Below are positions 1 to 64,000 of a DNA stretch of 64,000 nt, piece after piece. Source of the DNA: Nocardioidaceae bacterium (GTDB lineage: Bacteria; Actinomycetota; Actinomycetes; Propionibacteriales; Nocardioidaceae). The position numbers and the translations under genes were made by a program. Where the stretch lies: positions 792,909 through 856,908 of the forward strand of contig JAUJOD010000001.1 of assembly GCA_030447865.1 (NCBI GenBank), given 5' to 3'. Under the pieces are notes generated by a model. The model saw only the letters and a list, made by a program, of their open reading frames with translations, did not search any database and had not been told where the DNA came from. The stretch's first letter is position 1. Each line of letters begins with the position of its first letter.

Positions 1-414
1 GTTGAACGACCTGATGTCGCCCTCATCGAACCGGCGGGACTCGTGTACGTGGACGCCCGGCAGAGCGACGTACCTCGCTCCTCGCGGCACGACCAGATGG
101 ATAACGCTCGACTCCTTGCCGAATCCCCGAAAGCCGACCATCTCAAGGGACGTATGGCTGCATATGGCTGTGGGAGATCCCGCGTCCAGGAGGGCGATCC
201 ACATGAGCTGGCGACGCGTCGGTGGAGCGTTTTGGAGAAGGATGACATTGCGTCCCCACTCGCTCCAGCGTTGCGCGCTCACCTGGTGAGCTGCGTGATC
301 ATGCGAGACGTTCACCGGGGCAAGCTGGTCACGGCGTACGGCGCCACCCTGGCGATCAGCCAGGGAAGCTAGTCCGGGGTGGAAGCTGGTACCTGCGTAC
401 ATGCCGACGAGCAT
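1..414 (-). CDS. Partial protein with AbiEi/DUF559-type N-terminus, cut by left window edge
   Basis: Reading the minus strand down from an ATG at 414 gives 138 open codons to the window edge with no stop. The product has a helix-turn-helix-like start (ADRQGGAVRRDQL near residues 19-31), then WGRNVILLQNAPPTRRQLMW and a PGVHVHESRR segment near residues 119-128. This order is typical of actinobacterial proteins with an AbiEi-antitoxin-like N-terminal domain followed by a DUF559 (Vsr-like) nuclease domain; the nuclease part would lie outside the window. A second in-frame ATG at 402 is an alternative start, and neither has a clear ribosome binding site. Function is inferred from the N-terminal half only. 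Confidence 0.7.
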   Translation of the reverse strand, partial: MLVGMYAGTSFHPGLASLADRQGGAVRRDQLAPVNVSHDHAAHQVSAQRWSEWGRNVILLQNAPPTRRQLMWIALLDAGSPTAICSHTSLEMVGFRGFGKESSVIHLVVPRGARYVALPGVHVHESRRFDEGDIRSFN

Positions 415-489
415 CTGCGCTAGCGCGCCGGGACGACAGTAGGCGACTAAACCTGTGGACGGTGCTCCTAGCGGCTCCCGCTGTGGAAG

Positions 490-533
490 TTGTCAGACTC
501 CACTCGGTCTATAGGCCGACTACGGTCTGACAA
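490..533. promoter_or_regulatory. Inverted repeat between divergent genes
   Basis: Arms TTGTCAGAC (490-498) and GTCTGACAA (525-533) are perfect inverted repeats separated by 26 bases. They lie in the 205-bp gap between the divergent genes starting at 414 and 620. Because both genes read outward, an operator is more likely than a terminator. No regulator can be assigned. Confidence 0.35.
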
Positions 534-619
534 GTCGCGGGGGGAGGGGGGTGTTTGTGCCCATTGGGCGGCGTACGGCGAGTAGGTTGGGACCAGGAAA
601 CCGAGAAGGGAGCCTTGCC

Positions 620-814
620 ATGGGTATCGGACTCGGAATTGTGCTGATGGTGGTCGGCGCCGCGCTCATGTGGGCGATCAAGCCCAACCTGGACTTCATC
701 AACGACAACGCGCTCGGGCTGATCTTCATCATCGCCGGGGCACTGGCCGTTGTGTTGTCGCTGGTGCTGAACGCGCAGCGACGCAAGAGCACGCATGTCG
801 AGGAGCGCCGGTAG
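620..814 (+). CDS. Small two-helix membrane protein, DUF6458-like
   Basis: A 64-residue product starting MGIGLGIVLMVVGAALMWAI. It has one hydrophobic helix at about residues 3-20, a short hydrophilic linker (KPNLDFINDNALG), a second helix at about residues 28-45 and a basic C-terminal tail (RRKSTHVEERR). This matches the small actinobacterial DUF6458 family of predicted inner-membrane proteins with no known function. The start at 620 is preferred over an upstream ATG at 551 because GAGAAGGGAG sits just upstream and the extra N-terminus is unlike the family. It appears to be monocistronic. Confidence 0.75.
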   Translation: MGIGLGIVLMVVGAALMWAIKPNLDFINDNALGLIFIIAGALAVVLSLVLNAQRRKSTHVEERR

Positions 815-868
815 GCGTAGCCCAGGAACGAGCCTGCGGGTCCCCGGGAGTCTGCCAAACTTGCCCGC

Positions 869-1327
869 ATGCGAGTCTCCGCGAAGTCCGACTACGCGTT
901 GCGCGCACTGGTTGAGCTTGCCTCCAGCGATGACCGTACGCCCATGTCGGCGGAGCAGATCGGCCGGCGCCAAGACATTCCGCACGGCTTCCTCCAGGCG
1001 ATCCTCGCTGACCTGCGGCGCGCCGAAGTGGTCTTGAGCGTGCGGGGCCAAAACGGCGGTTGGCGGTTGGGTCGGGAGGCGGCGGAGGTCACGGTGGCTG
1101 ATGTCATCCGTGCGGTCGACGGTCCCTTGGTGAGTGTCTACGGGCTGCGTCCGGAAGCGGTGAGCTACAACGAGTCCGCCATGGTCCTGCAGCTGGTGTG
1201 GGTTGCCGCCCGCGCGAACCTACGCGAGGTGTTCGAGCAGGTCACGCTGGAGATGCTGGCGGCCAACTCACTGCCGCCAGGAGTGGTGAAGTTGACCGAG
1301 GACGAAGACGCCTGGCGTTCTCACTGA
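869..1327 (+). CDS. Rrf2-family transcriptional regulator
   Basis: A 152-residue protein with the Rrf2 winged helix: MRVSAKSDYALRALVELA at the N-terminus, recognition region IPHGFLQAILADLRRAEVV near 43-61, and wing RGQNGGWRLGR near 65-75. The three-cysteine Fe-S cluster motif of IscR/NsrR is absent, so it is unlikely to be an Fe-S sensor and probably senses another ligand or redox state. It overlaps the convergent membrane-protein gene by 7 bp at its 3' end. Neighbours do not reveal its target. Confidence 0.85.
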   Translation: MRVSAKSDYALRALVELASSDDRTPMSAEQIGRRQDIPHGFLQAILADLRRAEVVLSVRGQNGGWRLGREAAEVTVADVIRAVDGPLVSVYGLRPEAVSYNESAMVLQLVWVAARANLREVFEQVTLEMLAANSLPPGVVKLTEDEDAWRSH

Positions 1328-3585
1328 GCGCTGCCCGACGATTCCGACCGGCGACGACGCAGCTCTGGCCACGCGGCCAACGCGGCGGCCCCCAGCAGGC
1401 CAAGTGCCGACAGCACGAGTCCGACGGTGAAGCCGGGCGGCCGGAAGGTAACCACCAAGGTGCCCGGTTGCGTTCCGGCGGGAAGACGGACTGCCAGCAG
1501 GCCCGCCCGACTTCGGCTGACTTCGACCGACTGGCCGTCCAGTTCCGCTGAGTAGCCCGGCCAGCCCAGCCGGGCGAACACCAGCCTCGTGGTGCCGGCT
1601 CTGACCTCACTCAACTCCACGGTCTCTTGGGTAGCGGTCCCGGCGGCGTTGGCAACGGTGGTCCCCGGAGAGACCCAGCTCAGCCGGCTGTCCGGCCAGG
1701 GGTACGGCGAGTCGTGCTGCAGCACGACGACCTGCTGAGTCTGCACGGTTGCGCGCCACCCAGGCGGAGTCTTGATAGGCGCCACGAGCGACCGGTCAAG
1801 CACGACCGTGTCGATCTTCATCAGCTCGGCCAAGTTGGACTGTCCGGGACCGACCGGGTTCCACAGGTTGCGGTAGCCCTGTTCGCACGTGTCGCCCTTG
1901 AAGTCCATGCACAAGCGGTCGGTGAAGGCCTCAAGCCCGACACCCGAGTAGGTGTTGACCGAGTCCACGCCGATGGCGTGGAACATGCTGCCGCCGAGGA
2001 AGTTGCGCCATAACGACCGCCGCCCTGGCTTGTCCAGCTTGTGTTGAATAGCGTTCAGATCGGCGAACTGGATCACGGTGCCGGTGTATCGGGATGCGAA
2101 CCGCTCGCTCAGCTGTGGCCGCGAGTGCGGAAAGTCCCACTCTCCGGCGCTGTCGTTCTCCGGGAAGACCTGCACCTGCAGCAACAAGACGAGCAGCGTG
2201 CCTGCCTGGAGTACCGCCAGCACGAGTGCCGGCCCGCGCCGCTGGAACCCGCGGATGGCGTACACCAGGGCCCCGGTCAACACCGCGACCAAGGCGAAAG
2301 CCGCTAGGTGCTCGCCAAGCATGGTCGGCCGCTGTGCCCAGGCCAGGAAGAAGCCGAAGCCGACAAGGCCCAGGCTGGCCGCCGTCCGGGCCTTGACCCG
2401 GTCAGTCGCGAACCCTTGCGTCATGGCCACGGCGAGCGCCACACCAAGCGGCAGGTAGAGATACTCGGTCAGTCGCAGCGGCCAGCGGAAGAGCCACACC
2501 GCAGTAGGGCCGATCACCAGCAGGAAGTAGATGCTGGCTACCACAGCCAACGCCAGCGACTGCCGCAACCTTGACCGGATCGCCGCCCCGCGCAGCCAGG
2601 GCAGGAGGGGGAGGACGAACCAGGCGAAGTAGACAACTGGCGCGCTCATGGGTGGGACGAACGCCTCGATGCCTGGGAGGAACGTCGGGCTGCTGAGCCC
2701 GAACAGGTCGCCGAGGTTCGGACTCATGAAGTCGGTGTTGCGGATCCCGGCCAAGTCGCCACGGACGGCCAGGGCAGAAGTGACGACGACCGGCCAGAAC
2801 ACCAGCGGGATGACCGCCGCAACGCACAACGACAGCAGCACGAGTCGCCGCGCCGCGGCCAGGTTCCGGCTGACGACGAACTCAACCAGCAAGCCACCGC
2901 CGACGACGGCCAGCCCGAGGACGCCGTACGGGTTTCCCTGCGTCACCGTGAGCGCCCCCACGAGGAAGCCGAGCAACGGATTCATCTGACCTCTGGCGAC
3001 TCTGCGCAGCGCCCACCATGCATACGGCACATAGCTGAACGCGATCAGCCCAGCGGCCCACGAGGCGGCCTCCCAGTACAGGGTGAAGCCGACGAACGGC
3101 GCTGCTACGGCGGCGATCGAGGAGGCCCAGCGAGCGGCGCCGTACTCCCGACACAGCAGGTAGACGCCGAGGGCGAGTAGCGTGAGGAACTCGACCTTGA
3201 CCACCGTCGCCGCGACCTGCAGGTTGGGGATCATCGAGACCGCCACCCAGTTGACCATGTTGATCGGGTTGTAGATCCCGAACAACGCCTCGGCGGGGTA
3301 GTTGCCGCCGTGCCAGGACGCCGGATCGAGCAGCGGTGGCCAGTTCCCGGCTCGGACGAGATCACCGAGCCGGGCAAACGTCGGCATGAACTGTGTGTTG
3401 CTGTCGCCACGGAGATAGAAGTTCGTGTTACCGACGGTTGGCGGAATCAACCCCAGCAAGGCGGTGAACGCGCACACCGCAAGCGGCGGAGCCCAGCTGG
3501 GCCAGCGCGGCTGGGAAGATGCCTCCGCCGGAGTGACAGCCGGCTCAGCCAGCGTGTCGTCGGAGGCCGAAACGCTGGAGGTCAA
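1321..3585 (-). CDS. Large polytopic membrane protein, YfhO/GT-C-like
   Basis: A 754-residue integral membrane protein with about 12-13 hydrophobic helices over residues 35-460, a soluble region around 460-700 and a final C-terminal helix (VGLVLSALGLLGAAALAAW). The layout matches bacterial YfhO-like or GT-C glycosyltransferases that use polyprenyl-phosphate sugars and modify cell-surface polymers. An early loop carries YLRGDSNTQFMPTFARLGD, as in YfhO-like proteins. The TTG start overlaps the gtrA-like stop by 4 bp (TTGA), so it is the third gene of the GT2-GtrA-membrane protein operon. In the comparable Gtr modules the third gene transfers the flipped sugar; the acceptor here is unknown. Confidence 0.75.
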   Translation of the reverse strand: MTSSVSASDDTLAEPAVTPAEASSQPRWPSWAPPLAVCAFTALLGLIPPTVGNTNFYLRGDSNTQFMPTFARLGDLVRAGNWPPLLDPASWHGGNYPAEALFGIYNPINMVNWVAVSMIPNLQVAATVVKVEFLTLLALGVYLLCREYGAARWASSIAAVAAPFVGFTLYWEAASWAAGLIAFSYVPYAWWALRRVARGQMNPLLGFLVGALTVTQGNPYGVLGLAVVGGGLLVEFVVSRNLAAARRLVLLSLCVAAVIPLVFWPVVVTSALAVRGDLAGIRNTDFMSPNLGDLFGLSSPTFLPGIEAFVPPMSAPVVYFAWFVLPLLPWLRGAAIRSRLRQSLALAVVASIYFLLVIGPTAVWLFRWPLRLTEYLYLPLGVALAVAMTQGFATDRVKARTAASLGLVGFGFFLAWAQRPTMLGEHLAAFALVAVLTGALVYAIRGFQRRGPALVLAVLQAGTLLVLLLQVQVFPENDSAGEWDFPHSRPQLSERFASRYTGTVIQFADLNAIQHKLDKPGRRSLWRNFLGGSMFHAIGVDSVNTYSGVGLEAFTDRLCMDFKGDTCEQGYRNLWNPVGPGQSNLAELMKIDTVVLDRSLVAPIKTPPGWRATVQTQQVVVLQHDSPYPWPDSRLSWVSPGTTVANAAGTATQETVELSEVRAGTTRLVFARLGWPGYSAELDGQSVEVSRSRAGLLAVRLPAGTQPGTLVVTFRPPGFTVGLVLSALGLLGAAALAAWPELRRRRSESSGSAQ

Positions 3586-4004
3586 CGCGCCTCCTGATGG
3601 CTCCGCGCCCTGCCCTCCACTGGGTCAGCTGCGGGATGCTCACGACCTGTGAGCACGAACTGGGCGACGGTGAAGGTGATCGGGATCGCCACCACGGCAG
3701 CCGCTAACGCTGACCAGCGCTGATCGAACCCGAGATGTTCGACGAGGAGATAAAGCCCCGTGGTCGTGATCACGAAGTTGGTGAGGGTCGACAAGGGGAA
3801 CAGCAGAAAGCTCCGCCAACTCGGTTTGACCCGGAACGTGAAGCGGCAATTGAGGAAGTAGGACCCGACCACCGCCAAGCCAAAGGCAATGACATGCGCC
3901 ACCAGGTAGGGCAGGACCATCCGCAGCAGCAGATAGAGGCCGAAGTAGACGCCGGTGTTGACGACCCCGACAATGCCGAACCGAACGAATCTGGCGAGGT
4001 TCAC
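3582..4004 (-). CDS. GtrA-family membrane protein (putative lipid-sugar flippase)
   Basis: A 140-residue protein with four predicted membrane helices and the GtrA signature: FVRFGIVGVVNTGVYFGLY at the N-terminus and SYFLNCRFTF near residues 48-57. GtrA proteins are thought to translocate undecaprenyl-phosphate-linked sugars across the membrane. The GTG start overlaps the stop of the upstream glycosyltransferase (GTGA), and the stop overlaps the start of the downstream membrane protein, so the three genes are translationally coupled. Confidence 0.88.
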   Translation of the reverse strand: MNLARFVRFGIVGVVNTGVYFGLYLLLRMVLPYLVAHVIAFGLAVVGSYFLNCRFTFRVKPSWRSFLLFPLSTLTNFVITTTGLYLLVEHLGFDQRWSALAAAVVAIPITFTVAQFVLTGREHPAADPVEGRARSHQEAR

Positions 4005-4990
4005 TCGCTACTGCGGTTCTCGTCGTGCGCGGGGCCGAGCGCTGTGGTGACCGGTGTCGAGGCGTCGCCGCTGCTCTCCTTGACCAGGAAGTGCGGGCGG
4101 CGCTTTGTCTCGTAGTAGATCCGCCCGAGATACTCCCCGATCACCCCGAGCATGATCAGCTGTACGCCGCCGAAGCCAAGGATTGCGCAGATGATCGTGA
4201 CGTAGCCGTCGACGGGGTTGCCGCCGATCAGCGCGTCGACGACCACGAATGCGGCGTACGCAAAGGCGACCAGCGTGACGAAGGCTCCGAGGTGGATGGC
4301 CATCCGCAGCGGCCGGGCGTTGAACGACAACACGCCGTCAATCCCGTAGTTGACCAGGTCGGAGAAGCGCCACTTCGACTCGCCGGCTCCGCGCTCGACG
4401 TTGTCGTAGTCGACGACGGCGGTGTCGAAGCCGATCCACGAGAACAGGCCCTTGGAGAACCGGTTGTACTCACCCAGCGACAGCAACGCCCGTACGGCCC
4501 GCTGGCTGAGGATCCGGAAGTCGCCGACGCCGTCTTGGATATCGACCTCGATAAGCCGGTTGAACACGCGGTAGTAGAGCCGGGCCACGAGGCTGCGGGC
4601 GGCTGCGTCGCCTTTGCGGGTACGGCGGGCGACGACCTGGTCGTAACCCATATCGAGCAGCGGAAGCATCTTGCTCAGCAGTGCCGGTGGGTGCTGCAGG
4701 TCGGCATCCATGATCGCGACGGCTCGCCCGGTTGCCTGGCTGAGGCCAGCCAGCATGGCGGCTTCCTTGCCGAAGTTGCGGCTGAGTGCCAGGAACCGGA
4801 ACCGAGGATCGAGCTGGTTGATCTTACGCATCAGCGCGACGGAGTCGTCCTGGCTACCGTCGTCGATGAACAGCACCTCGAAGTCGGAGGTGATCGCCGC
4901 CAGGTCGTGGGTGAGCGCCTCATGCAGGCGCAGCAGCATCCGCTCCTCGTTGAGGCAGGGAACGACGACGGACAGCTCAACGGTCTCCAC
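4001..4990 (-). CDS. Family 2 glycosyltransferase, GtrB/DPM-like
   Basis: A 329-residue GT2 enzyme. The N-terminal GT-A domain has LSVVVPCLNEE (residues 6-16), FIDDGSQDDS and the metal/nucleotide-binding IMDADLQHPP (about 93-102). Two C-terminal helices (about 230-255 and 262-288) anchor it in the membrane. This is the arrangement of polyprenyl-phosphate glycosyltransferases (GtrB, ArnC, dolichol-phosphate mannose synthase), which load a sugar onto the lipid carrier on the cytoplasmic side. It starts with GTG and is first in the operon with the GtrA-like and YfhO-like proteins. The sugar specificity is not predictable. Confidence 0.9.
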   Translation of the reverse strand: METVELSVVVPCLNEERMLLRLHEALTHDLAAITSDFEVLFIDDGSQDDSVALMRKINQLDPRFRFLALSRNFGKEAAMLAGLSQATGRAVAIMDADLQHPPALLSKMLPLLDMGYDQVVARRTRKGDAAARSLVARLYYRVFNRLIEVDIQDGVGDFRILSQRAVRALLSLGEYNRFSKGLFSWIGFDTAVVDYDNVERGAGESKWRFSDLVNYGIDGVLSFNARPLRMAIHLGAFVTLVAFAYAAFVVVDALIGGNPVDGYVTIICAILGFGGVQLIMLGVIGEYLGRIYYETKRRPHFLVKESSGDASTPVTTALGPAHDENRSSE

Positions 4991-5141
4991 GAGTCATACC
5001 CCCCAACATTGCTGTCACTGCGCCCGCCCAACGCCGTAACTGACGCTGGGCTTGAGTCTAGTGGACGGCTGTCAACGCGGCCTGAGTCGCTGCACGGTCG
5101 TCACCAGCTCGTTACGTGACCGAGAGATAGGCTTCGCTGCC

Positions 5142-5465
5142 ATGACCGCGGAACCCGCTGCCGGAGCTACCCCACCGGCTCCCGCCGCTGCGGTGCGCGA
5201 GCTGGCGCGGCTTCGCGACAGCATCGACAACCTCGACGCGGCGCTCGTGCATCTGCTGGCCGAGCGGTTCAAGTGCACCCAAGAGGTCGGGGTACTCAAG
5301 GCGGCGAACGGGATGCCGGCGGCCGACCCGGAGCGAGAGGCCCAGCAGATCGATCGGTTACGCCGGTTGGCGGCCGAGGCAAAACTCGACCCGGAGTTCG
5401 CCGAGAAGTTCCTCAACTTCATCATCGCCGAGGTGCTGCGCCACCACGAGGCGATCTCCCAATGA
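5142..5465 (+). CDS. Chorismate mutase (AroQ type)
   Basis: A 107-residue AroQ-fold protein converting chorismate to prephenate for Phe/Tyr synthesis. Seen: ELARLRDSIDNLDAALVHLL, a conserved ER-F pair, the KAANGMPAADPERE loop and C-terminal FIIAEVLRHHEAIS, in the order of short actinobacterial chorismate mutases. The start at 5142 fits the family length; the ORF is open to 5052 but that extension is not conserved-looking. Its stop overlaps the next start (ATGA at 5462), so it is translationally coupled to an aminotransferase-V protein, an unusual partner that may reflect amino-acid related metabolism or only co-expression. Confidence 0.85.
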   Translation: MTAEPAAGATPPAPAAAVRELARLRDSIDNLDAALVHLLAERFKCTQEVGVLKAANGMPAADPEREAQQIDRLRRLAAEAKLDPEFAEKFLNFIIAEVLRHHEAISQ

Positions 5466-6700
5466 TGGAAATGGCGCCGGACGATGAGCAAGCGGTGACT
5501 GGTCTCGATGTTGCTGCGGTGCGTGCAGCGTTCCCCGCGTTGAGCAGGGGGGTTGCCCACTTCGACGGGCCCGGCGGTTCACAGGTGCCTGCGGCTGTTG
5601 CCCAAGCCGTGGCCGAGACGTTGTGTGGCGGGCTGGCCAACCGGGGGTCGGTGACGGCGGCGGAGCGGCGGGCGGAGGACGCCGTGGTCGCGGCCCGCAA
5701 CGCGGTGAGTGACCTGCTGGGCTGCCAACCCGGCGGTGTGGTGTTCGGCCGGTCGATGACGCAACTGACGTACGACGTGTCGCGGGCGCTGGCGAAGCAG
5801 TGGCGGGCTGGCGATGAGGTGGTGGTGACGCGACTCGACCATGACGCCAACGTGCGCCCATGGGTCCAGGCCGCCGAGGCCGCCGGGGTCGCCGTGCGCT
5901 GGGCGGCGTTCGCGCCCGAGTCCGGCGAGTTGCCGGTAAGCGCCGTGGCTGAGGTTCTGTCGGAGCGGACAAGAGTCGTCGCCGTCACTGGCGCCTCCAA
6001 CCTGTTGGGCAGTCGCCCCGACGTTGCCGGCATAGCGGCCGCCGCGCACGCGGTCGGGGCGCTCGTCTACGTCGACGGGGTGCACCTCACACCGCACGCG
6101 CCGGTCGACGTGGTCGCGCTGGGAGCTGACCTGTTCGCCTGCTCGCCGTACAAGTTCTTCGGGCCACACCTCGGAGTGCTCGCGGGTGACCCGGCGCTGC
6201 TCGACGCCTTGCGTCCGGACAGGTTGTTGCCGTCGAATGATGCGGTGCCGGAGCGGTTCGAGCTCGGCACCTTGCCGTACGAGCTGCTGGCCGGCACGAC
6301 TGCTGCCGTGGACTTCATCGCGGGGCTGGCGCCTTCGGCGGAGGGCGACCGGCGAGCCGGGGTGCTGGCCTCCATGGCGGCGGTTGAGGCGTCGGAGGAC
6401 CGGTTGTTCGCTCGGCTCCTCGCCGGGCTGGGGAAGCTGGACGGCGTTTCGCTGATCGGCGAGCCGGCTCGACGGACACCGACGGCGCTGTTCACCGTGG
6501 CGGGTACGTCGCCGCGCCAGGTCTACGAGCACCTGGCGTCGCGTGGGGTGAACGCGCCGGCTGGCAGCTTCTACGCGATCGAGGCGGCTCGTTGGCTGGG
6601 GCTGGGCGAAGCGGGCGCGGTGCGGGCCGGGCTGGCGCCGTACACCGACGACGAGGACGTCGACCGGCTGGTGGCGGGCGTCGCGGAGCTGGGCCCGTGA
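5462..6700 (+). CDS. Cysteine desulfurase-like class V aminotransferase
   Basis: A 412-residue fold-type I PLP enzyme of the cysteine-desulfurase-like group (TIGR01976-type). Features: FPALSRGVAHFDGPGGSQVP at the N-terminus, RLDHDANVRPW (about 121-131), YVDGVHLTPHAPVDV with the PLP-binding Asp, and SPYKFFGPHLGVL with the Schiff-base Lys (about residue 233). It lacks an obvious IscS/SufS-type cysteine loop, so desulfurase activity is not assured. It overlaps the chorismate mutase by ATGA and the SDR by GTGA, forming a tight three-gene operon. Substrate unknown. Confidence 0.82.
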   Translation: MMEMAPDDEQAVTGLDVAAVRAAFPALSRGVAHFDGPGGSQVPAAVAQAVAETLCGGLANRGSVTAAERRAEDAVVAARNAVSDLLGCQPGGVVFGRSMTQLTYDVSRALAKQWRAGDEVVVTRLDHDANVRPWVQAAEAAGVAVRWAAFAPESGELPVSAVAEVLSERTRVVAVTGASNLLGSRPDVAGIAAAAHAVGALVYVDGVHLTPHAPVDVVALGADLFACSPYKFFGPHLGVLAGDPALLDALRPDRLLPSNDAVPERFELGTLPYELLAGTTAAVDFIAGLAPSAEGDRRAGVLASMAAVEASEDRLFARLLAGLGKLDGVSLIGEPARRTPTALFTVAGTSPRQVYEHLASRGVNAPAGSFYAIEAARWLGLGEAGAVRAGLAPYTDDEDVDRLVAGVAELGP

Positions 6701-7446
6701 GCCGGGCGGTGTTGGTGACCGGCGCCTCCCGCGGCATCGGCCGGGCGATCGCCTCGGCGTTCGCGGCGCTCGGCGACCGGGTGGCGGTGCACTACGGCTC
6801 GTCGCGCGACGAGGCCGAGCAGACGCTGGCGACGCTGGCTGGCGCGGGACACCTGCTCGTGCAGGCCGACATGGGTGCCGCTGATGAGGTACTCCGTGCG
6901 GTCGAGGCGGCCGCGCGGGGGCTCGGCGGGCTGGACGTGCTGGTCAACAACGCCGGCGTCTTCACCCTGCACCCACCGGTGGACACGTCGTACGCCGACT
7001 GGCAGGCAGCCTGGTCACGCACGCTGGCCGTCAACCTGGTGGGTGCCGCCAACGCCACGTTCTGCGCTGTGCCCTACCTGATCGAGGCGGGTGGCGGCGC
7101 GGTCGTCAACGTGTCGAGCAGGGGAGCGTTCCGCGGCGAGCCGCACGGGCCGGCGTACGGCGCGTCGAAGGCGGGGCTAAACGCGTTCGGTCAGTCGATG
7201 GCGGTGGCATTGGCACCGCACGGCATCACCGTCGGGACGGTGGCGCCGGGATTCGTGGATACGTACATGGCGCGCCACGCCCTCGAGGGGGCTGAGGGCG
7301 ACGCGATCAGGGCTCAATCGCCCTTCGGGCGCGTAGCACATCCCGAGGAGGTCGCCTCGGCTGTCGTCTGGCTGGCGTCTGCCGAGGCGCGCTTCACCAG
7401 CGGCACGATCATCGACATGAACGGCGCGTCGTACCTGCGCAGTTGA
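6697..7446 (+). CDS. SDR-family oxidoreductase (FabG-like)
   Basis: A 249-residue classical short-chain dehydrogenase. Seen: cofactor motif VTGASRGIGRAI at residues 7-18, NNAG, the catalytic Ser in NVSSRGAF and the YGASK dyad (Tyr/Lys). The GTG at 6697 overlaps the previous stop (GTGA) and puts the glycine motif at the family's usual distance from the N-terminus; the open frame extends upstream to 6592 but that part lies inside the aminotransferase gene. The substrate is not predictable; the operon context with chorismate mutase is noted. Confidence 0.87.
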   Translation: MSRAVLVTGASRGIGRAIASAFAALGDRVAVHYGSSRDEAEQTLATLAGAGHLLVQADMGAADEVLRAVEAAARGLGGLDVLVNNAGVFTLHPPVDTSYADWQAAWSRTLAVNLVGAANATFCAVPYLIEAGGGAVVNVSSRGAFRGEPHGPAYGASKAGLNAFGQSMAVALAPHGITVGTVAPGFVDTYMARHALEGAEGDAIRAQSPFGRVAHPEEVASAVVWLASAEARFTSGTIIDMNGASYLRS

Positions 7447-7455
7447 TGAGCCGGC

Positions 7456-7620
7456 CTAGTAGCCGCCGTCCTCTTCTTCGTCGCCGTCTTCTTCCTCACC
7501 GGGGCTTACCTCGCCGACTCCGTCGTCACCGCCGCCGGGGTTGACGTCGGCGTCGTCGCCGCCGCAACCCGGCAGCACCGCCAGCACGAACACAGCGACC
7601 ACGCTTGCCAGTCTTCGCAT
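7456..7620 (-). CDS. Small acidic lipoprotein
   Basis: A 54-residue product with a short signal peptide (MRRLASVVAVFVLAVLPGC) ending in the lipobox LPGC. The mature part is almost wholly Gly/Asp/Glu (GGDDADVNPGGGDDG, then EEEDGDEEEDGGY). GGAGAGGAGG lies upstream of the ATG at 7620, which supports this start over an ATG at 7644. It is convergent with the SDR gene, 9 bp apart. No family recognised; the acidic tail could bind cations, but that is speculation. Confidence 0.6.
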   Translation of the reverse strand: MRRLASVVAVFVLAVLPGCGGDDADVNPGGGDDGVGEVSPGEEEDGDEEEDGGY

Positions 7621-7690
7621 GCCGCCTCCTCTCCAGGCAAGCATGCTAACGCCTACCGACTGCTGGCAGCCGAGCGGCGCGGAGCGACGC

Positions 7691-8469
7691 TCAGCTTCGC
7701 TGCGACGAATCGACGACCTTGAACATGGCGCCCATCGGGTCGGCAGCCCGCGCGAGCCGCCCGTACGGCGTGGTCTCGGCGGGGATGATCACCGAGCCGC
7801 CGAGCTCCTCGATCCTGGCGAGTTCGGCGTCGGCGTCTTCGACGCCGAAGTAGATGCTCCAGTGCGCCGGAACGCCCTCAGGCAGGAAGGCGGAGGCGTC
7901 CATGATCCCTGCCAGCTGGGACTCGCCCTCACCCAAGGTGGTGTAGCGGAACTCGTCGGAGTCACTCACGACGTGGGTGTCCCAGCCGAACACCTTCTGG
8001 TACCACTCGACCGTGGCCGCGAAGTCCCGGGTATGCAACTCGAACCAGCTGGGGGTGCCAGGTTCCCCGATCAGGTCGAAGCCCCTTTGGGCACCGGGTT
8101 GCCAGGCACTGATCGCCGCTCCACCGGCGTCCTTGAGAACAGCCATACTGCCTGCATCCGCCACCTGCATGACCGGGAAGAGAACCTCACCACCATGCGT
8201 GGTGGCGGCGTCGGCCGTTGACGTGACGTTGTCAGTGACGAGGTAGAGCGACCATACGTTGGGTGGGCCGGTGTCCGGTTGGCTCTGCATGCACCCGGCG
8301 ACGTACTGCCCGTCCTTGCTCAAGTTGAGGTAGCCCCCGTACTCCTCACCCGCGTCTTCGGCAGTCCAACCGAAGAGCTGCCCGTAGAACTCCGTCGCCC
8401 GGTCCGGGTCGGAGCTCATCAGGTCGATCCAGCAAGGGGCACCGGGGTGGTCAGGTCAGGCTGTGCCAT
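7691..8469 (-). CDS. Double-domain VOC (glyoxalase/bleomycin resistance) protein with N-terminal frameshift
   Basis: Two VOC domains are visible: the first starts WIDLMSSDPDRATEFYGQLF, the second near residue 120 with PSWFELHTRDFAATVEWYQK. This matches actinobacterial VOC proteins of about 260 residues. The ATG at 8469 has GGAG 8 nt upstream and begins MAQPDLTTP, the usual start of the family, but the frame breaks at a CCCC run (minus strand, 8447-8444). One extra C would join MAQPDLTTP to GAPCWIDLMSSDP. The uninterrupted frame only starts at 8419. Either a real one-base deletion or a sequence error. Confidence 0.75.
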
Positions 8470-8621
8470 CGCGAGCTCCTTCGAGTGGGAACGGCATGAG
8501 TTGAGCCCTCACTTTGCGAGATCGTAGCGGGCCGCCAGATCGGCGAACACGTCCAGCAGATGAACACTCTCTCCGCTGGGAATGAGTCGTCCGGTCTTGC
8601 CCGGACCTATCATCGGTGGTC

Positions 8622-8984
8622 ATGGGTACTGATGCGACGACCGTCGACGCCTATCTGATGGACCTCCCAGACGCCCACCGCCACACCCTGCAGGCCATCC
8701 GTGCCGCCTGTCAGGAGTTGCTCACCGGTTTCGAAGAGTCGATGGCGTATGGCATGCCGTCGTACTCCCGCAACGGCGAGATCGAAGTGGCGTTCGCGAG
8801 CCGGAAGCAGTACGTGTCGCTGTACATCCTCCGCACGGACGTCGTGGCGGCTCACCGAGACCAGCTCGCCGGCCTCAACGTCGGTAAGGGGTGCATCCGT
8901 TATCGGCGGCCTAGCCAGGTCGACCCGTTGGTGGTCGAGTCCATGCTCTGCCAGACTGCTGGCGCAACCGGACCGGTGTGCTGA
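8622..8984 (+). CDS. DUF1801 / YdhG-like (iron chaperone fold) protein
   Basis: A 120-residue protein of the DUF1801 family: VDAYLMDLPDAHRHTLQAIR at the N-terminus, EESMAYGMPSYSRNGE (about 43-58), FASRKQYVSLYIL and the C-terminal GKGCIRYRRPSQVDP segment. The fold resembles frataxin/Fra chaperones, but most members are uncharacterised. The ATG at 8622 is preferred to the GTG at 8616 on family length. The stop almost abuts a possible TTG start of the next membrane protein, suggesting coupling. Confidence 0.8.
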   Translation: MGTDATTVDAYLMDLPDAHRHTLQAIRAACQELLTGFEESMAYGMPSYSRNGEIEVAFASRKQYVSLYILRTDVVAAHRDQLAGLNVGKGCIRYRRPSQVDPLVVESMLCQTAGATGPVC

Positions 8985-8988
8985 CCCT

Positions 8989-9618
8989 TTGCGCGCTGCA
9001 CGCCTTGTCGCGGTCGGGGGTGTCCTGTTGTTTTGGCTCGGGGTCATCGTCGCCGGTGCGCTGGTGGACGGCTATTCGGCCCGAGAGGACTACATCTCAA
9101 GCTTGGCCAGCCGCGGATCGCCGGTCGCCGCCCTTGGCGTTGGCGCTTTGCTTGCCAGCGCAGTCGCCCATCTAGCCACCGCGCGAGCCGTGTTCGTCGC
9201 CTGGCGATGCCGGCTGGGTGCCGCGTGCATTGCCGCCGCCGCGGCGGCTACCACCGTGGTGGCGGCCTTTCGTAGCTCCTGCCCGTCCGGGCCGGTGCGG
9301 TGTGCGCTGGCGGACGGACCCGCGGGGGACTGGGTCGACAGCGTTCACGGGGCGGGGGTCGTGGCGTATCAGGTCTTCGTTGTGGCGGCCATGATCACCA
9401 TGGGGGTTCGCGGACTGCGTGGGACTTCGACACTGCCGCCGCGGACGCTCGGCCTGGCAAGCCTCGTCTTTGCGGTTGGATCGGTGCTCCTTATCGGCCA
9501 GATCGGTGGCGATCACGTCGGGATGTGGCAGCGGCTCTGGCTCGCGAACAACCTTGCGTGGCTGCTCGTCATCGCGTGGGTCGCAACGCGGCAAGCTTGC
9601 AGCCAGGAGCAGGCATGA
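8989..9618 (+). CDS. DUF998-family membrane protein
   Basis: About 209 residues with six hydrophobic segments and the DUF998 pattern: GGVLLFWLGVIVAGALVDGY, then REDYISSLASRGSP in the first loop, and GDHVGMWQRLWLANNLAW near the C-terminus. No ATG or GTG lies in a sensible place. The TTG at 8989, 5 nt after the upstream stop, gives a full first helix and suggests translational coupling; the frame stays open upstream inside the DUF1801 gene. Function of the family is unknown. Confidence 0.65.
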   Translation: MRAARLVAVGGVLLFWLGVIVAGALVDGYSAREDYISSLASRGSPVAALGVGALLASAVAHLATARAVFVAWRCRLGAACIAAAAAATTVVAAFRSSCPSGPVRCALADGPAGDWVDSVHGAGVVAYQVFVVAAMITMGVRGLRGTSTLPPRTLGLASLVFAVGSVLLIGQIGGDHVGMWQRLWLANNLAWLLVIAWVATRQACSQEQA

Positions 9619-9640
9619 CGCTGCGGTCTACCATGCACGC

Positions 9641-10406
9641 GTGGATGTGGCTGGGGGTGCACTCGAACCGGTAAGCGCCGAGAGTCCTGCGTTGCCGACG
9701 CGCACGTTTATGCGTCAGCGCTGGCGGGACGTGGCGTTCCTGCACTGGCGAGCCGACCCGGAGCTCGTCGCGCCGCTGATGCCGGCGGGCACCCGTGTCG
9801 ATGTCTACGACGGCGCCGCCTGGCTGGGGCTCGTCCCATTCCGGGTGGCGAGCGCCTCGATCGGTCGCGGTCCTAGCGTGCCGTGGCTGGGCACGTTCGC
9901 CGAGACGAACGTCCGCGTGTACGGCGTCGACGAGACGGGCCGTCGCGGGGTGGTGTTCCTGTCGCTGGACGCCGCCCGGCTCGCGGTCGTGCTTGGTGCC
10001 CGGCTGGTGTTCGGCCTGGCGTACTGCTGGGCACGGTTGCGGGTGCGAGCCGACGCCGGTCAGCTCCAGTACTCGACGCGCCGCCGCTGGCCGGGCACCC
10101 CAGGAGTCGGCGGCCGGCTCGTCATCCGCCCCGGCGCGGAGAGAGCCACGGGAGCCGCTCGATGACTTCCTCACGGCGCGTTGGGGCTTGCACACCAGGC
10201 GGCTCGGGCGCACCCTGTACGTGCCGATCCAGCACGAGGTGTGGCCGCTTCATGACGCAGCCCTGGTCGAGCTGGAAGACTCGCTTGTCTCGGCCGCAGG
10301 GCTGCCGTTCGTCGCTGGTCGCGAACCGGACTCCATTTTGTGGTCGCCCGGTGTCACGGCGGATTTCGGGCTGCCGTACAACGCCCGACGTCCTGTCGCT
10401 GGCTGA
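9641..10406 (+). pseudogene. DUF2071 (YqjF-like) protein with internal frameshift
   Basis: The first part (9641 to about 10125) reads MRQRWRDVAFLHWRADPELV from 9710 through a DUF2071 core ending [10 protein letters not shown]. Its own frame stops at 10165. The family C-terminal part, [20 protein letters not shown] and [13 protein letters not shown], continues in another frame to 10406. A +1 (or -2) shift between about 10125 and 10155 is needed to join them. The start is either GTG 9641 or ATG 9710. Without the shift it would be a normal protein of about 230-255 residues. Real inactivation cannot be told from a sequencing error. Confidence 0.7.
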
Positions 10407-10482
10407 CTCGCCGCCCGCCGTTGGGATCCCAGGATGCTCGGCGCCGTCGGCCGGTCACCGTGTCCGACGTAATCTCGATGAC

Positions 10483-11949
10483 GTGAGCCTTGCACTTCCG
10501 CCGACCGTCACCCTCAACGACCGCTTCGCCCGCGAGCTTGCGGAGATGGCCATTCCCTGGCGGGCGGAGGAGGTTTCCGACCCGCAGCTGCTCGTGCTCA
10601 ACGGGCCGCTTGCCACCGAGCTGGGCCTCGACCCCGCCTGGCTGCGGAGCTCCGAGGGCCTGCGGCTGCTGGTCGGAAATCTCGTCCCCAATGGGGCCAC
10701 GCCGGTGGCGCAGGCCTACGCCGGGCACCAGTTCGGCGGGTTCTCCCCGCGGCTCGGCGACGGGCGCGCACTCCTGCTCGGCGAGGTCGTCGGCACCGAC
10801 GGCCACGTTCGCGACCTCCACCTCAAGGGCTCCGGGCGCACGCCGTTCGCTCGTGGCGGCGACGGTCTGGCCGCCGTTGGACCGATGCTGCGCGAGTACG
10901 TCGTCAGCGAGGCGATGCACGCCCTCGGCATCCCCACGACCCGCTCCCTCGCCGTGGTGGCGACGGGGCGCTGGGTGCGACGCGAGACCCTGTTGCCAGG
11001 AGCAGTGCTCGCGCGGGTCGCGAGCAGCCATCTGCGCGTAGGCAGCTTCCAGTACGCCCAGGCGATCGGCGACGTCGAGCTCCTGGGCCGGCTCGCCGAC
11101 CACGCGATCAGCCGTCACCACGCCGCGGCCGCGGAGGCCGAGCATCCCTATCTCGCCCTGTTCCAGGCGGTTGTCGCCGCCCAGGCGTCGCTGGTGGCTC
11201 AGTGGATGCTCGTCGGGTTCGTCCACGGGGTCATGAACACCGACAACATGACGATCTCGGGCGAGACGATCGACTACGGGCCGTGCGCGTTCATGGACGC
11301 CTTCGACCCGGGCACGGTCTACAGCTCGATCGACCATGGTGGTCGCTACGCCTACGGCAATCAGCCGGTCGTCGCCGAGTGGAATCTCGCCCGACTCGCC
11401 GAGGCTCTGCTCCCCCTCTTCCACGACGACCAAGAGGAGGCGGTCGCACTCGCGGTGGAGTCCCTCGGCGCGTTCCGCCGGCGGTACGCCGCCGCCTGGT
11501 CGGCCGGCATGCGGGCCAAGCTAGGCCTGCCCGACGGCGCCGACGAGGCGCTGACCGCACCGCTGGTTAACGAGCTGCTCACCCTGCTGCAGGAGAACCA
11601 CGTTGATTACACCGGATTCTTCCGCGCGCTCGGGGCGGCCGCCCGCGGCGACGCCGAGCCCGCGCGCGGCCTGTTCCTCGACCTCGCGGCGTTCGACGCC
11701 TGGGCGCAGCGCTGGCGCGCCTTGAACCCAGACGCCGACGCGATGTACCGGGTCAACCCCGTCTACATCCCTCGCAACCACCTCGTCGAGGAGGCCCTTG
11801 CCGCCGCGACCAACGGTGACCTGGATCCGCTCGAGCGGCTGCTGGACGCGGTGGTTTCCCCCTACGACGAGCGCCTCGGGCTCGAGCGCTACGCCGCCGC
11901 CGCACCGGAGGACTTCGGCGCCTCCTACCGGACTTTCTGCGGCACCTGA
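10483..11949 (+). CDS. selO: Protein adenylyltransferase SelO (UPF0061/YdiU)
   Basis: A 488-residue pseudokinase-fold enzyme that in characterised members transfers AMP from ATP to Ser/Thr/Tyr of proteins in redox stress. Seen: [20 protein letters not shown], the [17 protein letters not shown] loop with the ATP-binding Lys, [15 protein letters not shown], and the metal-binding [19 protein letters not shown] segment. GTG at 10483 ([15 protein letters not shown]) matches family starts; the open frame to 9883 is a shadow of the DUF2071 gene. The selenocysteine/cysteine seen near the C-terminus of some SelO is represented by C486 in FCGT. It overlaps the convergent glycerate kinase by 25 bp. Confidence 0.9.
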
Positions 11950-13109
11950 GGTGGTCCAGAGCGGGGCGCGAGTCCCGACACCAAGTGGGGCGGGTGAGCG
12001 CCGAAAGGCAGCCAGTCTTCGGCGATGGTGCGTGCAACTGCCGAGAGGAGCCGCCGCGCGTCACGCATGCAGACCTCCGGGTCACTCTCCACGTCGGTTA
12101 GGGAGTACACCGCGCACAGGCCAGCCGCTTGTCGCTCAAACTCTGCCAATTCGTTGCGCCCCGTCACCGCGACGACGGTAGCTCCCCGTCCGGAAGCCGC
12201 TCGCGCCACGCCCACCGGACCCTTACCTCGCAAGCTCTGTCCGTCTAGCGCGCCTTCCCCGACGATGACGAGGTCAGCCGACGCGGCGACCTCGTCGAAG
12301 CCGGTGAGCTCGAGGAACAGTTCGGCCCCGGAGACGAGGCGGGCTCCAGCGATGGCGACGAGCCCGAAACCAAGGCCTCCGGCTGCGCCCGCGCCAGGCA
12401 TCTCGCGGAAGTCCTTGCCCGTCGCCGCGGCGACTGCGTCAGCCCATTCGGCCAGTCGACTCTCAAGGGCCGCAACGCATCGCGGGTCTGCGCCCTTCTG
12501 CGGCGCATACACCGCGGCGGCCCCTGCAGGGCCCAACAGGGGGTTGTCGACGTCGCAGGCAACCACGATGTCAACCTCCGCTAGGCGTCCGTCGAGCCCC
12601 CGGCGACCCGCTACGGTTCTGCGAGGCTGTTGGTGAAGGGCAACGAGGTCTGTTCCCAGCGCCTCAACGGCGCCTGCACCTCCGTCAGTCGTTGCGCTTC
12701 CCCCGGCACCCACGACGACGTTGGTGGCCCCACGATGCACGGCCGCGAGAATGAGTTCTCCTACGCCATAGGTGGTGGCGCTCCAAGCCGTACCGGGGTC
12801 AGGCGCGCCCGGGAGCAAGGCCAGGCCGGCGGCGGAGGCCATCTCGATCACGGCCATGTGGTCGCGCATGGCAAACGTTGCCTCGACGGACCGTCCGAGC
12901 GGACCAGTGACGTGAACCGTGACGGGTTCAAACCCCCGCGCGAGAGCAAGTTCGACGGTGCCTTCGCCTCCGTCGGCGACAGGGTGCTTGACGACCTCAA
13001 CGCGCGGACACCGCGCCAGCACCTCTGCGATCGCCTCCGCCACCTCTTCGGCGCGAAGTGAACCCTTGAACTTGTCAGGAGCAATGACAACCCGGTAGGG
13101 CCTCGTCAT
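11925..13109 (-). CDS. Glycerate 2-kinase (GarK/GlxK family)
   Basis: A 394-residue kinase phosphorylating D-glycerate, feeding C3 units into glycolysis. Seen: [12 protein letters not shown] at residues 7-18, [24 protein letters not shown] with the substrate/ATP loop, and [10 protein letters not shown]. It follows the gamma-CA-like gene (4-bp overlap) and the cyclase on the same strand, so it appears to be the last gene of the operon driven from the operator at 14585. This implies that the catabolic region yields glycerate or tartronate semialdehyde, an inference from position only. Its C-terminal 8 codons overlap selO. Confidence 0.9.
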
Positions 13110-13621
13110 TCCGGCTTCGCCTTCCGATAGCGGTCGGCCAGGATCAGGTAGTCATTCGCGTTCTGCACCAGGCCTTCGCACTCCGCGTCGGTCAGTTCGC
13201 GTCGGCGTCCAGCAGGAACTCCTGCTATCAGGCTGCGGGCTTCGAAGTCTGCCCCTTCGAGCACCACAGACCCGGCGGCAACCAGGCACGTCGGACCGAT
13301 CTTTGCGCCGTTCAGAATGACTGCCCGCATGCCGATGAGCGCGCCCTCGCCGATCGAGCATCCGTGCAACACCGCTCCGTGACCGACAGAGACGTTCCGA
13401 GCAACCACCACAGGGAACCCGGGGTCCGCATGCACTATCGCTCCGTCCTGAATGTTGCTCTCCTCGCCGATTGAGATCGTGGCGCCGTCAGCGCGCATGA
13501 CGCTGCCAAACCACACACTTGCTCCGCGCTCGACCGTCACTGCTCCTGCAAGTACGGCAGTGGGGGAAACCCACGCTTGTGGGTCGACATGCGGGTTGTC
13601 CTGTTCGAGCTGGATTCTCAC
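13106..13621 (-). CDS. Gamma-carbonic-anhydrase-like hexapeptide-repeat protein
   Basis: A 171-residue left-handed beta-helix protein (PaaY/YrdA/gamma-CA group). Seen: ASVWFGSVMRADGATISIG, HADPGFPVVV, and GHGAVLHGCSIGEGALIGM. The spaced histidines (HAD, GHG, LHG) are the usual metal ligands. Members are annotated as carbonic anhydrases or acyl-CoA thioesterases in aromatic catabolism (PaaY). The position between a cyclase-family amidohydrolase and glycerate kinase argues for a catabolic role. The ATG at 13621 lies 14 bp after the cyclase stop. Confidence 0.85.
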   Translation of the reverse strand: MRIQLEQDNPHVDPQAWVSPTAVLAGAVTVERGASVWFGSVMRADGATISIGEESNIQDGAIVHADPGFPVVVARNVSVGHGAVLHGCSIGEGALIGMRAVILNGAKIGPTCLVAAGSVVLEGADFEARSLIAGVPAGRRRELTDAECEGLVQNANDYLILADRYRKAKPE

Positions 13622-13635
13622 GACTTACCGCTTCC

Positions 13636-14538
13636 TCAGACGATGGCCACCGGGTCCAGCATCGAACCCGTGGTGCCCTTGATCTTTAGGGGAAGAGCGA
13701 CGAAGAGGAACTCATAGACCTCGTCGCTAGCCAGCTCTTCGAGGTAGATGCCTTCGAAGAGGTAGATGCCGTTCTCGATCAGCAGCAGCGTGTGCACGGG
13801 CTGGGGGTTGGCCGGGGAACCTGGGTCCGGCGCCGGTTGGACCTCGTAGGTCTCCGTGTCGCTACCCGTGGCGACGACTCGCTGATCCAGCAGCCAGCGG
13901 GCTGCAGAGATGTCCGGTCCAGCTGTGGTGTGCAGGGCCATCTTTTCGGCGTCCGGCCAGGCTCCCAGGTAGCCGGTTCGAATCAGCACGACGTCCCCTC
14001 GGCGAATGGTGACGCCTTGATGCGTGGCTACCGCCTGAAGCTGGTCGGCGTCCACCGGCTGGTGGGACCTCAATGCTTCCACCCCGAGGTATCCAGGCAC
14101 GTCCAACAGCACGCCACGACGGATGAACGGCGGCAGTTTGCTGCCATCGCCCACTGAGGGCCCTCGGTCACCGAGATGCTCTCCGGCGTTGCCCCCGCCG
14201 TACCAGTGGTCATCCTCGCCGATCGTCATGTGGGCGAGCGCATCGACGTGCGCGCCGCTGTGCGCGGTCCCGCTCACGTTTTCAGCCATGTACTGCAGGT
14301 TGACCTCGTTGTGTGGTCCCCAAGGCTCAACGCCGTCCCCTCGCAGACCGCTAGGCGTGCGGTACATCGTCACCTGAAAAGGAGGGTGCGAGCTGAAGAG
14401 TGGCATGCCTGTGTAGCGTGGCAGTGCCAGCGAGAACACCTTGCCGTGCCGGGGCACCCGCAGCGCGGCCAGCACCTCTGCTGGGCTCTGATCGCCCGCG
14501 GGCCCGACATGTCTGAGACCAGACAACGCATCCCTCAA
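13636..14538 (-). CDS. Cyclase-family (kynurenine-formamidase-like) metal-dependent hydrolase
   Basis: A 300-residue member of the putative cyclase family (PF04199). The metal-binding signature HSGAHVDALAHM sits near residues 95-106, with RRGDVVLIRTGY and TAGPDISAARWLLD downstream. The family includes kynurenine formamidase, isatin hydrolase and enzymes opening lactam or ester rings. It is first in a minus-strand operon with the gamma-CA-like protein and glycerate kinase; the operator at 14585 lies about 47 bp upstream of the start. The substrate is likely an intermediate of the region's pathway. Confidence 0.85.
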   Translation of the reverse strand: MRDALSGLRHVGPAGDQSPAEVLAALRVPRHGKVFSLALPRYTGMPLFSSHPPFQVTMYRTPSGLRGDGVEPWGPHNEVNLQYMAENVSGTAHSGAHVDALAHMTIGEDDHWYGGGNAGEHLGDRGPSVGDGSKLPPFIRRGVLLDVPGYLGVEALRSHQPVDADQLQAVATHQGVTIRRGDVVLIRTGYLGAWPDAEKMALHTTAGPDISAARWLLDQRVVATGSDTETYEVQPAPDPGSPANPQPVHTLLLIENGIYLFEGIYLEELASDEVYEFLFVALPLKIKGTTGSMLDPVAIV

Positions 14539-14584
14539 CGTGTGCTCGTCATACGCAGGGGCTCCCGCCTTCGATAGCCACTCG

Positions 14585-14596
14585 ATTATCGATAAT
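14585..14596. promoter_or_regulatory. Operator site A (perfect palindrome ATTATCGATAAT)
   Basis: A 12-bp perfect palindrome within CTCGATTATCGATAATACG, 47 bp upstream of the cyclase start. It shares the core CGATTATCGATA with five other sites in the 14-35 kb region. Two GntR-FCD regulators encoded nearby are the natural candidates to bind it. Confidence 0.75.
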
Positions 14597-14750
14597 ACGC
14601 GAAACGAACTCCGTTGTGAACTGCCATGTCTGGAGTTGGACCGACCTAAGGTTTACCGCATCAGGCGCACGCCGGGGGCGTGCCTCCTCCCGAGCGTCCC
14701 AAGAACGCTGCCACCTGCCGTGGCTTGACTCACACGATCATCGCCTTTAG

Positions 14751-14767
14751 TTTCGATTATCGATAGG
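14751..14767. promoter_or_regulatory. Operator site B (TTTCGATTATCGATAGG)
   Basis: It lies about 41 bp upstream of the zinc dehydrogenase start at 14807. The 16-mer AGTTTCGATTATCGAT (14749-14764) recurs exactly, inverted, in front of the ABC importer (site E). Together with site A it brackets the divergent promoter region 14539-14806. Confidence 0.75.
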
Positions 14768-14806
14768 AAGTCAAGCGAACGACTCACCTTCAGAAGCGAG
14801 CGATAC

Positions 14807-15862
14807 ATGACGCAGATGATGCAGGCCGTGGTCGTACGCGAGCCCAACGTGCTCGACATCGCCGAGGCGCCCATCCCGGAGCCGGGGCGCAACGAGGTCC
14901 TGGCCCGCGTCCGCTCCGTCTCGATCTGCGGAACGGATGCGCACCTGATCAACGGTGACTACCCCGGGTTCTGGCCGCTCGCTTTCCCCTTCACCCCCGG
15001 ACACGAATGGGCGGGTGAAATCGTCGCTCTCGGCGAAGGTGCCGACATCTTTGGCTGGAAGGTCGGTGACCGTGTTGCGGGGACGAGCCACAATGCTTGC
15101 GGCGCATGCCAGAAGTGCGTCGAGGGGCACTACAACCTTTGCGAGAACTACGGCAAGCCGGGTCTCCACGCTCAGTACGGGCACAACGTGCAGGGCGTCA
15201 ACGCCACCTACGCCGTGCACAACGTCAAGTGCATCTTCAAGCTGCCCGATGAGATGAGCTTCGACGAGGGTGCCATCGCCGACCCCGCCAGCATCGCGCT
15301 GCATGTGGCACGCCGCGGCAACATCAAGGCCGGCGACGCTGTTGCGGTGACCGGTGCAGGCGCGGTCGGGGTGCTCGCCGCCGACGCCGCGCTCATCTGT
15401 GGAGCGGCACGTGTCGTCGTCGTCGGGCGCGGCCACCGCCTGCAGCGCGCTGCAGCGCTTGGGTTCGACACAGTCGACACACTAGCGGGTGATCCCGTCG
15501 CAAGCGTGCGCGAGCTGACTGGTGGTTTGGGCGCTGACGTCGTGCTCGAATGTGCGGGAGCTCCCGAGACGCTGACCTGGGGGATGGCCATGCTGCGCCG
15601 TGGCGGTCGCTGCGCGATGGTGGGCATCCCGACGGAAGACGTGACCCTGAAGTGTCAGTCCCTCGTGCTTGACGAGCTCGAGCTCGCCGGGTCGCGGGCC
15701 TCAGCGGGCGAGATGCGGCGCGTCATCCCCTTTATCGCCAACGGGAGGATGCGGGCCAAGGAGCTCATCACCCACCACTTCCCGCTCTCGGAGTACGACA
15801 AGGCGCTGGCCACCTTCAACGACCGTTCCAGCGGTGCCATCAAGATCATCGTCAACCCCTGA
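14807..15862 (+). CDS. Zinc-dependent medium-chain dehydrogenase (threonine/sorbitol DH-like)
   Basis: A 351-residue MDR protein oxidising an alcohol with NAD(P). Seen: catalytic-zinc Cys in SICGTDAHL, GHEWAG, the structural-zinc cluster CGACQKCVEGHYNLC (about 98-112), and the Rossmann motif VTGAGAVGVLAADAA. It is the first gene of a plus-strand operon followed by the molybdenum hydroxylase subunits (35-bp gap), with operator B upstream. The sequence is closer to threonine/polyol dehydrogenases than to ethanol dehydrogenases, so a hydroxy acid or diol substrate is plausible. Confidence 0.88.
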   Translation: MTQMMQAVVVREPNVLDIAEAPIPEPGRNEVLARVRSVSICGTDAHLINGDYPGFWPLAFPFTPGHEWAGEIVALGEGADIFGWKVGDRVAGTSHNACGACQKCVEGHYNLCENYGKPGLHAQYGHNVQGVNATYAVHNVKCIFKLPDEMSFDEGAIADPASIALHVARRGNIKAGDAVAVTGAGAVGVLAADAALICGAARVVVVGRGHRLQRAAALGFDTVDTLAGDPVASVRELTGGLGADVVLECAGAPETLTWGMAMLRRGGRCAMVGIPTEDVTLKCQSLVLDELELAGSRASAGEMRRVIPFIANGRMRAKELITHHFPLSEYDKALATFNDRSSGAIKIIVNP

Positions 15863-15897
15863 CACCGGCAGTCCTCACAACTCCGCAAAGAGGAATC

Positions 15898-16815
15898 GTG
15901 CGCTACTACCGACCAGTGACCACCGTGGAAGCGGTTGCGGCTCTCGCCAGTGAGCCCCAGACCTCCCGCATCCTGGTGGGTGGCACCGATCTCCTGGTCG
16001 CCTTGCGCCACAAGGCTGTCCAGCCCAAGCTGGTGGTCGACATCAAAGGCGTGCAGGACCTGTCCGCGCCGATCACCGTTGACGACGAGGGGATCACTTT
16101 CGGGCCGACGGCCACCATGAGTGACGTGGTGGCCCACCCCGTCGTCCGCGAATGGTTTCCCGCCCTCGTAGAGGCCGCCGTGGTGGTGGGGTCCGTGGCC
16201 ATCAGGAATCGCGCTAGCCTCATCGCAAACTCTGCTAATGGGTCTCCCGCTGCGGACACATCGCCTCCGCTTGTTGCGCTCAGCGCCTCCGTCACCATCG
16301 CCTCGGTCTCCGGTGAACGCACCGTCCCCCTTCGGGAGTTCTTCTTGGCCTCACGCAGCACGTTGTGTGGCCCAGGCGAGATGGTGATCTCCATGCGGGT
16401 CCCGCGGCCTGCGCCAGGCAGCTCCTCCGCCTTCGAGCGGATGACGCGCCGCCGTGGCGTGGACCTGGCAACCTGCAGCGTCGGTGCGGTGGTGGACGGC
16501 AACGGCGCTATGACGGTCGGTCTGGGTGCCGTGGGTCCGACCACGCTTCAGGGTGGACCGGTGGCGCCCGTTGACCTGTCGTCTCAGGACGAGATGCAGC
16601 GTGCCATCGAAGCCTTGGTTGCGACGGCGACGCCCATCGCGGACGTCCGGGCCGGCAAGCCGTATCGAACCGCCATGATCCGCGTGCTTACCCGACGGGC
16701 GCTGCTCCGAGCCGCCGGGCGTCGCAACGATCGGGGCGCGTTGCCAGACGTGCTGGGTGGCAGCTCCAGCAGCACCATCCAGGCAGACCCAACGATCGGA
16801 AGGAGAAGCTCATGA
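15898..16815 (+). CDS. Molybdenum hydroxylase FAD-binding subunit (CoxM/XdhB type)
   Basis: A 305-residue FAD subunit: N-terminal MRYYRPVTTVEAVAALA, the FAD-pyrophosphate motif ILVGGTDLL, and VGSVAIRNRASLIANSANG with SPAADTSPPL (the second FAD motif). A CO-dehydrogenase C-terminal FAD domain follows. The GTG start at 15898 has AAAGAGGA upstream. The stop overlaps the Fe-S subunit ATG (ATGA). The medium-small-large gene order matches cox-type operons. Confidence 0.9.
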   Translation: MRYYRPVTTVEAVAALASEPQTSRILVGGTDLLVALRHKAVQPKLVVDIKGVQDLSAPITVDDEGITFGPTATMSDVVAHPVVREWFPALVEAAVVVGSVAIRNRASLIANSANGSPAADTSPPLVALSASVTIASVSGERTVPLREFFLASRSTLCGPGEMVISMRVPRPAPGSSSAFERMTRRRGVDLATCSVGAVVDGNGAMTVGLGAVGPTTLQGGPVAPVDLSSQDEMQRAIEALVATATPIADVRAGKPYRTAMIRVLTRRALLRAAGRRNDRGALPDVLGGSSSSTIQADPTIGRRSS

Positions 16816-17333
16816 CGGCCTCGGACGTCCAGTCCCCCGACGACATCGGAAGTGACCAGGTCAATGTCACGTGCACCGTCAATGGGAAGCCCGCCGCGTT
16901 CTCGGTCCCGCCCCATCGCACCCTGATGGACGCACTGCGGTACCAGCTGGGTCTCACCGGCACGAAGACGTGTTGTGCCGAAGGGGAATGCGGTGCCTGC
17001 ACGGTGATCATCGATGGTGCCGGTGTGAACAGCTGCCTCATGCTCGCGGCTGAGGCAGAGGGGCGCGACATCGTCACGATTGAGGGACTTGGCGCCGAGA
17101 AGCCACGCGGTATCTGCGACCTGCAGGAGTCCTTCCTTGAAGCTGGCGCCGTGCAGTGCGGCTTCTGCATACCAGGACAAGTGATGGCTGCGGAATACCT
17201 GCTGCGGACCAACCCCGATCCGTCGGTGGAGGAAATCCGCGAAGGGATGTCGGGCAACCTCTGCCGCTGCGCCGGCTACCAGCGCATTGTGGCTGCCGTC
17301 CAGATGACGGCGCAGAAGCGGGCAATCCCATGA
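16812..17333 (+). CDS. Molybdenum hydroxylase [2Fe-2S] subunit (CoxS/XdhC type)
   Basis: A 173-residue protein binding two [2Fe-2S] clusters. The plant-type ferredoxin cluster is seen in CCAEGECGACTV plus SCLMLA, and the second in QCGFCIPGQ with GNLCRCAGYQ. It passes electrons from the Mo centre to the FAD subunit. It overlaps both neighbours by ATGA-type junctions, so the three subunits are coupled. The N-terminal extension of about 15 residues before VTCTVNG is longer than usual and low in information. Confidence 0.92.
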   Translation: MTASDVQSPDDIGSDQVNVTCTVNGKPAAFSVPPHRTLMDALRYQLGLTGTKTCCAEGECGACTVIIDGAGVNSCLMLAAEAEGRDIVTIEGLGAEKPRGICDLQESFLEAGAVQCGFCIPGQVMAAEYLLRTNPDPSVEEIREGMSGNLCRCAGYQRIVAAVQMTAQKRAIP

Positions 17334-19792
17334 CCGATAAGGAGAAGCGCACCGATGTAGCGCAGCAGACGATCGACGATGTAGCGCTGCAGACGATCGA
17401 CGATGAGCGTGCCATGACCGGCGCGCCGCTCGACTCAGAGCAGGCCGACGCACTGGCCGGCCGACTGCAGGGCGGGGTCAAGCAAGGTCACGGCTCCGGC
17501 GGGGCAGCATCGGCAACCGTTGGAGCGTCGATTCGACGCTACGGCGGGGATGACCGCGTCACCGGCCACCAGAAGTTCCTCTCCGACCTCCGTTTCACCG
17601 GTGCAGCCGAAGCCACCTTGGTCACCCTGCCCGTGGCCTGCGCAACGATCACCAAGATCGACACCAGCCGCGCCGCTGAAATGCCCGGCGTGATTGCGGT
17701 GGTCAGCGCGGCTGACTTGCCGCAGCCCGTTCCACGTTTCGGCATCTCCCATCAGGACCGGCCTGTCCTCGCGGACGGAGAGGTCCTCTACCACGGAGAG
17801 CCGGTCGTGGCGGTAGTCGCCGAGACCCTCGACCAGGCGGAGTCTGCAGCACGTGAGGTCGAGGTGACCTTCGACGAGAGGAGCGGCGTATTCGACCTCG
17901 AGCAGGCGCTGGAATCCGGTGCCCCGCTGGTGCGGGATCCCTCCCTGCGGCCTGCTGACGACGAGAACCGTGACTCCAACGTCCTGGAAACTGCTCTGTA
18001 CGAGTGGGGCGACAACAGTGCTGCAGCCGACGGCGCGGACGTCGTCGTAGAGAACACTTACACGTTCCCCATGGTCACCCACTTCCCGATCGAGCCGGGC
18101 GGCACGGTGGCCGTCCCGACGGATTCCGGGGGCCTCGACATCTACTCCCCGGTCCAACACCCCTATCTGTTGCAACGCACCATCGCCAAAGTCGTCGGAC
18201 TCCCGCTCGCACAGGTGAGGGTTTTCGCTCCCGACCCCGGAGGCGCATTCGGAGGCAAGCAGAACCCGAAGCTCGAGCCTCTGCTCGCCTTCCTGGCGCT
18301 GCGGACAGGTCGGGCCTGCCGGCTGGTTCTGTCGCTTGAACAAACATTCCAGATGATGCGTCGCGCAGCGTGCCGGGTGAAGGCACGGACGGGATTCACA
18401 ACAGACGGAGCACTGGTGTTCCACGACTTGGAGTGCGACTACCTCATTGGTGCCTACGCTGACGTTGCGCCTCGAGTCATGACGAAGGGCAGCTACGTCG
18501 CCGCCGGCCCCTACCGGATTCCGAACGCACGAACGGCCGCGCGGGCCGTCATGTCGAACACCACGCCCAGCACCGCCTTCCGCGGCTTCGGTAGCCCCCA
18601 AGTCGCCTGGGCCACCGAGTCGCAGATGGACGCCGGCGCCCGGCAGCTGGGACTTGACGCGTTGCAGGTTCGACAGCGGAACCTCGTGAACGAAGGCGAA
18701 GCGTTCTTCCGAGGCCCTTACGAGGCAACTGCGGACGGGCAGTGGCATCAATCGTTGGAAAAGGCGGCCGAGCTGATTGGATGGGGACAACCGCTCGCGC
18801 CCAATCGAGGGCGAGGCATCGCAGTCGCCATCAAGCCGGGGGCGACTTCGGGGCTCTCTCAGAGTCTTGTGCGGTTCCTCGCAGATGGCAGCGCCATCGC
18901 CTACGCAGGCACCTCTGACATGGGGCAGGGGGCGCGAACGCTGTGGCAGCAGATCCTCGCTCATGAGCTCGGCACTCCCCTCGACAAGGTTCGCGTGATC
19001 AGCGGGGACACCGGCATCGTCCCCTTCGACCTACAGACCTCCGCGAGCCGCTCGACGGTCTTCATGGGCAACGCAGTCCTCGAGGCGTGTCTCGACATCA
19101 GGCAGCGCGTGCTGGCGCTCTATGCCGAGGCAACAGGTGTCGACGCAGCGGCGCTGTCCGAGGCTCCGGGCGTCCTCGTCACCCCTGACGGTGAGATGCC
19201 CCTGCTCGAGGCATCCCGCGTCGCGTTGGGCGCGTTGGGTGGCGAGTTCGTTGGGCAGGGCACCGCCCGGAGGCAGGGCCGCAAGGGACACCCGTTGGGC
19301 GGTGACGCCGCGTTCTACGAGTTCAACTGCACCGCAATCGAGGTCGAGGTCGACTTCGAGACCGGCGAGCTACTTCTGCACAAACACGTGTCGGTCAGCG
19401 ACGTCGGCACCGAACTCAACCCGCTCCAGGTCATCTCCCAGGACGAGGGGGCCTCGATCATGGGACTCGGCCACAGCCAGATGGAGCAGCTACTCGTCGA
19501 TGATCACGGAGTGATCCGCAACCTGGGTGCCCTCGACTACCGGATTCCCACCTTCAAGGATGTCCCGGTCGAGCTGATCACTCACGGAGTCGAGAACCAC
19601 GACGGGCCGGGACCGTACGGCTCCAAGGGCATGAGTGAGGGAGCGTTGCTGTGCACTTCGGGCGCGCTCGGATCAGCGGTCAGCGATGCGATCGGCATGC
19701 CCGTCCGTGACCTGCCCCTGACGCCAGAGCGTGTTTGGACAACTCTGAACCAGGCAGGCGCGCAGCCGGGGGGCGGTGAGGCCGATACCTAG
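17330..19792 (+). CDS. Molybdenum hydroxylase large (molybdopterin) subunit, xanthine-dehydrogenase-like
   Basis: An 820-residue catalytic subunit. The core begins at SIRRYGGDDRVTGHQKFLSD (about residue 66). Seen: FAPDPGGAFGGKQ, STAFRGFGSPQVAWATESQ (the XDH-type AFRGFG loop, not the CO-dehydrogenase AYRCSFR), DMGQGARTLWQQ for molybdopterin, and GSKGMSEGALLC with the candidate catalytic Glu. It therefore hydroxylates an organic ring or aldehyde rather than CO. The first 65 residues are an unusual extension containing a 24-bp tandem duplication. It is followed by an IS256-type element that separates it from the next catabolic genes. Confidence 0.9.
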   Translation: MTDKEKRTDVAQQTIDDVALQTIDDERAMTGAPLDSEQADALAGRLQGGVKQGHGSGGAASATVGASIRRYGGDDRVTGHQKFLSDLRFTGAAEATLVTLPVACATITKIDTSRAAEMPGVIAVVSAADLPQPVPRFGISHQDRPVLADGEVLYHGEPVVAVVAETLDQAESAAREVEVTFDERSGVFDLEQALESGAPLVRDPSLRPADDENRDSNVLETALYEWGDNSAAADGADVVVENTYTFPMVTHFPIEPGGTVAVPTDSGGLDIYSPVQHPYLLQRTIAKVVGLPLAQVRVFAPDPGGAFGGKQNPKLEPLLAFLALRTGRACRLVLSLEQTFQMMRRAACRVKARTGFTTDGALVFHDLECDYLIGAYADVAPRVMTKGSYVAAGPYRIPNARTAARAVMSNTTPSTAFRGFGSPQVAWATESQMDAGARQLGLDALQVRQRNLVNEGEAFFRGPYEATADGQWHQSLEKAAELIGWGQPLAPNRGRGIAVAIKPGATSGLSQSLVRFLADGSAIAYAGTSDMGQGARTLWQQILAHELGTPLDKVRVISGDTGIVPFDLQTSASRSTVFMGNAVLEACLDIRQRVLALYAEATGVDAAALSEAPGVLVTPDGEMPLLEASRVALGALGGEFVGQGTARRQGRKGHPLGGDAAFYEFNCTAIEVEVDFETGELLLHKHVSVSDVGTELNPLQVISQDEGASIMGLGHSQMEQLLVDDHGVIRNLGALDYRIPTFKDVPVELITHGVENHDGPGPYGSKGMSEGALLCTSGALGSAVSDAIGMPVRDLPLTPERVWTTLNQAGAQPGGGEADT
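17354..17401 (+). repeat. 24-bp tandem duplication inside the Mo hydroxylase large-subunit gene
   Basis: GATGTAGCGCAGCAGACGATCGAC-type units at 17354-17377 and 17378-17401 differ by one base (A/T at the eleventh). They encode two copies of DVAQQTID/DVALQTID and keep the frame. They lie in the non-conserved N-terminal extension. Confidence 0.85.
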
Positions 19793-19864
19793 CAGGCGAG
19801 AGTGCGGCACGCCAGGTGCCGGTGCGAGACCTGAGCAGCGCACGTCAATCATCGACGCAACCAC

Positions 19865-21264
19865 ATCCGGTGGCAGATGAGTCCAGGGACGTGGTGTACG
19901 ACTGGCCCGCTGTGAGCGTGGCGTCGTGACATGAGGACGGCCATCGCGTGATTCTTCAGAAGACCGCTGAAAGTCGAACTGAAGGAGATCGTCACGATGA
20001 CCGCCAACCCCAACAGTATTGACCTGTCCACCTTCATCTGTGAGCACCTTGAGCGCGCCGAGCCGGATCTTTTGCGCTCGATGCTGAAGACGTTCGCCGA
20101 GGCGTTGATGGGCGCGGAAGCGGATGCGATCTGTGGCGCCCCTATGGGCTTCGTAGCCAGGAGCGGGTCAACTCTCGTAATGGTTACCGGCCACGGGAGT
20201 GGGACACCCGGGCCGGCACGGTTGAGGTTGCGATCCCGAAGCTACGGGCAGGGTCGTACTTCCCGGACTGGCTGCTGGAACGCCGCCGCCGGGCGGAGCG
20301 GGCGCTGACTACGGTGGTGGCCACCTGCTACCTGCTGGGGGTGTCGACCCGGCGGATGGAGAAGCTGGTGGAGACCCTCGGCATCACCCGGTTGTCCAGT
20401 CGCAGGTGTCGGTGATGGCCAAGGAGCTCGATGAGCAGGTGGAGTCGTTCCGCACCCGGCCACTGGATGCTGGCCCCTACACCTTCGTCGCCGCTGATGC
20501 GTTGACGATGAAGGTCCGCGAAGGCGGCCGGGTGGTGAATGTGCACGCCCTGGTCGCGACCGGCGTCAACGTCGACGGGCACCGGGAGATCCTCGGCCTG
20601 GACGTCACCAGCGCCGAAGACGGCGCCGGCTGGTTGGCGTTCTTCCGCGGCCTGACCCACCGTGGGTTGTCCGGGGTGGCGCTGGTGACCGCCGACGCCC
20701 ACAGCGGCCTGGTCGGCGCCATCGGCGCTACCCTGCCCGGCGCGTCCTGGCAGCGGTGCCGCACCCACTACGCCGCGAACCTGATGGCTGTGACTCCCAA
20801 GTCCAGCTGGGGCTGGGTCAAGGCGATGCTGCACTCGATCTATGACCAGCCCGACGCCAATGCCGTGCACGCCCAGTTCGACCGGGTCGTCGACGCCCTC
20901 ACCGCCAAGCTCCCCGCCGTTGCTGAGCATCTCGAGCAAGCCCGAACCGACATCCTCGCCTTCACGAGCTTCCCGAAAGAGCTCTGGCGGCAGATCTGGT
21001 CCAACAACCCCGCCGAGCGTCTCAACCGAGAGATCCGCAGACGAACCGACGTCGTCGGCATCTTCCCCGACCGCACCGCCCTGGTCCGCCTCGTTGGAGC
21101 CGTCCTGGCCGAACAACACGACGAATGGATTGAAGGCCGCCGCTACCTGAGCCTCGACGTCCTCGCCCGCTCCCGCATGACCTTCCTTGACGCCACCACC
21201 ACCGACCACGAAAGCGAGGCGATGACACCCCCAGCACTCACCGCCTAGAGTGCTGCCACCGGAT
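19865..21264 (+). mobile_element. IS256-family insertion sequence (IS1081-like), decayed
   Basis: Inverted ends ATCCGGTGGCAG (19865-19876) and CTGCCACCGGAT (21253-21264) flank a transposase reading frame, giving about 1.4 kb, the usual size for the family. The true outer ends could extend a few bases further, and I could not identify a convincing target duplication. It sits between the Mo hydroxylase large subunit and the UPF0261 gene, so it splits what looks like one operon. Confidence 0.7.
19997..21248 (+). pseudogene. IS256-family transposase with two frameshifts
   Basis: Three frames together give a complete IS256 transposase. Frame 1 (from 19997, MTANPNSIDLSTFICEHLE) reaches ADAICGAP. 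One missing C near 20141-20144 shifts to a frame reading YGLRSQERVNSRNGYRPREW through STRRMEKLVETLGITRLS. One missing A near 20400 shifts again to SQVSVMAKELDEQVESF (280-residue tail to 21248). The DDE residues are present: Asp in AADALTMKV, Asp in TADAHSG, and Glu in NPAERLNREIRRRT. As written it cannot produce a full transposase, unless the two indels are sequence errors. Confidence 0.85.
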
Positions 21265-21377
21265 CACGTGGTGACGCCCTCATCCACCACCACCCTGGGC
21301 TTGGCCCCGGTGGCGCCATATAGGGATGCTTCGCGGCACCTCAAGTACGCAACCGCAAACCGACTGATCGGAGAAGA

Positions 21378-22646
21378 ATGATGGAACGAAACGCTGTTGT
21401 CTGCCTTGCTGGCACCTTGGACACCAAGGGCACGGAGTACGCCTATGTCAGAGACTGTCTGCTCGCCGCGGGAGTAGACGTCTTTGTCGTCGACTGCGGC
21501 GTGCTGGGGGAGCCGGTGTTCGAGCCGGACGTCGACTCGGCTCACGTCGCCGAGAAGGCAGGCATCCGTCTTCAGGACTTCCAGTCCGGTGTCGAGGGGG
21601 CTGGAGGTCGGGTTCTGGCCGTCACGAAGATGAGTGAGGGTCTGCAGAAGGTGCTCGAAGAGTTGGTGGAACTGGACCGGATCGACGCGGTCATCGGTCT
21701 CGGAGGGACCGGCGGGACCGACCTGCTCAGCGGAGCCTTCAAGAACCTCGGCTTGGGTTTCCCCAAGCTGATCGTGAGCACCATGGCTTCCAACAACACC
21801 CGTCCGTACGTCGGCCACTCCGACATGCTCATGGCCAACGCCGTTACTGACATCGCCGGACTCAACAGCATCTCCAAGCAGGTGCTGGGCAACGCGGCCA
21901 ACGCCGCCGCCGGCATGGCGAAGGGACGCGCACACATCCAGACGCAGGCGGAAGCCAGCAAGCCCCTGATCGCCGTCTCGATGTTCGGTGTGACCACGCC
22001 CGGTGTCATGCGCGTCCGTAGTCGGTTGGAGTCCGAGGGTTTCGAGGTCGTTACCTTCCACGCGGTCGGCGAGGGGGCGGGTATGGAGCATCTCATCGAC
22101 CAGGGCGCCATCGATGGGCTCATCGACTTCACTCTCCCCGAGGTGCTCAATCACTGGAACCACGGCATCTTTGACCCCGGCTGCGAGCGAATGGAGGCAG
22201 CTGTTCGAACCGGCATTCCGCAGGTGGTGGTGCCTGGTGCCATCGAGTGCTTCAACTTCGGCGCGGTGGACACGATCCCTGCCGAGTTCAACACCCCTGA
22301 ACGGAACGTCCTGATCCACAATCCGAACATCACCTCGCTTCTCGCCACCCCAGAGGAGCTCGGCAAGCTGGGCGAGTACGTCGCCGATCATGTCAACCGA
22401 GCACCCGGCCCCAAGGCCGTCGGTCTGCCGCTGGCCGGTCTCGACAACTACTTCAAGAAGGGCAGTCAGTGGCACGACGTGGACGTCACTCCGCTGTTTG
22501 ACTCCATTCGCAGGGACCTTGACCCGGACGTCGAACTCATCGAGATGCAGAACAACATCAACGATGAGGAGTTCGCGGACGCCATCTTTGATCTCTTCAT
22601 GAAGCAGTGGGCGGCCCGCAGGCAGCCGACTGCGGCTGTCGAATAA
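21378..22646 (+). CDS. UPF0261 / Tm-1-like ATP-binding domain protein
   Basis: A 422-residue protein of the UPF0261 family (PF06792), related to the plant Tm-1 resistance protein. Seen: CLAGTLDTKGTEYAYVRDCL at the N-terminus, IGLGGTGGTDLLSGAF (about 108-123), KLIVSTMASNNTRPYVG, and SMFGVTTPGVMRVRSRLE. The family binds ATP in its N-terminal domain, but its bacterial reaction is not established; genes often sit in catabolic clusters. GGAGAAG precedes the ATG. It is followed after 48 bp by a BKACE enzyme. Before the IS insertion it was probably co-transcribed with the Mo hydroxylase. Confidence 0.88.
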   Translation: MMERNAVVCLAGTLDTKGTEYAYVRDCLLAAGVDVFVVDCGVLGEPVFEPDVDSAHVAEKAGIRLQDFQSGVEGAGGRVLAVTKMSEGLQKVLEELVELDRIDAVIGLGGTGGTDLLSGAFKNLGLGFPKLIVSTMASNNTRPYVGHSDMLMANAVTDIAGLNSISKQVLGNAANAAAGMAKGRAHIQTQAEASKPLIAVSMFGVTTPGVMRVRSRLESEGFEVVTFHAVGEGAGMEHLIDQGAIDGLIDFTLPEVLNHWNHGIFDPGCERMEAAVRTGIPQVVVPGAIECFNFGAVDTIPAEFNTPERNVLIHNPNITSLLATPEELGKLGEYVADHVNRAPGPKAVGLPLAGLDNYFKKGSQWHDVDVTPLFDSIRRDLDPDVELIEMQNNINDEEFADAIFDLFMKQWAARRQPTAAVE

Positions 22647-22694
22647 GGACAAACCGCCAGCTGCCGAGCCCTGGCCAGTTGAGGGAGAGATTCC

Positions 22695-23603
22695 GTGCCA
22701 GACGCGATCATCACCTGCGCCCCCACCGGGGCGATCCACACACCATCCATGTCGAAGTATCTTCCCGTCACCCCGCTCGAGATCGCCGAGGCTGCGCTGT
22801 CGGCCGCCGACGCGGGCGCTGCCATCGTGCACTTGCATGTTCGTGACCCCGCTGACGGACACCCGGTTCAGGACACGGGACTGTTCAGGGAGCTGCTCGC
22901 AGAGATCCAGAGCAAGTCCGATGTGGTCATCAACGTCACTACGGGCGGCAGCCCGCACATGACGGTGGAGGAGCGCATCGGCCCGGCGATGGACCTAGCG
23001 CCCGAACTCGCCTCACTGAACATGGGAACCATGAACATGGGCCTGTTCCCCATGCTGGATCGGTTCACCGACCTGAAGTACGACTGGGAGAGGCAGCACC
23101 TGGGCAACAGGGACCTCGTCTTCAAGAACACGTTCGCAGACATCGAGCGGATCCTGAGGACTTGCGGCGACCAGGGCACCCGATTCGAGTTCGAGTGCTA
23201 CGACACGGCACACCTGTACAACTTGGCGCACTTCCTCGAGCGCGGCTTGGTCAAGCCACCGTTGTTCATCCAGAGCGTCGTCGGCCTACTCGGCGGCATC
23301 GGAGCTGACGTCGAAGACCTGTTGCACCTTCGCCGTACGGCCATTCGCCTCTTCGGTGACCAATTCGAGTGGTCAACTCTCGGTGCCGGCGCGGCGCAGA
23401 TCCGGGTGGGCACAATTGCCCTGGCCCTGGGCGCAAATGCGCGGGTTGGGCTCGAGGACTCACTGTGGGACGGACCGAGCAGACTTGCTGAGTCGAGCCG
23501 GGTCCAGGTCGAGCGCATCAGATCGGCGGCGGAGATCCTTTACCGCGATGTCGCTACCCCGTCCGAGGCTCGTCGGCGACTTGCGCTCCGTTCGGTCAAG
23601 TGA
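22695..23603 (+). CDS. BKACE-family (beta-keto acid cleavage) enzyme
   Basis: A 302-residue TIM-barrel enzyme of PF05853, whose founding member cleaves 3-keto-5-aminohexanoate with acetyl-CoA. Seen: ITCAPTGAIHTPSMSKYLP at the N-terminus, VHLHVRDPADGHP with the two zinc-binding His (about 46 and 48), NVTTGGSPHMTVEER, ASLNMGTMN, and FECYDTAHLYNLAHF. Members use acetyl-CoA to split varied beta-keto acids, so it implies a beta-keto acid intermediate. The GTG start has GAGGGAGAGA upstream. Confidence 0.88.
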   Translation: MPDAIITCAPTGAIHTPSMSKYLPVTPLEIAEAALSAADAGAAIVHLHVRDPADGHPVQDTGLFRELLAEIQSKSDVVINVTTGGSPHMTVEERIGPAMDLAPELASLNMGTMNMGLFPMLDRFTDLKYDWERQHLGNRDLVFKNTFADIERILRTCGDQGTRFEFECYDTAHLYNLAHFLERGLVKPPLFIQSVVGLLGGIGADVEDLLHLRRTAIRLFGDQFEWSTLGAGAAQIRVGTIALALGANARVGLEDSLWDGPSRLAESSRVQVERIRSAAEILYRDVATPSEARRRLALRSVK

Positions 23604-23669
23604 AGCAGGCGGCAGGATGAACAACGTGAGACCATCCAGTCCCATGGAGGACGTCTCAAGAGGGACACG

Positions 23670-24374
23670 TTGAGCGACGGGCAGGGCACCCAGTCGGTTA
23701 TCGGCGGTGAACTGCTGTCGACCTCCGTGAAGAAGCTCCTGCTCGACAGGATCATGCATGGCTACTACCAGCCGGGCGAGCGGATCATCGAGCTCCAGGT
23801 CTCCAAGGAGCTGGGCACGAGCCAGTCGCCTGTCCGTGAAGCGCTCAGAGACCTCGCCGCGATCGGGATCGTGACGATCCATTCCCGACGCGGAGCACGT
23901 GTCCGCCTGCCAACCAGCAAAGAGCTGGCCGACATCAGTCTCGTCCGTTCCGAGATCGATGCGCTCGCGGCCTCCTTGGCGTCACCGCGTCTGGACGAGG
24001 GTGTGCTTGGTCAGTTGCGCCAGGCCTACGCCGAAATGGAACGTCATCAAGCCCACGGCAACCACGTGGCTATGACGCAGGCCGATGCTCGCTTCCACCG
24101 GCTCATCGCCTCGACCTCCGCCAACCAGGCCATTCAACACGTGTTCGACCAGCTGGAGCCTTTCGCTCGCACCTTCATCACGTTGACGCTTCCGACGGCG
24201 GACATCAAGTCGATCATCGGTGACCACAAGCTGATCCTTGAAGCGCTCGAAAGGCGAGACGCGTCCCTGGCGGCGAAGCGCGCACGCGAACACCAGCTGA
24301 AGGTGAGCGCCCTGTTCCCCGATCATTACGAGCCTGGAGGCCTGGCGACCGAGGATGCCGATGGCGCCGGCTGA
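23670..24374 (+). CDS. GntR-family regulator, FCD subfamily (first of two)
   Basis: A 234-residue regulator: winged helix with PGERIIELQVSKELGTSQSP and VREALRDLAAIGIV (about 30-65), then an all-helical FCD ligand domain whose metal-type ligands are seen in ADARFHRLI, GDHKLILEAL and REHQLKV. TTG start at 23670 with AAGAGGG upstream. It follows the BKACE gene by 66 bp in the same direction, so it is probably autoregulated with the catabolic genes. It is a candidate to bind the CGATTATCGAT sites. Confidence 0.88.
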   Translation: MSDGQGTQSVIGGELLSTSVKKLLLDRIMHGYYQPGERIIELQVSKELGTSQSPVREALRDLAAIGIVTIHSRRGARVRLPTSKELADISLVRSEIDALAASLASPRLDEGVLGQLRQAYAEMERHQAHGNHVAMTQADARFHRLIASTSANQAIQHVFDQLEPFARTFITLTLPTADIKSIIGDHKLILEALERRDASLAAKRAREHQLKVSALFPDHYEPGGLATEDADGAG

Positions 24375-24579
24375 AGCGGCAAGTTCCGGCTCCTAGAGTG
24401 CTCGGGCAGCTCGAGGTAGCGACCCTCGCCACGACGGCGGTGACCTCGGTGGTCGATGCCCGGACGTCACTTCAGGTTCGACCGGGGACCAATGCCTGAT
24501 CACAGGCCCTCCCACTCGTGGGAGCAACGGTCGAGCCGCTCCTTGACGCCGGCCTTAGAGCGCGCATATGATCGGCTCA
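24375..24579. other. Gene-free stretch between the two GntR genes
   Basis: Together with 24580-24707 this is a 333-bp gap. I see no coding pattern, RNA gene or repeat in it apart from the operator at its downstream end. The promoter of the second GntR gene must lie here. Confidence 0.5.
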
Positions 24580-24596
24580 TCGATTATCGAGGATAA
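24580..24596. promoter_or_regulatory. Operator site C (TCGATTATCGAGGATAA)
   Basis: A member of the CGATTATCGAT family with a degenerate right half (GAGG instead of GATA). It lies about 112 bp upstream of the second GntR gene, consistent with autoregulation. Confidence 0.6.
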
Positions 24597-24707
24597 CTTT
24601 GTCAGATAGGTTTGAGGGTGCGGCCCGAGCCTGGCGGGGGGTTAGGTGATCATGGGGAGTGGAGCGCAGGCGGTCGCTCTACTCGACGAAGCGCTTGGAG
24701 GGTGCCC

Positions 24708-25409
24708 ATGTCCGGCTCCGACCTGCTGACCCGCAGCGTGCTTGCCGACCAGGTGAAGGAGTGGCTGCTCGAGGCGATACTGAACGGCTCCTACCCGCCT
24801 GACTCGCGGATCGTTGAAACCGCGGTGGCTAAGGAACTGGGAACCAGCCAGGCGCCTGTGCGAGAGGCGTTGCGCGGCTTGGAGGCCCTCGGCATCGTCG
24901 AGATCGCCCCGTTCCGTGGGGCCCGCGTGCGCCGGCTCGAGCCAGCGGAGTTGCTCGAGGCGTACGTCGTTCGCTCGACGATCGAGGTGCTGGGCGCCCG
25001 CCTGGCGATGGCTCGGCTGACCGATGACGACATCGCCGGACTGCTGGCGATCGGCGAGCAGATGCAGCACGCCGCGGACTCTTGCGACGGCCGAGCGCTC
25101 GCTATCGTGGACGCCGGCCTGCACGAGCGCATCATGCAACTGGCTGGGAATCGGACGTTGCTCCGCGTGTGGCGGTCGCTGGAGCCTTTGTCGCGCACGT
25201 ACATCACCCTCGTGGGCCCTGGCTCCGACCCGCAATGGATCGCGGGGCTGCACGACCCGATCCTCGACGCGATCCGCGTGCGCGACACCGACGGTGTCGT
25301 CCACGCGATCGAGAGCCACTTCGAAGAGATACGCGACTGGCTCGCCGGCCACCTTGCCGAGGTCGTCGAGCAGCAGGCAGCCGGGCCGCCGGCATCCCGG
25401 ACACCATGA
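24708..25409 (+). CDS. GntR-family regulator, FCD subfamily (second of two)
   Basis: A 233-residue paralogue-like regulator: ADQVKEWLLEAILNGSYPP, AKELGTSQAPVREALRGLEA and FRGARVRRLEPAELLEAYVV form the winged helix. The FCD domain shows VDAGLHERI, GLHDPILDAI and ESHFEEI. ATG at 24708 with TTGGAGGG upstream is preferred over an upstream in-frame start at 24612. It is clearly related to the regulator at 23670; one may be a duplicate with a different effector. Site C upstream suggests autoregulation. Confidence 0.88.
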   Translation: MSGSDLLTRSVLADQVKEWLLEAILNGSYPPDSRIVETAVAKELGTSQAPVREALRGLEALGIVEIAPFRGARVRRLEPAELLEAYVVRSTIEVLGARLAMARLTDDDIAGLLAIGEQMQHAADSCDGRALAIVDAGLHERIMQLAGNRTLLRVWRSLEPLSRTYITLVGPGSDPQWIAGLHDPILDAIRVRDTDGVVHAIESHFEEIRDWLAGHLAEVVEQQAAGPPASRTP

Positions 25410-25610
25410 GACTGTTCACTACGTCCGACCAGGCTCGCTGGCCGAAGCCCCCGACGTCCTTGATTCGGCCACCGCGGGCCAAGTTCCGCAGGGCGCCAGT
25501 ATTCAACCCCGCTACAGGCGTGCAACAGGCCGAGGTCCTCCTTGCGGAGGCTGGCGACGTCGACAGGGTCGTGAAGTCGGCGGCGCGCCGGGTTCGCGTT
25601 CCGTGTTGAC
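25410..25610 (+). pseudogene. Fused remnants of a CoxM-like and an MmsA-like aldehyde dehydrogenase gene
   Basis: One frame, starting about 25416, reads HYVRPGSLAEAPDVLDSA, resembling the start of a molybdenum-hydroxylase FAD subunit. Another frame from about 25496 reads VFNPATGVQQAEVLLAEAGD and VDRVVKSAARR, the N-terminus of methylmalonate-semialdehyde dehydrogenases, before stopping at 25609. Neither is followed by the rest of its gene. The two fragments appear joined by deletion. Confidence 0.6.
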
Positions 25611-25630
25611 AGCCAAGTAAGGGAGCACAG

Positions 25631-26755
25631 ATGAGCAACCTGGTGACCAACGAGGCGATGCACGCAGACACGGAGGCCCACCCGCCCGTGCCTCCGCTGC
25701 TGCGCATGACGCAGGAGACCCCGACCCGGCTGTGGAACGACTCAGCAGCGCCTGGGGAGCTCTGCGCCGCGATCGGCTGGGGGGCGGTGGGGGCGACCTG
25801 CAATCCGGTCATCGCATTGTCCGCGCTGCAAAGCGATCTGCCGCGGTGGCAGCGGCGGATCCGTGGATACGCCGACGAACACCAGACCGCGTCGGAGTCG
25901 GAGATCGGATGGGCGATGATCGAGGAGCTCTCGGTCGACGCGGCGGGACTGCTCGCTGACGCTTTCGCCGAGCACGCCGGCCGCAACGGCCGCCTGTCGG
26001 TGCAGACCGATCCGCGGCTCTACCGTGACGCCGAGGCGCTGGTCGACCAGGCGGTGCATTTCGATGCTCTCGCGCCCAACATCATCGTGAAGATCCCTGC
26101 CACGGAGGTCGGCATCCGGGCAACAGAAGAGGCCACCTACCGCGGGGTGAGCATCAATGCGACGGTGTCCTTCACCGTGCCTCAGGCGGTCGCCGTCGCC
26201 GAGGCGATCGAGCGGGGGCTGGAGCGACGGGAGCTCGAGGGCCTTGACGTCGCCGGGATGGGGCCGGTCTGCACGATCATGGTCGGCCGGCTCGACGACT
26301 GGCTGAAGACGGTCGCAACGCGGGACGGAGTCACCGTGGACCCGGGGATCCTCGAATGGGCCGGTGTCGCCGTGTTCAAGCATGCCTACCGAATCTTCCG
26401 CGACCGCGGTTTCCGCACCCGCCTGCTGTCGGCGGCGTTCCGGAACCACATGCACTGGAGCCAGCTGGTCGGCGGCGACGTCGTCATCTCCCCGCCGTTC
26501 GAGTGGCAGGAACGGCTCAACGCCAGCGGCATCGAGCCGCTACCGCGGATCGATGAGCCAGTGCCCGACGCGGTCTTGGGCGGTCTACACGAGAGCTTCC
26601 TTGAGTTCCGGCGAGCCTACGAATCCGACGGGATGACGCTCGACGAGTTCGAGGGCTTTGGGGCCACGCGGCGCACGCTTCGGCAGTTTCTCGGCGCCTG
26701 CGCCGATCTCGACAGCGTCGTCCGCGACGTGCTGCTGCCCGATCCGGCGAAGTGA
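25631..26755 (+). CDS. Transaldolase-like protein
   Basis: A 374-residue protein with the transaldolase barrel pattern. Seen: RLWNDSA (Asp37), GATCNPVIAL (normally T-NPS/T), SVQTDPRLY, NIIVKIPATEVG with the Schiff-base Lys at about residue 144, and SINATVSFTVPQAV. It is longer than TalB (about 317) and divergent around the NPS loop, so it may act on a sugar-like or aldol intermediate rather than in the pentose phosphate pathway. AAGGGAGCAC precedes the ATG. It lies between the regulators and a convergent catabolic operon. Confidence 0.8.
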   Translation: MSNLVTNEAMHADTEAHPPVPPLLRMTQETPTRLWNDSAAPGELCAAIGWGAVGATCNPVIALSALQSDLPRWQRRIRGYADEHQTASESEIGWAMIEELSVDAAGLLADAFAEHAGRNGRLSVQTDPRLYRDAEALVDQAVHFDALAPNIIVKIPATEVGIRATEEATYRGVSINATVSFTVPQAVAVAEAIERGLERRELEGLDVAGMGPVCTIMVGRLDDWLKTVATRDGVTVDPGILEWAGVAVFKHAYRIFRDRGFRTRLLSAAFRNHMHWSQLVGGDVVISPPFEWQERLNASGIEPLPRIDEPVPDAVLGGLHESFLEFRRAYESDGMTLDEFEGFGATRRTLRQFLGACADLDSVVRDVLLPDPAK

Positions 26756-26812
26756 GCTCGGGGTGTAGCCCCCGCGTTCGACGGGCGGCGGCCATGCACC
26801 GAGCCGGCGTCG

Positions 26813-27934
26813 TCACGCCACCTCGCTGTTCATGAGGAGGACCGGCTTGACGACGTCCCCGCTGATGCAGTCGGCGGCAGCTTGGTTGATCTCGTCCAGC
26901 CGGTAATGCGTGAGCAGTCGGTCAAACGGGAGCAGACCGCGCTGGTGTAGCGCGAGCAGGCGGGGGATCATCTGGCTCGGGGTGCTGTCGCCCTGCAGTA
27001 CACCGCGGACGGTCAGCCCCTTCATCATGGCCTCGAGCATCAAGATGCCGCCTGGAACGCCGGGCGGTGCGGTGCCGACGTACGCGCAGGTGCCGAGCGA
27101 GTCCAGCGACCGCACTGCTTGGGTGAAAACTTCTGGGACGCCGGTGGTCTCGAGGGCGAACTCGACCCCTCGGCCGCCGGTTGCGTCCCTGATCGCCTCG
27201 ACCGGGTTGTCCTGCGTGGGGGAGACCAGATGGGTGGCGCCGAACTCCGCCGCCAGTTCGAGCCGGGAGGCGCGGCGGTTGACGGCGACGATCGTTGTCG
27301 CGCCGCACAGCCGGGCCGCCATGACCGCGCAGAGTCCCACGGACCCGGTCCCGAATACGGCCACCGACGAGCCGGGGCTCACGCGGAGGACGTCGAGGAC
27401 GGCGCCCGCACCGGTCTGCACGCCGCAGGCCAGCGGCCCGGCGACACGTAGATCGACATCGTCCGGGACCTTCACCACGCTGCGGGCGTTGGCGACGCAG
27501 ACGGTTCCGAACGACGACTGGCCGAAAAAGTGATCCCCGACCGGACGGCCGAGCATATCGGTCGTGGCGACCGAACCGTCGGCACGGCAGCAGCCAAATT
27601 TCAGCTCCGCGATGGAGTCGCAGTACGCCGAGCGACCGGTGAGGCAGCGGCGGCACTGGCCGCAAGACGGGAAGCTGAGCACCACCTTGTCGCCGATCGT
27701 GACGCTGCGGACCGCGCTCCCCGTCTTCCGCACTATGCCTGCGCCCTCGTGCCCGAGGACCGCTGGGAGGGAGTCCGGCCGAGAGTCGCGCACCAGCAGG
27801 TCGGTGTGGCACATGCCAGCGGCCACGACCTCCACGAGCACCTCGTCCGGCCGCGGCCCGGAGAGCTCGACTTTCTCTAGATGGAAGAGGCCGCCCGGCT
27901 CGCGGACGACGGCGCAGGTGGCTGCGTGGTTCAC
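26813..27934 (-). CDS. Zinc alcohol dehydrogenase, aryl-alcohol dehydrogenase-like
   Basis: A 373-residue MDR enzyme: GMCHTDLLVRD with catalytic-zinc Cys, LGHEGAGIV, the structural-zinc cluster CGQCRRCLTGRSAYC (about 96-110), and AVFGTGSVGLCAVMAA for NAD(P). The extended loop after the zinc lobe and FFGQSSFGTVCVANARSVVK are typical of benzyl-alcohol (XylB-type) dehydrogenases. It is last in the operon with the SDR (10-bp gap) and the MBL-fold protein. The substrate is probably aromatic or bulky, by family. Confidence 0.87.
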   Translation of the reverse strand: MNHAATCAVVREPGGLFHLEKVELSGPRPDEVLVEVVAAGMCHTDLLVRDSRPDSLPAVLGHEGAGIVRKTGSAVRSVTIGDKVVLSFPSCGQCRRCLTGRSAYCDSIAELKFGCCRADGSVATTDMLGRPVGDHFFGQSSFGTVCVANARSVVKVPDDVDLRVAGPLACGVQTGAGAVLDVLRVSPGSSVAVFGTGSVGLCAVMAARLCGATTIVAVNRRASRLELAAEFGATHLVSPTQDNPVEAIRDATGGRGVEFALETTGVPEVFTQAVRSLDSLGTCAYVGTAPPGVPGGILMLEAMMKGLTVRGVLQGDSTPSQMIPRLLALHQRGLLPFDRLLTHYRLDEINQAAADCISGDVVKPVLLMNSEVA

Positions 27935-27944
27935 TGGGTGGTCC

Positions 27945-28745
27945 TCACTGGGTGGCCGTGAGGCCGCCGTCCAGCGTGAGGATCTGGCCGGTCACGAACG
28001 ACGAGACATCGGAGCAGAAGAACAGGAGAGCCCCCACGAGGTCGTCGGTCTCGGCGATCCGACGTAGCGGGATGCGGCTGACCAGGTTCTCGTAGAACCC
28101 GGGGGCGGCCAGCAACGTTGCCGCCTGCTCGGTGCGCACGAACGTCGGCGAGAGGGCGTTGACCCGGATACCGTGCTTGGCCCACTCGGTGGCGTGCTGC
28201 CGGGTGAGGGCATCCAAGGCACCCTTGGCCGCCACATAGGCGGAGTAGCCGGCGTCGATGCCGAGCTGGCCGCGCACTGAACTGATGTTGAGGATGGAAC
28301 CGCCCCGACCGCCGGCGATCATCTCGCGGGCGGCGGCCTGTGAGACCAGCAGCGCCGTCGTCAGGTTCAGGTCGAGGATCCGGTTCCACTCCGCCGGTGG
28401 GTACTCCTCGGCGGCGTGAAGCGCGGTTCCGGCGCCCCCGCCGATGCCGTTGACCAGGACGTCGACGCGGCCAAAGGTCTCGAGTATCTGCTGCACGGCG
28501 TCGTCGGCGGCGGTCTTTTGCGCCATGTCGCCGGCGATGGCGAGCGCTTGGCCGCCGACGTTCTCAACGGCCTTGCGTGCGTCGGCGAGCCGCTCCTCGG
28601 ACCGGCCGATGATGGCAACCTTGGCGCCGACGGCGGCCAACGCACAGCAGGTCCGGACGCCGACGCCGCCGGAGCCGCCCGCGACCACGGCGACGCGGTC
28701 GTCAAGCCTAAAGCGCTGCAGTTCGTTGGTGCTGGACAGTGTCAT
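27945..28745 (-). CDS. SDR-family oxidoreductase
   Basis: A 266-residue classical short-chain dehydrogenase. The cofactor loop reads VVAGGSGGVGVRT (TGxxxGxG with Ala for Thr), followed by LVNGIGGGAG in place of NNAG, NISSVRGQLG with the catalytic Ser, and YSAYVAAKGALDAL with the Tyr/Lys pair. The NGIGG variant is seen in FabG-like catabolic members. It lies mid-operon between the MBL-fold protein (39-bp gap) and the ADH. Confidence 0.87.
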   Translation of the reverse strand: MTLSSTNELQRFRLDDRVAVVAGGSGGVGVRTCCALAAVGAKVAIIGRSEERLADARKAVENVGGQALAIAGDMAQKTAADDAVQQILETFGRVDVLVNGIGGGAGTALHAAEEYPPAEWNRILDLNLTTALLVSQAAAREMIAGGRGGSILNISSVRGQLGIDAGYSAYVAAKGALDALTRQHATEWAKHGIRVNALSPTFVRTEQAATLLAAPGFYENLVSRIPLRRIAETDDLVGALLFFCSDVSSFVTGQILTLDGGLTATQ

Positions 28746-28784
28746 GACGATGAAAAGCCTCCGGTCGAAGTGAGCGGTGCCGGG

Positions 28785-29657
28785 TCAGCGGACAGGGGAC
28801 CGCTTGGCGTTGAACTTGTCCCACAACGACGCGGCGTTGAGCGTCTGGATGTGGTCCATCATGTAGCCCTGGCCGACGTCCACCGGACCGAACTTGTCGC
28901 GGAAGTCCACGCGGGCGACTGTCTCCTCGCGCGACCAGCCCTTGGCCACCGCCTCGGCGACGGCGCTGGTCCACTCCAGAAGCACCGCGCGTTGGGTGGC
29001 CAGATACGTCGGGGTGGTCACTGGCCCGTGGCCGGGGACCACGGTGTCGACGTCGAGGCTGCCGATCAGGTCGAGAGCGCCGAGCCACTGGTCGACGTCC
29101 GAGGTCATCAGCCATGTCTGACACCTGGAGAACACCGTGTCGCCGGTGAAGACGACCCCTTCGTCGGGGACGTAGACCGCGATTTGCCCGGGGGTGTGGC
29201 CGGGCGTGTGGATGAGGTGAAAGCTCTTCTCGCCGACCCTGATCTCCAGGTCACCGGTGAAGACGAGATCGCCGCGGTTGGGGTCCTCGTAGTAGGTGTC
29301 CCGGTCCGGCATGATCGCCGCGGCGTCAGGGTCGTCAGTGGGTATGGCCTCGAGGGCGTAAGCGAACGGGTCAAGATCGGGTGTCGGGACCATGAAGTTG
29401 TCGGCGACACCCTGATGGTGGGCGACGTCGCCAGCGCCCTTGAAGAAGTAGTTGCCGAATATGTGATCGACGTGGTGCTCGGTGTTGATCACGAACCGGA
29501 TCGGGCCCTCGGCCTCGGCCTGCTTGCGCATCTCAAGCGCCTTGGTGGGCAACTGCGGCGTGTCAATGACTACGACGCCGGCCGAGGTCACAACGTAACT
29601 GGGGTTGCAACCACGCATTTCGGTCGATGTGAAGACATGGGGTGTGACGCGCTGCAC
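28785..29657 (-). CDS. Metallo-beta-lactamase-fold hydrolase
   Basis: A 290-residue MBL-fold protein. Metal motifs: NTEHHVDHIFGN (the usual HxHxDH reads E-H-H-V-D-H, so the first ligand is Glu), LIHTPGHTPGQ, TGDTVF and VPGHGPV. A C-terminal helical region (about 225-290) follows. It is the first gene of the minus-strand MBL-SDR-ADH operon, with operator D 87 bp upstream. It probably hydrolyses a thioester, ester or lactone of the pathway. The Glu substitution may alter the metal site. Confidence 0.85.
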   Translation of the reverse strand: MQRVTPHVFTSTEMRGCNPSYVVTSAGVVVIDTPQLPTKALEMRKQAEAEGPIRFVINTEHHVDHIFGNYFFKGAGDVAHHQGVADNFMVPTPDLDPFAYALEAIPTDDPDAAAIMPDRDTYYEDPNRGDLVFTGDLEIRVGEKSFHLIHTPGHTPGQIAVYVPDEGVVFTGDTVFSRCQTWLMTSDVDQWLGALDLIGSLDVDTVVPGHGPVTTPTYLATQRAVLLEWTSAVAEAVAKGWSREETVARVDFRDKFGPVDVGQGYMMDHIQTLNAASLWDKFNAKRSPVR

Positions 29658-29742
29658 AGGACCTCCGTAGTAGAGAACTCGAGCGTGGGTTCATCGCGCC
29701 GAAGCAATCACGATCTCGCTGGCGTTCGGCTCAACACCCTAC

Positions 29743-29758
29743 AATCGATTCTCGATGC
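29743..29758. promoter_or_regulatory. Operator site D (AATCGATTCTCGATGC)
   Basis: A weaker member of the CGATTATCGAT family (one central A-to-C change), about 87-100 bp upstream of the MBL-fold gene start at 29657. Confidence 0.55.
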
Positions 29759-29964
29759 GTCTCTGTCAACACTGGGGGACACGGAACACCGCCGAGTGCA
29801 TGGGTGCGCGCTCCCGGAAAGCACCCGAAGCGGCGACGAGCTGCGGTGCGAATCCCCGGCAGGGCAGGTCGGCAGGTGGGACGAACGAGTGGCTGGGGGC
29901 AGGTAGGTCGCTGCGGCCCGGCTGTACTTGAGGGCCTTGACGCTCAATGTGGCGCAGGTTACAT

Positions 29965-29982
29965 TCATCGATAATCGAAACT
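29965..29982. promoter_or_regulatory. Operator site E (TCATCGATAATCGAAACT)
   Basis: Its reverse complement contains AGTTTCGATTATCGAT, identical over 16 bases to site B. It lies about 120 bp upstream of the first permease gene of the ABC importer. Confidence 0.75.
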
Positions 29983-30103
29983 CGACTGAATCCGCCCCAA
30001 GAGTTCGGAACGACTTGGAGATTGGTGGTCACATGGGAGCGACGCACTCGCCCAAGCGCAGCACCGCGAGTCTCCTCGCGTGCACCGCGCCGGGCTGGAC
30101 CGC

Positions 30104-31123
30104 ATGAGCGGCCGCGCAACAGATCAGGCCGTGGTCGAGCCGGATGCGCCAACCTCCGTGGAGAAGTCGCAGAAACGCAGCATTCGCCGCGCAGGCACGC
30201 CCATGGTCATTGCCGCCGTTATTCTCGCGGCGGTCTGGCTGACCGGCAACCTGTCCGCGATCGTTCCCTCCGTCGTCATCGGACTCACCGAGCATGCGCC
30301 GCTCGTGTTGGCCGCCACCGGTTTTGCGCTGCTGTACCGCCTGACCGGACTCATCAATGTGGCCTATGCGGAAACGATCACCCTGGGTGCCTACTTCGCC
30401 ATGCACCTCAACACGAACTACGGGCTCGGCTTTTATGTTGTCCTGATCCCTGCAGGAGTGTTGGCTGGGCTCCTGAGCGTGGCGACTTACCTGCTGATCT
30501 TCCGCCCCGCGAAGCTGCGCGGCGTCGGAACACTGGAGCTCATCATCATCTCGTTCGGGCTCTCGATCGCCCTGCGCTACGGCCTCCAATTCATCTTCGG
30601 CACGCCGGTGCGGTTCTTCGACGTGCCTCCGCCTGACAGCGTCAACATCTTCGGAGTCGGTGTTGCGTCGTTCCGCCTGGTCGCGCTGCTCAGCGTGGTG
30701 ATCCTTGCGGTTGGTCTCTACCTCTTCATCCAGCGATCGCGCTACGGCCTGATGGTCCGCGCGTTGGCGGGAGACGAAGCGCTCGCTCAGGTCAGCGGGA
30801 TCCGCCCATTCGCCGTGACGGTGCTGATCTGGTTCCTCGCTGGACTGGCGGGCGGCATGGCCGGCGCCTTCTACGGGGTCGGTTCCTCGGTCAGCCCGCT
30901 ATTGGGGGAGCGCGCCTTCCTCTTCATCCTTCTCGTCGTCCTTGTCGGAGGGATCTGGGGCATCAACGGCGTCATGGCCGTCGGGGTCGGCACCGGCATC
31001 GCCCTCGCCTTCATGACGCTCACCCTCGGCAAGGTCCTCTACGCAGAATTGGCACTCACGGCTGCCTTCCTGGTGGTCCTCAAGGTGCGCGGTCGCCGGC
31101 TCACTGAAAGCACGAAGGTCTGA
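30104..31123 (+). CDS. Branched-chain-type ABC transporter permease (LivH-like)
   Basis: A 339-residue inner-membrane permease with about eight helices and the LivH pattern: ALLYRLTGLINVAYAETITLGAYFA, LEPTGSQ-like cytoplasmic loop IQRSRYGLMVRALAGDEALAQVSGI, and WFLAGLAGGMAGAFYG. A 40-residue basic N-terminal extension precedes the first helix. The ATG at 30104 is chosen; an in-frame GTG at 30080 is possible and neither has a strong ribosome binding site. It is first in the five-gene importer operon. Confidence 0.88.
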   Translation: MSGRATDQAVVEPDAPTSVEKSQKRSIRRAGTPMVIAAVILAAVWLTGNLSAIVPSVVIGLTEHAPLVLAATGFALLYRLTGLINVAYAETITLGAYFAMHLNTNYGLGFYVVLIPAGVLAGLLSVATYLLIFRPAKLRGVGTLELIIISFGLSIALRYGLQFIFGTPVRFFDVPPPDSVNIFGVGVASFRLVALLSVVILAVGLYLFIQRSRYGLMVRALAGDEALAQVSGIRPFAVTVLIWFLAGLAGGMAGAFYGVGSSVSPLLGERAFLFILLVVLVGGIWGINGVMAVGVGTGIALAFMTLTLGKVLYAELALTAAFLVVLKVRGRRLTESTKV

Positions 31124-31127
31124 CGCC

Positions 31128-32069
31128 ATGGTTCTCGACACCTTCCTCATCACTGGCCTCTTTAACGTTGTCATGCTGATCGGGCTGGCGCTCTTGCTTC
31201 ACCTGCAGCTCGGTCTCACCCGAATCGCCAACTTCGGAGTTGTCGGTTTCTGGGGCGTCGGCCTCTACACCTTCGGTGTTCTCTACGTGCGGGTGGACTG
31301 GCCTTTTGAGGACCCGATCCAGTTCGTGGTCTGCGCAGTGCTGGCAACTGCGGCTGCCGGTCTGTGCGGCCTCCTGATCGGTTGGCTGATTGCGGATCTA
31401 GACGTCGACGGCGTACTGGTCGGCACCCTGGGATTCGCGACGGCCGTCGCGATCCTCGCAACGACGGAACAGGGACTGACCGGCGGCGCCCGCGGCATGG
31501 GGGGCCTGCGCTTTCCCTATGACTCTGGTGACGTTGCCGTCAACGAGCTGATCTGGCTTCTCGTGCTGGTCGCGCTGGTGGCCGGCATCCTTGCCTATGT
31601 CTGGCTCGTCCACAGAGCGCCCTATGGTCGACTGCTCATCGCCATCGGAAGCAACGAGCCCCTCGCCAGAAGTCTCGGCAAGCCCGTAACGCGCACCAAG
31701 CTCGGGCTGTTCACCATCACATCCGCATTGATGGGCCTTCTCGGCGTCATGTACGGCGTGATGGTGCGGTTCCTCGAGGTGTCCAGTCTCGGCATAGAAG
31801 TGACCTTGGCCACTGTCGTCGGCCTCGTGGTTGGGGGATCGGTGCGCGTCCTCGGAGCGGTTGTCGGAGTGTTGTTGACCGTCGGGTTCTTCGACATCGT
31901 CATCCAGTCCTACCTCCCCCTGCCAGCCGAGTGGTACACCCAGACCATCCCCCTGATGCGTGAGGTCCTGTTCGGCGTCGCACTGATCCTCGTCCTCGTC
32001 TTCCGGCCGCTGGGGCTCCTGGGCCACATGCGGCGCGACCGACTCATGAAGAGGATCCATGGTGGCTGA
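31128..32069 (+). CDS. Branched-chain-type ABC transporter permease (LivM-like)
   Basis: A 313-residue permease with about eight helices. Seen: ALLLHLQLGLTRIANFGVVGFWGVG, the cytoplasmic EAA-like loop RAPYGRLLIAIGSNEPLARSLGK, and LATVVGLVVGGSVRVLGAVVG. It lies 4 bp after the LivH-like gene, and its stop overlaps the first ATPase start by 11 bp. It pairs with the upstream permease to form the channel. Confidence 0.88.
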   Translation: MVLDTFLITGLFNVVMLIGLALLLHLQLGLTRIANFGVVGFWGVGLYTFGVLYVRVDWPFEDPIQFVVCAVLATAAAGLCGLLIGWLIADLDVDGVLVGTLGFATAVAILATTEQGLTGGARGMGGLRFPYDSGDVAVNELIWLLVLVALVAGILAYVWLVHRAPYGRLLIAIGSNEPLARSLGKPVTRTKLGLFTITSALMGLLGVMYGVMVRFLEVSSLGIEVTLATVVGLVVGGSVRVLGAVVGVLLTVGFFDIVIQSYLPLPAEWYTQTIPLMREVLFGVALILVLVFRPLGLLGHMRRDRLMKRIHGG

Positions 32070-32874
32070 ATCCGGCACGGCCGTCCGAGCCGATCTGCCA
32101 CATCGGACCATGCCCCGTGCCCGGCTAACCGTCACCGACGTTTCGAAGAGTTTCTCGGGCCGCACGGTGGTTGACGTCGACAGTCTCACCCTTGGCGACC
32201 ATCCCATCGAGGGGCTCATCGGTCCCAATGGCGCGGGCAAGACAACCCTCATGCGGCTGATCATGGGCTCTCTCAAGGTCGACTCCGGGAAGATCCGTCT
32301 CGAACGCGAAGGAAGGCGCGAGATCGAACTCTCCCGACTTCCGGCACACAAGATCGCGCAGAGCGGAGTCGTCAAGAGCAATCAGGTGATCACCGACTTC
32401 GAGGGTCTAACGATCCTCGACTCGCTGCTGCTCTCGGTCACTCCGGCGCGACGCGAGCATCCCCTCCACCTGGCAGGCGAACGAGCGACGTACGACGAGC
32501 ACCGCGCCGCCATCGAGCGCCAGCTTGATGACTTCGGTCTCGAAGATTCGCGCCGGGTGGCGCTCTCGGCGGGGGAGAAGAAGCTCGTTGACATCATCCG
32601 GTGTCTCCTGCTCAGACCCGCAGTCCTACTCCTTGACGAGCCGACGGCGGGACTGCCTGGAGAGGTGACCCGGAAGGTCATGGACGCTGTGGAGAAGCTG
32701 GCCGCTGACGGCACCACCGTGGTCATCATCGAGCACGACCTCGCCGTGATCTGGAGGCTCTGCGCCCAGGTGACCTTCATGGCGGAGGGCCGAGTACTGC
32801 TCCGGGGCGAACCGTCAGACATTCGCGAACACAAGACCGTCGTCGAGAGCTACTTGGGGCAGGGCCATGTCTGA
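32059..32874 (+). CDS. ABC transporter ATP-binding protein (LivG-like)
   Basis: A 271-residue ATPase. Seen: Walker A GPNGAGKTTL, signature LSAGEKKLVDI (LSGGQ variant), Walker B VLLLDEPTAGL and the switch His in IIEHDLAVIW. The start at 32059 has AGAGGATC upstream; an internal ATG at 32110 would remove 17 residues that are not part of the domain. It is coupled to LivM-like and LivF-like genes by short overlaps. Confidence 0.9.
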   Translation: MVAESGTAVRADLPHRTMPRARLTVTDVSKSFSGRTVVDVDSLTLGDHPIEGLIGPNGAGKTTLMRLIMGSLKVDSGKIRLEREGRREIELSRLPAHKIAQSGVVKSNQVITDFEGLTILDSLLLSVTPARREHPLHLAGERATYDEHRAAIERQLDDFGLEDSRRVALSAGEKKLVDIIRCLLLRPAVLLLDEPTAGLPGEVTRKVMDAVEKLAADGTTVVIIEHDLAVIWRLCAQVTFMAEGRVLLRGEPSDIREHKTVVESYLGQGHV

Positions 32875-33577
32875 GACGGCGAACGTGCTCGAGGTCAGCG
32901 GACTGAGGACCGGCTATGACGGGATCGCGGTCCTCGACGGGGTCGACTTCACGGTCGGCGAGGAGGTTTTTGCAATCCTCGGTGCCAACGGCGCCGGAAA
33001 GACGACCCTCCTGGCGACCCTGGCGCGGCTCAATCCCCTGATGGCTGGGACCGTGACATTCCGTGGCACAGACACCAGCGGACTGAGGGCCCACCAGAGC
33101 GCCGGTCTCGGCGTAGGGTACGTCCCGCAGGAGCGGGGCGTCTTCCCTGACCTCACCGTCATGGACAACCTGCGAGTTGGCGGCATGTTCGGTAATCGCT
33201 CGCTCCAAGAGCGAGTCGAAGAGGTCTTCACGTTCTTTCCGGACCTCAAGCGCAAGTTGAACCTTCGCGCTGGCACTCTCAGCGGTGGCGAGTCACGCAT
33301 GGTCGCCTGTGGCCGAGCCCTAATGCAGGAGACCACACTCCTTCTCCTCGACGAACCGACCGCTGGGTTGTCGCCTCTGTACGTCAGCACGTTCTTCGAG
33401 GCCATCCGCCGGATCCGCTTCGAACGTCAAGTAGCGATCGTCGTGGCGGAGCAGAACGCTACGCAGGCACTCGGGGTCGCCGACCGCGTGATGGTGCTCA
33501 GCCTCGGCCGTGCGTCAGCCGCGATGGCCGCATCCGAGCTCACCACTGAGCGCCTGAAGCATGCCTACCAGATCTGA
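32867..33577 (+). CDS. ABC transporter ATP-binding protein (LivF-like)
   Basis: A 236-residue ATPase. Seen: ILGANGAGKTTLLATLARL, GYVPQERGVFPDLTVMDNL, signature LSGGESRMV, Walker B LLLLDEPTAGLSP and IVVAEQNATQAL in place of the usual EQN-switch. It overlaps the LivG-like gene by 8 bp. Two different ATPases plus two permeases and a binding protein are the full set for the hydrophobic amino-acid/amide importer family, which also takes up aromatic acids and amides. Confidence 0.9.
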   Translation: MSETANVLEVSGLRTGYDGIAVLDGVDFTVGEEVFAILGANGAGKTTLLATLARLNPLMAGTVTFRGTDTSGLRAHQSAGLGVGYVPQERGVFPDLTVMDNLRVGGMFGNRSLQERVEEVFTFFPDLKRKLNLRAGTLSGGESRMVACGRALMQETTLLLLDEPTAGLSPLYVSTFFEAIRRIRFERQVAIVVAEQNATQALGVADRVMVLSLGRASAAMAASELTTERLKHAYQI

Positions 33578-33631
33578 CCCCGCCAGGTACTGGCACGAGA
33601 GAGGAACATCCACGATGAGAGGAACACCCCG

Positions 33632-34981
33632 ATGAACCGTTCAGCCCCGGTGAGACGCGCCCTCGCTGCGCTGTTCGCCACCACCTTGCTGGCCAGTGGT
33701 TGCACGACCAGCGCCAATCAAAGCGGAGAAGAAGCGACCGGTGACGTGGCGGTCTGCGAGCTGGCCTACTACACCGGCGAGTTCGGCGCCTACGGCGAGT
33801 CCCTGACGGCGGATGTTGTGTTCCCGGTCGAGGAGGTCATCAACGAGGATCCGCCGCTCGGCCGGTCCTGGAAGCTGTTCCACGAAGACCTCGGCACCGT
33901 GGGCGAGGCGCAGGCTGCCCGCACCTGCATGGATCGCCACAATGCGGAGATCCTCGTCAGCATCGCGCACGGCTACCGAACGTATCGCGATTTGATGATG
34001 CAGCGCTGGGAGGAGCAGGACAGTCCATTGGGCCCCACCGTTCACGGTGGTGCGATCCCCGGAAACCTAGGAGGGAAGGCCGCCGAACCGATCTTCCGCG
34101 CCCAGGGGCTGGACGAGACACTCGGCATGACCGGCGCCCTGTACGCGGAGCAGATCGGAGCCGAGTCGGTGGTCATCTTCGCTACCAACGTCGAGGGGTT
34201 CCAGCTCGCAGCGGACGCGGCTGAGCGGACTGCCGACTACCTCGGTCTCGAGGTCCTCGAACGCATCGATGCTGGCGCCGAACAACCCTCCTACGTGGCA
34301 GAGGCTCAGCGAATCGCGGACCTGAAGCCCGACGCGGTCATCGTTCAGGCTGGCTCCGTCGAATCGGCCACGCTGATCAAGCAGGCCACCGAGGCCGGAA
34401 TCTCCCTGGAGTGGATAGGTGAGACCGGCTGGGTCCAGCCCGAATTCATCAAGACGTTGGGCACTGAACCGCTTCGTGCTCAGAAAGGGGTCGGCTTTGC
34501 GGCCTTCTCCTACAACGACGACTCGCCCGCTTGGGACTTTTTCTCCGAGTTGTGGAAGAGCACACCCGGCTACGCCGACAAGTTCGGCCCGCCGACCGAT
34601 GCATATCACTACTCCACCTATGACCTGATGGTGCAGACCGCGCTCGCGGTCGAGGCAGGCGGTTCCTACAAGGCCAGTGACTGGGCACCGGCCATGCACG
34701 AGGTCGGCGAGGCTCCTGGCGAGGTCTGCTACACGTACGCAGATTGCCTCAAGCTCATTCGGGCTGGTGAGGAGATTGACTACGACGGCATCACCGGCTC
34801 CGGCGAGTACACCGAGGGTGGTGTGAACCAGATCGTCCAGGCCTACACGCCGTTCAACGATGATGGCAGCCCCGGAGACCCGGTGGAGCTCGACGCCGAC
34901 CGCGCGCTGGAGGTAGTCGACGCTATCGCCACCGAAGCGGAGTGTGACCCGGAAGATCCGCCGAACACCTGCGAGTGGTGA
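33632..34981 (+). CDS. ABC transporter substrate-binding lipoprotein (type I periplasmic fold)
   Basis: A 449-residue protein with signal peptide and lipobox LLASGC (Cys at about residue 24). The mature part has the Leu/Ile/Val-binding-protein pattern: ELAYYTGEFGAYGESLTAD at the start, AARTCMDRHNAEILVS, GMTGALYAEQIGAESVVI and PTDAYHYSTYDLMVQTAL. The C-terminal 60 residues are acidic and Cys-containing (CYTYADC, CDPEDPPNTC). It confers the importer's specificity; the ligand cannot be read from sequence. Confidence 0.88.
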   Translation: MNRSAPVRRALAALFATTLLASGCTTSANQSGEEATGDVAVCELAYYTGEFGAYGESLTADVVFPVEEVINEDPPLGRSWKLFHEDLGTVGEAQAARTCMDRHNAEILVSIAHGYRTYRDLMMQRWEEQDSPLGPTVHGGAIPGNLGGKAAEPIFRAQGLDETLGMTGALYAEQIGAESVVIFATNVEGFQLAADAAERTADYLGLEVLERIDAGAEQPSYVAEAQRIADLKPDAVIVQAGSVESATLIKQATEAGISLEWIGETGWVQPEFIKTLGTEPLRAQKGVGFAAFSYNDDSPAWDFFSELWKSTPGYADKFGPPTDAYHYSTYDLMVQTALAVEAGGSYKASDWAPAMHEVGEAPGEVCYTYADCLKLIRAGEEIDYDGITGSGEYTEGGVNQIVQAYTPFNDDGSPGDPVELDADRALEVVDAIATEAECDPEDPPNTCEW

Positions 34982-35162
34982 GTTGAGCTCACCGGTGATG
35001 CGCACCTGCGGCCCGGGGATTCGACCCCCAAGCCGTGGGTCCTCGCGACGGCCTTCGTATCGCCCTTCCGCGGCGATGCCGGACGGTGTTGAGGGATCAG
35101 GGAACGGATCATCCGAGCGGATGCCGGTTCTGTCGAGGGGTTGACGGGTGTTAGCCGTCAAT

Positions 35163-35182
35163 CTAGATTATCGATAATCTAG
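35163..35182. promoter_or_regulatory. Operator site F (perfect 20-bp palindrome)
   Basis: CTAGATTATC followed by GATAATCTAG is a perfect 20-bp palindrome, 48 bp upstream of the dikinase swivel subunit. It contains the core GATTATCGAT of the other sites and is the best-formed member, so probably the highest-affinity operator. Confidence 0.8.
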
Positions 35183-35230
35183 CGCGGTGGTCGTCGTCAC
35201 GAAGCTGATGCCACAGACCAGGAGGGGCTC

Positions 35231-36955
35231 ATGACCGAGACCGTTGCCACCTTCTTCGGGGACGAGAAGTTCCCCGTCAATTGGGAGGATGGGCAGAAGG
35301 AACTGCTGTGGGTCCACGACGACCTGCACATCCCGAACCCGGTTTCGCCGATGTATGCCGACATCGGCGGCTGGTGGCTCAAGTGCGACTACATGTTCCG
35401 GCGATTCGGAACGCCGTTTGCCTCCGACTGGATCCACAAGATCGTCAACGGCTACGTTTACACCGCTGCCATCCCTGCGCAGCCCGGCCTCTCCGCCGAG
35501 ACGACGGAGTACGGCGCCCGCTACGTGCCCCGCGTCCCGGACAACGACGAATACGCCGCGGAGATCGGAGGCTACCTCGGCTGGACTCTGCCGTACTACG
35601 CGGAGAACTTCCTCCATTGGTGGCGTGACCGCCTGGTGCCCGAGATGACGCGCAACTTCGAGCGCTTCGACGCCTACGACTATGATTCGGCGAGCCTCGT
35701 GGAGCTCGCGATCCTGCTCGAGGACGCGATCGACATGCACGATCGCCACTGGCAGATCCACTGGGTGCTGAACTTCGCCCAGTTCTCGTCCACCATGAAC
35801 CTCAACTCGATCATCGCGGAGGTGAAGGGCCAGGGCGACCACAGCGACCTGATGGGGCGGCTGCAGAGCTCTCTGGAGAACCGTAACTGGGACTCCATCG
35901 AGGAGCTCTGGACGTTCAAGGAGCAGGTTAAGGCCGCTGGAGGACCTGTCGCCGAGGCGTTTGCGAGGGCCACGGCACCCGAGATCCGGCAGGCACTCGA
36001 GTCGACCCCCGAGGGGCGGTCTTTCCTGGAGAAGGACGTCGAGTCCTACCAGCAGGTCTTCGGGTTCAAGTCCATGTACGCCCACGAGTTCTCGTTCAAG
36101 ACCTGGCGAGAGGACCCCGCCCCCGTGCTGGAGGCGATCCGTGGTTACCTCGAGGCTGACTACGACTACCCGGCCGAGATCGCTGCTGTGGCCGAGGACC
36201 TCGAGGCCGCCAAGGCGGAGGTCATGGAAGGAGTCGAGGGCGAGGGGCGAAAGCGTCTGCAGAGTGCGCTCGACCTCAGCCTCCGGATGAACCCGCTGAC
36301 GCCCGACCACCACTTCTACATCGACCAGGGCACCAACGCCCGGGTCCGGCTCGTCCTGATCGCGATCGGCAAGAAGCTTGTCGCCGACGGCAAGCTCGGC
36401 GACCCCGAGGACGTCATGTATCTGCGATACAACGAGCTGCGTACCCTCATGGCCGGCAGCAATGGCTTCGACGCCGAGGAACTGGTGGGCGACCGTCGCG
36501 ACCAGCGCGAGGATGCCTACGAGCTGCGCCCTCGTGACTGGGTCGGCACCGCAACTGAGGAGAACCTGGCGTTCCCATACCTGGCGCTGTGGGCGTTCCC
36601 GGAGAAGGTGTACCGCAAGCCGTCGGAGGTGGAGGGCGAGATCCAAGGCCTTGGCGCATCGAAGGGCGTCATCGAGGGGACCGCTCGCGTCGTTCTGTCC
36701 CCCGAGCAGTTCAGCCAGGTGGAGCGCGACGAGATCATCATCTGCCGCATGACGAGCCCGTCCTGGGTCGTGCTGTTCACCAGGATCGGGGGTCTCGTTA
36801 CCGACGCCGGCGGCATGGCGTCACACCCCGCGGTGGTCTCTCGCGAGTTCGGCATTCCGGCCGTGGTGGGTACCTCCGATGCAACCCGCAAGATCAAGAC
36901 GGGCGACAAGATCCGCGTCAACGGCACGACCGGTCTGGTTCAGGTGCTTGTGTGA
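35231..36955 (+). CDS. PEP-utilising swivelling-domain subunit of a split dikinase (phenylphosphate-synthase alpha-like)
   Basis: A 574-residue protein. The C-terminal 100 residues are the PEP-synthase/PPDK mobile phosphohistidine domain: LGASKGVIEGTARVV, and TDAGGMASHPAVVSREFG with the phospho-accepting His at about 532. The first ~450 residues are a largely helical Trp/Tyr-rich domain unlike the PEP-binding barrel of PEP synthase. This layout (unique N-terminal domain plus His swivel, with the ATP-grasp domain on a separate gene) is that of phenylphosphate synthase alpha and of acetovanillone-type kinases (AcvAB, HpeHI). It therefore probably phosphorylates a phenolic or other hydroxyl substrate, using the product of 37155. 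GGAGGGGCTC precedes the ATG. Confidence 0.78.
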   Translation: MTETVATFFGDEKFPVNWEDGQKELLWVHDDLHIPNPVSPMYADIGGWWLKCDYMFRRFGTPFASDWIHKIVNGYVYTAAIPAQPGLSAETTEYGARYVPRVPDNDEYAAEIGGYLGWTLPYYAENFLHWWRDRLVPEMTRNFERFDAYDYDSASLVELAILLEDAIDMHDRHWQIHWVLNFAQFSSTMNLNSIIAEVKGQGDHSDLMGRLQSSLENRNWDSIEELWTFKEQVKAAGGPVAEAFARATAPEIRQALESTPEGRSFLEKDVESYQQVFGFKSMYAHEFSFKTWREDPAPVLEAIRGYLEADYDYPAEIAAVAEDLEAAKAEVMEGVEGEGRKRLQSALDLSLRMNPLTPDHHFYIDQGTNARVRLVLIAIGKKLVADGKLGDPEDVMYLRYNELRTLMAGSNGFDAEELVGDRRDQREDAYELRPRDWVGTATEENLAFPYLALWAFPEKVYRKPSEVEGEIQGLGASKGVIEGTARVVLSPEQFSQVERDEIIICRMTSPSWVVLFTRIGGLVTDAGGMASHPAVVSREFGIPAVVGTSDATRKIKTGDKIRVNGTTGLVQVLV

Positions 36956-37154
36956 CCCTTCCGCGCAGAGTGATGCGGGAGATCAGGACGTTCATTCCCC
37001 GCGCGTCCTCGAGGGCACCTACTGACCCGACCGGTCCTCGAGCTGCGCCCCGATCGTCGACGCGCTGCGCCAAGACGACGCTGGCGTGACCCCGAAGGTC
37101 GTGTCGCGAGCACATCCAGCACTTCGGAGGCACCCTGTTTGGGAGGAGCTGTCC

Positions 37155-37982
37155 ATGCCTGAAAAGCCATTCGTGCTCGACTTCACCGACGAGCGATGCC
37201 GCGAGGTCGCGCTGGCTGGAGGCAAGGGAGCGAGTCTGGCGTCGATGACCCAGAACGGACTCCCCGTACCGCCAGGCTTCGCGGTCACCTCGCCCGCGTT
37301 CGCCGAGGCCGTGAACGGTGAGAAGCTCCTGGGCTGCCTCAAGGCAGAGGATCTGGACGGCGCCCGCGCCGTCGTCGCGCAGACCGAGCCGCCACGAGAA
37401 CTGATCAAGGCTGCCTACGAGCGGCTGCCCCAGGGCGCCTCGGTCGCGGTGCGGTCCTCGGCTTGCGCCGAGGACAGCCACGACGCCTCCTACGCCGGCC
37501 AGCAGGAGACCTACCTGTTCGTCGAGACGTTCGACGAAGTCCTGGAAAAGGTCGTTGAGTGCTGGCTCTCTTTCTTCTCCGAACGCGCCCTGTTCTACCG
37601 CGAGCACAAGGGAGACCTGGACGACATCCAGATGGCCGTCGTCGTCCAACAGATGGTCCACGCTGACAAGGCCGGCGTCATGTTCACGGTGGATCCCGTG
37701 AACAACCGCAAGGACCGCATCGTCGTCGAAGCCGTCCGCGGCATCGGAGAGCACGTCGTCTCCGGTGAGGTCACGCCCGATTACTACACGGTGGACCGAA
37801 AGGGAACAGTGAAGAAGGCGCGGGTCGTTGACGAACAGGTTCTCTCCGCATCCGAGTTAGCTGAGCTGGTGAAGATGGGCCTTCACCTCGCGGACCTTAA
37901 CGGTTGTCCCCAGGACATCGAGTGGGCCTACGACTCCACGGGCCTCTACATGCTGCAGTCGCGACCCGTGACAACGCTGTAG
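37155..37982 (+). CDS. PEP/pyruvate-binding ATP-grasp subunit of the split dikinase (phenylphosphate-synthase beta-like)
   Basis: A 275-residue protein equal to the N-terminal ATP-grasp part of PEP synthase: VALAGGKGASLASMTQNGLP, VAVRSSACAEDSHDASYAGQ with QETYL, KAGVMFTVDP, EAVRGIGEHVVSGEV, and DIEWAYDSTGLYMLQSRPVT at the C-terminus. It would split ATP to AMP and phosphate while phosphorylating the His of the partner at 35231. It is shorter than the usual ~340-360 residue domain. GGGAGGAGCT precedes the ATG. The 199-bp gap from its partner has no coding content. Confidence 0.82.
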   Translation: MPEKPFVLDFTDERCREVALAGGKGASLASMTQNGLPVPPGFAVTSPAFAEAVNGEKLLGCLKAEDLDGARAVVAQTEPPRELIKAAYERLPQGASVAVRSSACAEDSHDASYAGQQETYLFVETFDEVLEKVVECWLSFFSERALFYREHKGDLDDIQMAVVVQQMVHADKAGVMFTVDPVNNRKDRIVVEAVRGIGEHVVSGEVTPDYYTVDRKGTVKKARVVDEQVLSASELAELVKMGLHLADLNGCPQDIEWAYDSTGLYMLQSRPVTTL

Positions 37983-38040
37983 TCACACCGAACTAAGGCT
38001 CACATCTGAAGATCATCGACGCAGTGAAGGATGTCGCCAC

Positions 38041-38883
38041 GTGAAGTTCGTGACCTACGAAGCCCCGGCTTCGAACGGCCGCCGAGTCGGGTATCTCGAC
38101 GGCGACGTCGTCGTCGACGCCGGCTTCGACGGCGACATGATCGCCTTCATCGAAGCAGGGACGCCGATCGGAACTACCGGAAGCGTCGCTAACGCGGTGC
38201 TGCGTGCCCCGCTGCGGCCCCGCACCATCCGCGACTTCCTCGCCTTCGAGGGGCACCTGCTCAACGTCTTTCCGAGCCTCGGCAAGGAGATACCCGAGGA
38301 GTGGTACCAGGTGCCGGCCCACTACAAGGGCCTGCCGGACACCGTGATCGGGCCAGACGAGGAGATTCCCTGGCCTGCCTACACGCAGAAGCTCGACCAC
38401 GAGCTTGAGCTCGCCGCCGTCATCGGACGACCGGGCAAGAACATCACCGAAGCTAACGCCATCGATCACGTCTTTGGCTACACGATCTGGAACGACATGA
38501 CCGCTCGTGACCTCCAGGTGCGCGAACTGCCCGTCGGAATGGGGCCAGCGAAGGCCAAGGACTGGGACGGTTCCAACGTCCTCGGCCCATGCATTGTGAC
38601 CGCCGACGAGGTCGACCCCCACGACGTCGACCTGGAGGTCCGCATCAACGGAGAGCGCTGGGGCGGCACAAACACCAAGGGCATGCACCACACCTTCGAG
38701 TCGATGATTGCCTACGCCTCCCAGGCGCTCACGCTGCACCCAGGCGAGGTTTTCGGCTCCGGCACCGCCACCGGCGGCAGCGGAATGGAGCTGAACCGCT
38801 GGCTCAACGCCGGCGACACCATCGAGATGGAGGCCTCCGGCATTGGAGTTCTCCGCAACACCATCGGGTCACGACCGGACTGA
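38041..38883 (+). CDS. Fumarylacetoacetate-hydrolase-family protein
   Basis: A 280-residue FAH-fold enzyme. Seen: LDHELELAAVIGRPGKNI with metal-binding Glu residues, FGYTIWNDMTARDLQ, KAKDWDGSNVLGPCIVTAD and GSGTATGGSGMELNRWL. Members hydrolyse, decarboxylate or dehydrate oxo-acid products of ring cleavage. GTG start at 38041. It follows the dikinase subunits by 58 bp and precedes the ABM-fold gene, so it appears to act on a product of the same pathway. Confidence 0.88.
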   Translation: MKFVTYEAPASNGRRVGYLDGDVVVDAGFDGDMIAFIEAGTPIGTTGSVANAVLRAPLRPRTIRDFLAFEGHLLNVFPSLGKEIPEEWYQVPAHYKGLPDTVIGPDEEIPWPAYTQKLDHELELAAVIGRPGKNITEANAIDHVFGYTIWNDMTARDLQVRELPVGMGPAKAKDWDGSNVLGPCIVTADEVDPHDVDLEVRINGERWGGTNTKGMHHTFESMIAYASQALTLHPGEVFGSGTATGGSGMELNRWLNAGDTIEMEASGIGVLRNTIGSRPD

Positions 38884-38936
38884 CCCCACGACTCGCCAAC
38901 ATCGAACAAACCCGACAACAGGAAGAGGAAACACTC

Positions 38937-39230
38937 ATGGCATTTGTCGTAGCCGCCATCTGGAGGGCCAAGGAAGGGGAGGAGAAGCGGGTCGAGGACG
39001 TCATCCGGAAGATGACGCCGCTCTCTCGCGACGAGGAGGCCAACCTGTTCTACCAGGCCCAGGTATCCCCGGAGGACCCGCGCACGTTCTTCCTGTACGA
39101 GCAGTACACCGACGAGGCCGGCTACGAGGCACACAAGGCCACGCCGTACTTCCAGAAGAACGTGTTCGGCTACGTCATCGACTACCTCGAGGAGCGCTCG
39201 GTGAAGACCTACACCACCATCGATGTTTGA
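38937..39230 (+). CDS. Antibiotic-biosynthesis-monooxygenase-fold (YgiN-like) protein
   Basis: A 97-residue dimeric alpha/beta-barrel protein: MAFVVAAIWRAKEGEEKRVE, NLFYQAQVSPEDPRTFFLYE, and the YEAHKATPYFQKNV segment. The fold covers cofactor-free quinol/anthrone monooxygenases as well as non-catalytic members. GGAAGAGGAA lies upstream of the ATG at 38937. Its 3' end overlaps the histidine phosphatase by 8 bp. A role on a phenolic/quinol intermediate fits the neighbouring dikinase, but is inference. Confidence 0.83.
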   Translation: MAFVVAAIWRAKEGEEKRVEDVIRKMTPLSRDEEANLFYQAQVSPEDPRTFFLYEQYTDEAGYEAHKATPYFQKNVFGYVIDYLEERSVKTYTTIDV

Positions 39231-39882
39231 GGTTCAGCTCCTCCTGCTGCGGCACGGAGAGGTCGCCTCGCACCGAGGCGACGTCCCCGTGACTGAAGCA
39301 GGGCTCGTGCACGCGGAACGGAGCGGAAAGAGGATCGGCGCCAGCACTGACACTCCGATCTCCGTGATGTTCGGCGGCACGAGACGGACCCGAGAGACCG
39401 CCGAGGCGATCGTTCGAGGAATCGGTGAGCCGGAGCGTGTCGACGGCCCGACTGACGCTTTCGCCCTGCGCAACCCCGACATGTACGTGGCGGGCACCCG
39501 GGTGAACATGGTCAGCTCAGCCGCGTCTCTGGCCGAGCAGGTAGTCGGCATAACGCCGAACCACGTCGAGGCGAACGACTGGTGGACTGCGTTCTTCAGC
39601 GCTCCCGACCGCATCGGTTGGTGGCTGACCCAAGATGACCCGCCTGGCGAGACCAGCCGCGATTTGGCACGCCGGATTCAGCGATTCGCAAGGAGCTTCG
39701 CCGATCCGGGGCCCCACCGTGGCCGCTTCTTCGTGTGCGTGACCCACTCGCCGGTGTTGCGTGCCGTCCTCAGCGCGGTGTTCGGACAGGACCCCGGCGA
39801 ACCCGCCTACGTGACGGGCGCGCTGGTCCGGGTTAGTACGGGGCAGATCGAGATCACACCCCACGACCCCCTCAACCACTGA
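39223..39882 (+). CDS. Histidine-phosphatase-superfamily protein
   Basis: A 219-residue phosphatase of the phosphoglycerate-mutase-like superfamily. Seen: LLLRHGEVASHRG with the nucleophile His in RHG (about residue 11), GGTRRTRETAEAI, and the second catalytic His in VCVTHSPVLRAVL. It overlaps the ABM gene. Beside a dikinase it could remove the phosphate after the phosphorylated intermediate has been transformed, as a phosphatase does in the Acv acetovanillone pathway; that role is inferred from context only. Confidence 0.8.
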   Translation: MFEVQLLLLRHGEVASHRGDVPVTEAGLVHAERSGKRIGASTDTPISVMFGGTRRTRETAEAIVRGIGEPERVDGPTDAFALRNPDMYVAGTRVNMVSSAASLAEQVVGITPNHVEANDWWTAFFSAPDRIGWWLTQDDPPGETSRDLARRIQRFARSFADPGPHRGRFFVCVTHSPVLRAVLSAVFGQDPGEPAYVTGALVRVSTGQIEITPHDPLNH

Positions 39883-39934
39883 GGGCCCAGCAGTCCGTAC
39901 GGGAAGAACCGAACCCGCGAGAGGATCGTTCGTC

Positions 39935-40270
39935 TTGCCTTCTGACCCGATCATCACGGTCGACCCCGCAACCGGCCGCGAGCTGCACCGCTAGCCGAGA
40001 CCTCGCCCCAGCAGTTGGCCGATGAGGGGGTCGTCGCCGCCGGGTCGCGCAGTTTTGTTCGTTACGAGCCCTTGGGCACGGTGCTGGCGATTATGCCTTG
40101 GAACTACCCCTACTGGCAGGTCTTCCGCTTCGTCGCACCCACCCTCACCGCGGGCAACGCTGGAACCCTCAAGCACTCTCCCAGCGTGACCAGGGTCGCG
40201 CTCGCCATCGAGCAGGTGCTGACCGACGCGGGCCTTCCCGCCGGTGTCTTCCGCACCCTCGTCGTTGGGA
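39935..40270 (+). pseudogene. Truncated aldehyde dehydrogenase remnant
   Basis: The start LPSDPIITVDPATGRELHR ends at a stop (39992). Another frame from about 40018 reads ADEGVVAAGSRSFVRYEPLG, TVLAIMPWNYPYWQVFRFVA, PTLTAGNAGTLKHSPSVTRV and GLPAGVFRTLVVG. These match the N-terminal quarter of succinate-semialdehyde-type dehydrogenases with an internal deletion of about 100 residues; everything after the NAD-binding part, including the catalytic Cys/Glu, is missing. The stretch from 40271 to 40476 holds nothing recognisable. Confidence 0.8.
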
Positions 40271-40476
40271 CCCCAGAAAGTGGCGGTCCCGACCGCTCAC
40301 CGCCACGGTCACCCACCAGGGATGGAACGCCTCCGCCAACGGACCGGCCGACAGCCCCAAGCCCGCTGGCAGTTAACGGCCGAACAGCATCTCCGCTCAC
40401 TGCCCGACCCCGTGGGAGCACCAGCACCTATCGCTGTCCGCCGGCTGCCGTCCGCAGGCGGGGAGTCAGCCGAGGC

Positions 40477-41040
40477 TCACTTGGCCTCTATCGGGGTGAC
40501 AGCGATGCTTTCGATCAACGCGACGAGGTCGTCCAGATCCGCGTCGAGTTCGGTGGCCCAGACTTCAGGGCCGGTGTCGTCGCGGCGCCAGAACGCGTCG
40601 TTGGCCGCGGAGACGGTGTAGCCGAGCAGGAAAGTGCTTAGCAGCCGCTCGATGCGTGGGACCTGCTCGGGTGGTACTCCGGCGTCGGTCAGCAGCCCGT
40701 ACATGGCGTCCACGACACGCACGGCGTCGGGGGCGACATAGACCCGCGTGAGCAGCAGGGGTGCGACGCTGGGGTATCGGCGCGCTAGGGCGTGCAGCTG
40801 GTGGGCGACGAGGCCGAGCGCATCCCGCCAGGGATGTCCCGGCTCGGGCAGATTCACCTCGGCGAGCAGCCGGCCGACCAAGCCGTCCAGTAGGGCGTCC
40901 TTGTCCTTCACGTGGCGGTAGAGGGCCATCGGGGTCACCCCGACGCGCTGGGCGACGGCCCGCATGGAGACCGCGCCCAGCCCCTGGGTGCGGGCGAGCT
41001 CCAGGGCGGCGTCGAGGATTTGTGCCTGGCGACCCGTCAT
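40477..41040 (-). CDS. TetR-family regulator
   Basis: A 187-residue regulator: RQAQILDAALELARTQGLGA, SMRAVAQRVGVTPMALYRHV and KDKDALLDGLVG form the HTH (about 4-50). The C-terminal domain resembles TetR-type drug-responsive members (TetR_C). It is divergent from an MFS exporter and its start codon lies one base from a 30-bp operator, so it should repress both genes and be relieved by the exporter's substrate. With no leader for a ribosome binding site, the mRNA is probably leaderless. Confidence 0.88.
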   Translation of the reverse strand: MTGRQAQILDAALELARTQGLGAVSMRAVAQRVGVTPMALYRHVKDKDALLDGLVGRLLAEVNLPEPGHPWRDALGLVAHQLHALARRYPSVAPLLLTRVYVAPDAVRVVDAMYGLLTDAGVPPEQVPRIERLLSTFLLGYTVSAANDAFWRRDDTGPEVWATELDADLDDLVALIESIAVTPIEAK

Positions 41041-41041
41041 G

Positions 41042-41071
41042 GTCTACGGTCTACACGTGTACACCGTAGAC
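41042..41071. promoter_or_regulatory. 30-bp near-perfect palindromic TetR operator
   Basis: GTCTACGGTCTACAC followed by GTGTACACCGTAGAC: 14 of 15 base pairs are symmetric. It fills the gap between the divergent tetR and MFS starts and overlaps the MFS start region. Confidence 0.85.
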
Positions 41072-42316
41072 TCTCAAGAGGTACGACGCCGCGGCCCGCT
41101 GGTCGCCCTGCTGGTGGCCAACGTCGTTTCCGTGCTCGGCGGCAGCATGAGCCTGCTTGCGGTGCCTTGGTTCGTCTACCAGACCACCGGCGACCCGCTC
41201 CTGACCGGAGTGGCTGCGGTGTGCGAGACGCTACCGCTGGTGGCGTGCTCCTTCTTCGCCGGACTGGTCGTGCAGCGCCTCGGGGCTCGGCGTACTCGGG
41301 TGTGGTCCGATGTCATCAGCGGGGCAGCGGTCGTCTCGATACCCCTGCTGCACGCGACCGCGGGGATCGCCTTCTGGCAGCTGCTCGTGCTGGTCGCAGT
41401 CAACGGAGCACTGCGCGCCCCGGCACCAGCGGCCAGCCTTGTGCTGCTGACGGCCGCCAGCGCAGCACGCGGGGCGACTACCAACTCGACCACCGGTCCG
41501 TACGTCGCCAGCGTCCGGGTGGCGGCCACGGCGGGGGCCCCGCTGGGCGGGCTGCTCATCGCCGTCTTGGGTGCGCCGGCAGTGCTGCTCGTGGACGCCG
41601 CAACGTTCTTCGCCTCCGCGGTGTTGGTGCAGGCTTTCCTGCCGGTGGACACCTCCACGCGTGCCGTCGTGCCCGCTCGAGCCGCGACGCCGGCGCGCCT
41701 AGGTGCGGGCTTCGCCGTATTGCGCCGCGACCGTGCCCTCGCCTTACTTACCCCCGCGGTCGTCGTACTCGCCGTCCTCAAGGCGAGCTGGGCCAGCGTG
41801 CTGGCGCCCGTCTACGGCCAAGATGTCCTCGACAGTTCGCTCCTGCTCGGGTGTCTCTTCGGCGCCTTCGGAGCCGGCGCGACCGCCGGATCCCTGCTCT
41901 ACCCGAAGCTCACCGCACTCCTCCCGACTCAGCACCTGCTCTGGGCGGCGGTGCTAGCGGCGGGCGCGACCCGCTATCTGGTCCTCGCGGCCGCCCCACA
42001 TCCGGTGTGGCTCCTGCAAGTCGTCCTCGTCTCAGGGTTCGCGGTCGGCGTTCTGGGTCCGTTGTGGCTGGACGTGCAGTACGAACGAGTTCCGCCAGAG
42101 CAGCAGAGCGACGTCTTCGGGGTGACGTTCGGCCTCGAACAGGCCGGAGTGGCCTTAGGCGCTCTCGGCGGCGGACTGCTGTTGCAGGCAGTCCCGGTGA
42201 GGTCGGCACTGGTCGTCCTGGCCGCCGCAGCTCTTGCCGTGGTAGCGGCCCTCGCGGTGACCAGGCCGCTGCAGTATCAGCCCGCTCGGGTAACGGCAGA
42301 CCCGCCAGCAAGGTGA
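41057..42316 (+). CDS. MFS transporter (MFS_3/enterobactin-exporter-like)
   Basis: About 419 residues and 12 predicted helices. Seen: LVALLVANVVSVLGGSMSLL with VPWFVYQTTGDPLLTGV in helices 1-2, the loop QRLGARRTRVWSDVISG between helices 2 and 3, and LDVQYERVPPEQQSDVFGV late in the protein. This is the pattern of macrolide/EntS-like exporters. The start is uncertain: ATG at 41039 overlaps the tetR start codon, and GTG at 41057 lies inside the operator. Drug or metabolite efflux under TetR control is the likely role. Confidence 0.83.
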   Translation: MYTVDSQEVRRRGPLVALLVANVVSVLGGSMSLLAVPWFVYQTTGDPLLTGVAAVCETLPLVACSFFAGLVVQRLGARRTRVWSDVISGAAVVSIPLLHATAGIAFWQLLVLVAVNGALRAPAPAASLVLLTAASAARGATTNSTTGPYVASVRVAATAGAPLGGLLIAVLGAPAVLLVDAATFFASAVLVQAFLPVDTSTRAVVPARAATPARLGAGFAVLRRDRALALLTPAVVVLAVLKASWASVLAPVYGQDVLDSSLLLGCLFGAFGAGATAGSLLYPKLTALLPTQHLLWAAVLAAGATRYLVLAAAPHPVWLLQVVLVSGFAVGVLGPLWLDVQYERVPPEQQSDVFGVTFGLEQAGVALGALGGGLLLQAVPVRSALVVLAAAALAVVAALAVTRPLQYQPARVTADPPAR

Positions 42317-42398
42317 CCCGCCAGCGAACGCCAGAGACGCCGGGGATCGTTGGCGGTCAACTGGTTGACCACGAAAGCGGGCTCTGACCGGGGAACAC

Positions 42399-42472
42399 TG
42401 GAGCGGGTGAGGGGAATCGAACCCCCACTGTCAGCTTGGGAAGCTGATGTTCTGCCATTGAACTACACCCGC
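42399..42472 (-). tRNA. tRNA-Gly (CCC anticodon)
   Basis: Reading the minus strand from 42472: acceptor GCGGGTG pairs with CACCCGC, anticodon stem CAGC/GCTG encloses loop TTCCCAA with anticodon CCC, T arm GGGGGTTCGATTCCCC, discriminator T and an encoded CCA (42401-42399). 74 nt with CCA. All arms fold normally. Confidence 0.95.
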
Positions 42473-42678
42473 ACACTCGTCGCGATCTTCACCGCGACGA
42501 GTGGACGTGATACTACCGCGCGCCATGGACTGGGACGACCGCTTCCTCGCCGTCGCCCGTCGCCGGTGGATAGGGGCTCCCGCGCCGGCCGGCGGAGCGC
42601 GCTTGACCGTTCTTGCTGCGTTTGGTGGGCCGCTTGTGACCGTCGTACGGCGGCGGGACCGGCGGGCGGGTAGGTCGC

Positions 42679-43524
42679 TCAGGCGCGTTGGAGCACCACG
42701 TCGCCGCTTCCCGACAAGACGTTGATCTCCACCGACCGCTCACCGTCACCCGGCGCGTCGGCACCGTTCAGATCCGACCGGACGTCGCCCGACATGGTCA
42801 TGATGTCGAGATACGCCGCCGTACCGTGCGCCACTCCGATCGCGATGTCGCCCGACCCCGTCTTGGCCTTCACCCGGCCGTGGTCCACCCGCCGCAGCAC
42901 CAGGTCGCCTGACCCCGCCAGTGCGTCGACGCCGTCGCCCCCAGCCGTCACCGAGACGTCGCCTGACCCGCTCTTGACATTCAGGGTGCCGCTCACCGAG
43001 GTGATCTCGACGTCGCCCGATCCGGTGACAACGTTGGCGTCGCCGGCGACTGAACCGATCACCACGTCGGCAGACCCGGACTTGGTGCCGCAGGACCCGG
43101 TGACCGTGTCGATCGTGATGTCGCCGGAGCCGGTGCGCACCTCGGCGTCGGCCGTGTGCTCGAGGTGGACGTCGCCGGACCCGCTGGCAGCTCGTACGTC
43201 GCCCAACTGGCCACGGGTCTCGATGTCGGCAGACCCCGACTCGAGTTTGGCGCTGCTTCCTAGCGGCACGTGGATCACCGCGCGTACGCCGTGGTGCCGC
43301 CGGAACAGACCGCCCTTCACGCGTGGTTGCAGAACGACGATCTCGTCACCGCGTTGTTCGACGGTCGTCCTGTCGATCAGCTCCTGAGCAGGCGAGGTGT
43401 CGCCGCCGTTCTCGGGCTCCATCTCCACCGTGGTGGTGTCGGTGTGCTCGGCAACGACGGTGATGCTGCCCTCCCAGAGTTCGACCCGCAACCGGACCGG
43501 GCTTGGCGTATGGAACGTGTGCAT
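42679..43524 (-). CDS. DUF4097-family beta-repeat protein
   Basis: A 281-residue protein whose C-terminal two thirds is a series of short beta repeats with SGSGDV-type turns (SGSADIETRGQ, SGSGDVHLEH, TGSGDITIDT, SGSADVVIGS, TGSGDVEITS, SGSGDVSVTA and so on, about every 18-20 residues). This is the DUF4097 beta-helix. No signal peptide is visible. AGGAGG lies 7 nt upstream of the ATG at 43524, so this start is preferred to the ATG at 43542 that overlaps the upstream stop. It is co-transcribed with the RHH protein. Function unknown; envelope-stress roles are proposed for relatives. Confidence 0.8.
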   Translation of the reverse strand: MHTFHTPSPVRLRVELWEGSITVVAEHTDTTTVEMEPENGGDTSPAQELIDRTTVEQRGDEIVVLQPRVKGGLFRRHHGVRAVIHVPLGSSAKLESGSADIETRGQLGDVRAASGSGDVHLEHTADAEVRTGSGDITIDTVTGSCGTKSGSADVVIGSVAGDANVVTGSGDVEITSVSGTLNVKSGSGDVSVTAGGDGVDALAGSGDLVLRRVDHGRVKAKTGSGDIAIGVAHGTAAYLDIMTMSGDVRSDLNGADAPGDGERSVEINVLSGSGDVVLQRA

Positions 43525-43538
43525 GCTGACCTCCTGGC

Positions 43539-44084
43539 TCATCGCACCCAGCCCTGGATGCGCTTGTTGGATGCGCGGTTTCGACCGGGCGCGCCGGGTC
43601 CGAACGGCGTAGAACTGACGTCGATGTTGAAGCTCGCGGCCGCCCTGGCCGCGTTGACCAGCCAGGTGTTGAGGGACTGGCCGCGCTTGGCAGCGAGTTC
43701 TTCGGCTCGCGCCTTCAGTGACTCGGGCAGCCGCAGGGTGATCCGGGCGACCACCTCGTCGCCGTCGTCGAATCCCGAGTCGGTGTCATCGGCCGCCTCG
43801 TCGATCGCCGGCGGCGAACCGGGGATTGCGGGCGGCTCGGTGGCTTGCCCGGCGACGACGAAGACCGGTTCGCGGCCTTTGAGGCGGACTTCGACCGACG
43901 TGCCGGCCAGCTCATGGGTGATCTCGGAGGCGGCCTGCGACAGCGCGTCCAACACGGTGAGCCGAACGGCTGGGTCCAGTGCGTGCGACAGCCGTTCGGC
44001 AGCAGCGCGTACGTCGGGGCCACCGGCCTCGGCCGCTTGCAGGAGGTCGTGCCGCAACGACTCGACGAAAGGCGCAATGTCCAT
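43539..44084 (-). CDS. HicB-like ribbon-helix-helix protein
   Basis: A 181-residue protein: N-terminal helical part (MDIAPFVESLRHDLLQAAEA), a mid-region EVRLKGREPVFVV, an acidic linker and a C-terminal RHH domain ARITLRLPESLKARAEELAA plus KRGQSLNTWLVNAAR. Such proteins are annotated as HicB-type antitoxins, but no toxin gene is adjacent. The downstream partner is DUF4097, with which it overlaps by ATGA or a short gap. It is more likely an autoregulator of this pair. Confidence 0.78.
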   Translation of the reverse strand: MDIAPFVESLRHDLLQAAEAGGPDVRAAAERLSHALDPAVRLTVLDALSQAASEITHELAGTSVEVRLKGREPVFVVAGQATEPPAIPGSPPAIDEAADDTDSGFDDGDEVVARITLRLPESLKARAEELAAKRGQSLNTWLVNAARAAASFNIDVSSTPFGPGAPGRNRASNKRIQGWVR

Positions 44085-44377
44085 GTCACCACTCTGACAC
44101 CATTAGGGCGTCAAGTCAACACCATCATGGCATCTGGCAACAGCCGGTCCACGTCGGGCCCGTAGAGCCAAGCCGCCCACGGCCTGATGAAGACTGCCTC
44201 CATCCAGCTATTGGCGGCATCTTCACTGCCTCAGAGGATCTTCACTAGGTGAGGGGTAGGCGGATCCCGACAAAGGGGACACAAACGCCGCCCCCCACAT
44301 AGTGAAGGCACGTGAGGCGTCGTTCCAGACCGCGCTACGGCCGGCCGGGATGGGGACGTCGTCTGGGCGAGCGCGGC
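44085..44377. other. Gene-free stretch upstream of the RHH/DUF4097 pair
   Basis: About 293 bp with no coding signal. It includes the promoter region of the RHH gene and, at 44341-44364, an imperfect copy of the 3' end of the Fe-S reductase gene (see findings). Confidence 0.5.
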
Positions 44378-44400
44378 GAACTCGACAAGCGGCTTGTCGA
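44378..44400 (-). terminator. Hairpin downstream of the Fe-S reductase gene
   Basis: ACTCGACAAG-CGG-CTTGTCGAGT forms a perfect 10-bp stem with a 3-nt loop, 8 bp after the minus-strand stop at 44408. There is no U-tract, as is common in actinobacterial intrinsic terminators. Confidence 0.65.
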
Positions 44401-44407
44401 GTGGGTC

Positions 44408-46744
44408 CTAGGGCCGGTCGGGATGGGCGACGTCGTCTGGTGACGGAAGAGGTGTGACGGGTCGGGTGGATGTGTCTGCAGTTCCTGGGTCGTGGACAGG
44501 CGCGTCGGTTGGCATCACTGCCTCGATCGGGTCGGTTTCACCGGCGGTTTCGGGAGTTTCCGCCCCGGGAGACGGCGCACGCCGTACCGACGCCAACAGC
44601 ATCTGGGCCACGTCGAGAACCTCCACGTCCGAGCCAGCCGACCCATCGGCCTGCAGGGCGGTCAGCCCGTCGGACAGCATCACCCGACAGAACGGGCAGC
44701 CGACCGCGATCTGGTTGGCGCCGGTCTCGACCGCCTCCCGCGTGCGGTTGAGGTTGATGCGCTCGCCGATCTTCTCCTCCATCCACATGCGGGCACCACC
44801 GGCGCCGCAGCAGAACGACCGCTCGGTGTTGCGCGGCATCTCCGTCAGCGCGGCGCCGGGTATCACCGACAGCAGCTCGCGCGGCGGCTCGTACACCTTG
44901 TTGTGCCGGCCGAGGAAGCAGGGGTCGTGGTAGGTGATCGTGCGACCGGGCGGGTGACCGTCAACCGAGGCGGCACCAGGCGGCAGGGGCGTTAGTCTTC
45001 CATCACGCACCAGCCGGTTCAGCAGCTGCGTGTGGTGCACGACCTCGAGCTCGACGCCGAATTGCGTGTACTCGTTCTTGAGCGTGTTGAAGCAGTGGGC
45101 ACAGGTGGAAACCACCTTCTTTGCGGCCGTCTCCTTGAGCACCTCGGCGTTTTGCATCGCCAGCTGCTGGAAGACGAACTCATTGCCCGCCCGGCGGGCA
45201 GGGTCGCCCGAGCACGTCTCCCCGTCACCCAGCACAGCGAAGCTCACGCCTGCCTCGTTGAGCAGCTCAGCGACCGCGCGGGTCGTCTTCTTGGCCCTGT
45301 CCTCATAGGCGCCGGCGCAGCCAACCCAAAACAGCCAGTCGACCTCGTCGAGGTTCTCCACGTCGACGCCGACCTGCTTGACCTCGAACGGCAGGTCCTT
45401 CGCCCAGTCCATCCGCGCGTTCGGCGACATGTTCCAGGGGTTGCCCTTGTTCTCAAGGCCACGGAACAGCTGATTGAGCTCGGTCGGGAAGTTGGACTCG
45501 ACAAGCACCTGGAACCGCCGCATGTCCATGATGTGGTCGACGTGCTCGATGTCGACAGGGCACTGCTGCACACAGGCGCCACACGACGTACACGACCAGA
45601 GCACGTCGGGGTCGATGACTCCGTAGGCGTCGGCGTCGGCGATCAGGGGCCGCTCCGCCTCCTGTACGACGGTCGTGGGGAGGCTGCCTCGCTGATTCTC
45701 GTCGGCCCGCAGGTACGGCGCCTTGGCGTGCGCGTGGTCGCGCAGGTTCATCACGAACAACTTCGGTGACAGCGGCTTCTCGGTGTTCCAGGCGGGGCAC
45801 TGCGACTGGCAGCGTCCGCACTCGGTGCACGAGGTGAAGTCGAGGATGTCCTTCCACGAGAAGTCCTCGACCTTGCCGACGCCGAAGGCGGTGTCCTCGT
45901 CGAGCTCTTCGATGTCCGCGAAGTCGATGGGCACACCGCCGGCCAGCATCGGCTGCATCGCACCCAACGACGGCCGGCCGTCGGCGTGCCGCTTGAACCA
46001 GATGTTCGGCCACGCGGTGAAGCGGTGCCAGGCGACGCCCATGGTGGTGTTCAGCGAGATTACGATCATCCAGGTGAACGAGATGACGATCTTGACCATT
46101 GCCACGAGGTGGATCAGCGTCGCCAGCGCGCTGGCGCTGAGACCGGACAGTGCCTCGCCGACGAAGAAGGTCAGCGGGAAGTGCGCCCGGGAGGCGGCGT
46201 CCCCCTGCAGCGCGTACTCGGCGCCGCGCAGCGTGATGATGCACAAGGCGATGCCGACGATGACGGCTTCGACGAAGTAGCCCTGCCACATGGTGGAGCC
46301 GGAGAACCTGCTGTAGCGGCCGCTTGCGCCCCGTGGCCGGTTGACCAGCCGGATGGCGATGAGACCGAGAATCGCCAGCAGCATCAGCCAGGTGATGACC
46401 TCGGTGGCCCACTGGTAGACCACCCAGTGCCCGATCACCGGCAGCGCGAACTCGGCGTGGAAGAGCTGCCCGAAGGCGTTGACGAGCGTGAAGAACAAGA
46501 AGCCGAAGCCGACGAAGATGAACCAGTGCAGAATGCCGACGTGGCTCCACTGCAGCATCCGCGTATGGCCGAGGGTCTCCGTGAGCATCGTCGCCCAGCG
46601 CCTACCCGGGTTATCGGACCGGCCAGCGGTGGGCTGCCCCGTCTTGACGACCGCCACGATGTAGGCGATGGCTCGGACGAACAACGCGATGGCGACGACC
46701 GCGGTCACGACCGAGACCACGATCGCGAACGTCTGCATGGTCAC
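44408..46744 (-). CDS. Membrane-bound Fe-S oxidoreductase (heterodisulfide-reductase-like, Rv0338c type)
   Basis: A 778-residue protein. Residues 1-260 hold five or six membrane helices resembling a nitrate-reductase-gamma-like haem domain. Two [4Fe-4S] motifs follow: CTECGRCQSQCPAWN (about 309-323) and CTSCGACVQQCPVDIEHVD. Two CCG domains are seen, the second with YHDPCFLGRHNKVY and RSFCCGAGGARMW. The C-terminal 70 residues are low-complexity and variable. It probably moves electrons between quinone and a soluble partner; it resembles mycobacterial Rv0338c. It appears to be monocistronic, with a terminator hairpin downstream. Confidence 0.88.
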   Translation of the reverse strand: MTMQTFAIVVSVVTAVVAIALFVRAIAYIVAVVKTGQPTAGRSDNPGRRWATMLTETLGHTRMLQWSHVGILHWFIFVGFGFLFFTLVNAFGQLFHAEFALPVIGHWVVYQWATEVITWLMLLAILGLIAIRLVNRPRGASGRYSRFSGSTMWQGYFVEAVIVGIALCIITLRGAEYALQGDAASRAHFPLTFFVGEALSGLSASALATLIHLVAMVKIVISFTWMIVISLNTTMGVAWHRFTAWPNIWFKRHADGRPSLGAMQPMLAGGVPIDFADIEELDEDTAFGVGKVEDFSWKDILDFTSCTECGRCQSQCPAWNTEKPLSPKLFVMNLRDHAHAKAPYLRADENQRGSLPTTVVQEAERPLIADADAYGVIDPDVLWSCTSCGACVQQCPVDIEHVDHIMDMRRFQVLVESNFPTELNQLFRGLENKGNPWNMSPNARMDWAKDLPFEVKQVGVDVENLDEVDWLFWVGCAGAYEDRAKKTTRAVAELLNEAGVSFAVLGDGETCSGDPARRAGNEFVFQQLAMQNAEVLKETAAKKVVSTCAHCFNTLKNEYTQFGVELEVVHHTQLLNRLVRDGRLTPLPPGAASVDGHPPGRTITYHDPCFLGRHNKVYEPPRELLSVIPGAALTEMPRNTERSFCCGAGGARMWMEEKIGERINLNRTREAVETGANQIAVGCPFCRVMLSDGLTALQADGSAGSDVEVLDVAQMLLASVRRAPSPGAETPETAGETDPIEAVMPTDAPVHDPGTADTSTRPVTPLPSPDDVAHPDRP

Positions 46745-46841
46745 TCCTCGCTCTGCAGATCCATCGTGACCTTAACCGGCGCCTGCGCGCCGCGGCTTGC
46801 GCAGCCGCTGTGACAAGCATCCCACCGGCAATAACCGCCCA

Positions 46842-47615
46842 CTACGACGTGCCGGGAGGCGAACCGCCGAGCCGGCGGGTGAGGGCGTCAGCGGTCCGGC
46901 GAACTCGACGTACGACGTGATCGGCGTCCACACCGCGAGCCGTCTCGTAGGTCACCGCAACCGCAGCGACCGGGTGCCCGGCCGCATCGAGAACGGGTAC
47001 GGCGATCGACGCGAAGCCCGGCGTGACGTCGCCTTCCTCTGTGGCGTAGCCGCGTCGGCGCGTGTGCGCAAGCAGGACCGTCAGCTCGCGCGGGGTGCTC
47101 GGTGCGTCGGTGTGCCGCGCGACGAAGGCAGCCGCGTCGGGGAACAGCGCGCGAACCTGAGCGGCGGGCAGCGAGGCGAGCATCGCCCGGCCGCTTGCCG
47201 TCAGGTGCGCTGGCAGGCGTACGCCGACGCCGCTGACGAGCGGTGGCCGGTGACCGGCCCGCTCCTCCAACACGTAGTAGACATCGCGGCCGTGGAGCAC
47301 CGCGAAGTGGGCAGACTCCCCCAGCTCGTCGACGAGGTCCGCCAGTGGCCGGCGGGCAAGCCGGTGCAGCGGGGCCTGCCGCGAATAGCCACTGCCCACC
47401 TCGAACGCGGCGACACCAAGGGCGTACCGGTGTTGGTCCTCGACGTGGGTGATGAAGCCCTCGGCGATCATGGCGTTGATCAGGTGGTACGCCGATGAGC
47501 GCGGCATGCCCACCGCCTTGGCGATCCGGTCGAGAGCCACCGGTTCGGGCTGGGCCGCGACGAACCGCAGCACCCTGAGCGCCCGAGTTGCCGCGGGGGC
47601 TTGAGAGCCGGGCAT
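46842..47615 (-). CDS. IclR-family regulator (candidate hut repressor)
   Basis: A 257-residue regulator: winged helix ATRALRVLRFVAAQPEPVAL, IAKAVGMPRSSAYHLINAMI, then the IclR effector domain with RLPAHLTASGRAMLA and GFASIAVPVLDAAGHPVAAV. It lies divergently beside the hut cluster (hutH starts 860 bp away, with an ATPase gene between), and IclR-type regulators control hut in other actinobacteria. That target is inference from position. Confidence 0.85.
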   Translation of the reverse strand: MPGSQAPAATRALRVLRFVAAQPEPVALDRIAKAVGMPRSSAYHLINAMIAEGFITHVEDQHRYALGVAAFEVGSGYSRQAPLHRLARRPLADLVDELGESAHFAVLHGRDVYYVLEERAGHRPPLVSGVGVRLPAHLTASGRAMLASLPAAQVRALFPDAAAFVARHTDAPSTPRELTVLLAHTRRRGYATEEGDVTPGFASIAVPVLDAAGHPVAAVAVTYETARGVDADHVVRRVRRTADALTRRLGGSPPGTS

Positions 47616-47654
47616 GACGGCAGGCTAGCCCTCGTCAGCCGTAGGGTGCCGCGT

Positions 47655-48386
47655 GTGGACTTCGACCAGCCGCCGGTCGTGCGTGTCGTCCCGGAGGCCG
47701 GCGCCGGGCTTCCGCCAGGTCGATGGCCGGCAACTATCCCGGCCGTCGCTCAGCTGTTGCGAGACGGGCTGGATCTTTCTCCCGGTGTCACCTTCCTCGT
47801 CGGTGAGAACGGCTCGGGCAAGTCGACGCTGGTCGAAGCAATCGCTGTCGCGTACGGCTTGTCACCGGAGGGCGGATCGGCTTTTGGCCGGCACTCCACG
47901 CGCGAGACCGAGTCCCCATTGCACTTCGCCATCCGGCTGCAACGCGGAATCGGGAGCGGCCGGTGGGGATTCTTCCTTCGAGCGGAGACCATGCACAGCT
48001 GGTACACCTACCTCGAGAACCACCCAACTGACCCTCCCGACCCCCGATTTCACGAGATGAGCCATGGCGAGTCCTTCCTCGAGCTGCTCGACGCCCGGTT
48101 CAACTCCACCGGCTTCTACTGCCTCGACGAGCCGGAGGCCGCGCTGTCCTTTTCCTCGACACTCGCGCTGATTGGCGTCTTGGACCGACTCGTCAGCGAA
48201 CGCTCGCAGATCCTGTGCGCCACCCACTCCCCGGTGCTCGCCGCGCTGCCCGGCGCCGCGATCCTTGAGGTGGGCGAGTGGGGACTGCGCGAGACCACCT
48301 GGGAGGAGCTCGAGCTCGTCCAACACTGGAAGCGGTACTTGCAGGCACCCGACCGTTACCTGCGTCACCTCCTTGCCGACGATTGA
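47655..48386 (+). CDS. AAA-family ATPase (SMC/RecF-like head)
   Basis: A 243-residue single-domain ATPase. Walker A FLVGENGSGKST, signature EMSHGESFLELL, Walker B GFYCLDEPEAALS and the switch His in ILCATHSPVLAA. No transmembrane or coiled-coil segment. Starts at GTG 47655 (VDFDQPPVVRVV); the frame is open to 47601. Related AAA_21/AAA_23 proteins are uncharacterised. The 87-bp gap before hutH may hold the hut promoter. Confidence 0.78.
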   Translation: MDFDQPPVVRVVPEAGAGLPPGRWPATIPAVAQLLRDGLDLSPGVTFLVGENGSGKSTLVEAIAVAYGLSPEGGSAFGRHSTRETESPLHFAIRLQRGIGSGRWGFFLRAETMHSWYTYLENHPTDPPDPRFHEMSHGESFLELLDARFNSTGFYCLDEPEAALSFSSTLALIGVLDRLVSERSQILCATHSPVLAALPGAAILEVGEWGLRETTWEELELVQHWKRYLQAPDRYLRHLLADD

Positions 48387-48473
48387 CGTGCCTGCAGGCG
48401 AAAGCCAGGTTGTCTGACATGCGAGACGCCTGCTTCCGGCAAGCCCTACCCAGTGCCCCGCGATAGGGCTGAA

Positions 48474-50027
48474 ATGGCGACTGTGGCACAACAAGTCGTC
48501 GTCGACGTCTCGCCGCTCGGCATCGGCGAGGTCGTGCATGTTGCACGGCACGGCGCCGCCGTCGAGCTGAGCGAGCGGGCGCAAGACGCGATTCAGCGTT
48601 CGCGCGCGGCGGTCGAGGAACTCGCCAAGTCACCCGACCCGGCGTACGGGATCTCCACCGGGTTCGGGGCGCTGGCGACCAGGCACATCCACGAGGAGAT
48701 GCGCGCGCAGCTGCAGAAGTCGTTGATCCGCTCGCACGCAGCGGGCTCGGGCGCAGTGGTGGAGGCCGAGGTGGTGCGGGCGATGATGCTGCTGCGGCTG
48801 TCGACGCTCGCGACGGGACGCACCGGCGTACGCCTCGAGACAGCCCAAGCCCTTGCCGACCTCATCACGCACGGCATCACGCCGGTCGTCTACGAGCACG
48901 GCAGCCTCGGCTGCTCCGGTGATCTCGCGCCGCTTGCGCACTGTGCGCTGGCGCTGACGGGCGAGGGCGAGGTGTCCGACGCCGAGGGGGTACGCCGTCC
49001 AGCCGGCGCCGCGCTCGCCGCTGCGGGACTGCGCCCGGTCCAGCTGGCGGCCAAGGAGGGGCTGGCGCTGATCAACGGCACCGACGGCATGCTCGGCATG
49101 CTGGTGCTGGCGATCGCGGACCTGCGCACGCTGCTCACGACCGCCGACGTCGCGGCGGCGATGTCGGTCGAGGGACTGCTCGGCACCGACCGGGTCTTCG
49201 CCGCCGACCTGCAGGAGCTGCGGCCCCACCCCGGCCAGGCGGTCTCGGCGGCGAACCTGCGCGCGCTGCTGGACGGCTCAGAGGTGGTGGCCAGTCACCG
49301 TGGGCCCGATTGTCACCGCGTGCAGGACGCGTACTCGTTGCGCTGCTCACCGCAGGTGCTCGGCGCGGCGCGGGACGCTGTCGACTACGCGACGGCAGTG
49401 GCCGAGCGGGAGCTGGCATCGGCGATCGACAACCCGGTTGTCTTGGCTGACGGCCGGGTGGAGAGCAACGGCAACTTCCACGGCGCGCCGCTGGCGTACG
49501 TGCTCGACTTCCTCGCGATCCCGATCGCCGACGTGGCGAGCATGTCGGAGCGACGTACCGACAGGTTCCTCGACGTCGCCCGCAACGCCGGCCTGCCGCC
49601 GTTCCTCGCTGCCGACCCTGGCGTCGACAGCGGTCACATGATCGCCCAGTACACCGCAGCCGGGCTGGTCTCCGAGCTCAAGCGGCTGGCGAACCCCGCC
49701 AGCGTCGACTCCATTCCCTCCAGCGCGATGCAGGAGGACCATGTCTCCATGGGATGGTCGTCGGCGCGCAAGCTGCGGCGCAGCATTGACGGACTAGCGC
49801 AGGTGCTCGGGATAGAGGTGCTCACCGCCGCCCGCGGCCTCGACCTGCGCCAGCCGCTCAAGCCGGCGCCGGCGACCGGCGCGGTCGTCGCTGCCCTTCG
49901 GGAGCGGGTCGCCGGGCCGGGACCGGACCGGCACCTGTCGCCGGAGATAGCAGTTGCCGTCGACTTGGTGCGTTCGGGTGCACTCGTCGCCGCCGCCAAC
50001 ACCGCCCTGGTCCAACCGCTGGGGTGA
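48474..50027 (+). CDS. hutH: Histidine ammonia-lyase
   Basis: A 517-residue enzyme removing ammonia from L-histidine to give urocanate, the first step of histidine degradation. Seen: [11 protein letters not shown] (about 57-67), [11 protein letters not shown], the MIO-forming region [12 protein letters not shown] in which the usual Ala-Ser-Gly is Cys-Ser-Gly, SYSLRCSPQ-like [16 protein letters not shown], and [16 protein letters not shown] at 48474. hutU follows after 25 bp. Confidence 0.95.
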
Positions 50028-50052
50028 GCTCGCTGGGAAAGGAGAAGTGCGC

Positions 50053-51744
50053 ATGAGTGGACTCCGCACCGTCAAGGCCCCGCGCGGCACGACGCTGACC
50101 GCCAGGAGCTGGCAGACCGAGGCGCCGATGCGGATGCTGATGAACAACCTCGACCCCGAGGTGGCCGAGCACCCTGAACAGCTAGTGGTGTACGGCGGGT
50201 CGGGCAAGGCGGCGCGGGACTGGCCGTCGTACGACGCCTTGATCGCCTCGCTCACCGACCTGCACGGCGACGAGACCCTGCTCGTGCAAAGCGGGCGGCC
50301 GGTCGGCGTCATGCGCACCCATGAGTGGGCGCCGCGGGTGCTGATCGCGAACTCCAACCTGGTGGGTGACTGGGCCAACTGGGAGGAGTTCCGCCGCCTG
50401 GAGGTGCTGGGGCTGACCATGTACGGCCAGATGACCGCGGGGTCGTGGATCTACATCGGCACCCAGGGCATCTTGCAGGGCACGTACGAGACGTTCGCCG
50501 CCATCGCCGCCAAGCTTGCGGCCGGTGGCCGGCTCGACAATGGCCAGCCGACGCTGGCGGGAACGATCACCCTCACCGCTGGCCTCGGCGGGATGGGTGG
50601 CGCGCAGCCGCTGGCGGTCACGATGAACGACGGCGTCTGCATCTGCGTCGAGTGCGACGACACCCGCATCAGGCGCCGCATCGAACACGGCTACCTCGAC
50701 GTGCGGGCCGACTCGGTACAGCACGCCGTCGACCTGGCGGTCGAGGCGAGGGACGCGCGGAAGCCGCTGTCGATCGGCGTGCTCGGCAACGCCGCCGAGC
50801 TGGTGCCCGAGTTACTCCGGATGGGCGCGCCGATCGACATCGTCACCGATCAGACGTCGGCTCACGACCCGCTGATGTATCTACCGGCTGGCGTCGAGTT
50901 CGACGACTGGGTGGCGTTCCGTGAGAAGGACCCGGCCGACTTCACCAAGCGGGCGCAGGAGTCGATGGCGCGGCACTGCGAGGCGATGGTCGGTTTCCTC
51001 GACGCCGGCGCGGAGGTGTTCGACTACGGCAACTCGCTGCGCGCCGAGGCCAAGCTGGGCGGCTTCGACCGGGCGTTCGACTACCCCGGGTTCGTGCCGG
51101 CGTACATCAGGCCGCTGTTCTGCGAGGGCAAAGGCCCGTTCCGCTGGGCCGCGCTCTCCGGCGACCCCAAGGACATCGCGGCGACCGACCGCGCGGTCCT
51201 CGACCTGTTCCCCGACGACGAGCTGCTCGCTCGCTGGATCACCAAGGCGGGGGAGAAGGTGCACTACCAGGGGCTGCCGGCGCGGATCTGCTGGCTCGGG
51301 TACGGCGAGCGGCACCGGGCGGGCTTGCGGTTCAACGACATGGTGGCCTCCGGTGAGCTGCAGGCGCCGATCGTGATCGGCCGCGACCACCTCGACTGCG
51401 GCTCGGTCGCGTCGCCGTACCGGGAGACAGAAGCAATGCTCGACGGCTCGGACGCGATCGCCGACTGGCCGCTGCTCAACGCCATGGTCAACGTGGCCTC
51501 CGGTGCGTCGTGGGTGTCGATCCACCACGGCGGGGGAGTCGGGATGGGCCGGTCGATCCACGCCGGCCAGGTGGTGGTGGTCGACGGCACCGAGCTCGCC
51601 GCCCAGAAGGCGGAGCGGGTGCTGACCAACGACCCCGGGATGGGCGTGATCCGGCACGTCGACGCGGGCTATGACCGCGCCGCCGAGGTGGCCGCCGAGC
51701 GCGACGTCCCCATCCCGATGAAGCGTGCGTCCGGGGGTAACTAG
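50053..51744 (+). CDS. hutU: Urocanate hydratase
   Basis: A 563-residue urocanase forming imidazolonepropionate from urocanate with tightly bound NAD. Seen: [40 protein letters not shown]-binding [22 protein letters not shown], and [16 protein letters not shown] near the C-terminus. GGAAAGGAGAAG lies upstream of the ATG. The 3' end overlaps the convergent nitroreductase gene by 4 bp. Confidence 0.96.
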
Positions 51745-52352
51745 CCAGGGCTGGATCGCCAGTGTGACCGGTGGACGACCTCGGCAACCGGTTTGCGGCC
51801 ACGCTTCAGCGAAGGAGACGGCTTGTCGGGAGCGCGGTGTCCGATGGTGATAGCCCCGATCGGCGTGTACTGCTCGGGAATGCCGAACTCGGCCCGAAAC
51901 GCGTCCCACTTCTCCCGCGGCACCCCGAAGAAGCACGCACCCAGGCCCTCGTCGGTGGCCGTCTGCAGGATCAGTAGCGCCGCCATGCCCGTGTCGATGT
52001 CCCAGTAGGGCACCGGCCAGCGGGTCTCGTCCTTGTCGGTCCAGCCCTTGTCGGGGTCGGCGTACCGGTCGAGGTAAACCTGTTTGCACGACAGCGGTAC
52101 GACGATCACCGGCGCGCGATGCATACCGCTGAGCCAGCTGTCGGGCAGGCCCTCGTTAGCTTCGGTAGATTTCCAGAACCTCTTGACGTCGTCGCGGGTG
52201 TCGAGCAGCAGGAACGCCCACCCTTGGCTGAAGCCGGCGCTGGGCGCGTGCAGCGCGTTGGCCAGGAGCCGGTCGACAATGGCCGGGTCGACCGGCGCGT
52301 CGGTGTAGTTGCGCACCATCCGGCGGCGGTCGACCACCTGCTGGAACTCCAT
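51741..52352 (-). CDS. Nitroreductase-family FMN protein
   Basis: A 203-residue flavin oxidoreductase: [20 protein letters not shown] with the FMN-binding Arg residues, [36 protein letters not shown] and GACFFGV. It is encoded on the minus strand within the hut cluster, so it is not part of the operon. The ATG at 52352 is the family-like start; the open frame extends to 52388. Physiological substrate unknown. Confidence 0.87.
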
Positions 52353-52428
52353 ACCGCCATCTTGCCCGCACGGACCACTCCACGGCACGCATCCAGCGGA
52401 CGCCCGACGCGTCTGGGATATTGCACGG

Positions 52429-53631
52429 GTGAGCTTCGAGGAGATGTGGGCGGACCTGCTGCCGATCGGCCGCAGCGCCTCGACCGGGGGATACTTTCGC
52501 GCGCCGTTCGCTTCGGCAGAGCGAGAGCTTGTCGCCTGGTACGCCGAGCAGGCTGCCCGCCGTAGCCTGGAAGTGACCTACGACGGCCAGGGCAACGCCG
52601 TCGCCTGGTGGCGTCCGGCAGGCACCAGCGGCGCCAACGGCATCCTCATCGGCTCCCACCTGGACTCCGTCGACAACGGCGGCGCCTTCGACGGGCCGCT
52701 CGGCGTCGTCTGCTCGTTCGCCGCCCTCGACGTCTTGCGTGACCGCGGCGTCGTGCCGACCAGGCCGATCGGCGTGGCCATGTTCGTTGAGGAGGAGGGC
52801 TCCCGGTTCGGCATCGCGTGCCTTGGCTCGCGGCTCGCCACCGGGCAGCTGAGCGCGGAGCACGCCACCTCGCTCCGTGACAGTGCCGACGTCTGGCTGC
52901 TCGATGCAATGAACGCGGCCGGCGTCGACCCTGACCTCGGTTCGTCCAGCCTGCTCGACGGGGTCGAGGCGTACGTCGAGCTGCATGTCGAGCAGGGCCG
53001 GGACCTCGTCGACCGGGACCGTGCCATCGCGGTGGCGTCGAACAGCTGGGCGCATGGCCGCTGGCGGTTCGACTTCGCCGGCGAGCCAAACCACGCGGGC
53101 GCGACCCGGATGGAGGACCGCCGCGACCCGATGCTCACCTACGCCATGACAGCCTTGGCCGCTAACAAGCAGGCGCGGCTGAGTGGCGCCAGGGCCACGT
53201 TCGGCCGCGTGGAGGTGCAGCCAAACGTCACCAACGCCATCCCCGAAGAGGTCCGAGCCTGGCTCGATGCCCGCGGACCGGACGCCGCCATAGTCGAGCA
53301 GCTCGTGGCGGCCGTCGAGCGGCAGGCCCGGGAGCGGGCCGCGCGCGACGGTACGTCGGTGACGGTGACCGCGGAGTCGGTCTCGCCGACCGTCGACTTC
53401 GACGTTCCGCTGGGTGCCCGGCTGGCCGCCGTACTCGACGGCGCTCCCCAGATCCCGACAGGCGCCGGCCACGATGCGGGGATCCTGCAGCTCGCGGGCA
53501 TCCCGTCGGCGATGCTCTTCGTCCGCAACCCGACAGGTGTCTCGCACGCACCGGCCGAGCACGCCGAGATGGCTGACTGTCTGGCCGGTGTCGAGGCGTT
53601 GGCCACCGTGCTGACCGAGCTCGCGGCGTGA
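52429..53631 (+). CDS. M20-family amidohydrolase (allantoate amidohydrolase-like), candidate N-formylglutamate deformylase
   Basis: A 400-residue binuclear metallopeptidase of the hydantoinase/carbamoylase group. Seen: GSHLDSVDNGGAFDGPLGVV (metal-binding His/Asp), MFVEEEGSRFG, ELHVEQGRDL, GEPNHAGATRMEDRRDP and PTGAGHDAG. It lies between hutU and hutF and overlaps hutF by GTGA. In this position in actinobacterial hut clusters such proteins are believed to replace HutG and hydrolyse N-formylglutamate. GTG start at 52429 chosen on family length. Confidence 0.82.
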   Translation: MSFEEMWADLLPIGRSASTGGYFRAPFASAERELVAWYAEQAARRSLEVTYDGQGNAVAWWRPAGTSGANGILIGSHLDSVDNGGAFDGPLGVVCSFAALDVLRDRGVVPTRPIGVAMFVEEEGSRFGIACLGSRLATGQLSAEHATSLRDSADVWLLDAMNAAGVDPDLGSSSLLDGVEAYVELHVEQGRDLVDRDRAIAVASNSWAHGRWRFDFAGEPNHAGATRMEDRRDPMLTYAMTALAANKQARLSGARATFGRVEVQPNVTNAIPEEVRAWLDARGPDAAIVEQLVAAVERQARERAARDGTSVTVTAESVSPTVDFDVPLGARLAAVLDGAPQIPTGAGHDAGILQLAGIPSAMLFVRNPTGVSHAPAEHAEMADCLAGVEALATVLTELAA

Positions 53632-54938
53632 CGACGTACTGGTGTGAGCGGGCCTGGCTGGGCTCCCGCGGCTTCGTCGACGGCGTCGTCGTCGAGGTCG
53701 ACGGCACCCACATCACCGGCGTCACGAAGGGCGCTGCGCCTCCCCGTGCCGAGCAACTGCCCGGCCTGACCATCCCCGGGTTCGCCAACTGCCACAGCCA
53801 CGCGTTCCACCGGGCGCTGCGGGGACGCACCCACCAGCAGCGCGGCGACTTCTGGACCTGGCGGGAGACGATGTACGCCGTCGCCGACCGCCTCGACCCC
53901 GACACCTACTACGCGCTCGCCCTCGCGACCTACCGGGAGATGGCGCTGACCGGCATCACCGCCGTGGGAGAGTTCCACTACCTGCACCACGGCCCCGGCG
54001 GTGCACCGTACGACGACGCGAACGCGATGGGGTACGCCGTCGTGCAGGCCGCGAGGGACGCTGGGCTCCGCATCGCGCTGCTCGACGCCTGTTACCTGTC
54101 CGCGGGGTTCGGGGGCGAGCCGAGCGGTGTGCAGCGGCGGTTCAGCGACGGCTCCGTCGACGCCTGGCGCGACCGGGTGGCCACCCTGGGGAGGGACGTC
54201 GCTGACCCAGCCGTTGTCGTCGGTGCGGCGATCCACTCGGTCCGGGCGGTCCCGCACACGGCGCTGGGGGCTGTCGCGTCGGCACTGCCCGACGCGCCGC
54301 TGCACGTCCACCTGTCGGAGCAGGTCGCGGAGAACACCGCATGTCTGGAACGCCATGGCTGTACGCCGACCCAACTGCTCGCCGTCCATGGCGAGTTGAC
54401 CGAGCGGCTCTCGGCCGTCCACGCCACCCACCTCACCGCTGGTGACATTGCTCTGCTGGGGCAGGCGCAGAGCAACGCCTGCTTCTGCCCGACCACCGAG
54501 CGTGACCTGGCCGACGGCATCGGACCGTCTCGCCGGCTGGCCGACGCGGGCGCCACCCTCACCCTTGGCTCTGACAGTCACGCGGTCATCGACATGCACG
54601 AGGAGATGCGGGCGGTCGAGCTCGACGAGCGACTGAGCGCAGGGCGGCGGGGCTCCTGGGCTGCAGCCGACCTCCTCCATGCAGCCACGGCGGGAGGACA
54701 CCGGTCGCTGGGATTCGTCGCCGGTGAGATCGCGCCCGGCGCATGGGCCGACCTGGTGACGCTCGACGCGGGCTCGCCGCGCACTGCTGGAACTGGAGCG
54801 GACGCCGACACTGTCGTCTTCGCCGCAACGGCGGCCGACGTCACCGCGGTGATCGCGAGTGGTCGCCGCGTGGAGCTTGACCCTGCCGACCTCGGTCGCG
54901 ATCTGACGCGCTCGATCTCCGCGCTCACCGGGCCATGA
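53628..54938 (+). CDS. hutF: Formimidoylglutamate deiminase
   Basis: A 436-residue amidohydrolase converting N-formimidoyl-glutamate to N-formylglutamate and ammonia. Seen: [17 protein letters not shown] (HxH-type metal site), [25 protein letters not shown], and [18 protein letters not shown] with the metal Asp. GTG start overlaps the previous stop (GTGA); the stop overlaps hutI (ATGA). The pathway therefore uses the HutF route to formylglutamate rather than HutG-type direct hydrolysis. Confidence 0.94.
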
Positions 54939-56110
54939 GCCCCAGCGCCCTCGTCACCAACATCGGCGAGCTCGTCACCAACGACCCGAGCCTGGGCGAC
55001 GGATCGCCTCTCGGTCTGCTGTTAGACGCCGCCTTGGTGATCGACGGCGCCCTGATCGGCTGGGTCGGCAGCCGCGCGGATGCGCCCGCCGCCGACTCGG
55101 TGCTCGACGTCGACGGGGCGGCGGTCATTCCCGGTTTCGTCGACTCCCACTCACATCTGGTCTTCGCCGGTGACCGCGCTGAGGAGTTCGCCGCTCGGAT
55201 GGCTGGCCGGCCCTACTCTGCAGGGGGCATCCGCAGCACGGTCGAGGCCACCCGGCAAGCACCCGATGCGACGCTTGCGGCGAACGTGGCTCGGCTCATG
55301 AGCGAGCTGGCCCGTCAGGGCACGACAACGGTCGAGATCAAGAGCGGGTACGGGCTCACCGTCGCCGACGAGGCCCGCAGCCTTGCGATCGCCGCCGCAT
55401 TCACCGCTGAGACGACGTTCCTCGGTGCGCACGTCGTGCCGACTGAGTACGCCGACGACCCGGCGTCGTACGTCGACCTGGTCACCGGGCCGATGCTCAC
55501 CGCAGCCACCCCGCACGCGAAGTGGATCGACGTGTTCTGCGAGCGGGGCGCCTTCGACGCCGACCAGGCACGAGCCATCCTGGCTGCAGGCATTGCGGTG
55601 GGTCTGCAGCCGCGGGTTCACGCCAACCAACTCGGGCCGGGGCCTGGGGTGACGGTGGCGTGCGAGGCCGGCGCGGCAGCCGCGGACCACTGCGCCCATC
55701 TGACTGACGCCGATGTCGCGAACCTGCGGGACGCAGCCGTCATTGCCACCTTGCTCCCGGGGGTCGAGTTCTCGACCCGCTCGCCGTACCCAGACGCCCG
55801 CCGGCTCCTCGATGCTGGTGTCACCGTCGCGTTGGCAACCGACTGCAACCCGGGCTCGTGCTACACGTCATCGATCCCGCTGTGCATCGCGTTGGCAGTG
55901 CGGGAGATGCGGATGACGCCAGCCGAGGCGCTCTGGGCCGCCACCGCCGGGGGTGCCGCCGCCCTGCGCCGCGACGACGTGGGCCGGCTCAGCGTCGGAG
56001 GGAGCGCTGACTTCGCCGTGCTGGCGGCACCGTCGTACGTGCATCTGGCCTACCGCCCGGGCGTGCCGCTGGTGTCGGCGACGTACCACCGTGGACGTCG
56101 CACTGCCTGA
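54935..56110 (+). CDS. hutI: Imidazolonepropionase
   Basis: A 391-residue amidohydrolase opening the imidazolone ring to give formimidoylglutamate. Seen: [20 protein letters not shown] (metal His-x-His), [48 protein letters not shown], and [16 protein letters not shown] with the metal-binding Asp. Last gene of the hut cluster; the 42-bp gap to the convergent MMPL gene has no clear hairpin. Confidence 0.95.
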
Positions 56111-56152
56111 GCAACCGTCCGAAACCCAACCGCCGCGCGACTCACGGGCGGA

Positions 56153-58333
56153 TCAGACGTTCGCGGTCTCGCCTGTCCGGCGGTGAGCCTCGTCGTCGTC
56201 CACCCGGGCGGGTGGAGAACTACCAGCGCGTTCGCCACGAGGGGGAAGCGGTGACGGTTCGACTCTCAAGAGCCGCGCAACGCCAGCGGGGAGCCACCAG
56301 TTCCACCGCCCCAACACGCTCACCAGCGCCGGGACGAGCAGCGCACGGACCAAGGTGGCGTCGATGAGGATGCCGACCGCGAGAGCGGTTGCCAGCACCT
56401 TGATGTCGGTGCCGGGCGCCGACGCCAGTGCCGCGAAGGCGAAGAAGAGGATCAGGGCAGCGGAAGTTACGAGCCGACCCGTTCGGCCCAGCCCGGTGAT
56501 CACCGCCGCTTGCGTGTCGCCGGTGGCGTCGTACTCCTCTCGCATGCGGGCGAGGATGAACACCTCGTAGTCCATGGACAGACCGAAGAGGAACGCGAAG
56601 ATCATCACGGGGAGCCAGAACGTAATAGCCCCCGTGGCCGAGACGTCGAAGATCGCGTCGGAACCGTTGCCCAGCTGCCAGAAGAAGACCACCGCGCCAA
56701 AGACGGCTGCTAGCGACAGGAGGTTGAGCAGCACCGCCTTGATCGGCAGCAGCAAGGAGCGGAACGTCCGCACCAGCAGGATGAAGGTGATCAGCGCGAT
56801 GAGCGCCAGGACGTAGGGGAAGTTGTTGTAGACGGCGGTGAAGTAGTCCTCCACCGTTGCTCCTGCCCCGGTGACGCCAACGGGTCCAGTGGTCGCCCCC
56901 TCGACGGCTGACCTGACCGCATCGACAACCGCCGTGCCAGAGCTGTCGACGGTTTCATTGACCGGCAAGACGTCGACGACGGCCTGCCCGCCCTTCGTCG
57001 TCCCGACCACGGCCGTCTGCACGCCGTCGACACCTCGGGCGGCTTCGGCGGCGGCCTCGGCTTCGTCCGCGGGCACGAGAACCTCCACAGGAGTGAGCAC
57101 GCCTGTCCCGATGCCGCCGTCGCGCAGAGTCGTCAGCGTTTCGAAGGCGGGACCGCTGCGCGCCAACGACTCGATCCCCGACTGGCCGATCTTCAAGCTG
57201 AACACCGGCACGATGAGAAGCGCGAGGGCTATCAGCGCTACCCCGGCAGCCACGAAGCGGTGACTGACGATGGCCCGAGCCCAGGCAGTCCAGCCACGGG
57301 AGGCGGTTGCCTCCTTGCGGATCCTGGGGTAGTCGATGCGCGGCCCGATGCTCGTCAGCAGCGCCGGCAACAAGGTCAGAACGACTGCCACACTGACGAT
57401 GGGGATCAACATCCCGCCAATGCCCATGCTCCGCAAGAACGGCACCGGCACCACAATCAGAGCCAGCAGGCTGATGGCGACGGTGACACCCGACGCGAAG
57501 ACGGCGTGCCCCGCGGTCTTCATCGCCACCACCACGGCCTCCTCGTTGCTGCGACCATGGGCACGCTCCTCACGCCAGCGCGACACCAGTAGCAAGGAGT
57601 AGTCGATTGCCACGCCGAGGCCGACGAGCGAGATGAGGAACTGCACGACGAAACTCACATCGCTGAACGTTGTCAGCCCGAGGACCAGAACGAACGTCGT
57701 CAAGATCGACACGGCGGCGATCAGGAGTGGGACGAGCGCCAGGAACGACGCGAAGACGAACAGCAGGACAAGGAACGCACCCGCCGCGCCGAGCAGGGTC
57801 TCGATCAGGACGCTGGGACCCTCGGTGTCGCCGCCGGCCGACAGCAGCCCGTACGACGTCAGGCCGCTCTCGAAGCCCTGCTTTTCGGCCGCCTGCGCAA
57901 GAACTGGCTCGATCACAACCTCGATCCCGGGCCCGAAGGACTCAGGTAGGGGGCCTTGGATGAGCGCGAACGTCGACCGCCCGTCGTCGGAGAGAAAGCC
58001 TTCGTCGTTCGTGCTCGCGAAGTCAACGACACGCGCCCGCGGCAGTGCCTGCCCAACGGCGCCGAAAACTTGGGCGACCTCTTGCTGGTTGGAGGTGACC
58101 GTCTCGCCTGCTGGCACCGTGACAACCGCGACGTAGGTGTCGAACGAGCTGGTTCCATATGTCTTGATCAGCTGCTGCTCGGCCGTGTCGCCCGGCTGCC
58201 CAGGCAGCGAGAAGTCCAGCGTGAGGCGGTCACTGAGTTGACCCGCCGAGGCTGCACCAGCGATGAAGAACACCAACCAAAACGCGCTGACGATGCGGCG
58301 GTGGTGCATGACGAAGTGAGCCAAACGCTCCAC
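56153..58333 (-). CDS. MMPL-family RND transporter
   Basis: A 726-residue transporter with the MmpL layout: one N-terminal helix, a periplasmic domain (about 40-170), six helices, a second periplasmic domain (about 390-500) and six more helices. Seen: GLGVAIDYSLLLVSRWREE and the matching second-half segment GLSMDYEVFILARMREEYD with the proton-relay Asp residues. GTG start. Divergent from a MarR-type regulator with a shared palindrome between them, so drug- or lipid-inducible efflux is likely. Confidence 0.9.
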   Translation of the reverse strand: MERLAHFVMHHRRIVSAFWLVFFIAGAASAGQLSDRLTLDFSLPGQPGDTAEQQLIKTYGTSSFDTYVAVVTVPAGETVTSNQQEVAQVFGAVGQALPRARVVDFASTNDEGFLSDDGRSTFALIQGPLPESFGPGIEVVIEPVLAQAAEKQGFESGLTSYGLLSAGGDTEGPSVLIETLLGAAGAFLVLLFVFASFLALVPLLIAAVSILTTFVLVLGLTTFSDVSFVVQFLISLVGLGVAIDYSLLLVSRWREERAHGRSNEEAVVVAMKTAGHAVFASGVTVAISLLALIVVPVPFLRSMGIGGMLIPIVSVAVVLTLLPALLTSIGPRIDYPRIRKEATASRGWTAWARAIVSHRFVAAGVALIALALLIVPVFSLKIGQSGIESLARSGPAFETLTTLRDGGIGTGVLTPVEVLVPADEAEAAAEAARGVDGVQTAVVGTTKGGQAVVDVLPVNETVDSSGTAVVDAVRSAVEGATTGPVGVTGAGATVEDYFTAVYNNFPYVLALIALITFILLVRTFRSLLLPIKAVLLNLLSLAAVFGAVVFFWQLGNGSDAIFDVSATGAITFWLPVMIFAFLFGLSMDYEVFILARMREEYDATGDTQAAVITGLGRTGRLVTSAALILFFAFAALASAPGTDIKVLATALAVGILIDATLVRALLVPALVSVLGRWNWWLPAGVARLLRVEPSPLPPRGERAGSSPPARVDDDEAHRRTGETANV

Positions 58334-58408
58334 GCTGAACTCCTGACTGAACTCACCGACTGGGGTACCTTCAAGGGACGGTACTGATCCATCCGCCTAA
58401 CCGTCAAC

Positions 58409-58420
58409 ATAGTTAACTAT
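58409..58420. promoter_or_regulatory. Palindrome ATAGTTAACTAT between MMPL and MarR genes
   Basis: A perfect 12-bp palindrome in the 145-bp divergent region, 76 bp upstream of the MMPL start and 59 bp upstream of the MarR start. Length and AT-rich symmetry fit a MarR-type operator. Confidence 0.7.
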
Positions 58421-58478
58421 CAACGAGGTAAACTTCCGGTGACGTCGGGCGTAACGGCGCGGCGGTGAAGGAGGCGAG

Positions 58479-59360
58479 GTGGTCGTTCGAAGCGACAGCG
58501 CGACAAGCCTCGCCCCGGAGCAGGTCGACCTGGGCGACCTCACTGGCTTCCTGCTTCGGCGGGCGTTCGTCCGCGCGGTCGGTGCTGAACGCGCCTGCAT
58601 GCCCGAGGACGGCCACGTCGCAGAAGTGACGGTGCTGTCAGTCCTCGCCGAGCGCGGCCCGGTCTCGCAGCGGGAGCTGAGCGACATCACCTCCGTGAAC
58701 CGCACAGTGATCGTCAGGCAGGTCGACGCGCTCGAGTCCAAGGGATGGGTGCGCCGGGACACCAACCCGGCTGACCGTCGGTCGTACGCGTTGGAGCTCA
58801 CCGAAGCCGGTCAGGCAGCGCTGGCGGAACTGAGCGGCGACCTCGACCAGGCCGAGGCCCAGCTCACACAGCCCTTGACGCGCGCTGAGACCCGCCGGCT
58901 CAAGCAGCTACTGCGGGAACTGCTGGTCGACGACCAGGCGATCGGCTGTCGGTCGCTGGCCGATCGAACCGGGTTCCTGCTGGCGCGGGCGCATCACACG
59001 GTTCGCGGGTGGGCGGAGCGCCAGCTGGGGACCCTCGGGATCCATCCCCGCGATTTCGGGGTGCTCGCCATCATCGGTCGTGAACAACCGTGCTCGCAGA
59101 CCCAGGTGGCAGCGCGGCTTGGAATCACCTCGCCGGGAGTGCTCGGCTTCGTTGACGGGTTGGTGGCCCGGGGGCTGTTGCAGCGGTCACGCAGCGGCAC
59201 TGATCGTCGTACCAATGACCTGGTGCTCACCGCCGCCGGGCGGCGGTGCTTGACCGCAGCGATCGACGTGGCCACCGAGCTCCAAGCCGACCTCGTACGA
59301 CGGTTGGGAGCCCCCGGCGAAGCCGAGCTCAGGATGCTGCTGCGCAAGCTCATCGGCTGA
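58479..59360 (+). CDS. Tandem (double) MarR-domain regulator
   Basis: A 293-residue protein with two MarR winged-helix domains in one chain. The first (about 20-148) has VSQRELSDITSVNRTVIVRQ, VDALESKGWVRRDTNPADRR; the second (about 158-290) has CSQTQVAARLGITSPGVLGF, VDGLVARGLLQRSRSGTDRR. MarR proteins normally act as dimers of ~150-residue chains, so this one may be a single-chain pseudodimer. GTG start with AAGGAGGCGAG upstream. It is divergent from the MMPL transporter, its likely target. Confidence 0.87.
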   Translation: MVVRSDSATSLAPEQVDLGDLTGFLLRRAFVRAVGAERACMPEDGHVAEVTVLSVLAERGPVSQRELSDITSVNRTVIVRQVDALESKGWVRRDTNPADRRSYALELTEAGQAALAELSGDLDQAEAQLTQPLTRAETRRLKQLLRELLVDDQAIGCRSLADRTGFLLARAHHTVRGWAERQLGTLGIHPRDFGVLAIIGREQPCSQTQVAARLGITSPGVLGFVDGLVARGLLQRSRSGTDRRTNDLVLTAAGRRCLTAAIDVATELQADLVRRLGAPGEAELRMLLRKLIG

Positions 59361-59417
59361 CGCAGCGGTTCGGCACCGGAAACCAGCACAGGGGAATAAC
59401 GCCCTTCGGGCGCGCCG

Positions 59418-59446
59418 TTGACCCTTACGACAGCGTTGAGTGTGAT
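59418..59446 (+). promoter_or_regulatory. Candidate sigma-70-type promoter of the dnaK operon
   Basis: TTGACC (59418-59423), 17-bp spacer and TGTGAT (59441-59446), with the -10 covered by the first HAIR. A second possible -10 (TACACT, 59484-59489) lies under the second HAIR. Confidence 0.5.
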
Positions 59447-59455
59447 CGACTCAAC
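59435..59455. promoter_or_regulatory. HAIR element 1 (HspR operator)
   Basis: GTTGAGT-N7-ACTCAAC; the consensus is CTTGAGT-N7-ACTCAAG. It lies 73 bp upstream of dnaK. Confidence 0.85.
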
Positions 59456-59487
59456 TAACTTGCTCCCAACATCGACGTACGACTACA

Positions 59488-59508
59488 CTTGAGTCTGTAC
59501 GACTCAAT
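59488..59508. promoter_or_regulatory. HAIR element 2 (HspR operator)
   Basis: CTTGAGT-N7-ACTCAAT, one base from the HAIR consensus, 20 bp upstream of the dnaK start. Confidence 0.9.
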
Positions 59509-59528
59509 CTTTGAAAGGTAAGGCATCC

Positions 59529-61411
<1,883 letters not shown>

Positions 61412-61415
<4 letters not shown>

Positions 61416-62104
61416 CGTTCGAATCTCAGGAAACCCAAGGTCCGGTGATCCGTGACCGGCGTCGCATCGACCCTGAGACAGGTCAGGTGAGGGAGCCGCA
61501 GGCCGCTGCGGCTCCCTCCACCGACGGCGAAGCAACGCTGGGACCCGACGAGGCGGCAGCTGCGGTCGGTGACTCCGACGGCAGGTTCGAAGTGGCCGCT
61601 GCACTCGCCGAGCGGACCGCTGACCTGCAGCGGCTGCAGGCGGAGTACCTCAACTACAAGCGCCGGGTCGACCGCGACCGCGAGCTGACTCGCCAGAGTG
61701 CGATCGGGTCCGTGCTGACGTCGCTGTTGCCTGTGCTCGACGACATCGGCCGCGCCCGTGAGCACGGGGAGCTGACCGGCGGTTTCAAGGCAGTCGCTGA
61801 GTCGCTGGAGCGCACCCTGATCAGCCTGGGGCTCGAGACCTTCGGCGAAGTCGGCGAGCCGTTCGACCCGCGCATCCACGAGGCGCTGATGCACAGCTAC
61901 TCCGACGACGTCGACGGTCCGGTCTGCCAGGCGGTGCTCCAGGTGGGCTACCGGCACAGTGACCGCGTACTCCGACCGGCTCGGGTCGCGGTGGCCGAAC
62001 CGTCTCCGCCCGACCAGCAGTCCAGCTCCAGTGCCCAGGCGACGGCCACGGAGCCGCCGGCCGAAGCCGTGAGCGCCGAAGCAGCAACCGAAAGCACCGA
62101 GTAG
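61412..62104 (+). CDS. grpE: Nucleotide exchange factor GrpE
   Basis: A 230-residue protein. Central part: [20 protein letters not shown] (coiled coil), then [20 protein letters not shown] and [20 protein letters not shown] with [21 protein letters not shown]- and C-terminal tails of about 60 and 45 residues are disordered-looking. GTG start overlaps dnaK. It releases ADP from DnaK. Confidence 0.95.
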
Positions 62105-62136
62105 CAGCAACCGCCGACGGAGGAGGAGGTGAGCGC

Positions 62137-63288
62137 ATGAGTCCCGCGGACTGGGCGAGCAAGGACTTCTACCAGGTTTTGGGCGTGTCCAAGGCCGCCA
62201 CGGCCGATGACATCAAGAAGGCCTACCGAAAGCTCGCGCGCGCGAACCACCCCGACTCCCGACCCGGTGACACCGCCGCGGAGGAGCGCTTCAAGTCGAT
62301 CTCTGAGGCCTACTCGGTGCTGTCCGACCCCGACAAGCGCAAGGAGTACGACGAGCAGCGGACGTTGTTCGGCTCCGGCCGGTTCCGGCCTCCCCGGCCG
62401 GGCCAGCAGGGCGGCTACGACTTCTCCGACCTGTTCGCCGGGCAAGCCGGTGGCGGCAGCTTCTCCGACCTCTTCGGCGGCGTGTTCGGCGGCGGCACTC
62501 GGACTCGGTCGACGCAGGCGCGGCGCGGCCAAGACGTCGAATCGGAGACATCGCTGACGTTTGATCAGGCGCTCGAGGGGCTGACCGTTGCCCTCCAACT
62601 GAGCAGCGACGCGGCCTGCCGGGCCTGCTCGGGCACGGGTGCGCGCGCCGGCACGCTGCCGCACGTATGCCCGAACTGCGAGGGCTCGGGGATGCAGACC
62701 TCGAGTCAAGGTGGCGTTTTCGCGATGACCGAGCCGTGCCGGGAGTGCCTGGGCCGCGGCCTGGTCGTCGACGACCCCTGTCCGGTGTGCCACGGCTCCG
62801 GCCGGGGCGTGTCAACCCGCACGATCCAGGCCCGCATCCCGGCCGGGGTCAAGGACGGCCAGCGGATCCGGCTGCGTGGCAAGGGCGCCCCCGGCGAGCG
62901 CGGCGGTCCCCCCGGCGACCTCTACGTCACCGTGCACGTAGCGCCACACCCGATTTTCGGCCGCAAGGGCGACAACCTGACGATCACAGTGCCCGTCCGG
63001 TTCGACGAGGCAGCGCTGGGCGCCGACATCGCCGTACCGACCCTTGCCGGCGGAACCGTGACGCTGAAGGTGCCGCCAGGCACACCGAACGGGCGGACGT
63101 TCCGGGTCAAGGGGCGCGGCGCTCCACGGCGCGACGGCACCAAGGGCGACCTGCTGGTGACCGTCGAGGTGGAGACGCCGACCTCCCTCGACGAGGCGTC
63201 CCGCGCAGCCGTCGAAGCGTTCCGGGCCGCATCCAACGGCCACGACCCGCGTGCCGGCCTGTTGAGGGGAGCCCGCAGTCATGGCTAG
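62137..63288 (+). CDS. dnaJ: Chaperone protein DnaJ
   Basis: A 383-residue Hsp40. J domain with [20 protein letters not shown] and the HPD motif, a Gly/Phe region ([16 protein letters not shown]), four CxxCxGxG zinc motifs ([32 protein letters not shown]) and the C-terminal substrate domain. This is the DnaJ1 type found next to hspR in actinobacteria. Overlaps hspR by 8 bp. Confidence 0.97.
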
Positions 63289-63700
63289 AGCGCCAGTGCG
63301 CTTCGACGTCGACAACGACGATGCGCCGGTCTTCGTCATCAGCGTGGCAGCTGAGCTGACCGGGATGCACCCGCAGACCCTGCGCGGCTACGACCGGATG
63401 GGACTGGTGAGCCCCGGGCGGGCGGAGGGCGGCGGGCGCCGCTACTCCCTGCGCGACATCGCGATGCTACGGGCGGTCGCCGACCTGACGTCGGCGGGCA
63501 TCGGCATCGAGGGTGTACGCCGCATCCTCGAGCTAGAGAACCAGGTCAGCGCACTGCAGTCGCGGATCACTGAGCTGGAAGCCGAGCTGGTCGAGACCGC
63601 GCGCGCCTCGCTGCCGAACCTCCCGGTGCTCCGGTCGGGTACTGCCGTCACCCGATGGCGGCCGACGCAACCTTCCCGAACCACGAACAGACGCACGTAA
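63281..63700 (+). CDS. hspR: MerR-family heat-shock repressor HspR
   Basis: A 139-residue repressor: [20 protein letters not shown] and [20 protein letters not shown] form the MerR HTH, followed by [20 protein letters not shown] and a short coiled coil [20 protein letters not shown]. It binds the HAIR elements with DnaK as co-repressor. The C-terminal tail [15 protein letters not shown] is basic. Confidence 0.95.
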
Positions 63701-63716
63701 AGGACACAGAGATCCG

Positions 63717-64000
63717 ATGGACGCCAACAAGTTCACCCGACGTAGCCAGGAGGCGCTAGGGGCGGCGATCGAGCTCGCCACCACGGCGGGCAACCCGGCT
63801 GTTGAACCGGTGCACCTGCTGTCGGCACTCCTGGCCCAACCCGACGGCATTTCCGGCGCTCTACTGCGGGCGGTGGGGGTCGAGCCGGCGACTGTCGCCG
63901 ACCGGGCCACCGACCTGCGGCGCAGACTGCCCGCAGCAGCCGGCTCGACCGTATCCTCGCCGTCGTACGCCCGCGCCACGATCTTGACCCTGACCGCTGC
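63717..64000 (+). CDS. clpB: ATP-dependent chaperone ClpB, N-terminal part (cut by right edge)
   Basis: The first 94 residues: MDANKFTRRSQEALGAAIEL, then PVHLLSALLAQPDGISGALL and VGVEPATVADRATDLRRRLP. This is the ClpN repeat domain of ClpB; the AAA+ modules lie outside the window. It follows hspR by 16 bp, completing the HspR-regulated operon. Confidence 0.93.
   Translation, partial: MDANKFTRRSQEALGAAIELATTAGNPAVEPVHLLSALLAQPDGISGALLRAVGVEPATVADRATDLRRRLPAAAGSTVSSPSYARATILTLTA

Follow-up and report, generated by a model that had tools for sequence, protein, structure and literature searches.

What a transcriptional regulator with two MarR domains in a single polypeptide reads on the DNA, and which gene it serves, is the question raised by a locus in a 64,000-nucleotide stretch of a Nocardioidaceae genome of 3.1 Mb (assembly GCA_030447865.1, contig JAUJOD010000001.1; the whole stretch is referred to as the window). 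The tandem MarR gene is located between a divergently oriented exporter gene and co-directional genes encoding Hsp70, GrpE, DnaJ, and a MerR-family protein (Table 1). A preliminary description of this DNA had named an MMPL transporter as the facing gene, and the match of its product to PF03176 (E 1.2e-72) bears this out.

Table 1. Features of the tandem MarR locus, given as positions within the window.
Feature	Position	Strand	Remarks
MMPL-family exporter, presumed regulated gene	56153..58333	-	divergent; 726 aa; PF03176
Predicted -10 box of exporter promoter	58378..58383	-	TACCGT; 18-bp spacer from -35
Predicted operator	58400..58423	+	left half ACCGTCAA 58400-58407, spacer CATAG, right half TTAACTAT 58413-58420, right flank CAA
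Predicted -35 box of exporter promoter	58402..58407	-	TTGACG; inside operator left half
Perfect 12-mer palindrome	58409..58420		ATAGTTAACTAT; spacer end and right half of operator
Tandem (fused) MarR regulator	58479..59360	+	293 aa; single uninterrupted frame; GTG start at 58479, AAGGAGG just 5'
N-terminal MarR half	58524..58931	+	residues 16-151; recognition helix SVNRTVIVRQVDAL; wing DRRSYALELT
C-terminal MarR half	58947..59357	+	residues 157-293; recognition helix GITSPGVLGFVDGL; wing DRRTNDLVLT

The regulator had been described as containing two complete but diverged MarR domains, and this was confirmed by profile searches, in which each half alone exceeded its curated Pfam cut-off (N-terminal half, 47.2 bits against PF01047 with a cut-off of 24.6; C-terminal half, 49.5 bits against PF12802 with a cut-off of 27) and the two halves shared 31% identity across 134 residues. 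A conserved D-x-R motif in the wing is a trait of the MarR family; it is present as DRR in both halves. PF12802 has 23 matches in the host genome, and two strong ones, as judged by eye, occur only in the tandem MarR frame. The possibility that the reading frame represents two genes was dropped, because it is uninterrupted and the same fusion was found again in a total of 35 loci, the window included.

With the window protein as query, matches covering both halves were detected in at least 26 of the 197 family genomes. A profile of 26 family proteins (A1) found both halves in at least 4 of 117 genomes of the order, all belonging to the same family, and in 13 of 394 genomes of the class sample, nine of them outside the family, with a fourteenth match that covered one half only. 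In the phylum sample it retrieved 2 of 396 genomes at E 1e-40, both already found in other samples. As these samples overlap and only the best candidates per genome were scored, all counts are lower bounds. The 35 tandem loci consist of 26 from the family, including the window, and nine class-level loci from outside it. Searches of named genome contigs yielded a single tandem protein, from Nocardioidaceae MAG YX3bin1 (89%), in addition to five matches for which only one MarR domain was detected, and no relative was found among viral contigs searched with the tandem profile. The fusion of two MarR domains is thus uncommon, as had been supposed at the outset, yet recurrent. In the literature, searched with coverage of few subscription journals, no title or abstract describing a fused or tandem MarR protein was found, and among 60 of the 66 MarR matches in the PDB, all 138–201 residues long, there was no tandem MarR protein.

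In a tree of 102 domain rows, all 35 N-terminal halves formed one clade (support 96/70) apart from the C-terminal halves, which fell into two groups. Topology tests rejected neither a single clade of the C-terminal halves (p-AU 0.265) nor one clade of all 70 halves (0.35). One old fusion within the Actinomycetes is a possible origin of all 35 actinobacterial proteins. Two further tandem MarR proteins are encoded on alphaproteobacterial plasmids (L110, 3947-4996; L111, 3908-4858), the former among ABC transporter genes and the latter beside oxidoreductase genes; these likely have a separate origin, because their halves cluster with each other in the same tree.

An exporter gene is oriented divergently from the tandem gene in all 26 family loci. 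An MMPL gene faces the regulator in nine of them (the window, L039, L045-L051) and an MFS gene in 15 (L054-L068, with L063 assigned by tblastn), whereas L052 and L053 carry a divergent pair of ABC exporter genes; in these two loci an MMPL gene follows the regulator, and the upstream region lacks a convincing match to the shared operator. Outside the family, two of the nine class-level loci show comparable arrangements, L112 with an MMPL and L114 with an MFS gene. A survey of the genus covered only two genomes, the second of which is 70% complete. In this sister genome (L039) the regulator is 89% identical to that of the window, and the operator, hutI, and dnaK are also kept, but its MMPL protein (1655-4138) has only 29% identity to the one in the window; in the window genome, the protein most similar to the sister's pump (44% identity) is encoded on another contig. 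By these sequence comparisons, the family of the pump is unchanged, while the pump itself looks to have been exchanged in place.

The only palindrome in the control region mentioned in the preliminary description was a short perfect 12-mer. This repeat is real, and ATAGTTAACTAT has no other copy in the window within two mismatches (chance mean 0.02), but it is not the conserved unit: the sister genome retains only nine of its 12 bases, and it forms part of a larger element of 21–24 bp. The 12-mer was therefore dropped as the operator in favor of this larger inverted repeat, whose core is the 21-bp asymmetric sequence ACCGTCAA-N5-TTAACTAT (58400-58420), the sole match of its kind in the window. 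Using the scoring consensus ATCGTCAA-N3to6-TTAACGAT and a threshold of 13 of 16 positions, an operator-like site was found in 25 of the 35 tandem loci, which are related by descent and hence not independent counts, compared to about 1 of 700 shuffled regions. Six loci fell short of the threshold with a best score of 12/16 (L052, L053, L058, L115, L118, and L120), the best site of L116 reached 11/16, and L113, L117, and L119 had none at 11 or more; some gene starts in these ten loci are approximate. Within one mismatch, the pattern occurs once in the window genome and once in the 70% complete sister genome, in both cases before the tandem gene, and the reversed pattern used as control had no match in either.

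The half-sites are separated by 5 bp where five residues part the two protein halves (the window, L039, L045-L051, L112, L114) and by 4 bp where six residues part them (L054-L068). Operator spacing and linker length thus differ together between two clades, which is suggestive, though it amounts to one change on the tree. Eight loci of the MFS clade (L055, L057, L059, L060, L062, L066, L067, and L068) have two operator copies 45–50 bp apart. The asymmetric copies share the same orientation, whereas L057 and L068 each contain one copy of the C/C type, as defined by the sixth base of the two half-sites.

The tandem sites are asymmetric at this sixth base. When a consensus allowing C or T in both halves was applied, 33 sites in 25 tandem loci had C on the left and T on the right in 30 cases, the exceptions being the two C/C copies just mentioned and one T/T site that is an off-register overlap in the window. 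With a widened consensus, used without shuffle control, the best sites of 29 tandem loci were C/T in 26, the others being C/C in L057 and L116 (weak) and T/T in L118 (weak). In contrast, a clade of single-domain actinobacterial relatives (L134-L157; alignment A3) showed C/C in 24 of 24 loci, with sites of the ATCGTCAG type and the half-site ATCGTCAR. These loci were obtained from a search of 196 genomes and 19 of the 24 belong to one genus; the clade was taken from the domain tree, but chosen after its symmetric sites had been seen. Among an earlier set of 29 single-domain rows, seven reached 13/16, comprising five C/C sites, one T/T site (L043, with a 3-bp gap), and one C/T site (L117). The latter, at 2300-2320 on the minus strand, is a tandem-type site in front of a single-domain MarR gene, about 600 bp away from a gene for a tandem MarR protein; an MFS gene, detected by tblastn, lies beyond.

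The conserved inverted repeat overlaps the predicted promoter of the exporter. A strict sigma-70 scan found no promoter, whereas a looser search for TTGAC-N16-18-TANNNT on the exporter strand retrieved one in 24 of the 35 loci, compared to 2 of 700 shuffles. Such a promoter was found in 19 family loci, and in all of these but L061 and L065 (17 of 19) its -35 box lies within the left half of the operator. Because of this position, repression by occlusion of the -35 box appears likely, and binding sites of MarR-type regulators are described as often overlapping -10/-35 regions and thereby blocking the polymerase (PMC5401885). The overlap also offers another explanation of the asymmetry, in which both heads read equivalent half-sites and the difference is a mere trace of the -35 box, since CGTCAA reads TTGACG on the other strand. 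Selection on the promoter would explain part of the asymmetry, as the C of the left half also belongs to the -35 sequence TTGAC. However, 11 loci of the MFS clade have an exporter-nearer copy (separated from the other copy by 45–50 bp in eight, the sole copy in three) that lies beyond the -10 box in all 10 loci with a promoter found, and these copies still are C/T in 11 of 11. The -35 box likewise leaves unexplained the T-rich outer flank of the right half, where two outer positions are each T in ten of the 11 MMPL-type sites; on the left, the corresponding counts are three and five. An origin of the asymmetry in the promoter alone is therefore considered unlikely.

Regulators of the MarR family normally act as homodimers of two identical one-domain chains, with N- and C-terminal helices forming the dimer interface. 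The tandem protein itself was modeled with AlphaFold2 from an input of seven sequences, two of them full-length. The five models had pLDDT values from 60.6 to 82.0, and the best (mean pLDDT 82, pTM 0.78) showed the expected helices in each half. The highest ranking Foldseek hit was SarS (1p4x), which aligned over both domains (265 columns, TM 0.52/0.59, rmsd 6.9 A); VIA-align placed SarS third (Z 15.7, 235 residues, rmsd 5.1 A), tied with one-domain MarR chains. SarS, a member of the SarA family of Staphylococcus aureus, is reported to form, in place of a dimer, a single larger chain whose two halves are homologous (PMC10715151), and the window protein likewise is one chain with two winged-helix halves. 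The single-chain principle is thus already known from SarS. The two proteins share only 14–15% identity, and the SarA and Rot profiles scored below their cut-offs on the window protein (PF22381, 23.7 versus 27 bits; TIGR01889, 21.1 versus 62.6). SarS, moreover, is described as repressing leukocidin genes and not a facing exporter (PMC10715151). We infer that the two proteins have separate origins; the window protein may work like SarS without being a member of the SarA/SarS family.

Other known regulators resemble the tandem protein in part. The classical repressors MarR, MexR, CouR, and PcaV share the MarR fold and wing with each of its halves, but differ from a chain with two unlike halves and an asymmetric predicted site. 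CrtR of Corynebacterium glutamicum is also of the MarR type and divergent from an operon, which is headed by an mmpl gene in some relatives; it apparently binds the genome at one site, which has a TTAA core and is situated near the promoter (PMC5401885). Its targets are carotenoid genes and its effectors isoprenoid pyrophosphates, and the available part of its description does not mention a tandem architecture. The single-domain relatives introduced above have a half-site and an R-T recognition helix like those of the N-terminal half, but only one domain and a symmetric site.

The recognition helices of the two halves differ strongly. Those of the N-terminal halves mostly contain (N/S)-R-T (R in 26 and T or S in all of the 35 proteins) and those of the single-domain relatives R-T without exception (24/24), whereas among the C-terminal halves R was absent from all 35 and T present in only one. 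Mean identity to the single-domain relatives was 0.35 for the N-terminal and 0.25 for the C-terminal recognition helix. Across the whole domain it was 0.30 for both, so that the likeness of the N-terminal half to these relatives is confined to the helix. From these sequences, the N-terminal head would read the C-type half-site and the C-terminal head the T-type half-site. The left and right half-sites nevertheless differ consistently at one or two bases only, despite the strongly unlike helices. They are still mostly alike, as if a single type of head read both, and R-T is absent from the C-terminal recognition helices. Both observations would fit fused chains that dimerize in the manner of ordinary MarR proteins, with one type of half binding DNA as a homodimer and the other serving as a ligand-sensing or structural module. 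Such an arrangement is improbable given that the wing motif is retained in both halves of all 35 proteins (DRR in 29 and NRR in six N-terminal halves, DRR in all C-terminal halves), that dN was lower than dS for both halves in six of six pairs, and that the C-terminal helix-turn-helix and wing show zero amino-acid changes between the window and its sister. It is further disfavored by the consistent left/right asymmetry of the sites, while those of single-domain relatives are symmetric, and by the model, in which the single chain is already predicted to be SarS-like over both domains. A covalent pseudodimer with two unlike DNA-reading heads, as initially envisaged, best fits the wings, the dN/dS pattern, the unlike helices, the asymmetric site, and the SarS-like predicted structure.

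On this basis, we consider it probable that the divergently oriented MMPL exporter gene is repressed by a single-chain MarR pseudodimer whose two heads each read a different half-site. This reading is supported by the intactness of both halves, by a conserved element that is asymmetric, unique in the genome, and overlaps the predicted promoter, and by the symmetric sites of the single-domain relatives. According to the proposed mechanism, the halves would be packed against each other as subunits are in a MarR dimer, placing two unlike winged-helix heads on the 21-bp operator. The N-terminal head would probably bind the exporter-side half-site ATCGTCAA, which resembles the half-site of the single-domain relatives, and the C-terminal head the derived half-site, ATCGTTAA as seen from the regulator side. 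Bound in this way as a single chain, the protein would cover the -35 box of the exporter and block RNA polymerase, and probably repress its own gene as well; binding of a compound exported by the MMPL protein to the MarR pocket or pockets would release the block. Some MarR-family proteins act as activators. That the tandem protein activates the exporter promoter is nevertheless highly improbable, as the predicted site covers the predicted -35 box itself, where sites of this type often obstruct the polymerase (see above).

Homodimeric repressors are tied to near-symmetric operators, and a change in their recognition helix consequently affects both half-sites at once. Fusion lets each head change alone. 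A moderately favored scenario is that the gene of a homodimeric repressor was fused with a relative or with its own copy, after which the heads diverged and the operator lost its symmetry alongside; that the unfused relatives still have symmetric sites and that spacing and linker co-vary is in line with such a history. The architecture itself has a precedent in SarS. What appears to be new is the paired loss of symmetry in a protein and its predicted operator, set against symmetric relatives. Since fused regulators whose sites are lopsided coexist with unfused relatives whose sites are symmetric, the co-evolution of regulator and operator can be tested directly. The locus further points to an exporter switch in which a single chain would act on a site unique in the genome, and which might be used as a sensor once its ligand is known.

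The region downstream of the tandem gene contains two exact TTGAGT-N7-ACTCAA inverted repeats 5' of the Hsp70 gene (59436-59454 and 59489-59507; chance mean 0.03), which we take to resemble the HAIR sites of HspR. The MerR-family reading frame at 63281 is HspR-like by its position.
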